In this document: one piece after another, positions 1 through 30,277 of the stretch
Layout of the letters: every line of letters starts with the position of its first letter
Position numbering within the stretch: the stretch's first letter is position 1
Virus record (IMG/VR): IMGVR_UViG_3300046170_000178
Coordinates: 1-30,277 of that record
Strand: one strand, 5' to 3'
Source of the DNA: a virus
DNA: 30,277 nt
Program-made: the position numbers and the translations under genes
The notes under the pieces: model-generated
What the model was told of the DNA's origin: nothing
The model's database searches: none
What the model saw: the letters and a program-made list of their open reading frames with translations, nothing else

Positions 1-1
1 T

Positions 2-220
2 ACTTTTTCTTCATATTATAAGCAAAAAAGCGGTCATAAGAAAATAGCACTGCGAAGAGCCCAATTTAAGGCCGCCACAGAGCAAAACAACACAGCCCTG
101 ATGATTTGGTTAGGGAAAAACTGGTTGGGCCAGAAGGACGCTCAGGAGGTCACAGCGTCAATCAACTTAAACGGCTTTGAGGTGATAGCTGACCCAGATG
201 ATGAAGATTTGAGCGAATAG
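2..220 (+). CDS. terS: Terminase small subunit, C-terminal part (5' end outside window)
   Basis: This is the last 72 codons of an open frame that enters from the left edge and stops with TAG at 218-220. Small terminase recognises phage DNA and recruits the large subunit for packaging. The visible part includes the stretch ALMIWLGKNWLGQKD, which I recognise as the conserved C-terminal signature of one family of phage small terminases, followed by an acidic tail (DPDDEDLSE). The N-terminal DNA-binding part is missing. The position directly before the ATPase gene agrees with the call. Its stop codon falls at the start of the open frame of the large subunit, in another frame. Confidence 0.8.
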   Translation, partial: TFSSYYKQKSGHKKIALRRAQFKAATEQNNTALMIWLGKNWLGQKDAQEVTASINLNGFEVIADPDDEDLSE

Positions 221-1463
221 GGGCAACCCTTGGCAACCGTTAAGAACAACAGCAAGCAAACCTCAAGTTGAATTTATTAACAGCCGTGCAAGCTTTCCCG
301 CCTTTATTGGCGGCTTTGGTAGCGGTAAGACACAAGCCCTTGTCTATCGCGCTTTATCTAAGCTATTAGGCGATGGCCGCAACCTTGCGTATTATCTACC
401 CACCTACGGCCTAGTGAGAGATATAGCCATCCCCCGCTTCAAAGAAGTGCTAGAAAATGCAGGGATCCCCTACAGACTGAACCTGCAGGGCAACTACCTC
501 GACTGCAACGGCAAGCGGCTATTGTTCAGGACATTAGACAACCCTGACCGAATAGTCGGTTATGAAGTATCTGACTCCTTTGTCGATGAATTAGACACAC
601 TGCCAGTGGATAAAGCCCGCCGAGCGTGGCAACAAATAATTGCCCGCAACAGACAAAAGAAGGACAAGGGGATCAATTCGGTTGCAGTAGGGACAACCCC
701 TGAGGGCTTCCGCTTTGTTTATGAGCAATGGGCAAAGAACCCTAGCCCTAGCTATGTAATGATTAAAGCCCCCACCCGTAGCAACCAAAAGCATTTACCG
801 CCTGATTACATTGACAGGCTGAAAGAAACTTACCCCGCTAATCTATTAGCCGCTTACCTAGAGGGGGAGTTCGTAAACCTAAACAGCGGTACGGTCTATT
901 CAAGTTATGACAGGCGCAGTTGTCGAAGCCATGAAACAGTCAGAGAGGGTGAGCCCGTCTTTATAGGTTGTGACTTTAACGTAACTAAACAGGCCGCCAC
1001 AATTTACATCATTAGACATGGGGTATGGCACGCAGTAGATGAATTCGTTGATATGTATGACACCCCAAACATGATTGAGCTGATTAAGGCTAACTACCCC
1101 ACAAATAGAATATATATTTACCCAGATGCAACGGGTAAGGGAAGGCGAACCAATAACGCAAGCATATCCGATATAAGCCTATTGCAACAAGAGAGCTTTA
1201 TAGTAAGAGCCAAGGCAAGCAACCCAAGGGTAAGGGATCGCATAATGGCAATGAATAGAGCCTTAGATCAACGCTTAGTGAGAATAAACGATAGCACTTG
1301 TCCCGTCACCGCCCAATGCCTTGAGCAACAAGCCTACAAGAACGGCGAACCCGACAAATCAAGCGGTCATGACCATCAGAACGATGCCACCACCTACCCC
1401 ATCGCCTATGAGTTCCCTATAGTCCGACCCGTAGCCAAGGTTGACTTCTCTTTCACTAATTGA
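213..1463 (+). CDS. terL: Terminase large subunit (packaging ATPase/nuclease), start codon unresolved
   Basis: This is the motor that pumps DNA into the prohead and cuts the concatemer. A Walker A motif GGFGSGKT is encoded at 309-332 and a Walker B-like VDELD at 582-596. The C-terminal RNase H-like nuclease shows the expected acidic residues in GCDFN (Asp codon 972), YPDATGKG (Asp codon 1125) and HDHQNDATTYP (Asp codon 1383). The frame opens after TGA at 210-212. Between there and the Walker A motif it contains no ATG, GTG or TTG. The first usual start is GTG at 414, which would delete the ATP-binding loop and cannot be the true start. A TTG at 230 lies in another frame and would need a one-base shift before base 270. 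The coordinates given are the open frame, not a proven start. The gene is more GC-rich than the rest of the window. Confidence 0.85.
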   Translation, partial: ANRGNPWQPLRTTASKPQVEFINSRASFPAFIGGFGSGKTQALVYRALSKLLGDGRNLAYYLPTYGLVRDIAIPRFKEVLENAGIPYRLNLQGNYLDCNGKRLLFRTLDNPDRIVGYEVSDSFVDELDTLPVDKARRAWQQIIARNRQKKDKGINSVAVGTTPEGFRFVYEQWAKNPSPSYVMIKAPTRSNQKHLPPDYIDRLKETYPANLLAAYLEGEFVNLNSGTVYSSYDRRSCRSHETVREGEPVFIGCDFNVTKQAATIYIIRHGVWHAVDEFVDMYDTPNMIELIKANYPTNRIYIYPDATGKGRRTNNASISDISLLQQESFIVRAKASNPRVRDRIMAMNRALDQRLVRINDSTCPVTAQCLEQQAYKNGEPDKSSGHDHQNDATTYPIAYEFPIVRPVAKVDFSFTN

Positions 1464-1499
1464 CGAAATGTGGTAAACATATGAAAAAGAGGTTCCCTT

Positions 1500-2894
1500 A
1501 TGCCAGTTGAAACAACCAATCCAGAATATGACTTGTATAGTGACGTATGGGTCAAAACACGTGACGCAGTAAGAGGCTCAGTAGCCGTAAAAGACAAGAA
1601 AGCCCAATATTTACCCGTACCAGATGCCGAAACCAATCCAAGGGGCATTGATAGCGTGCGATATAGGCAATATTTAAACAGAGCCGTCTTTACCAATTAT
1701 ACAGGCCGAACAAAGAACGCCCTAGTCGGAGCCGCCTTTAGAAAGAAACCTATAATTGAACTACCCGACGGGCTAGAATATCTCATTGATGACGCAACGG
1801 GTGACGGGCTATCACTTGAACAACTGGCAAAAGATGAATTGAGCAACCTATTAGAAACTGGCCGTTCAATGCTCTTAGTTGACTATCCACAAACCGAAGA
1901 AGGACTATCAGCCGAAGATGTAAGCTTATTAGATCTAACAGCGTCTATTGTTCCTTATACAGCCGAGGCGGTCATAAACTGGAAAACAGACGTAATTGCA
2001 GGGCGTAGCCTTTTGACCCTTGTAGTAGTAAAGGAGCCTTATCTTGAAAATAGCGATGAATTTAGCCATGAAAGCAAAACACAATATCGCGTCTTAAGAT
2101 TAGATGACCAAGGATACAGCCAACAATTATACCGAGATGACAAACCTTATACCGAAATGTTCTATCCTAAGAAGGCAGACGGAAGCACCTTCAATTATAT
2201 CCCCGTTACCTTTGTAGGAAGTCAAAATAACGACGCTACAGTAGATGATGCCCCCTTATCAGATATAGCAGATGTAAACATGGCACATTATAGAAACTCA
2301 GCCGACTATGAAGAAAGCTGTTTTATTACAGGCCAACCTACACTATTTATCACGCATAGCCTAACGCAAGAGCAGTGGAAAGAGTATAATCCAAAGGGCA
2401 TTAAGATCGGTAGTAGGGCAGGTCATGTACTAGGTGAAACAGGTAGCGCAAACCTATTACAAGCAAACCCAAATAACCTTGTTATGGAAGCTATGAACGC
2501 TAAAGAGCAACAAATGGTAGCTATTGGAGCACGCATAATCACAGATAGAGGCGGCAATGAGACTGCTGAAGGGGCTAGAATACGCTTTGCATCAGAAAAT
2601 AGCGTACTCGGTGACATTGTAGGCAACTTATCATCTGCTATCAAATCTTGTATATATTGGATAGGTGAATTTATGGGCGTAGAAACAGATGAATGTGTAT
2701 TTATTATCAATAGAGAGTTTTATGACAAGTCAGTTGACCCGCAAATGATTATGAGCCTCGTTACCTTGCTTGATAGGCAATTAGTAGGCGGCCAAGATAT
2801 ATTTGACAGACTAAAGGCGGGTGGGCTAGTAGATGCTAATAGGAAACTTGAAGATATACAAGAAGAATTTGGCGAACTCAATCCATTAGCGTAA
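1500..2894 (+). CDS. Portal protein, DUF4055-type
   Basis: The 464-residue product is the size of a portal subunit, the dodecameric ring at the head vertex through which DNA passes. The segment YRQYLNRAVFTNYTGRTKNA and the following GAAFRKKP are typical of the DUF4055 portal family as I recall it. The position between the large terminase and the MuF-like gene is the canonical portal position. The GAGG at about 1486-1489 upstream supports the ATG at 1500. The C-terminal part (ESKSVL-type helices, residues 340-460) is helical and acidic, as in portals. Confidence 0.85.
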   Translation: MPVETTNPEYDLYSDVWVKTRDAVRGSVAVKDKKAQYLPVPDAETNPRGIDSVRYRQYLNRAVFTNYTGRTKNALVGAAFRKKPIIELPDGLEYLIDDATGDGLSLEQLAKDELSNLLETGRSMLLVDYPQTEEGLSAEDVSLLDLTASIVPYTAEAVINWKTDVIAGRSLLTLVVVKEPYLENSDEFSHESKTQYRVLRLDDQGYSQQLYRDDKPYTEMFYPKKADGSTFNYIPVTFVGSQNNDATVDDAPLSDIADVNMAHYRNSADYEESCFITGQPTLFITHSLTQEQWKEYNPKGIKIGSRAGHVLGETGSANLLQANPNNLVMEAMNAKEQQMVAIGARIITDRGGNETAEGARIRFASENSVLGDIVGNLSSAIKSCIYWIGEFMGVETDECVFIINREFYDKSVDPQMIMSLVTLLDRQLVGGQDIFDRLKAGGLVDANRKLEDIQEEFGELNPLA

Positions 2895-2903
2895 GGTAAG
2901 ACA

Positions 2904-3176
2904 ATGGCGAAGCAAATTGATAAATCAAAGATGAAATGCAATACGCCTAAACGCACGCCAAGCCATGCAACCAAATCACACGTCGTTAAAGCTTGTGAAG
3001 GTGGCAAGGAAAAGATAATACGCTTTGGTCAACAAGGTGTTAAAGGTTCGCCCCCTAAAAAGGGTGAAAGTAAGGCCGCAAAGAACCGTAGGGCTAGTTT
3101 TAAGGCTAGACACGCTAAAAACATAGCTAAAGGTAAAATGAGCGCGGCCTATTGGTCAGCAAAGGTCAAGTGGTGA
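2904..3176 (+). CDS. Small basic phage protein of unknown function
   Basis: The 90-residue product is very rich in Lys and Arg. It ends with a signature I recognise from several tailed phages near the head genes (SFKARHAKNIAKGKMSAAYW followed by KVKW), but no function is established that I know of. Two cysteines (in MKCN and KACEGG) and several His residues in the N-terminal half could bind metal. It starts nine bases after the portal stop and lies between portal and MuF, so a role in the virion or in head assembly is an inference from position only. Confidence 0.7.
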   Translation: MAKQIDKSKMKCNTPKRTPSHATKSHVVKACEGGKEKIIRFGQQGVKGSPPKKGESKAAKNRRASFKARHAKNIAKGKMSAAYWSAKVKW

Positions 3177-3182
3177 GGAATT

Positions 3183-3263
3183 ATGCCCTATAAAAACAAA
3201 ACTAAAGCTAAAACAAAGAAGGCAAGTAAGCCAAATAAGGTAAAGCCTAAAAAACGCAAGTAA
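3183..3263 (+). CDS. 26-residue lysine-rich micro-protein
   Basis: The frame ATG 3183 to TAA 3261-3263 encodes a 26-residue peptide, about half of it Lys or Arg (MPYKNKTKAKTKKASKPNKV then KPKKRK). A good ribosome binding site (GAGGAATT) sits right before the ATG, and the frame fills the gap between the 90-residue basic protein and the MuF-like gene, stopping just before the latter's start. No homology is recognised. Such a basic peptide could bind DNA or act as a scaffold partner, but that is speculation. Confidence 0.5.
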   Translation: MPYKNKTKAKTKKASKPNKVKPKKRK

Positions 3264-3267
3264 ATAT

Positions 3268-4377
3268 ATGAGCATAGACTTATCGCTTGAAGATGCTTTT
3301 GTAAGGCATCAAATACTTATACAACGCTATGCAAAGGGCAGAGAACGCGAAGCCATGCTCTATATAAAGGCATTGATTGAAAGCGTACAGCAACAACTAG
3401 GTACAGATCAACTCTCAGAACTATCACAAGCAAGATTGCAACGATTATTATACGACATAGAACTTAATATGGTTTTATCAGGTGATAATTTCCGCGATAG
3501 TGCCATAAAAGAGCTACTAGAGTTTGCAGAGTACGAAGTGAAATGGAATTATGACGTGCTACGCAACACAATAACAGACTTTGATGACTTTACCTTACCA
3601 ACGCAGGAACAAATAGAAAGCATTGTCTATAATGATACTATGACGCTAGAGGCAAACCAAAACTATACAATATCAGCCGCCATAGACACCTTTAACAATA
3701 AAAAGCAAAACCAGATCATACAGTCACTAAAAGACAACGCAACATTAGCACTACCGATTGCAGGTGTTATAGGCGTACTATCAGGGCTTAAACTCTTACA
3801 GGGTAGGCAAGCCGCAACATTATCACGTACACAAACTAACAGAGTAGCAGTTTTGTCGCGTCAAACAACAATGCGCCTGAATAGTAGTGAGGGTAGGCAG
3901 ACGGGAAAGCAACAAAAGCCTATGTCGGGTTACTACAAATGGGTAGCCGTCTTAGATAGCCTTACAAGTTATATCTGCATCAGTCGTGACGGTAGGGTTT
4001 ACAAAGATATAGATAAGAACCCAAAGCCACCTGCACACTATAATTGCAGATCAACAATAACATATCTTGTAAATGACAAGTATAACAAAGGCGGCAAGGG
4101 TAAAGCCTATAGAACGGCCACAGGCGAAGATGGTAAGGAACAGAGGATAAGTGACACAATAAATTACCCGCAATGGCTCAGACGGCAACCTGCGAGCTTT
4201 CAGGACGAAGTTTTAGGTATAGAACGTGGTGAGATGTTTAGACGTGGTACTTTATCAGTAGATCGTTTCATTGATGAAAATGGACGTTCGCTTACATTAC
4301 CAGAGCTACGTGACCTAGAAATACAACTTGATGCAACAGGTTCAGCCCCTAGCACAACACCTGATTTTGGACTATAA
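3268..4377 (+). CDS. MuF-like head morphogenesis protein (SPP1 gp7 family)
   Basis: The product (369 residues) is probably a minor head protein that is packaged with the portal and acts in prohead assembly or DNA ejection. The first 200 residues are helical. The C-terminal domain has the classic MuF pattern: WVAVLDSLTSYICISRDGRV with KPPAHYNCRSTI shortly after (roughly residues 225-270), where the paired Cys and the His-Tyr-Asn-Cys-Arg block are conserved in the family. Gene order (portal, basic proteins, MuF, scaffold, coat) supports the call. The start ATG at 3268 lies five bases after the micro-protein stop. Confidence 0.8.
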   Translation: MSIDLSLEDAFVRHQILIQRYAKGREREAMLYIKALIESVQQQLGTDQLSELSQARLQRLLYDIELNMVLSGDNFRDSAIKELLEFAEYEVKWNYDVLRNTITDFDDFTLPTQEQIESIVYNDTMTLEANQNYTISAAIDTFNNKKQNQIIQSLKDNATLALPIAGVIGVLSGLKLLQGRQAATLSRTQTNRVAVLSRQTTMRLNSSEGRQTGKQQKPMSGYYKWVAVLDSLTSYICISRDGRVYKDIDKNPKPPAHYNCRSTITYLVNDKYNKGGKGKAYRTATGEDGKEQRISDTINYPQWLRRQPASFQDEVLGIERGEMFRRGTLSVDRFIDENGRSLTLPELRDLEIQLDATGSAPSTTPDFGL

Positions 4378-4403
4378 TTACATGAAAACGGAAATTTATG
4401 CTT

Positions 4404-4462
4404 GGTATTGTCATAAATAACTTAACGATTACAATACCTTAACAACTAAGTGGCAGAGCCAC
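4404..4462 (+). other. Inverted repeat and hairpin in the scaffold leader
   Basis: GGTATTGT at 4404-4411 is perfectly complementary to ACAATACC at 4431-4438 (8-bp stem, 19-base loop). Just downstream, GTGGC at 4450-4454 and GCCAC at 4458-4462 form a 5-bp stem with a 3-base loop. The second hairpin would sit near the 5' end of a transcript made from the promoter at 4408-4435. There is no U-run, so it is not a terminator. A stabilising 5' hairpin or an operator are possible roles. Confidence 0.45.
4408..4435 (+). promoter_or_regulatory. Candidate sigma70-type promoter before scaffold and coat genes
   Basis: TTGTCA at 4408-4413 (five of six matches to TTGACA) is separated by 16 bases from TACAAT at 4430-4435 (five of six matches to TATAAT). 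It lies in a 113-base non-coding gap and would give a leader of about 50 bases before the scaffold start at 4491. The promoter half sites are also part of an inverted repeat (4404-4411 with 4431-4438). Confidence 0.5.
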
Positions 4463-4490
4463 AAAATGCTAACAAACTGGAGGTTACGGC

Positions 4491-5156
4491 ATGAACAATG
4501 AAATATTTGACGGAATTGAATTGGAAGATGATGTAAAAAACACATTGTCAGAAAAGGTAAATCAGGCTATAAAAGAGAAGTTAGACAACGAGACTAAAGG
4601 ATTGAAGTCTAAGGTAGATGAATTATTAGGTGAGAAGAAGCGAGCGCAACAAGAGCGTGAGCAGGCTCAAGCCGAAGCAAAAGCCCAAGCCGAAAGTAAG
4701 GCAAAGGCAGAGAACGATTATAAACAGTTGTTCGAAGCGCAGAAGTCGGAAGCAGACACTTTGCGCGGAACGATTGAGAAGATGAACGCTGATATAACTA
4801 GAAGTCGTATCAGTGGTGAAGCAGGTAAAATAGCAAGTGGACTTACTAAGGACACAGGCAGAGCAGAATTGTTACAACAGCAGATCAGCCAGAGGTTGAC
4901 TATTGTTGATGGCGAATTGAGGGTGACAGACCAGTCAGGTGCATTAACTGTATCGACACTGGAGGACTTAACAGGTTCTATAAAATCTAATTATCCTTTT
5001 CTAGTTGATGGTTCACAATCATCGGGTGGCAGTGCCACAAGGTCGCAAAGCAGTGCAGAGCGTTCTAAAATAATAAGTCGTGACGATTTTAATGGTATGT
5101 CTCAAGGTCAGAGAGCGCAGTACATTAAGTCAGGCGGCAAAATAACCAACGATTAA
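4491..5156 (+). CDS. Capsid scaffolding protein
   Basis: The 221-residue product fits a scaffold, the internal assembly chaperone of the prohead. It has a long Lys/Glu/Ala/Gln-rich coiled-coil region (about residues 15-105), a globular middle, and a Ser/Gly-rich linker near residues 170-190 before a short C-terminal segment (SRDDFNGMSQGQRAQYIKSG) of the kind that binds coat protein. It lies directly upstream of the coat gene. GGAGG before the ATG supports the start. No protease motif is seen, so the scaffold is probably not self-cleaving. Confidence 0.8.
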   Translation: MNNEIFDGIELEDDVKNTLSEKVNQAIKEKLDNETKGLKSKVDELLGEKKRAQQEREQAQAEAKAQAESKAKAENDYKQLFEAQKSEADTLRGTIEKMNADITRSRISGEAGKIASGLTKDTGRAELLQQQISQRLTIVDGELRVTDQSGALTVSTLEDLTGSIKSNYPFLVDGSQSSGGSATRSQSSAERSKIISRDDFNGMSQGQRAQYIKSGGKITND

Positions 5157-5176
5157 TTTAACATAGGAGGCCGCAA

Positions 5177-6322
5177 ATGGCTAACGTATTAACAAACTTG
5201 GCGGCTGATATATATAAGGCCGCAGACGTAGTAGGTAGAGAGCTAGTCGGCTTTATTCCTGCTTCAACAATCAACGCAGACGGTTCAGAGCGTGTTGCAA
5301 AAGGCGATACAGTTCGTGCATCTTTCACACGTGAAGCATCAGCCGTAGACGTAGCAGAGAGCATGACTATTCCTGAAGGAACAGATCAGACTGTAGATAG
5401 CAAAACACTTTCTATCTCTAAGTCACGTGCAGTACAAATCCCTTACACTGGCGAAGATGTAAGACACCTTAACAATGGTATTGGCTTTGAAACTGTTTAT
5501 GGCGATCAACTCGTACAAGCAATGAGAACATTGTCTAACGAGATTGAAGTAGACCTTGCAACAGAAGCATATCAGAACGCTTCACGTGCCTTTGGTACAG
5601 CAGGAACTACACCATTCGGTTCTAACTTTGGTGACGTAGCTGAAATACGTCAAATCTTAGTTGACAATGGTATGCCATCAAACGACGGACAGTGTTCACT
5701 TATAATGAACTCAGTTGCAGGTACAAACCTACGTCAGTTAGCTACACTACAAAGCGTTTCAGACGCAGGTTCTAGTGATTTGCTAAGACAAGGTGTATTA
5801 CTTGACCTACAAGGTCTTGCAATGCGTGAGTCAGCACAAGTGCAATCACACACCAAAGGAACTGGTACAAGCTATCTTGTAAACGACGCTTCTTCTGCTA
5901 TTGGCGATACAACAATCGCGGCAGACGGTGGTTCAGGCACAATCCTTAAAGGTGACATTGTTACAATCGCAGGTGACAACAATAAGTATTGTGTAAACAC
6001 AGCACTATCAGGTGGTTCATTCGCTATCGGTCAAACTGGACTACGTTCAGCCGCCGCAGACAATGCCGCTATTACAGTAGGCAATAACTACACAGCAAAC
6101 ATTGCAATGCACAGACGTGCGTTAGAATTAGCTGTTAGAGCACCTGCTGTTCCAGAAGGCGGTGACACTGCAGACGATGCTATCTTGGTACAAGACCCGC
6201 ATTCAGGCATGGTATTCGAAGTACGTATGTACAAAGGGTATCGTAAGGCAATGATCGAAGTTGCTGTCGCTTGGGGTGTAAAAGCTTGGAAGCCAGACTT
6301 CATAGCAACACTACTCGGTTAA
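5177..6322 (+). CDS. Major capsid protein, P22 coat-like (HK97 fold)
   Basis: The 381-residue product forms the icosahedral shell. It has the pattern of the P22 gene 5-like coat family common in marine and environmental phages: an N-terminal NVLTNLAADIYKAADVVGRE, a middle spine helix region, an inserted beta-rich domain around residues 235-305 (KGDIVTIAGDNNKYCV), and a C-terminal block (GMVFEVRMYKGYRKAMIEVA followed by WGVKAWKPDFI). A very strong ribosome binding site (AGGAGG at 5165-5170) precedes ATG 5177, as expected for the most abundant virion protein. The family name is by recalled resemblance, the role is secure from context. Confidence 0.85.
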   Translation: MANVLTNLAADIYKAADVVGRELVGFIPASTINADGSERVAKGDTVRASFTREASAVDVAESMTIPEGTDQTVDSKTLSISKSRAVQIPYTGEDVRHLNNGIGFETVYGDQLVQAMRTLSNEIEVDLATEAYQNASRAFGTAGTTPFGSNFGDVAEIRQILVDNGMPSNDGQCSLIMNSVAGTNLRQLATLQSVSDAGSSDLLRQGVLLDLQGLAMRESAQVQSHTKGTGTSYLVNDASSAIGDTTIAADGGSGTILKGDIVTIAGDNNKYCVNTALSGGSFAIGQTGLRSAAADNAAITVGNNYTANIAMHRRALELAVRAPAVPEGGDTADDAILVQDPHSGMVFEVRMYKGYRKAMIEVAVAWGVKAWKPDFIATLLG

Positions 6323-6337
6323 TCGAGACTGATGACA

Positions 6338-6362
6338 GGGGGCGGCATTTGCCGTCCCTTTA
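6338..6362 (+). terminator. Hairpin terminator after the coat gene
   Basis: GGGCGGC at 6340-6346 pairs with GCCG-T-CCC at 6351-6358 (one bulged T) around an ATTT loop, followed by a short T-tract. It lies 16 bases after the coat stop codon. The T-tract is only three bases, so it may be partly read through, which would lower expression of the downstream connector genes relative to coat protein. Confidence 0.55.
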
Positions 6363-6389
6363 CTCACACAACATAGCGAGGTAAATAAA

Positions 6390-6536
6390 ATGGCATTTAA
6401 GAAGAAACCCGCAAAGAAGATTGCCAAGCCCAAAGTGGCTAAAACAGTTAAAATGGTACGCAAAGACGGCAAGACCGCAGACGTACACCCCACAGAAGTA
6501 GAAAACTATCGCTCAGGCGGATACGAAAAGGCTTAG
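6390..6536 (+). CDS. 48-residue basic protein after coat gene
   Basis: ATG 6390 to TAG 6534-6536 encodes a Lys/Ala/Pro-rich N-terminal half (KKKPAKKIAKPKVAK) and a more ordered second half (MVRKDGKTADVHPTEVENY then RSGGYEKA). The second half resembles short C-terminal modules seen in small proteins of the head-connector region of other phages (VRxDGKTADVHPxEVxxY). AGGT is present upstream. It sits between coat and the first connector gene. Function is unknown; a minor head or decoration protein is possible. Confidence 0.6.
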   Translation: MAFKKKPAKKIAKPKVAKTVKMVRKDGKTADVHPTEVENYRSGGYEKA

Positions 6537-6539
6537 ACA

Positions 6540-7013
6540 ATGACACTAATTGTTGAAGATGGAAGTCGCGTTGCAGGTGCTAATACATATGTTAGCCTAG
6601 CAGAATTTAAGGCTTGGGCAGATGCAAGGTCAATTACGTATAGTAGTGACAGTCATGTCAATGCCTATATCTTACGTGCAATGGATTACATTGAGGACTT
6701 AAGCTTTATAGGCTTTAAGGAAACAGAAACACAATCATTACAGTGGCCAAGAGTTAACGTAGTTATTGATGGCTTTGGATTAGATGCAAGCACAATACCA
6801 AACGAACTAAAGGTTGCAGTATATGAGGCCGTTAAAACAGTTATAGATGGTGATAGCAAACAAGATCCTATTGACAGACAAGTTGTCAGTGAAAGCGTTG
6901 ATGTTATATCTATAACTTATAAAGATACAGCAGGGCAACAAAGACAGACACCTGCATTAACAAGAGCTTTGAGAAAGTTAGTACAATCACCTAACACAGT
7001 CATGCGTGCATAA
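6540..7013 (+). CDS. Head-tail adaptor, 'DnaT-like' family
   Basis: The 157-residue product begins LIVEDGSRVAGANTYVSLAE, the signature of the phage family often labelled 'DnaT-like ssDNA-binding protein'. In this position (after coat, before head-closure genes) that family acts as the head-tail adaptor that docks on the portal, so the DnaT name should not be read as a replication role. The body is helical with a conserved LQWPRV block. ATG 6540 follows the stop of the 48-residue gene by three bases. Confidence 0.75.
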   Translation: MTLIVEDGSRVAGANTYVSLAEFKAWADARSITYSSDSHVNAYILRAMDYIEDLSFIGFKETETQSLQWPRVNVVIDGFGLDASTIPNELKVAVYEAVKTVIDGDSKQDPIDRQVVSESVDVISITYKDTAGQQRQTPALTRALRKLVQSPNTVMRA

Positions 7014-7015
7014 TT

Positions 7016-7378
7016 ATGGCTCATGCAGGTTATAACTATTCACCAATAACAAAATCAGCCGAAGCACTTATTACTAGATTTGGTGAGGAGTTTACGTTTA
7101 CTCGTACAACTGATGGCGCATACAATCCTGCTACGGGTGCAAAAGCACAAACAACAAGTACATTCAAGAAGTATGCTTGTGTATTTGACTACAACAATAC
7201 AGATCGTGCAGGTGAGACAGTCACAGAGAATGACAGACGTATGTTAGTAGAGGGGCATGACTTTCATGTAGGAGATACGGTAGTTATAGGTTCTGATACA
7301 TTTAAAGTAATAAATATTAGTGAAATAAGACCAAATGGCAGTGATGTTGTTGCGGCCAACTTGCAGGTGCGGAAGTAA
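7016..7378 (+). CDS. Head-closure (stopper) protein
   Basis: The 120-residue product has the size and beta-rich composition of head-closure proteins of siphoviruses. The segment from about residue 22 (GEEFTFTRTTDGAYNPATGA) and the later VEGHDFHVGDTVVIGSDTFK are typical of this small beta-barrel family. It would seal the connector after packaging. The gene is translationally coupled: its stop codon overlaps the ATG of the next gene (TAATGG at 7376-7381). The assignment rests on context plus recalled pattern. Confidence 0.65.
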   Translation: MAHAGYNYSPITKSAEALITRFGEEFTFTRTTDGAYNPATGAKAQTTSTFKKYACVFDYNNTDRAGETVTENDRRMLVEGHDFHVGDTVVIGSDTFKVINISEIRPNGSDVVAANLQVRK

Positions 7379-7839
7379 TGGCACGTAAGGGATTTGATAG
7401 TGTAAAGGAAACGCTAAATATATATAAAGGATTACCAGTTAAGGTACTTAGCAAAACAGCAAAACAAATTGGCTTAGAGATAGTTGATATATCACCAGTA
7501 GGCAATCCTGCATTATGGAAGAACCCTGCGCCTAAAAATTATAAAGCAGGTCACTTTGTTAAGAACTGGCAAGCAACTATAGGTAGCCCTGCAACAACTG
7601 AACTATCAGGACAAGATAAAGGTAAACGAAGAACTAAACGTGCAGTAAAGAATGTGGCTAAGAAATGGAACGGCGAAACCAGTTTTTATTTACGTAATAA
7701 TACACCATATGCAACTGCACTAGAATTTGGTCATTCAAAAGTGCAAGCGCCGCAGGGCATGGTTAGAATAACTGCTACTAAGTACAGTGCTATACTTAAT
7801 CAATCAATGGCTGAAGCTAGGAAAGAAGCAGGGTTATGA
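7378..7839 (+). CDS. Neck / tail-completion protein, HK97 gp10-like
   Basis: The 153-residue product ends with a pattern (YATALEFGHSKVQAPQGMVR) that is diagnostic of the HK97 gp10-like neck proteins. These join the head connector to the tail. The N-terminal half is basic. Overlaps on both sides (ATG within the stop of the upstream gene; stop overlapped by ATGA at 7836) indicate coupled translation within the connector operon. Confidence 0.75.
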   Translation: MARKGFDSVKETLNIYKGLPVKVLSKTAKQIGLEIVDISPVGNPALWKNPAPKNYKAGHFVKNWQATIGSPATTELSGQDKGKRRTKRAVKNVAKKWNGETSFYLRNNTPYATALEFGHSKVQAPQGMVRITATKYSAILNQSMAEARKEAGL

Positions 7840-8246
7840 GTACGTTTTTTAACGATATGCAAGCCGCATTAGATACACAACTTAGCACATTATCAGGTGG
7901 GTATGACATTGCTTGGCCAAATATAACTTATAAACCAGTAACTAATACTACATATCTTAGGCCAAACTTTATACCTGCTGATACATTACAGGTTACGCTA
8001 GGTGCTAATGGTAAAGATGAAACACAAGGAATATACCAAATAGATATTGTTAGTCCAAGGGGTAGTGGCAGAACAACATTAACGGATAATGTAGCAGATC
8101 ACTTCAAGCGTGGTACAGTGCTTACTTATAATAATTTGAAATTGCGCATAAGGTCGGTTAGTATCGGCCCTGCAATAAACGACGGGGCATGGTTTTTCGT
8201 TCCTGTTTCCGTAAATATTAACGCATACACAGGAGCAAGAGTATGA
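7836..8246 (+). CDS. Tail terminator protein, DUF4128-type
   Basis: The 136-residue product has the DUF4128 minor tail pattern (PNFIPADTLQVTLGANGKDE, then QGIYQIDIVSPRGSG). Proteins of this type occupy the tail-terminator slot, capping the tail tube and joining it to the neck. It sits between the gp10-like neck gene and the tail tube gene, exactly the expected place. Start and stop both overlap neighbours (ATGA at 7836 and at 8243). Confidence 0.7.
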   Translation: MSTFFNDMQAALDTQLSTLSGGYDIAWPNITYKPVTNTTYLRPNFIPADTLQVTLGANGKDETQGIYQIDIVSPRGSGRTTLTDNVADHFKRGTVLTYNNLKLRIRSVSIGPAINDGAWFFVPVSVNINAYTGARV

Positions 8247-9160
8247 CTATAGCAAACGGAGCACAACATAGCATTGCCTATATTGCGGAAACGACATATG
8301 GCACAACCCCATCAACACCTTCATTTAAACCTTTTGCCAATACAGGAACAACACTTGGTATTAGTAAAGATGGCATAGAGAGCGAAAAGCTTAGAGGTGA
8401 CAGACAAGTAGAAGATTTTAGACATGGTAATAAGTCAGTCGGTGGCGATGTATCAGCAGAACTAGAATACGAAGCCTTTGATGACATCTTAGAAGCAGTA
8501 TTATGCGGAACATGGGCAACTAACGTGCTTAAAGCAGGTACAACACGACGTTCATTTACTATTGAGCGTAAGTTTGCTGATTTAACCGCACCAGAATGGC
8601 ACAGAAATACAGGTTGTGAGTTTAACTCATTAAGCCTATCTGTATCACCTAATGCAATGGTTGAAGCAACTTTTGGTGTTGTAGGTAAAAACCTATCTAT
8701 CGGTACAGCCGCAATAACAGGTTCAAGCTATGCCGCAGATAGCACAAACAAGCCATTTGACAGTTTTACAGGTTCAATACAAGAAGGTGGTTCAGCAATC
8801 GCAACGGTCACTTCTATTGAAATGAGCCTAGAGAACGGCATAGAGCCATTATTTGCAGTTGGTAGCCAAACTACACAACGCCCGTCAATCGGTAAGTCAC
8901 GACTAACTGGTACGCTTACAACTTACTTTGAGGACAAAACCTTATATGAGAAGTTCTTAAACGAAACTGAGTCAAGCATACAATTAGTGCTTACAGATTT
9001 AGATGGTAATTCTTATACAATCGACTTGCCAAGAGTTAAGTATAACAGTGGTCAGCCAGATGTATCAGGAGAGGGTGCTATAACAATCGGTATGGAATTT
9101 GTAGCGTTATATGACACTACAGATACTTCACAGATTAAAATAACAAGGGCTGATGCGTAA
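8243..9160 (+). CDS. Major tail tube protein
   Basis: The 305-residue product builds the tail tube. The N-terminus (IAYIAETTYGTTPSTPSFKP) and the block GNKSVGGDVSAELEYEAFDD match the phage tail tube family with a beta-sandwich core. The C-terminal third contains a second beta-rich part (FVALYDTTDTS at the end). The size is on the long side for tube proteins, perhaps from an extra surface domain. The stop overlaps the ATG of the chaperone gene (TAATG). Confidence 0.8.
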   Translation: MTIANGAQHSIAYIAETTYGTTPSTPSFKPFANTGTTLGISKDGIESEKLRGDRQVEDFRHGNKSVGGDVSAELEYEAFDDILEAVLCGTWATNVLKAGTTRRSFTIERKFADLTAPEWHRNTGCEFNSLSLSVSPNAMVEATFGVVGKNLSIGTAAITGSSYAADSTNKPFDSFTGSIQEGGSAIATVTSIEMSLENGIEPLFAVGSQTTQRPSIGKSRLTGTLTTYFEDKTLYEKFLNETESSIQLVLTDLDGNSYTIDLPRVKYNSGQPDVSGEGAITIGMEFVALYDTTDTSQIKITRADA

Positions 9161-9564
9161 TGGAGTTTAACAAACTAGCGACAGCAAAACATCACGATAA
9201 CGGGGCTGAGTGTAATATACTCGACCCCGTAAGTGGTGAGCCAACAGACTTCTTTATTAAAATATGCGGTGCGGATTCAAAGGTATGGCGTAAAGAGAAG
9301 AAGATGCAAACTCGTAAGTTATTAAATGTAAGATCGCAAAGCGAAGAACCAGACTTTGACTACGAGAAAGCAGGTATAGACTTTGAGGCTATGGATATAG
9401 AAGCATTAGTAAATGCAACTATTGATTGGCGTGGTTTGTCAGATAATGGCAAAGAAGTTAAATACAGTAAAGAAGTGGCGTATGAATTGTATGAAAATGC
9501 ACCTAGCATTGTAAGGCAGTTAATTGAGTTCTTAGGTAATGGCGAAAATTTTACGAGCGACTAA
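9160..9564 (+). CDS. Tail assembly chaperone, short form (gpG-like)
   Basis: This 134-residue acidic protein lies between the tube and tape measure genes, the place of lambda gpG. It would bind the tape measure protein before tube assembly. The reading frame runs to TAA at 9562-9564, and the slippery heptamer lies 10 bases before that stop. A fraction of ribosomes would shift to make the longer form listed separately. Identity is from position, size and the frameshift signal rather than from a strongly recalled sequence. Confidence 0.75.
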   Translation: MEFNKLATAKHHDNGAECNILDPVSGEPTDFFIKICGADSKVWRKEKKMQTRKLLNVRSQSEEPDFDYEKAGIDFEAMDIEALVNATIDWRGLSDNGKEVKYSKEVAYELYENAPSIVRQLIEFLGNGENFTSD

Positions 9565-9896
9565 TTTATGACTTTGTATATTATGGCAGATGGGTAAGTT
9601 ATATACACAGTAAGCCAAAAGGTTCAGAGATTAGTCGATATGAAACATATAAGCAGGTAGAAAAAAGCACAGGTAAGACACCAAAAGACTTACTCAATGC
9701 ACCTACATTACGAGATGAATTAGTAGATTTATGGAAGTTATTTTGTGAATTACCAGAATACAGTTATAGTGAGCTAGAAGCATACGGAAGATTAACAGGA
9801 ATTACATTAAGCCCTTGGGAAGTTGACGCAATAATAAAGTTAAACCGACACATGGGTGAGGAGTTAAGCAAATGGCCACCGAAAAATCATCGTTAG
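9160..9896 (+). CDS. Tail assembly chaperone, -1 frameshift long form (gpGT-like)
   Basis: The product reads 9160-9552, then shifts back one base and continues from 9552 to the stop TAG at 9894-9896, giving 245 residues (131 plus 114). The added part begins YERLIYDFVYYGRW and contains FCELPEYSYSELEAYGRLTG. It is in the -1 frame with no stop between the heptamer and 9894. Without this fusion the stretch 9565-9871 would be empty, although it is clearly coding. In lambda the GT fusion is needed in a fixed ratio to G for tail assembly; the same job is inferred here. The end overlaps the start of the tape measure gene by 25 bases. Confidence 0.8.
9546..9552 (+). promoter_or_regulatory. Programmed -1 frameshift slippery heptamer A AAT TTT
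   Basis: In the frame of the chaperone the sequence reads GAA AAT TTT ACG, so the heptamer fits X XXY YYZ with X = A, Y = T, Z = T. Slippage re-pairs the two tRNAs on AAA TTT and joins the open frame that runs to 9896. No stimulatory pseudoknot was evaluated. Confidence 0.85.
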
Positions 9897-12127
9897 AGAT
9901 TGAAGTCAAAGCTAAAGGTGTAAAAGATACTACAAAAAAGATAGATAACCTTAACAAAGAAATTAGCAAGACACCTAAAAAACAAAAAGCCGCAAAAAAG
10001 GCTATTGATCAGACGACTAAAGCAACCGTACAATTACAGCAGGCAAGTGGTGGTGCGTTAAATGCCGCAGAGCGCATGAATAGAAGCGCAGGTAACATGG
10101 GGCAAAAAGCAGGACTTGCCGCTATACAAATCGAACAGTTAGTTGGACAGATAGCAGGTGGTCAAAACCCAATGCGTGCATTTGGTCAACAGTCAGCAGA
10201 TATTGGCTTTGTCTTGGGTACGCCAATGTTAGGTGCGATTATAGGTGTATCGTCTGCACTTACATCACTTCTAATACCCGTATTACTAGATACAGGAAAA
10301 ACTACAGAAGAACTCATAACTAGCAGTGAAGAACTAGCAAGTGCTTTTACTTTAAATGAGATAGGTGTAGCAGAATTTTCAACATCGCTCATTGAGCTAC
10401 ACAAGCAAATGAAGCCAATAGCAGAGGCGCAAGCAGAAATAGCAAAGTTAAGAGCTTTTGAAGTAGCAAGTCAAGGCACAGAAAAGTTAATTAAATTAAC
10501 AGATAAACTAACAGTTACAACAGGTAGGTATTCACGCCCAGTGGCAATATTTGGTGTAGCAGGTAAAAAACTAGAAAAATTAGACGATCATATAGTAGCA
10601 CTACAGTCAGGAACAAAGGGATCCGAACTAGCATTAGTAAGTTATCTAAAAGAAATAGCCGCTACAGAAAAAGTTACACCTGAATTTACAAAGCTATTTG
10701 ATGAAATAATACAAGTTGTCAAAGCAACTGAAACTGCAAATAGAATACTAAATGTTAGTAACACACTTGAAGAAGCGTCAGCGAAGAAAAAGACAAAAAA
10801 TGTTAAAGTAACTGCAAGAGCACGTAAAGAAGAAATATCTGATTTTGACAAGAAGCTTAAACAGTTAATGGTACAAAACGCATTATTAAATGACGAGCAA
10901 GACCTAGCATTACAACTTAGTACGACATTTAACGCATCACAGCGCGAGCAAATAATAGCACTAATGAAAAAGAATGAAGTAAAGAGAGAAGAACTAAAGA
11001 TAGAGGCTGATAAAGATAAGAAAGCAAAACAGTCAACTGAAAGACGTAAAAGCGAAAATATAAAACTACTAGAGCAACTAAAAAAATCTAGTATGACGCA
11101 AACAGAATTATTGACTGCTGAATATACTAGACGCTTAGAAGCAATAAATGAGTTGCAAGATGCAGAAGTAATTAGTGTCTTAATAGCTAACAGGCGTAAG
11201 CTTGAAGCTGAACAAATATACAGCGCGGCACTTTTAAAAATGCGAACAGAAGCGGCATTGAAGATAGAACAAGCCATAGCAGAAATTGAAGCACGATCAG
11301 GTAATTCAAATGAAGATAAATTAAATGCCAATCAACTATATTGGACAGAATGGCTAAAGCAATCTACTGAGGCAATGATAAGCTTCAATGATATAACTGG
11401 CGCAGGTATAAATACATTCGAGCAAGGATTTAGTAGAGCCTTTGAGAATATAATTATGGATGGTCAAGGTATTAAAGGTGCTATTAGCGGTGTATTTGAA
11501 GCTATGGCGCGTGACCAACTATCTGCATTAGGTCAAATGGCGGCACAAAGACTACAGCATTTTGTAGTTGGACAGGCATTACAAAAAACAGCGGCGGCAA
11601 CTAGCGCGGCTACAACAATATCAAACGCAACGGCAAAGGTAGCGGAAGGTAGTATAAACGCGGCAAGTTCGGCGGCGGCAATCCCATTAATAGGTTGGAA
11701 AATAGCACCATTAGCGGCGGCGGCCTTTATAGGTGCTACAGCAGGTTACTTAGCTAGTGTAAAAAGTAAAAGCAACGCAGGAGCTTCAGGTCGTGCATTA
11801 GGTGGACAGGTGCGCGGTGGTGAAAGCTATTTAGTTGGTGAGCGTGGGCCAGAAATGCTTACAATGCCAAGTAATAGAATGGGCAGAATAACACCTAATA
11901 GTTCAATGGGTAGTGGTCAGCTAAATGTTACTGTTGAGAACTATGGTAGTTCTAATATTAGCGTGCAAAAGATAAGCGAAACAGATGTACGTATCATTGC
12001 TAGAGAAGTAGCAACACAAACAGTACAGCGTGAAGCACCTAGAGTTATAGCATCAGACATATCAAATCCGAACGGTAGGGTAAGTAAAACATTAGCTAAC
12101 AACACAAATACACAACGTAGGCGTTAA
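9872..12127 (+). CDS. Tape measure protein
   Basis: The 751-residue product sets tail length. It starts with a Lys-rich helical region, has hydrophobic stretches near residues 110-155 and 605-625, long Lys/Glu-rich helices (about 290-480), and the C-terminal block SYLVGERGPEMLTMPSNRMG typical of lambda/HK97-type tape measures. At roughly 0.15 nm per residue the predicted tail is about 110 nm. The GAGGAG at 9858-9863 supports ATG 9872, inside the end of the frameshifted chaperone. The long leftward frame in this region is a by-product of its Lys-rich codons. Confidence 0.85.
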   Translation: MATEKSSLEIEVKAKGVKDTTKKIDNLNKEISKTPKKQKAAKKAIDQTTKATVQLQQASGGALNAAERMNRSAGNMGQKAGLAAIQIEQLVGQIAGGQNPMRAFGQQSADIGFVLGTPMLGAIIGVSSALTSLLIPVLLDTGKTTEELITSSEELASAFTLNEIGVAEFSTSLIELHKQMKPIAEAQAEIAKLRAFEVASQGTEKLIKLTDKLTVTTGRYSRPVAIFGVAGKKLEKLDDHIVALQSGTKGSELALVSYLKEIAATEKVTPEFTKLFDEIIQVVKATETANRILNVSNTLEEASAKKKTKNVKVTARARKEEISDFDKKLKQLMVQNALLNDEQDLALQLSTTFNASQREQIIALMKKNEVKREELKIEADKDKKAKQSTERRKSENIKLLEQLKKSSMTQTELLTAEYTRRLEAINELQDAEVISVLIANRRKLEAEQIYSAALLKMRTEAALKIEQAIAEIEARSGNSNEDKLNANQLYWTEWLKQSTEAMISFNDITGAGINTFEQGFSRAFENIIMDGQGIKGAISGVFEAMARDQLSALGQMAAQRLQHFVVGQALQKTAAATSAATTISNATAKVAEGSINAASSAAAIPLIGWKIAPLAAAAFIGATAGYLASVKSKSNAGASGRALGGQVRGGESYLVGERGPEMLTMPSNRMGRITPNSSMGSGQLNVTVENYGSSNISVQKISETDVRIIAREVATQTVQREAPRVIASDISNPNGRVSKTLANNTNTQRRR

Positions 12128-12130
12128 GTT

Positions 12131-13003
12131 ATGACTAAGTTTGCTATTGCACCCGACAGCGCAAGTTACAGTTTTACAGAGCGTGCAGAAACTATAGGAG
12201 CAGTCTTACAGGGCGGCCTTGGTAAGTATAGACAAACAATAAAAAACCCAAGTGTAGTAGTACAGGTACAGTGGACATATGATGCAGGTGGTTACGACTA
12301 CTTCAAAGCATTTTATGCAACTTATACAAAAAGTGGTTCATTGCCTTTTGAGATTGATCTAGCAATAGATGGTACAGCACTAGAAGAATATACAGCATAC
12401 TTCCTTGATGATAGCATAAGCACAAGTGCAGTAAGTGGTACAGATTATGTTGTAAGAGCTAGTTTAGAGCTAAAGTCAAAGCCATTAACTGCATCAGGAA
12501 CACCTAGCACGCCCTACAAGCTTAATTATATACCTAACCAAGCTTCCTATAGTATAGATACACGACAAGAAACTATAGCTATACCACTTGAAGGTGGTAC
12601 AAGCAGATACAGGAAAGATATTATTGATGCAGGTACTATAGCAAATGTTAGTTGGATATTAAATACAACTGAATATGCAGACTTTAGAGAGTTTTATAAG
12701 CTTACTACAAGTGCAGGAACAACAAGCTTTAAAATTGACTTGGCTATAAACTACGGAACACTAGAAGAATATGACGCACGCATAATTTCAGACAGCATAT
12801 CTACATCTCGATATGCAGATGGCTTCTTTAACGTACAGGCACAATTAGAATTAAATGCTAAAGCAAGAGATACAGATGCCGATTTGATTGCATTAGTCTT
12901 ATATCCTGAGTACGGCGAAAACTATGCGACCTTGTTCCCACCAGATGAAAATGATATAGATATAATAATAAACACCGACTTTCCGAGTTATTTAAATGTC
13001 TAA
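12131..13003 (+). CDS. Tail protein with tandem gpM-like domains
   Basis: The 290-residue product follows the tape measure, in the slot of lambda gpM. It consists of two copies of one domain, residues 8-117 and 135-244, which align over 110 positions without a gap and with about 45 identities by eye. Shared landmarks include ASYS, a single Trp, Phe-Tyr, FxIDLAI, LEEY and DSISTS. A linker of 17 residues joins them, and a 46-residue acidic tail follows. The gpM-like or distal-tail role is inferred from gene order and the pattern of small beta tail domains. The duplication is described separately. Confidence 0.65.
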   Translation: MTKFAIAPDSASYSFTERAETIGAVLQGGLGKYRQTIKNPSVVVQVQWTYDAGGYDYFKAFYATYTKSGSLPFEIDLAIDGTALEEYTAYFLDDSISTSAVSGTDYVVRASLELKSKPLTASGTPSTPYKLNYIPNQASYSIDTRQETIAIPLEGGTSRYRKDIIDAGTIANVSWILNTTEYADFREFYKLTTSAGTTSFKIDLAINYGTLEEYDARIISDSISTSRYADGFFNVQAQLELNAKARDTDADLIALVLYPEYGENYATLFPPDENDIDIIINTDFPSYLNV

Positions 13004-13493
13004 TTATACCGAATTTTATCTAAATAGTGATAGTAATATAGTACAGCTAGAAACTATAGAATTATCGCATAGTGACTTTACACAGACTTACAGAGTAGTA
13101 AGAAATGCAACAAATGGGATTACAGCTACAACGGAGGGCGGTGCAAGTGTTGCTTTTACATATTACCCATTAGCTATTGATGCAGGTGAAACGAGAGAGA
13201 ATCTAGATCAATCATTTACAATAACTTTAGGTGATTTAGGTGAGATACTGCCAACAGAACTAGATGCAGTTGCAACAGCAGATGGGTTCGGTGAAAAGCC
13301 AGTCTTGATATATCGAACATACAGGTCAGACGTTTTAACTGCACCATTATTTGTAATAACACTTGAGGTTGAGAGCTTTACATTCAACGAACAAGGCTCA
13401 GTATTTGAAGCTAAAGCACCGAGCCTAAATATAAATAAGACTGGTGAAACATATACTTTTGCACGTTTTCCGATGTTGCGTGGGTTCTTATAA
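12996..13493 (+). CDS. Minor tail protein, DUF1833-type (gpL-like)
   Basis: The 165-residue product has the DUF1833 layout: an N-terminal beta strand region, a central YRTYRSDVLTAPLFVITLEV, and the C-terminal NKTGETYTFARFPMLRGF ending that is highly typical. Proteins of this type take the place of lambda gpL in the tail tip of many siphoviruses. Start overlaps the previous gene by eight bases, and its stop overlaps the ATG of the next gene (TAATG). Confidence 0.75.
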   Translation: MSNYTEFYLNSDSNIVQLETIELSHSDFTQTYRVVRNATNGITATTEGGASVAFTYYPLAIDAGETRENLDQSFTITLGDLGEILPTELDAVATADGFGEKPVLIYRTYRSDVLTAPLFVITLEVESFTFNEQGSVFEAKAPSLNINKTGETYTFARFPMLRGFL

Positions 13494-13843
13494 TGCGTGA
13501 CGAGCTATATCATAAGACTTATGACAAGAATAACTACAACTGCGCACATTTTGCACGTGATGTATATCTAGCTGAAACAGGTAAAGATATTAGTGATACG
13601 TTGTCAGGTTTTTTATTACCACCAAGCAAACGTGTAGTAGATATGACTAAAAGACATAGATTAATTAAACTAGATAGACCTATAAGCCCCTGCCTAGTTA
13701 TAATGCTAGGTAGTAGGGTTGCACCACACGTAGGTGTATTTATACGCGATAAGGTGATACATATACGTGAGCAAGGCGTGCAATATGTTTCATTACATGT
13801 AGCTAGTATGGGTTTTAATAAGTTGGGTTATTACAAATGTTGA
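13493..13843 (+). CDS. NlpC/P60-like tail tip peptidase (gpK-like)
   Basis: The 116-residue product carries a likely papain-like catalytic core: Cys17 in NYNCAHFARDVY at the head of a helix, and His79 in APHVGVFI, with His90 (KVIHI) as a possible third member. NlpC/P60 enzymes cut peptidoglycan cross-links, and this domain forms the C-terminal half of lambda gpK. Here it stands alone, without the Mov34/JAB half. It lies between gpL-like and gpJ-like genes, as gpK does. It would open the cell wall during DNA injection. Confidence 0.75.
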   Translation: MRDELYHKTYDKNNYNCAHFARDVYLAETGKDISDTLSGFLLPPSKRVVDMTKRHRLIKLDRPISPCLVIMLGSRVAPHVGVFIRDKVIHIREQGVQYVSLHVASMGFNKLGYYKC

Positions 13844-16800
13844 AGCAAGTTATATTGGCAGAGAATGCATTAGAGCCAGAGACATGGACAGTACACCACG
13901 TAACTAATGTCACAGATTTCTTGATGGAAAGATATGACAGGCTGCCAGATAATGCACGTATTTATCACAATGATGTTAGTGTTGATAAAGACGTTACACC
14001 AACGAATGAACAGCAAATAGAGACACTAAATAATCTTGATGGTGTAATTATAGTTGTCATGTATCCTGCAGTGGGTTTACCCTTTTGGGTTTATGCTGTC
14101 GCTGCGGCCGTCGTTTCTGTTGCCGTTTCATTGTTGCTCATGCCAAAGCCACCAACACTAACGCAGCGCAACACACAGACTGAAAGCCCTAATAACGGAT
14201 TATCAGACAGAGAGAATAACGCTAGAATATTAGCACGCATTCCAGATATATATGGTAAAGTTAGGTCGACACCAGATTTACTTAATGTTCCATACAAAGA
14301 ATTTATTGACCATCAAGAGGTTGAATATGCTTATATGTGCGTAGGTCGTGGTTATTATGATATAACGGCTGATAATGTAAAAGATGGCGACACTAAGATC
14401 AGTGATATTTCAGGTGCATCTGTTGCAGTGTATCCACCAAATACATCACCTAATAATGGTAGCCCACAATTAACAATCGGTTCAGCAATTAATGAGCCAG
14501 TCCTTAAGTCAGTCAGGAGTGATGCAGCTAATGGTCAGACACTTAAAGCACCAGACGCGGCGGCATTTAATGGTAATAACAATACTAAGTTTGTATATCC
14601 AAATGAAATAACTACAACAGCGTCAGGCATAGATTTTACAGAAGAATTTGTATCAGGTGCAACATTAACAGTAACTAATGCTAGTTATACAGCAGTGGTT
14701 GGAACAGCAGGTAGCCAACTAACACGTAATGTAAAATGTAAAATAGCGTCTAATGGCTTTGATGGCGAGATAATATATACATCTGGTAATGCAACAAATG
14801 ATTTTAGCGTTAATGATAGTATAAGACTTGCTTTTGCATTGTTTCAAACAGATGATAATAGCACATTAAATCTTAATGGTGATTATGTTGTTAAAGCTGT
14901 TACAAGTACAACAATAACATTAGACTATCCAGAAAGTATTAACGCTAATTGGGGGCAAATACAAAATGAGTTTGCCGCAAACGAGACAGGCACAAAGAAT
15001 GTATTTTTAACAAATCTTGGTAGCATTGTGTCTGTTAATCTAGCAGGTGACTATACAATATCAAGTGTAACATCAACAACAGTTAGTTTAAGTAATCCTG
15101 CTAGTGTAAATAGTGACTGGAACAAATTAGATGACTATGACAACCCCGCAGACGAAACAGGTTTACTTAGTCCTTATATGTATTCTACAGGCGAAGCTTT
15201 TATAGGCTGGTTTAACTTGCTGGTTGCAGACCTTGATAAGATATACATTAACTTGGTTGCATTGCAGGGGTTATATAAAGACGATGGCGAGCAGCAATAT
15301 GCGTTCAACATAGCAGTGCAGGTGCAAGTCGAGCAAACAAGTGCAACTGGTACGCCAACAGGTACGGTAGAAACATTTACAGGCACAGTATTAGGTTCAA
15401 GTAGCAGCAAGAGTACACGTGCTTTGACTATGAAAATAAATCCTACTTTTACAGGATATTGCAGGGTACGAGTTAAACGCATTACAAACAGTGATACTAA
15501 CTTTGAAGGTAGCGTAGTTGATGAGGTAAAGTGGCGTGATTTATATGCAATGTCACCAGTGACAGAGCAGCACTTTGGTGATGTAACTACAGTGCAATCA
15601 GTAACGTATTCTACTGATGGCGCATTAGCTGTTAAGTCACGTAAGCTCAATATGGAAGTGACACGTAAATTACCTAGAATACAATATGACCGATTTACAT
15701 TTCCTATGACATGGACAAGTCACAGCAACGGCTTAGTTAAGGTTGCAGGTAACAATGTAACGATTAGTTCAGATGGTAGTAGTTATGGTGGCTATGCTGA
15801 TTTAGATGCGATAAGCAATGGTCAGGTTATCACAGTAACACTAACGCTAGATAACACTAAGACTACAGCTACGACAGTAACTATAGGTTTGCACGATGGC
15901 ACAAGCTTTATATCTAACACAGCGACAGTGACCAATGGCACAGCGACATATACCTTAACTGCAACAAGCGCAGAAGCAAATCCATTTGTATTATTGCAGT
16001 GTAATAATAATGACACATATTTTACTGTAACAGATATGCAGGTAAGCGGTGAAGATTATCCAAGTACACAAACAATTAGTGCAGACAGTTTTTATGGCGG
16101 TGTAATTACTTATCAATATGGTGGTGTAAAAGTTGCTAATGATGGCGGTTCTTATGGCGTTAGCGTTCCTATTGAATATGGCAACACAGGCAATAAAACT
16201 ATTGTTGACTTTGACTTGCTATCAGTATCAACAAGCACGTCTGTTAATGTTGTTATATTAGATAATTCAAATCAAATAATGTCAAATGTAGAAACTGTTA
16301 CAGCAGGTGCTAGGTCAGTAACACTAACACATACGGCTAGTACATCAGGTCGTGTTGTGATATATAGCACGCAAACAACTACATTTTTTGCAATACGTAA
16401 CTTACGAATTAAAGCACAAGAGCTTGGCACAACCAAATATGCAACGACAGATGCTGCACAAATATTGACTAATATATGCGTTGACCCATTTATTGGCCGT
16501 AGACCATTGACAGAAGTAGACCTAGAAAGCGTTTTAAGCACTGCTGAGAGCGTTTCAGATTACTTTGGTACAACTAAAGCATCAGAGTTTAATTATACCT
16601 TTGACGCGGATAATTTAAGCTTTGAGGAAACAGCACAAACTATAGCAACTGCAATCTATAGTCAGGCATATCGTCAAGGCAGTAAAATTAAATTGAGCTT
16701 CGAGAAAGAAACAGATGATAGTGTATTATTGTTTAATCATAGAAATAAACTGCCGCAATCGGAAACACGCTCAGTTAGGTTTGGTAATGCAAGTAACCAT

Positions 16801-17460
16801 GATGGCATAGAGTTTGTATATGCTAGTCCAGTTGATGACGCGCTAATTAGTATAAATATACCAAGTGACCAAAGCGCAACTAATCCAGATAAGATAGAAA
16901 GCGTTGGAGTAAGAAACGGCGTGCAAGCCTACTTTGCGGCACATAGAGCTTGGAACAAAATACAGTATCAAAATACATTAATTGACTTTGAAGCAACGCA
17001 AGAAGCAGATTTGCTTGTTACTAATGATAGAATATTAGTTGCAGATAATACACGTACAGGAACACAAGACGGCGAAGTGACAGCTGTTAATGTGTTAGAG
17101 CTAACCTTATCACAAGATGTTACTTTTGCAGGTGGCGGTGTTACATATACTATATTCTTACAGCATATCGATGGTACAGTAGAAAGCATTGGCATTACAG
17201 CAGGTACAGCAGACAATAAAGTTGTTTTGGCTAATGCACCTAGATTGAGCTTAGTCACAGACCAAAATAAATACGCTAGAACAGGTTATAATATAGTAGC
17301 AAGCAATGACGCAAGAGGCACAGCGTTCTTAGTCACAGAGAAGCAAGCAAACGATAACTTTACGTCGAGACTAACAGCTGTTAATTATAGTGACAAATAC
17401 TATACCCAAGATAATGATTATCTTACAGGTGTTGTAGATATTGATGGCGATGCAATTTAG
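13837..17460 (+). CDS. Central tail tip protein (gpJ-like host specificity), with gpI-like N-terminus
   Basis: The 1207-residue product is the large tip protein that contacts the receptor and closes the tube. The N-terminal about 80 residues plus a membrane-type segment (about residues 82-103, FWVYAVAAAVVSVAVSLLLM) look like the gpI-type module, here fused. The gpJ core follows with ARIPDIYGKVRSTPDLL near residue 135. Before residue 618 the text KLNMEVTRKLPR and after residue 862 ATTDAAQILTNICVDPFIGR are normal gpJ sequence. Between them lie about 245 residues of Thr/Ser/Val-rich beta sequence, read as two inserted domains. A further pair of related beta segments occupies about residues 320-440. 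The gene ends with TAG at 17458-17460. Confidence 0.8.
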   Translation: MLKQVILAENALEPETWTVHHVTNVTDFLMERYDRLPDNARIYHNDVSVDKDVTPTNEQQIETLNNLDGVIIVVMYPAVGLPFWVYAVAAAVVSVAVSLLLMPKPPTLTQRNTQTESPNNGLSDRENNARILARIPDIYGKVRSTPDLLNVPYKEFIDHQEVEYAYMCVGRGYYDITADNVKDGDTKISDISGASVAVYPPNTSPNNGSPQLTIGSAINEPVLKSVRSDAANGQTLKAPDAAAFNGNNNTKFVYPNEITTTASGIDFTEEFVSGATLTVTNASYTAVVGTAGSQLTRNVKCKIASNGFDGEIIYTSGNATNDFSVNDSIRLAFALFQTDDNSTLNLNGDYVVKAVTSTTITLDYPESINANWGQIQNEFAANETGTKNVFLTNLGSIVSVNLAGDYTISSVTSTTVSLSNPASVNSDWNKLDDYDNPADETGLLSPYMYSTGEAFIGWFNLLVADLDKIYINLVALQGLYKDDGEQQYAFNIAVQVQVEQTSATGTPTGTVETFTGTVLGSSSSKSTRALTMKINPTFTGYCRVRVKRITNSDTNFEGSVVDEVKWRDLYAMSPVTEQHFGDVTTVQSVTYSTDGALAVKSRKLNMEVTRKLPRIQYDRFTFPMTWTSHSNGLVKVAGNNVTISSDGSSYGGYADLDAISNGQVITVTLTLDNTKTTATTVTIGLHDGTSFISNTATVTNGTATYTLTATSAEANPFVLLQCNNNDTYFTVTDMQVSGEDYPSTQTISADSFYGGVITYQYGGVKVANDGGSYGVSVPIEYGNTGNKTIVDFDLLSVSTSTSVNVVILDNSNQIMSNVETVTAGARSVTLTHTASTSGRVVIYSTQTTTFFAIRNLRIKAQELGTTKYATTDAAQILTNICVDPFIGRRPLTEVDLESVLSTAESVSDYFGTTKASEFNYTFDADNLSFEETAQTIATAIYSQAYRQGSKIKLSFEKETDDSVLLFNHRNKLPQSETRSVRFGNASNHDGIEFVYASPVDDALISINIPSDQSATNPDKIESVGVRNGVQAYFAAHRAWNKIQYQNTLIDFEATQEADLLVTNDRILVADNTRTGTQDGEVTAVNVLELTLSQDVTFAGGGVTYTIFLQHIDGTVESIGITAGTADNKVVLANAPRLSLVTDQNKYARTGYNIVASNDARGTAFLVTEKQANDNFTSRLTAVNYSDKYYTQDNDYLTGVVDIDGDAI

Positions 17461-17470
17461 GAGCAAGTAA

Positions 17471-20400
17471 ATGGCAGAATTACCACTAGACCAAGCCGTT
17501 CCAAGGTTTAAGGCTAACGAGGACAGATTAGACACGTTTGTTAATTCAGCGACAGGTTATACAACATCTGGTGGCACATCAGTACAATCTATACAGCAAT
17601 TTCTTGCGAGTATTGGCAGTAATGGCATTGACTTTGTTGATAATGCTAAAGCCCGATTTGGCACAGGTAATTACCTAGAAATATATCATAGTGGTTCAGG
17701 TAGTTTTATACGAGATACAGGCACAGGCGACTTAACAATTGATGGCAGTGCAATAAGTATACAGACGGCTAGTGCAGAGCGTGTAAGCGTATCGGCATCA
17801 GGCATAGACGTTACTGGAACTGTTGAGTTTGATGGACTATCAGGTACAGGCACAGTTACAATTACAGACATTGCCGACGAAGATAATATGGCATCAAATA
17901 GTGCCACAAAACTAGCTACACAGCAGTCAATCAAAGCATATGTAGACGCGCAGGTAGGTACAGCAGATACCTTATCAGAGGTACTAGGGCTTGGTAATAC
18001 TACAGGCAGTAATAACATAGAAGTTACAACAGCACAGAAAGTACAGTTTAGAGATAGTGCTATTTATATAAATTCTAGTGCAGATGGACAATTAGATTTA
18101 GTGGCTGATACAGAGATACAAATAGCGGCCACAACAGTAGATGTGAATGGCGTATTAGATGTATCTGGAAATATAGTTGTTGGCGGCACAGTAGATAGTC
18201 GTGACTTAGCGACAGACGGCACAAAGCTTGATGGTATTGAAGCAGGTGCAACAGCAGACCAGACAGCCGCGCAAATCAAAACAGCGTATGAAAGTAACAG
18301 TAATACAAACGCATTTACAGATGCAGACCATACAAAATTAGACGGAATAGCTACAGGTGCAGATGTAACACTAGATGAAATATCGGCAGGTGCAAATGTG
18401 GCAATTTCCGCAGGTGGTGTTATTAGTGCAACTGCAAGTGGTGGTATTACAAATGTAGTAGACGACACGTCACCAGAGTTAGGTGGAGACTTAACGCTTA
18501 ATTCACACGATATTATAGGCACAGGTAATATAGATGTAACAGGTAATATAGAGGCAAGTGGTAATATATCTTTACCAGACAATAGTGAAATAAGAGTTGG
18601 TACGGGTAACGATTTAAAAATATCACATAATGCCACAAATAGTATTATCACAAATAGTACAGGTTTTCTCGATATAAGGTCAGATACAGTACACATTGAT
18701 AATGCCGCAAACAATGAGAAAATGGCACAGTTTACTGCTAATGGTTCTGTTGATTTATATTATGACAACGCTAAGAAACTTGAGACAACATCTGTTGGTA
18801 TAGATGTAACAGGTACAGTTGTTGCTGATAAAATGTTTGTTGAAGGTACAGCTGATTCAAGGCAATGGGAAGCAGGTTCTGCAGGACAGAAGCTAGCTAT
18901 ATACGCCTATGATAACAGTACATTCTATCACAGATTAGAAACAGGTAATGCTACTAATTACCAGTGGGGTACTTATGATAACATTCCAATTAACACTATT
19001 ACTAATAACACTATTAAGACAACTCTATTAGGTAATGGTAATTTTGGCGTAGGGACTTCAAATCCGACTTCACTTTTACATTTAGCGTCACCAGCACCTT
19101 ACATCACTTTCGAAGATACTGATAACAATCAAGATTGGCAAATACAGGCAACTGCGTGGTTTGCTATACGTGACCAAACTGCAAACGCAGAGCGTATGCG
19201 TATTGATAGCTCAGGTCGCGTGGGCATAGGAACTACGTCACCATCTGTAAAGCTACAAACAACTGTTGCAAACTCCTCTACAGAGGCAATAAGAATTACT
19301 AACGATACAGATGCAGTCAGAACGCATATGTATCCTGCGGAGATACAAGCGCATAATTCTAATTTAACGTTAAATGCTAATGATGGTGGTTTTGCAACTG
19401 TTATTAAAGCAGCAGGCGCAGAACGTATGCGTATTAATAGTACGGGTATAGATGTAACAGGTGCTATAGATGTTGCTACATCAGGTGCTTCTAATTCATC
19501 TAAGGGCCTTGCTATTGCTACTAGCGGTACTAACTTTGAAAGCGATGGCGGTATAATAAGTATAGACCATGCGGCAAGTGGTGCTGTTACAGGCGGTTAT
19601 TTTAGTAAGTACAGTGCAGGTGGTACATTACGTCATTCGATTAAAGGTGATGGTAAAGGTTACTTTGCAGGTGGATTAGATGTAACAGGTGCTATCACTG
19701 GTGATGCATTAACTGTAGCTACAACGGCGTCTAATGGTGTTACAATAAATGCGCACGATAATGCAACTACAACATATCCTCTTAAGGTATCCAATGCGGC
19801 AGGTTCAGGTAATCTTGAACTTGGTACATATGGTATAAACAACAACATTGATTTAAAACTACAAAGAGGTGGTAGTACAAAACTTACTGTTAATGCCTCT
19901 GGTATAGATGTAACAGGTGACTTAATAGTATCAAGTACAATAGAAGTTGGTTCACTAACTCCTAACCAAGATGGTGCAATCGAAGTTGGTGTAATAGCAT
20001 TAGGCACACCTGCTATAGCATCTACAACAAGTAGCACAGGACTAATGAACCATATCATCTTTGATAATCCAAATGGTGTTGTTGGTAAAATAAACACAAA
20101 TAACTCAGCAACTAGCTATCTTACAAGCTCAGACTATAGATTAAAAACTGATGTACAAGCAATGTCAGGCTCTATTGATAGGCTTAAAGCACTAAGACCC
20201 GTCAACTTTGAATGGGTTGTTGATGGCACGAGAGTAGATGGTTTCTTAGCACATGAAGCACAAGAAGTAGTGCCAGAAGCAGTTGATGGCGAAAAAGATG
20301 CAATGCGTGACCAACAGTATGTTGAAAGCGAAGCAACAGGTGACATATATACCCCTGCTGTTGAGGCTACATATGAAACAATACAAGTTGAGCTAACACC

Positions 20401-20806
20401 TGCTGTTGAGGCCGTTTATGAAACAGTGACAGTAGAGATAAGCCCTGCTGTTGAAGCTACATATGACGATGATGGCAATGAACTTACACCTGCTGTTGAA
20501 GCAATTACGGAGGAACAGGAACAACTTGTTACTCCTGCTGTTGACGCAACCTATGAGGAGCAACAACAAGAGCTAACCCCTGCTATTGATGAGATTATAC
20601 ATAGCGCAGATGTTGTAGAGCCAGATACACTTGAAGAAGGTCAGCGTTGGCGCGAAACAACAGAGAAGGTTATGGCAACACGTCAAGTTCCAGATTACCA
20701 AGGCATCGACCAAAGTAAGATTGTGCCTTTACTTACATCTGCATTGCAAGACGCTATTGCTAAGATTGAAGCACTAGAAACACGACTAGAGGCACTAGAG
20801 GCATAA
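17471..20806 (+). CDS. Tail fibre with C-terminal S74 self-cleaving chaperone
   Basis: The 1111-residue product is a trimeric fibre. It has marine-phage-type modules (KLDGIEAGATADQTAAQIKT, then ADHTKLDGIATGADV) near residues 250-305 and at least five GIDVTG-type repeats spread over residues 110-820. The C-terminal intramolecular chaperone starts at SSDYRLKTDVQAM. Ser887 is the expected self-cleavage site, giving a mature fibre of about 886 residues and releasing about 225. The chaperone holds six 15-residue repeats (from residue 961) and ends in a coiled coil (IEALETRLEALEA). AGGAG at 17459-17463 overlaps the upstream stop. The protein probably decides host range with gpJ. Confidence 0.85.
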   Translation: MAELPLDQAVPRFKANEDRLDTFVNSATGYTTSGGTSVQSIQQFLASIGSNGIDFVDNAKARFGTGNYLEIYHSGSGSFIRDTGTGDLTIDGSAISIQTASAERVSVSASGIDVTGTVEFDGLSGTGTVTITDIADEDNMASNSATKLATQQSIKAYVDAQVGTADTLSEVLGLGNTTGSNNIEVTTAQKVQFRDSAIYINSSADGQLDLVADTEIQIAATTVDVNGVLDVSGNIVVGGTVDSRDLATDGTKLDGIEAGATADQTAAQIKTAYESNSNTNAFTDADHTKLDGIATGADVTLDEISAGANVAISAGGVISATASGGITNVVDDTSPELGGDLTLNSHDIIGTGNIDVTGNIEASGNISLPDNSEIRVGTGNDLKISHNATNSIITNSTGFLDIRSDTVHIDNAANNEKMAQFTANGSVDLYYDNAKKLETTSVGIDVTGTVVADKMFVEGTADSRQWEAGSAGQKLAIYAYDNSTFYHRLETGNATNYQWGTYDNIPINTITNNTIKTTLLGNGNFGVGTSNPTSLLHLASPAPYITFEDTDNNQDWQIQATAWFAIRDQTANAERMRIDSSGRVGIGTTSPSVKLQTTVANSSTEAIRITNDTDAVRTHMYPAEIQAHNSNLTLNANDGGFATVIKAAGAERMRINSTGIDVTGAIDVATSGASNSSKGLAIATSGTNFESDGGIISIDHAASGAVTGGYFSKYSAGGTLRHSIKGDGKGYFAGGLDVTGAITGDALTVATTASNGVTINAHDNATTTYPLKVSNAAGSGNLELGTYGINNNIDLKLQRGGSTKLTVNASGIDVTGDLIVSSTIEVGSLTPNQDGAIEVGVIALGTPAIASTTSSTGLMNHIIFDNPNGVVGKINTNNSATSYLTSSDYRLKTDVQAMSGSIDRLKALRPVNFEWVVDGTRVDGFLAHEAQEVVPEAVDGEKDAMRDQQYVESEATGDIYTPAVEATYETIQVELTPAVEAVYETVTVEISPAVEATYDDDGNELTPAVEAITEEQEQLVTPAVDATYEEQQQELTPAIDEIIHSADVVEPDTLEEGQRWRETTEKVMATRQVPDYQGIDQSKIVPLLTSALQDAIAKIEALETRLEALEA
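20351..20620 (+). repeat. Six 45-bp repeats encoding 15-residue TPAVEA units
   Basis: Units start at 20351, 20396, 20441, 20486, 20531 and 20576. Each begins ACN-CCT-GCT-GTT-GA or a close variant (AGC in the third, ATT in the sixth) and encodes (T/S)PA(V/I)(E/D)A followed by an acidic strand-like stretch. The first two differ by few residues, the last is the most diverged. They lie inside the S74 chaperone domain. Confidence 0.85.
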
Positions 20807-20812
20807 TGATCT

Positions 20813-20850
20813 TATGTAGTAGTAAAGGTAGTATGTAGTAGTAAAGGTAG
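20813..20850 (+). repeat. Perfect 19-bp tandem repeat TATGTAGTAGTAAAGGTAG
   Basis: Two identical copies occupy 20813-20831 and 20832-20850, in the gap between the fibre gene and the next gene. The AAAGGTAGG made by the second copy and its flank could serve as ribosome binding site for the ATG at 20857. A near copy with one mismatch lies at the right edge of the window (30260-30277). Confidence 0.85.
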
Positions 20851-20856
20851 GACTAA

Positions 20857-21273
20857 ATGATTGATATTACATTTTTTACGAAGAAGTGGAAAGAAGTTGA
20901 CGGACATAAGCTAGTCAATGGTTGGGAAATTGTAAAGCCTAATGGCGATAAACAATATGTTGGCGATCAATTTGACTTTGCAGTCACAGCAATGTATTTA
21001 TTAAACAACAACAGTATAAAAAAGACATTGTTTTCGTTATTGACCAGACGTTGCAGTTTATACTCAGTTAGAATTGGCGGAGCCAAGCATATAGTAGTGA
21101 AAAGTCAGGGGCGTTTCATAGATTTAAAACTACGTAAGTGGGTTAATCGTTGTTACTTAGAGTGCAATGACCCTATTTATATATTTAGATTTAGACTTCC
21201 TATACCTTATATAGCGTATAAGTTGTTACTAGGTCGCTACGAGCGGTGGTCATTATGGAACAAAATCTCATAA
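20857..21273 (+). CDS. Unknown protein at head of lysis cassette
   Basis: I do not recognise this 138-residue protein. It is basic, with many Lys and Arg, and its C-terminal third is rich in aromatic and hydrophobic residues (YIFRFRLPIPYIAYKLLLGR), which might be membrane-associated but has no clear spanning helix. It starts after the 19-bp repeats and overlaps the next, membrane-protein gene by 19 bases. Its place in front of the holin genes suggests a link to lysis or to the fibre, but this is only position. Confidence 0.65.
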   Translation: MIDITFFTKKWKEVDGHKLVNGWEIVKPNGDKQYVGDQFDFAVTAMYLLNNNSIKKTLFSLLTRRCSLYSVRIGGAKHIVVKSQGRFIDLKLRKWVNRCYLECNDPIYIFRFRLPIPYIAYKLLLGRYERWSLWNKIS

Positions 21274-21506
21274 ACGTATTATTAGGCGGCTTAAGCGTTA
21301 TTATAGGCGCAGTTATATCGTCGATTTACAACAGTGTAAAAGAACTAGAACGAACTGATAAAGACATTAATGAAAAGCTATCAGCCATAGAGGTTGCTGT
21401 TGCAGGTAATTACGTAAAGCGTGATGAATTTATAAACACAATAGAAAGATTATTTACTAAGTTAGATAGCATTGACCAAAAGTTAGATGCAAAGGCTGAT
21501 AAATGA
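21255..21506 (+). CDS. Small membrane protein with coiled coil (holin or antiholin-like)
   Basis: The product (83 residues from ATG 21255; GTG 21246 would add three) has one N-terminal membrane helix (about residues 4-24, LINVLLGGLSVIIGAVISSI) and then a charged coiled coil with AVAGNYVKRDEF and a LDSIDQKLDAKADK ending. I recall this layout, including the NYVxRDEF block, from a common small phage protein next to lysis genes. It may be a second holin, an antiholin, or a spanin-like connector; the sequence does not decide. The stop overlaps the holin start (ATGA). Confidence 0.65.
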   Translation: MEQNLINVLLGGLSVIIGAVISSIYNSVKELERTDKDINEKLSAIEVAVAGNYVKRDEFINTIERLFTKLDSIDQKLDAKADK

Positions 21507-21919
21507 GCTTGGGAATTACAGAACTCATAGCAGGAATATTTAAACCTGCTACGGAACTAATAGACAACTTACATACGTCTAAGGAAGAAAAGCTTGAGCA
21601 GAAGCGACTATTACTTGAAGTGCAAGGTCGAGCGATGGACAGGGTGCATGAGTACAATACAGAGTTGCTTATGGGACAGGCCAAAATCGTAAACAGCGAA
21701 GCAAGCTCAGAGCATTGGCTTACAGCTAATTGGCGGCCATTAGTTATGCTTACATTTACGGGATTAGTTGTAGCACGTTTCTTAGGATTTGAGGCTGAAG
21801 GCATGACAGAAAAAGAATATCAAAGTTTGTGGAACTTAATCACGTTAGGTGTAGGCGGTTACATTGGCGGTAGATCAGTAGAAAAAGCTATCAAAACCTA
21901 CAAAGGTACAGGCGAGTAA
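21503..21919 (+). CDS. Holin, 3TM type as in gene transfer agents
   Basis: The 138-residue product starts with an amphipathic helical region, then has SEHWLTANWRPLVMLTFTGL and a C-terminal GVGGYIGGRSVEKAIK. The Trp-x-x-x-Asn-Trp-Arg-Pro block followed by membrane helices is the hallmark of the holin family described for gene transfer agent release. It would form pores in the inner membrane at the end of infection and let the endolysin out. The stop overlaps the endolysin ATG (TAATG). Confidence 0.8.
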   Translation: MSLGITELIAGIFKPATELIDNLHTSKEEKLEQKRLLLEVQGRAMDRVHEYNTELLMGQAKIVNSEASSEHWLTANWRPLVMLTFTGLVVARFLGFEAEGMTEKEYQSLWNLITLGVGGYIGGRSVEKAIKTYKGTGE

Positions 21920-22332
21920 TGCCATTTAGATTTAGCAAAAGTAGTAGCAATCGCCTGCTAGGTGTTGACCCCGACATATTTAGAGTAGCTAGACTAGCTA
22001 TACAGGTAACTAAGATTGACTTTGGTATACCTTTACATGGTGGCTTGCGTACACAAGCAGAGCAATATGAACTATTCACAGCAGGTTTAAGTAAATGTGA
22101 TGGCTATGAGAAAATCAGTTCGCACCAGACAGGCGAGGCGTTAGATGTATATGCCTACGTTGATGGTAAAGCCTCTTGGCAGGAAGAACATTTAGCAATG
22201 GTTGCAACAGCTATGCTACAATCAGCAAGTCAGTTAGGTATTGGATTACAATGGGGTGGGCTATGGAAGTCATTTATAGATATGCCACACTTCCAGTTAC
22301 AAAAAAAGAGGCCGCAATTAAGCGACCTCTAA
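21919..22332 (+). CDS. Endolysin, M15 (VanY-like) peptidoglycan peptidase
   Basis: The 137-residue product is a zinc L-alanyl-D-glutamate or D,D-peptidase that cuts the peptide stems of the wall. The motif S68-H69-x6-D76 (SSHQTGEALDV) and His124 in DMPHFQL supply the three zinc ligands, and GLRTQAEQYELF (residues 42-53) is the usual substrate-side block. No signal peptide is seen, so release depends on the upstream holin. Length is normal for single-domain phage enzymes of this family, with no separate cell-wall binding domain. Confidence 0.85.
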   Translation: MPFRFSKSSSNRLLGVDPDIFRVARLAIQVTKIDFGIPLHGGLRTQAEQYELFTAGLSKCDGYEKISSHQTGEALDVYAYVDGKASWQEEHLAMVATAMLQSASQLGIGLQWGGLWKSFIDMPHFQLQKKRPQLSDL

Positions 22333-22401
22333 AACAAACACAAGGAAAGGGGATAAAACAACCTTGTTCCTTTTGTTACCATAGAAAGTTAAGAGAAGCA
22401 A

Positions 22402-23583
22402 ATGGGTAAAACAAATTCAAGTAAAATAAATTGGTTAGACTTAAAAGAATATTGTATTAATCAACGCGAGTTAGAAGTAATTACTGCGCGTGCAGTTGAT
22501 GATACAGTTGACGATACAGCCGCGAAATTTGGTTTATCTGTTAGAGCTATACATTCAATATCAAGTTCAGTTAAAGCTAGAGCCGCACGCAGAGGCCATG
22601 CACCAGAGCATGACATGACTGCGACTGCGCCCGATGGCTTTCAGGTTAAAGGTGTAAGCACTTATTATAATGCAAACGGACAGCCAACAGGTCAATGGGT
22701 AAAAACTATCGGCGATAAACAGCGACAACATGAAATTATGTTATTAGCTATTGAAGAAACGCATAAAAACTATAAGCCATTCAAGCCAAGCCCTAAAGTA
22801 AAGCACACTGATAAAGACTTACTATCATTGATTACGATTACCGACTTCCACTTGGGTATGTATGCTTGGGAAGCAGAAACAGGTGACGATTGGGACGTAA
22901 ATATAAGTAAACGTGTATTTCTCAACGCAATATCAGATATGATAGAAGCCTCACCTAAAGCTGATACAGGCGTGCTTTGTCAATTAGGTGACTTTCTACA
23001 TTTTGATGGCATAACGGCTATTACGCCGATGTCAGGGCATATTCTTGATGCTGATACGCGCTATAGTAAGCTTGTTGAGCTAACAATAGAGATAATGACA
23101 CAAGCTGTCCACATGATGCTTAAAAAGTTTGGCAAGGTTGTAGTGGTACAAGCAGAAGGCAACCACGATATGTCAGGTTCAATTTGGCTTAGAAAGCATA
23201 TAAAATATGTATTTAGTCAAGACGATAGAGTAGAAGTAATTGACAACGAATTTCCTTACTACGCTTATTTACATGGTGAGATATTATTGGGCTTCCATCA
23301 TGGACATAAGAAACGAATGGCACAACTGCCAAAGCTATTTGCGAGTGAGCCACGTTTTAGAAAGCTATGGGGAAAAGCAACACAGGCTTACATTCACACT
23401 GGCCATATGCACCACGAGCGCACAGTTGAAGATGCAGGAGCAATAGTCGAGCAACACCCAACATTATCAGCCAGAGATGCCTATGCGGCTAGAGGCGGTT
23501 GGGTATCAGCAAGAGGTGCTAAAGTGATTACATATCATTCTAAACTTGGCGAGGTACACCGAACAACCGTTCGGCCACGTTAG
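22402..23583 (+). CDS. Phage metallophosphoesterase with N-terminal HTH region
   Basis: The 393-residue product has all calcineurin-like phosphoesterase motifs: D148-x-H150 (TDFHLG), G196-D197 (LGDFLH), G253-N-H-D256, H300-G-H302 and G334-H335-x-H337. These hold two metal ions. The N-terminal 65 residues look like a helix-turn-helix of sigma-factor or LuxR type (DDTAAKFGLSVRAIHSISSS) followed by KARAARRGHAPEHDM, an arrangement I recall from other phage members. The substrate is unknown; DNA-end processing or cyclic-nucleotide hydrolysis are options. The gene is the last of the rightward late block and its end overlaps the convergent leftward gene by 44 bases. Confidence 0.8.
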   Translation: MGKTNSSKINWLDLKEYCINQRELEVITARAVDDTVDDTAAKFGLSVRAIHSISSSVKARAARRGHAPEHDMTATAPDGFQVKGVSTYYNANGQPTGQWVKTIGDKQRQHEIMLLAIEETHKNYKPFKPSPKVKHTDKDLLSLITITDFHLGMYAWEAETGDDWDVNISKRVFLNAISDMIEASPKADTGVLCQLGDFLHFDGITAITPMSGHILDADTRYSKLVELTIEIMTQAVHMMLKKFGKVVVVQAEGNHDMSGSIWLRKHIKYVFSQDDRVEVIDNEFPYYAYLHGEILLGFHHGHKKRMAQLPKLFASEPRFRKLWGKATQAYIHTGHMHHERTVEDAGAIVEQHPTLSARDAYAARGGWVSARGAKVITYHSKLGEVHRTTVRPR

Positions 23584-23842
23584 CCGCTTGCTTATAGTTT
23601 ACTTCGTGCTTCTCACAGATAGCATAAAACTCAGTTGCCTTATCAGCACCATACGTCGTGTATGACGACCAGTTTAATGTCTCAATGAAGTTAAATTTGT
23701 TAGTGTAGACATCACGTCTGAATAAATGGAAACTATACTTCAGACAGTCATCGTCCTCATGAACAAGCTCTTGGTTAAGAAAGTAGATGTCCATATATTC
23801 GTCAATGTTATCCCGCCAGTTCCATGTTTGTATAAAAGCCAT
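23540..23842 (-). CDS. Unknown 100-residue protein, leftward operon
   Basis: I do not recognise this acidic, aromatic-rich protein (IQTWNWRDNIDEYMDIYFLN at its start). The C-terminal part (KHEVNYKQAANVAERLFG) is helical. It is the last gene of a three-gene leftward operon, beginning right at the end of the HNH gene (23842 shared), and its 3' end overlaps the phosphoesterase gene on the other strand by 44 bases. A continuous frame, coupled start and an AGGAGATAGAC-like site upstream support a real gene. Confidence 0.7.
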   Translation of the reverse strand: MAFIQTWNWRDNIDEYMDIYFLNQELVHEDDDCLKYSFHLFRRDVYTNKFNFIETLNWSSYTTYGADKATEFYAICEKHEVNYKQAANVAERLFGVPRQV

Positions 23843-24249
23843 TAGTCTATCTCCTTTATGTTTGGTTTATAAGTATTGCCAAATCCTCTTGATTGTATCT
23901 TGCTACGACCTTGGATTTGTTTTTTCTCTTTGTTAGACTTCTTAGTCGTTTTTAGTAGCGAACGTAACTTTTTACGTGCTAGACTATCTGCTTTATCTTT
24001 CTTAATTGCACACTTAATGCAGGTCAATGAGATATTACGCAATTCGTGTTTTCCACCCATAGAGCGTTGATGTATGTGTTCCTCTCGTATATGCCTTGCC
24101 TTAAATACTAAAGGCTCTTTACAAGTCGCGCATTTACCATCTTGCTCTATCAATAGTTGACCAAACTGCATTTTAGTTAGTGGTTTAAATTTAACATAGT
24201 CGGGATGGTCAGACAGCCTCATAATCGCCTCTAATTGCTTTGCTAACAT
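23842..24249 (-). CDS. HNH endonuclease-like protein
   Basis: The 135-residue product has a zinc-bound HNH fold: C40-x2-C43 (CATCKEPL) and C77-x2-C80 (CIKC) frame the ExH block around E57-H58 and N72 (EEHIHQRSMGGKHELRN). The C-terminal tail is strongly basic (LKTTKKSNKEKKQIQGRSKI) and ends near SRGFGN, a tail I recall from other phage HNH proteins. The residue after C80, usually His or Asn, is Ala, so activity needs checking. HNH proteins of phages act in packaging, as homing nucleases or as host-DNA nucleases. Starts inside the upstream 60-residue gene (41-base overlap). Confidence 0.75.
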   Translation of the reverse strand: MLAKQLEAIMRLSDHPDYVKFKPLTKMQFGQLLIEQDGKCATCKEPLVFKARHIREEHIHQRSMGGKHELRNISLTCIKCAIKKDKADSLARKKLRSLLKTTKKSNKEKKQIQGRSKIQSRGFGNTYKPNIKEID

Positions 24250-24391
24250 CAGCCTTTAATCTCTTAAGCCATTTATGTTGATCGCGTCTATCACGTCTTA
24301 CAACGGCGTCACGATATTTAAATCGAGTGTAGTAGTAATGGTTAGTATAAAAAGTTGTAGTTCCTTTTTTGTCTATACGTTGTTCTAACAT
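24209..24391 (-). CDS. Unknown 60-residue basic protein, first gene of leftward operon
   Basis: I do not recognise this short protein. It is rich in Arg, Lys and Tyr (FYTNHYYYTRFKYRDAVVRR, then DRRDQHKWLKRL), so nucleic-acid binding is plausible. The start is well supported: GAGAGGA (24397-24403 on the opposite strand) lies five bases before the ATG, and a leftward promoter candidate lies about 30-55 bases upstream. As the first gene opposite a Cro-like gene it takes the place where other phages have a repressor. Confidence 0.65.
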   Translation of the reverse strand: MLEQRIDKKGTTTFYTNHYYYTRFKYRDAVVRRDRRDQHKWLKRLKADVSKAIRGDYEAV

Positions 24392-24419
24392 TGTTATCCT
24401 CTCAAATAGTTATACATAC

Positions 24420-24447
24420 AAAATACATATTAATTATGTTAGGTCAA
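24420..24447 (-). promoter_or_regulatory. Candidate leftward early promoter
   Basis: On the minus strand TTGACC (plus-strand GGTCAA at 24442-24447) is followed after 16 bases by TATTTT (plus-strand AAAATA at 24420-24425). That is five and four matches to the consensus hexamers. The predicted transcript starts about 20 bases before the 60-residue gene. Confidence 0.5.
24425..24439. promoter_or_regulatory. Operator-like palindrome ACATA-N5-TATGT
   Basis: ACATA at 24425-24429 and TATGT at 24435-24439 are inverted copies spaced by five bases, between the -10 and -35 hexamers of the leftward promoter. Further copies of ACATA at 24414-24418 and TATGT at 24455-24459 flank it. It is a reasonable binding site for the Cro-like protein encoded next door, but in AT-rich DNA such words are common. 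Confidence 0.35.
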
Positions 24448-24490
24448 TGCATAATATGTAAATAAATTCCCATATTTAGGAAATTAATTC

Positions 24491-24518
24491 TTGCAATAGG
24501 TTTGATTATGGTTAATAT
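24491..24518 (+). promoter_or_regulatory. Candidate rightward early promoter
   Basis: TTGCAA at 24491-24496 and TAATAT at 24513-24518 are 16 bases apart, with four of six consensus matches each. A transcript would start near 24525, just before the ribosome binding site (AAAAGGA, 24536-24542) of the Cro-like gene. The region 24392-24549 holds no gene. Confidence 0.4.
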
Positions 24519-24549
24519 GATTATATTACAAACTCAAAAGGAACGTAGT

Positions 24550-24765
24550 ATGAAACTAACAATAACAAACATTATAGAAAGGTGCGGAGGTAGCAAGATC
24601 ATTGCAAGACAATGTGATGGACTGCAAGCTGATAGCATCAGAAAGTGGGTGGGCAATGGTATACCAGAGAAACACTGGACACCAATCTGCAAGCTACATG
24701 GCAAGCGTCTTAATGCTAATAAGTTACACGATCTAAACGAAAGCATAAGAAATGCTAAACAGTAA
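24550..24765 (+). CDS. Cro-like (YdaS-type) transcription regulator
   Basis: The 71-residue product from ATG 24550 has a helix-turn-helix in residues 14-40: GGSKIIARQCDGLQADSIRK followed by WVGNGIPEKHW. The GIPxxHW ending is typical of Cro/YdaS-type proteins. A start at 24502 (TTG) would add residues upstream of a good ribosome binding site (AAAAGGA at 24536-24542), so 24550 is preferred. It heads the rightward early operon and faces the leftward operon, where Cro proteins normally sit. It probably binds sites in 24392-24549 and switches early transcription. Confidence 0.8.
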   Translation: MKLTITNIIERCGGSKIIARQCDGLQADSIRKWVGNGIPEKHWTPICKLHGKRLNANKLHDLNESIRNAKQ

Positions 24766-25027
24766 AAAAACAAAATGCAGTGAATGTAAGTCACGCTATG
24801 ACAAACGCGATATGCGTTATGAGCAAGGTGTTGTAGTCTGTTATGATTGCTATTACACGCCAATAAGAGCCGAACTAACACTGCTTGATGTCGAGCTTAT
24901 GCACAAGTCAGAACAAGAACTGTTAATGGCAGAAAGCAAAAAAGAATTAATTAACTTGTTAGTGATGATAACACTAACAGCAACATTACTAGCAACTGCA
25001 ATAGCGCTTGCTATATTAGCTATCTAG
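24752..25027 (+). CDS. Zinc-ribbon membrane protein
   Basis: The 91-residue product has C9-x2-C12 and C30-x2-C33 (CSEC, CYDC), forming a zinc ribbon, a charged helical middle, and one C-terminal membrane helix (about residues 68-91, NLLVMITLTATLLATAIALA). It starts 14 bases before the end of the Cro-like gene. No family is recognised. A tail-anchored zinc-ribbon protein expressed early could act at the inner membrane, for example to block superinfection, but the sequence does not prove this. Confidence 0.7.
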   Translation: MLNSKKTKCSECKSRYDKRDMRYEQGVVVCYDCYYTPIRAELTLLDVELMHKSEQELLMAESKKELINLLVMITLTATLLATAIALAILAI

Positions 25028-25038
25028 GGAATAAAAAA

Positions 25039-25629
25039 ATGAGTAAATCAGAGAGTACAAAAGAACTACATAAAGCATTATTAAAAGCAACACCAGAATT
25101 TCCCCCAATTACATTTAATGCGGCGGTTAAATATGGTAAGACTAATTTTCAGTATGCAAATATAACAAGTATATTAGATGCAGTACAGCCAGTCTTAACT
25201 AAATATGGCCTAACTTTATGGCACAGCATGGACAGTATAGAAGATGGTATTGTCAAATTTAGTTCAATACTAACACACGCGGAGAGTGACCAATTTATAA
25301 AGTCATATATATTTATGCGGCCAGTTTCAATGTCGCCAAACGATATGGGTGCTGTTCAGACGTACGCAAGAAGATACTGCACAGTTGCATTACTAGCACT
25401 TAGAACTGTTGACAATGACTATAGTGAGATAGCGGCACGAGGTACAGATCAAGAACTGTTAGAACATTACAGCAAGCTTTTTAGCAGTGCAAAAGATGTT
25501 AACGAGCTAAATGGTTATGCAATGGAGCTAGCTAAGTTAAAGTTACCAAGCGGTAAGACTAAGACAGAGCTAAACAATTATTACAGTCAGATTAAAACTA
25601 AATTAGGGGCAAAAACAAATGTTAATTAA
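25039..25629 (+). CDS. erf: ERF-family single-strand annealing protein
   Basis: The 196-residue product belongs to the ERF annealases that pair complementary single strands in phage recombination. The N-terminal block ITSILDAVQPVLTKYGLTLW and the diagnostic GAVQTYARRYCTVALLALRT followed by DNDY are present. It stands directly before the exonuclease gene, whose ATG overlaps its end by 11 bases, forming a Red-like pair. The annealase and the exonuclease would together drive double-strand-break repair and concatemer formation. Start at ATG 25039 after a weak GGGA site. Confidence 0.85.
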   Translation: MSKSESTKELHKALLKATPEFPPITFNAAVKYGKTNFQYANITSILDAVQPVLTKYGLTLWHSMDSIEDGIVKFSSILTHAESDQFIKSYIFMRPVSMSPNDMGAVQTYARRYCTVALLALRTVDNDYSEIAARGTDQELLEHYSKLFSSAKDVNELNGYAMELAKLKLPSGKTKTELNNYYSQIKTKLGAKTNVN

Positions 25630-26257
25630 TGCAGTAGAACAAGGTTCACCTGAATGGTTTGCACTTAAGGCGGGTAAAATCAGTGCTAGTAGAGTAGGTA
25701 ATCTATTTTTAGGTAAGTCAACAGCAACTAGAAACAATCTTATTGCCAGTTTGGTTAGAGAAAGACTTACAAAAACATATTCACAAAATACTTACACAAG
25801 CAAGGCCATGGAACATGGTAGTGAGACTGAGGAGGAAGCCAGACAATACTACAGCATGGTAAACGACGTTCATGTCCAGACTTGTGGGATAGTTACGCAT
25901 GAAAAATATCCGTTCATAACAGTGTCACCAGATGGCTTGGTAATGCAAGATAACAAAATTAGCTATCTGCTAGAGATAAAATGCCCTTTTGCAGATGCTA
26001 TGCACTTAAAATACTACACAACTGGACATCATGCCAAGCAATACAAGTATCAACTTGGCTTACAGATGATGGTATGTGACTTAGATAGAGTTGACATTGT
26101 GAGTTACGACAACAGATGGCCAACAGATATGGTCATGGCAACAGTTACAGTAGAAAGAGATCAGGTGTTGGAAAAAGCAATACTAGATAAAATATTGGAA
26201 GCTAACGATGAAGTTAATTCAATTATCAAATCACTAAACATAGGAGATAAAAAGTGA
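25619..26257 (+). CDS. YqaJ-type (lambda Exo-like) recombination exonuclease
   Basis: The 212-residue product resects 5' strands to make tails for the ERF protein. It has QGSPEWFALKAGKISASR (residues 8-25), an MEHGSETEEEAR helix, Asp105 in SPDGLV, the E119-x-K121 pair in LEIKCP, and Gln145 in YQLGLQMMV. These are all the catalytic positions of the YqaJ/lambda Exo nuclease family. Length is normal. Translation is coupled on both sides (overlap with the ERF end, and its TGA overlaps the SSB start region). Confidence 0.88.
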   Translation: MLINAVEQGSPEWFALKAGKISASRVGNLFLGKSTATRNNLIASLVRERLTKTYSQNTYTSKAMEHGSETEEEARQYYSMVNDVHVQTCGIVTHEKYPFITVSPDGLVMQDNKISYLLEIKCPFADAMHLKYYTTGHHAKQYKYQLGLQMMVCDLDRVDIVSYDNRWPTDMVMATVTVERDQVLEKAILDKILEANDEVNSIIKSLNIGDKK

Positions 26258-26673
26258 TAAACAAAGTAATACTAATAGGCAACATTGGAACGGATTTAGA
26301 TACCCGTACATTTTCGAACAACAATAAGGTTATGTCATTTAGCCTTGCTACGAGCGAGAAGTGGAAAGGTAAAGACGGTCAACAACAAGAGCGTACGCAA
26401 TGGCACAAGATATCTATTTTTAATGAGAACCTAATTAATGTGTTAGATAGCTATGCAGGTAAAGGTACTAAGATTTACCTAGAAGGAAAGCTACAGACAC
26501 GTAAATACCAAGACAGTAGTGGTTCAGACCGCTATGTAACTGAGGTAGTGCTAGAGCGTTATAATGGCGTTATACAATTACTATCAAAAAGTAGTAGTGA
26601 TGGTCAGCCTAAAATGAGTCCAAATCGTAAAGTTGTAGATGAATATCCGCTTGATGATGAGATACCATTCTAG
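26254..26673 (+). CDS. ssb: Single-stranded DNA-binding protein
   Basis: The 139-residue OB-fold protein begins MINKVILIGNIGTDLDTRTF and contains TQWHKISIFNENLINVL and the GTKIYLEGKLQTRKYQD block, all normal for bacterial-type SSB. It ends in the acidic tip PLDDEIPF, which recruits host and phage repair proteins. It coats single strands made by the exonuclease and during replication. ATG 26254 overlaps the exonuclease stop. Confidence 0.92.
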   Translation: MINKVILIGNIGTDLDTRTFSNNNKVMSFSLATSEKWKGKDGQQQERTQWHKISIFNENLINVLDSYAGKGTKIYLEGKLQTRKYQDSSGSDRYVTEVVLERYNGVIQLLSKSSSDGQPKMSPNRKVVDEYPLDDEIPF

Positions 26674-26675
26674 TC

Positions 26676-27092
26676 ATGGGAAAATATACGTTACAAATTA
26701 CTAATGAGGTTGAGCGCGGTAAAGCACTTGACCTTGTTAAGCGTAGTCCAATTAACACTTATATAAGCTTTCAGCGTGATAAACGTACTACAGATCAGAA
26801 TAAACTAATGTGGGCTTTGTTAACTATCATAAGTAATCAAATTAAGTTTGATGGCAACACTTGGGGTATGCACAAAGTCGGTGGCAGATATAAGCCAGAT
26901 GATTGGAAGCAATTATTTGCGGCAAGTCTATTTAAAACACAGTTTATGCCAGATTTAGATGGCGGTATGTTGCCACTAAACCCAAGCACCAGTAGTATGA
27001 CTAAGGAGCAACATAGTCAGTTATGTGAGCTTATAATTGCGCAAGCGGCCAAATGGGGTATCGAGATAAAGGACATAGAGCCTGATGCTTGA
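26676..27092 (+). CDS. ninB: NinB recombination mediator
   Basis: The 138-residue product resembles lambda NinB/Orf, which helps load recombination proteins on SSB-coated DNA. Visible blocks are YISFQRDKRTTDQNKLMWAL and RYKPDDWKQLFAASLFKTQF, both typical of NinB. The order SSB, NinB, RusA fits a recombination mediator. It starts three bases after the SSB stop and overlaps the next gene by eight bases. Confidence 0.8.
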   Translation: MGKYTLQITNEVERGKALDLVKRSPINTYISFQRDKRTTDQNKLMWALLTIISNQIKFDGNTWGMHKVGGRYKPDDWKQLFAASLFKTQFMPDLDGGMLPLNPSTSSMTKEQHSQLCELIIAQAAKWGIEIKDIEPDA

Positions 27093-27438
27093 TTTAATCT
27101 TACCATTCCCGATATCGGTCAATTCTATGTATTCTAATCATGGACGTAGGCGTATTAAATCCAAACGGTACAGGACATGGCGAGAAAAGGCTATAGAAGC
27201 TTTGCAGGGACAATATAATGGTGAGTTGTTAGATTATGACATAAAACTAGAAATAGCTCTCTCAGCGCCTTGTAAACGTCGTAGAGACTTAGATAACCAC
27301 GCCAAAGGTATACAAGATGCACTTACAGGAGCCGTAATTGTAGATGATAGTCAAATAAAGCACTTAGAGATGTACTGGATAGACAAAAGAAAGGGAGGCT
27401 TGGCAAAAATATATATTGACAAATTTATAGAAATTTAA
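27085..27438 (+). CDS. rusA: RusA-type Holliday junction resolvase
   Basis: The 117-residue product cuts four-way junctions so that branched DNA can be packaged. The N-terminal ILPFPISVNSMYSNHGRRR and the catalytic block R67-D68-x-D70-N71 with the later VDD at residues 86-88 (Asp87, Asp88) agree with the RusA active site. Length matches the family. It completes the recombination module that begins with ERF. Confidence 0.88.
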   Translation: MLDLILPFPISVNSMYSNHGRRRIKSKRYRTWREKAIEALQGQYNGELLDYDIKLEIALSAPCKRRRDLDNHAKGIQDALTGAVIVDDSQIKHLEMYWIDKRKGGLAKIYIDKFIEI

Positions 27439-27462
27439 TTAGTAATAAACAGGGATAAAATT

Positions 27463-28230
27463 ATGACTACACTGCCGTATTTTTGCTATTTTCCAAAAGA
27501 CATGGGATATAAGATAGCACACTTAACATTAGCCGAAGATGGAGCTTACCACAGGCTACTCAGACTATGTTGGACAACAACAGGTTGCACCATACCAAAT
27601 GACATTACTTGGATTGCACGTAAATGCTTATGCAGATCGCAAGATGATATAGACGTTTTACAATTAGTTTTAGACGAGTTTTTTCACATAAAAAAAGATA
27701 GATATTATAACAAAAGATTGTCGGAAGAATATGACAAGTCAAATGCAAAGCATAAAGCACGTGTTGATGCAGGAAAAAGGGGTGGTCACGCTAAGTCACT
27801 GAAAAGTAACAATAAAAGTTCTAGCAAAGCTTTAGCAAAAACAAAGCAAAGCTCTAGCAACCATAACCATAACCATAACCATAACCATAACCAGATTATT
27901 AATAATAATTTTATACCAAAGGAGCTAAACAAAAATACTAAAACTTACAAGCTAATCGAAAAGCATATGACAGGTGATGAATTAGAATTACAACTTGAGA
28001 AGTTCATTGCCTATCATACCGATAAGCAAACAAAATCAACAGACTTCAACAGACAGTGGAGAGCATGGTTACAAAACAACGTGCAATGGAAGTTAGAAAA
28101 AACAGGAGATAAGAGTGTCAAGCAATATAATACAACTACAAAACTCAAAGAAATTGGTGACAGCCGCCGTCAAAGACGGGGAGAGTTACTTAACGAGTTG
28201 CAAGCTCAAGGGTTGGCCAAGAGCATTTGA
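27463..28230 (+). CDS. DUF1376 replication protein (lambda O-like role)
   Basis: The 255-residue product starts with a DUF1376 domain (residues 1-95: AHLTLAEDGAYHRLLRLCW, then CTIPNDITWIA), followed by a Lys/Ser-rich linker, an (Asn-His)5 run, and a C-terminal domain with TDFNRQWRAWLQNNVQW. DUF1376 proteins occur in phage replication modules, where they resemble initiators. The linker DNA carries the repeat described at 27859-27892, so the gene may hold its own origin as lambda O does. AGGGA lies upstream of ATG 27463. The 3' end overlaps the next gene by 116 bases. Confidence 0.75.
   Translation: MTTLPYFCYFPKDMGYKIAHLTLAEDGAYHRLLRLCWTTTGCTIPNDITWIARKCLCRSQDDIDVLQLVLDEFFHIKKDRYYNKRLSEEYDKSNAKHKARVDAGKRGGHAKSLKSNNKSSSKALAKTKQSSSNHNHNHNHNHNQIINNNFIPKELNKNTKTYKLIEKHMTGDELELQLEKFIAYHTDKQTKSTDFNRQWRAWLQNNVQWKLEKTGDKSVKQYNTTTKLKEIGDSRRQRRGELLNELQAQGLAKSI
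27859..27892 (+). repeat. (AACCAT)5 hexamer array inside replication gene
   Basis: Five full AACCAT units (27859-27888) plus AACC are in tandem, followed at 27893-27915 by an AT-rich tract (ATTATTAATAATAATTTTAT). Units are in frame and encode Asn-His pairs, so unit loss or gain keeps the frame. Iterons next to an AT-rich stretch inside an initiator gene is the arrangement of a lambda-type origin. Confidence 0.8.
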
Positions 28231-28606
28231 TTGCGCACAAGACAAAGAATTAGCAACGCAACAAAAGCAGAACATCATACAGGTAAGAGAATACTATCTT
28301 AGTAAACTACAGCCTAGTGACCCAACTTACATTTTGGGAAAGATAGAAATATTAGAAAGCCGATACTTTGAGAAAGAGACAGACCAGACAGTACAGACGC
28401 AACTAGACCGCGAATGGATAGAGGATTTATCAGAATACCCACCTGATCTGATTGAATTAGCGTGTAATAACTGGCGTAGAAGCAGTAAGAACTATGCGCC
28501 AAGGTCAGCAGGTGTACTTATGGAAAGTGTAAAGCAAGAGTATGTAAGACGGGTTGTAACTTATCGCAAAGCCGTATCAGTTTTGGAGATCATAAATGCT
28601 GATTAA
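28115..28606 (+). CDS. Conserved phage protein after the replication gene (lambda P-like position)
   Basis: The 163-residue product starts with GTG 28115, supported by GGAGATAAGA just upstream. A later start would reduce the 116-base overlap, but I see no better site. The middle (RVREYYLSKLQPSDP-like, then ILESRYFEKET) and the block WIEDLSEYPPDLIELACNNWR resemble a helical protein I have seen behind phage replication genes in alphaproteobacterial phages. The position suggests a helicase-loading or initiation partner, but no loader ATPase motif is visible. Function is not established. Confidence 0.65.
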   Translation: MSSNIIQLQNSKKLVTAAVKDGESYLTSCKLKGWPRAFDCAQDKELATQQKQNIIQVREYYLSKLQPSDPTYILGKIEILESRYFEKETDQTVQTQLDREWIEDLSEYPPDLIELACNNWRRSSKNYAPRSAGVLMESVKQEYVRRVVTYRKAVSVLEIINAD

Positions 28607-28811
28607 TAAAATATATGCAGAGATAAATCGTTGCCCGTGGTGGACAATAAGCCAAGTAGCCTTTGCATTGAATACAACACCTAACTCAATAACTGGTACT
28701 TGTAGTAGTGCAGGTACTACCTTTAATAAGATCAAAAAGCACGAAATAATGCGACTAAAAGAGTATGAAATTAACTCTAAAGCCCTTAGAAACATAAAAA
28801 TGCGAAATTAA
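28596..28811 (+). CDS. Small putative HTH protein
   Basis: The 71-residue basic product has TISQVAFALNTTPNSITGTC, which could be a helix-turn-helix, followed by a Lys-rich tail. ATG 28596 has a ribosome binding site (GGAG at 28584-28587) and overlaps the previous stop by 11 bases, so it belongs to the same transcript. No family is recognised with confidence. An internal inverted repeat (GTAGTA...TACTAC near 28702-28720) is within the coding part. Confidence 0.6.
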   Translation: MLINKIYAEINRCPWWTISQVAFALNTTPNSITGTCSSAGTTFNKIKKHEIMRLKEYEINSKALRNIKMRN

Positions 28812-28884
28812 GTGTTGCATTATGTTAAATATACATTTAAGGAAATAATATACAGGCAATCAAGCCGCTCGCAGGAGGAAAAAC

Positions 28885-29106
28885 ATGAGTAATAAGACAA
28901 TAATAAAATACAAAGGCCAAGAAGTTTGGTGTTATGGCGTACTTACTCCCGAAGATAATATACACGTATGTTATGACGACGACGAGGGTATAATGGATAA
29001 TTGGTGCTATGAAACCAAAGATTATTTTAATGGTTGGGCTGAAGTTGTACATAGTCTTATAGATTGTGGTAAGTTTGGTGAAGTACAGCAATTAGAGCCT
29101 TGTTAA
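28885..29106 (+). CDS. Small acidic orphan protein
   Basis: I do not recognise this 73-residue protein. It has about 14 acidic and 5 basic residues (net near -9), several Trp and Tyr, and four Cys. The strong ribosome binding site AGGAGG before ATG 28885 points to high expression. A gap of 73 bases precedes it, with a sequence similar to the early control region. It is followed by a small HTH gene. Small acidic proteins in such a spot often inhibit host enzymes or act as DNA mimics; here this is only a guess. Confidence 0.65.
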   Translation: MSNKTIIKYKGQEVWCYGVLTPEDNIHVCYDDDEGIMDNWCYETKDYFNGWAEVVHSLIDCGKFGEVQQLEPC

Positions 29107-29197
29107 GATGAATAAACTACACAACATAAATTACAAAAAATATATTACATGGACAATAGTTACTGTTTTGTTATACAAGTGCATATAGGAGATTAGC

Positions 29198-29422
29198 ATG
29201 GACAATCACGAATATAAAAAGAAACTACAAGATTTAGGGTTTAACTTTGCGTCATACGCTAGATTTTGTGGTGTAAACAGATCAACAGTCATGAGACACT
29301 GCACTGGCGCAATAGAGCCTATCCCATACATCTACATTAGAGTATTAGAGTGGATTGAGGAAGGTAAGCTTGAAAAGCCAAAGGCAAAAAACATTGTAGA
29401 GACAAAAAAAACCAGTCAGTAA
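29198..29422 (+). CDS. Small HTH regulator
   Basis: The 74-residue product has a Cro/CI-type helix-turn-helix: FNFASYARFCGVNRSTVMRH followed by IEPIPYIYIRVLEWIEEGK. ATG 29198 follows AGGAG. The frame ends TKKTSQ after an A8 run at 29404-29411. If that run is one base shorter, the protein would end KKPVSKAKTKKK at 29444, right before the next ATG, which looks more natural. A promoter-like pair (TGGACA 29150-29155, TATACA 29172-29177) lies upstream, so it may be regulated separately. Confidence 0.7.
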   Translation: MDNHEYKKKLQDLGFNFASYARFCGVNRSTVMRHCTGAIEPIPYIYIRVLEWIEEGKLEKPKAKNIVETKKTSQ

Positions 29423-29445
29423 GGCTAAGACTAAAAAGAAGTAAA

Positions 29446-29739
29446 ATGCACGATTACGTAAAGCGTTATATATCTTATATTGAAATAAGTAATGGTGACG
29501 CTTGCGTAGTCTTAGATGATGGCTCAGTGTTAGGTGGTGTATTTTCAGTTAGTGCGGCCACCACAGCAGGATCTACAAGCTATGCAGTCATAAACGCATA
29601 TATAGTCAATGAACAGACAAACTTGTTAGATGATCTTATAAAAAAAACACAAAGACAATGGCAAAAAGTAGGATTTGGACAGAAGAAAAGCAAGAAATTG
29701 CAATACGATTGTGGAAAACAGATTTATCTACACACATAA
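29446..29739 (+). CDS. Unknown small protein, probable altered 3' end
   Basis: The 97-residue frame from ATG 29446 is not recognised. Residues 1-65 are a plausible small beta-rich domain (ACVVLDDGSVLGGVFSVSAA). After the second A8 run (29640-29647) the frame runs another 30 residues through the start of the next gene. With one A less it would end LIKKHKDNGKK at 29671, overlapping the next gene by only 14 bases. The listed end is therefore uncertain. Confidence 0.5.
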   Translation: MHDYVKRYISYIEISNGDACVVLDDGSVLGGVFSVSAATTAGSTSYAVINAYIVNEQTNLLDDLIKKTQRQWQKVGFGQKKSKKLQYDCGKQIYLHT

Positions 29740-30266
29740 TAGCTGAAAGGCTTAATGTTACATACGCTAGTTTACAGCTATATGCACACAGAAACAGACA
29801 TAAACTGCCAAAGAGAGGTGCGCCAAAGGTCGACAAGCCAAAAGTAGCCGTGAGGGTAGCCCGTAACGTATATAAACGATATACAGATACTAGCGAGATA
29901 GCTAAAGCCAGTAAATTGTGGCAATTACAAAAAAGCATATATGAAATACACACGACGCTGAAAATGTCGGGTAAAACCTTTATTAAAATGCGCCGCTATG
30001 CACCTAATCGCTTTCCGAAAAGAGATAGTAATAAAAACATACAAACCTATAAGCCAAAAAATGCTAATACTAAAGCAAAAATAGCTAAAGTAGGTGAGGG
30101 CTTTTATCTAAAGCACGCTATGAGCAATCAGTGGTTACATTGTTCAGGGAAAGCATTGACACTACAAAAAGCATATAGATATCGTGCGACTTGGTTGCAG
30201 TGCATTAAAATGTTAGAAACTACAAGTTATGATCTAGTTATAATACCCGAAAATAAACATATGTAG
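29658..30266 (+). CDS. GcrA-like regulator with two tandem HTH units
   Basis: The 202-residue basic product begins with a GcrA-type DNA-binding helix-turn-helix (RIWTEEKQEIAIRLWKTDLS, then HIIAERLNVTY). GcrA is the CcrM-dependent cell cycle regulator of alphaproteobacteria. Residues 17-53 and 86-122 align over 37 positions with no gap and share L, W, S, I, L and PKR, so the unit is probably duplicated. The rest (residues 145-202) is unrecognised. It has ATG 29658 with only a weak ribosome site and ends at a TAG, with TAG and TAA in the next two codons. Confidence 0.7.
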   Translation: MAKSRIWTEEKQEIAIRLWKTDLSTHIIAERLNVTYASLQLYAHRNRHKLPKRGAPKVDKPKVAVRVARNVYKRYTDTSEIAKASKLWQLQKSIYEIHTTLKMSGKTFIKMRRYAPNRFPKRDSNKNIQTYKPKNANTKAKIAKVGEGFYLKHAMSNQWLHCSGKALTLQKAYRYRATWLQCIKMLETTSYDLVIIPENKHM

Positions 30267-30277
30267 TAGTAAGGGTA
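30260..30277 (+). repeat. Third copy of the 19-bp repeat, cut by the window edge
   Basis: TATGTAGTAGTAAGGGTA matches 17 of 18 bases of the repeat at 20813-20850 and runs into the right edge. It overlaps the end of the GcrA-like gene, giving TAG TAG TAA in its frame. Confidence 0.65.

Follow-up and report, generated by a model that had tools for sequence, protein, structure and literature searches.

The replication origin of phage lambda lies within gene O, where repeats and AT-rich DNA occupy the middle of the gene between the sequences encoding the N- and C-terminal parts of the initiator (PMC7466680). The oriL of phage SPP1, which is served by the initiator G38P, the loader G39P, and the helicase G40P, lies in gene 38 and combines direct repeats with an AT-rich unwinding element inside the initiator gene (PMC6316719). 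Plasmid iterons are usually phased with the helix and located beside an A+T-rich region, as in the P1, F, and RK2 origins (PMC5043065), and plasmid-origin initiators can also hold one opened strand (PMC10797057). In the DnaA-trios and in the G/A-ATCA motif of Vibrio cholerae ori2, short repeats near the duplex sites are held single stranded by the initiator (PMC10797057). The Rac prophage of Escherichia coli has an active origin, oriJ (PMC3945230).

The DNA analyzed here (the window) is a stretch of 30,277 bases from a metagenome virus record, IMGVR_UViG_3300046170_000178, that is possibly incomplete. Judging from the sequence, positions 27822 to 27915 would be a replication origin lying within the gene that encodes its initiator, a DUF1376 protein that would bind the repeats and open the adjoining tracts; we assign this reading a probability of roughly 0.8. 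Most of the related phage genes sampled share this layout, suggesting a start site of replication for many phages and a possible role for the gene. The locus comprises the following features.

25039 to 27438, plus strand: recombination module encoding an ERF annealing protein, a YqaJ/RecE-like exonuclease, an SSB, NinB/Orf, and RusA (Pfam, PHROG).
27463 to 28230, plus strand: DUF1376 gene encoding 255 amino acids, the proposed origin-binding initiator (PF07120, phrog_9327).
27508 to 27729, plus strand: N-terminal DUF1376 domain, the proposed double-stranded-DNA-binding part (Pfam residues 16 to 89).
27822 to 27865, plus strand: four 11-bp direct repeats, proposed iterons (TRF and direct-repeat scan; relatives share the feature).
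27859 to 27894, plus strand: hexanucleotide tract (AACCAT)5 AACCAG, proposed opening or single-strand-loading tract (TRF; silent sites unchanged in 12 relatives).
27895 to 27915, plus strand: A/T-only tract, proposed DNA-unwinding element, containing the palindrome ATTATTAATAAT.
27940 to 28104, plus strand: C-terminal helical domain, possibly DnaT-like (predicted helices at residues 160 to 168, 171 to 187, and 195 to 214).
28115 to 28606, plus strand: next gene, 163 amino acids, in the position of a helicase loader and overlapping the DUF1376 gene.

The window resembles the lambda origin in having repeats inside a putative initiator gene and an A/T-rich region adjoining the candidate iterons. 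However, the lambda iterons are imperfect inverted repeats of 18 to 19 bp at steps of 20 to 24 bp, whereas those of the window are 11-bp direct repeats, and lambda O has neither a hexamer tract nor a stem-loop of the TAAN type. The direct-repeat scan used here recovered the known iterons when it was applied to lambda O. In Pfam, lambda O matched PF04492 only, whereas the DUF1376 protein of the window matched PF07120 and not PF04492; the label "lambda-type," which a sequence-only reading of this DNA had used, therefore holds as an analogy but not as a family assignment. The likeness to SPP1 oriL, drawn from its description, lies in the direct repeats and the AT-rich element within the initiator gene; SPP1 differs in carrying genes for a helicase and a loader of its own and in possessing a second origin. 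To our knowledge, the host and proteins of SPP1 are unrelated to those of the window. The direct repeats in helical phase that characterize iteron-type origins in general are also found, stepping by 11 bp in the window, and they lie beside A/T-rich DNA as they do in P1, F, and RK2. In those plasmids, the origin is located outside the rep coding sequence, and the initiators belong to another family. Window-type hexamers have a (C/T)CA core and a putative single-stranded-DNA role in common with the DnaA-trios and the ori2 motif but differ from both in step and sequence. The best reading by analogy is that a DUF1376 origin would work like lambda ori or SPP1 oriL, in another protein family and with another architecture. 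In Rac, the DUF1376 gene ydaU is followed by ydaV, a DnaC/IstB-like AAA+ gene, and the K-12 ydaU linker contains an eroded tract (score of 8) of GATACAGATAAAGAT-type hexamers together with 11-bp and 23-bp direct repeats. The hexamer tract reads GATACAGATACAGAT in Rac-SA53, compared with GATACAGATAAAGAT in the K-12 cryptic prophage. In the set of papers searched, those that mention DUF1376 are not about an origin, judging by title and abstract.

The open reading frame at 27463 to 28230 matched PF07120 with an E value of 2.8e-16 (60.1 bits, against a curated cutoff of 30.1) and the PHROG "primosomal protein" family phrog_9327 with an E value of 2.2e-23. Along the predicted protein, a winged-helix-like part is followed by a long helix, then by a linker without order, and finally by C-terminal helices. 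In the N-terminal domain, helices are predicted at residues 23 to 38, 48 to 54, and 60 to 73 and strands at residues 74 to 77 and 80 to 83, with pLDDT values of 70 to 85 over most of the domain; the three predicted helices and the beta hairpin of residues 23 to 83 thus follow one another in a winged-helix-like order. The mean pLDDT of the protein model is only 60, and comparison of the model with PDB folds gave no significant match (best E value, 0.57). Linker residues 104 to 141 are predicted to be disordered (pLDDT below 50), and the repeats sit inside this linker. The C-terminal part scored under the cutoff of 25 for PF17948 (DnaT), at 12.9 bits and an E value of 0.096.

The four copies of the 11-bp repeat begin at 27822 (TAGCAAAGCTT), 27833 (TAGCAAAAACA), 27844 (AAGCAAAGCTC), and 27855 (TAGCAACCATA), the last overlapping the first hexamer. 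TRF reported a period of 11 with 4.2 copies at 27815 to 27860, and the repeat score of the 80 bases preceding the hexamers (periods 11, 12, 22, and 23) was equaled by 0.5% of 755 80-mers from the window. These repeats had been overlooked in the sequence-only reading, which had described the (AACCAT)5 hexamers and an A/T stretch in the linker of the DUF1376 gene; both of the latter are indeed present. The hexamer array at 27859 to 27894, with 100% identity by TRF, is read in frame as (NH)5NQ. The window contains four perfect 16-base matches to AACCATAACCATAACC, whereas 0.30 matches with at most three mismatches are expected per shuffled window. Directly after the hexamers come 21 A/T-only bases (ATTATTAATAATAATTTTATA), the sole A/T run of at least 17 bases in the window. 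From the pattern of the repeats, the 11-bp copies are probably likelier sites for the initiator than the hexamers, which are probably not initiator-binding iterons; a tandem tract of 6-bp units next to A/T-rich DNA more closely resembles an opening or single-stranded-DNA-loading tract.

Close relatives of the gene were examined for conservation of the DNA as distinct from the peptide. When the window gene and 12 relatives were aligned by codon, only 1 of the 32 columns in codons 120 to 151 (27820 to 27915) varied synonymously, compared with 123 of 215 elsewhere (hypergeometric P of 9e-10; because the test assumes independent columns and takes no account of the tree, the P value is a guide to a contrast that is itself plain). 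Outside these codons, the longest run without synonymous variation was five columns. Amino acids, in contrast, varied in 17 of the 32 columns, compared with 69 of the 215 outside. Few silent changes combined with many amino acid changes indicate that the DNA, and not the peptide, is conserved, a constraint computed directly from the alignment. Variant hexamers were mostly altered at the second base (ACCCAT, ATCCAT, and AGCCAT), a residue-changing position, and the A/T tract remained A/T rich across relatives though its amino acids differed. All 18 close relatives (66 to 96% identity) contained two to six intact units together with variant units, followed by A/T-rich DNA. As contrary evidence, the sequence-only reading had named relatives in which the protein is present but the repeats and AT tract are missing; none was present among these 18, which were found by a repeat-biased search. 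That first search used the NHNHNHNH peptide and, like a scan for AAYCAY, served only as a lead because of its bias toward the repeat. The expectation that unit number could change in frame was also borne out, one relative (L014) having one unit fewer and two others (L004 and L006) having altered units. In a sister clade of four (L015 to L018; 66% identity), all four units are AATCAC and AACCAT is absent, whereas the NHNHNHNH peptide is kept, as if the array had been reexpanded from one changed unit. Bacterial genomes, when first scanned with the window family, yielded no relative.

Recurrence was measured in a set of viral DUF1376 genes gathered by the N-terminal domain alone to avoid bias (160 loci, 95 of them nonredundant), with frequencies taken from such sets and from Pfam-profile sets after thinning by shared 4-mers. 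Control windows came from the same loci and include sequence other than disordered linkers. A period-6 tract scoring at least 10 was found in the linker of 69% of the 95 genes, compared with 0.85% of 706 control windows; at a score of at least 9, 70 of the 95 genes contained a hexamer tract and 25 fell below. The main units among the 70 were AACCAG (25 genes), CTTCAC (14), AACCAC (10), AGTCAC (5), AACCAT (3), and ATACAG (3), with the consensus [A/C]N[C/T/A]CA[G/C/T]. The CA of the tract occupies codon frame 1 in 57 genes, frame 2 in 7, and frame 0 in 6, so that related DNA encodes EPEP, QPQP, PSPS, QSQS, TTTT, or NHNH at one and the same place. Codon usage inside the tracts differed from that of the same genes outside (CCG for proline, 0 versus 37%; TCA for serine, 85 versus 14%; GAA for glutamate, 96 versus 48%), and the coding strand of the tracts consists of 42% A, 38% C, 8% G, and 12% T. 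The proposal of a lambda-type origin in an initiator linker accordingly stands as regards function at the level of the DNA, given the silent-site constraint and the occurrence of tracts in three frames; its identification of the hexamers as the iterons probably does not, because the 11-bp repeats fit better.

Direct repeats precede the tract in most of these genes as well. In the 80 nucleotides before the tract, a score of at least 8 was reached in 77% of genes and 6.2% of 2,450 controls, and a score of at least 10 was reached in 47% and 1.0%, respectively. With the hexamers masked, 61 of all 95 genes scored at least 9, and 53 of these 61 had periods of 11 (26 genes), 12 (13), 22 (6), 23 (5), or 24 (3), whereas control periods were spread over all values. 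Because 11 is not divisible by three, the 11-bp repeats are not peptide repeats. A frequent repeat core in the family is AGCAATGC, for which the counterpart in the window is TAGCAAAGC. After the tract, A and T make up 76% of the first five positions and 66% of the following five, compared with a gene mean of 45%. In a Pfam-profile sample of bacterial genomes, 13 of 37 nonredundant DUF1376 genes contained a tract scoring at least 9 and 24 did not; several carried a TAAN stem-loop (L177 and L178), and 11- and 22-bp repeats were present in L196, L198, L199, and L214. The modular layout and its recurrence in the family follow from these counts, and the origin-like layout is common in DUF1376 genes but not universal. 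Four loci without a scoring hexamer tract (L363, L364, L239, and L296) have other linker repeats, such as GGTTATTTTAAATAACC in L363 and, in L296, four copies of GACGCAATGCG at 11 bp with an A/T palindrome, resembling the case in the window. Three further loci (L107, L117, and L110) contain AACCAC or AATCAT tracts in the middle of proteins without a Pfam match, and the origin layout may, from these sequences, reach beyond DUF1376.

A stem-loop is frequent downstream of the tract. Within at most 60 bases after it, 32 of the 70 genes contained a perfect stem of at least 5 bp around a TAAC, TAAA, or TGAC loop, compared with 4 of 1,947 control loop occurrences, and stems of 6 or more bp numbered 29, compared with none in the controls. 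The stem-loops include 26 different stem sequences around one loop type, which indicates that the stem sequence varies while pairing is kept. The window clade is without the GC-clamped stem-loop common elsewhere and has in that place the A/T tract with its palindrome. Read from the lower strand, the loops are GTTA, TTTA, and GTCA, and the sequence after the stem is T rich in 20 of 32 cases (5 or more T residues in 8), which is compatible both with an antisense terminator and with a strand-specific DNA hairpin. Computed folding energies favor the lower strand for TAAC-type loops and are equal for TAAA loops; the difference is under 1 kcal/mol and so does not decide strand preference.

The recombination module directly precedes the DUF1376 gene. 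In Pfam, none of the other open reading frames of the window matched a polymerase, primase, or helicase family (the PHROG tally covers the best 25 of 88 families), in agreement with the sequence-only reading, which had seen none of the three. Capture of host DnaB by the initiator, which that reading had expected on this ground, is a hypothesis here. The DUF1376 gene and the next gene share 116 bp (28115 to 28230), an overlap kept in every relative checked, and the product of the next gene matched no known family, loader families included, in Pfam, PHROG, and further profile scans. In other DUF1376 phages, this position is occupied by DnaB, primase-helicases, or DnaC- or P-like loaders. PHROG matches to DnaB or primase-helicase were found for at most 21 of 88 following genes (DnaB families with 9 and 4 members and a primase-helicase family with 8, counts that may overlap), and further following genes matched DnaC-like, P-like, and other loaders. 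Among named phages, the gene after DUF1376 is DnaC-like in PfDIW6 and Rac (ydaV) and encodes DnaB in Lbo240.

From this layout and from precedent, we infer a sequence of protein binding, opening, and helicase loading. The N-terminal winged-helix-like domain of the DUF1376 protein would bind the four 11-bp repeats, each turn of the helix offering one site, and the protein would then open the adjoining hexamer and A/T tracts. One of the opened strands, A/C rich above or T/G rich below, could be held single by the initiator, as is done by plasmid Rep proteins, RctB, and DnaA (PMC10797057). The C-terminal part of the protein, with the product of the next gene or with host factors, would then bring in the replicative helicase. 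A broader proposal, which we regard as tentative and somewhat short of even odds, is that DUF1376 proteins form a large unnamed class of phage initiators with a modular origin consisting of phased 11-bp iterons, a six-base (C/T)CA single-stranded-DNA-loading tract, and an A/T tract or stem-loop, in which lower-strand hairpins of the c(GNNA)g or c(TTTA)g type would be a strand-specific signal for helicase or primase loading. Such an embedded layout is unlike the lambda and plasmid origins, and its six-base tract and stem-loop bear on how phage initiators open DNA and load the helicase on one strand. On this reading, a domain of unknown function that occurs in many temperate phages and prophages, among them Rac of E. 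coli, has a specific role open to testing, and origins can be located by a sequence rule in phages without an annotated one.

Other explanations of the locus differ in how much of it they account for. The origin might use the hexamers themselves as the double-stranded sites of the initiator, as the sequence-only reading had it, and no other repeats of the locus are as regular or as conserved; this version is unlikely, as neighboring sites at a 6-bp step lie on opposite sides of the helix, whereas the adjacent 11-bp repeats are in phase and recurrent in the family. It is quite improbable that the region is an autoregulatory or RNA element (an operator, a Rho-loading tract, or an antisense, leftward terminator) with no origin activity. 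The coding strand of the tract is C rich and G poor, and the lower-strand stem-loop followed by T-rich sequence in 20 of 32 cases is like an intrinsic terminator, but the T-rich lower strand is also the one held by initiators in opened plasmid origins (PMC10797057). Such an element would leave the phased iterons inside an initiator gene and the A/T tract unexplained, the stem-loop is absent from the window clade, and no Rfam match was found.

Neutral slippage, by which the hexamers would be a microsatellite in a disordered linker where AACCAN gives polar residues in any frame, would fit the predicted disorder, the in-frame variation of unit number, and the presence of the AAYCAY pattern in unrelated genes. 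It is nevertheless very improbable, since silent change is also lost over the nonrepetitive part and the A/T tract, the 11-bp repeats are out of frame, 26 different stems surround one loop type, and the tracts are enriched 80-fold over control windows. A function of the NHNH peptide itself within the linker, for example, in metal or nucleic acid binding, is scarcely credible: the sister clade does keep the NH peptide with other codons (AATCAC), but QPQP, EPEP, PSPS, or TTTT stands at the same place in other families, and in the window clade the amino acids change while the silent sites do not. An origin with the 11-bp repeats as initiator sites remains the preferred reading.

A turn in GC skew, which the sequence-only reading had offered as a check, was not seen at 27822 to 27915 in the window or at the corresponding site in the complete relative DB2, and in phage Lbo240 the GC-skew minimum lies 3 kb from the site, at a switch of gene strand. 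Since GC skew tracks gene strand elsewhere and does not turn in the window or DB2, it is uninformative as an origin marker here. A G-quadruplex in the lower strand, (GGTTAT)n, was considered and rejected because sister tracts such as AATCAC and CTTCAC are without GG. Rfam and tRNA scans of the window found nothing.

Several other regions of the window were distinctive. At 23540 to 24881, short leftward genes lie at the boundary of the late and early rightward modules, and over the same interval the AT skew goes negative and the GC skew dips. Repeats of 45 bp with 76 to 78% identity occupy 20354 to 20569, near the end of a 1,111-amino-acid open reading frame (17471 to 20806). After this long tail gene, the sequence TATGTAGTAGTAAAGGTAG occurs twice in tandem at 20813 to 20850, and it occurs again, with one change, at 30260 to 30277, the very end of the contig.
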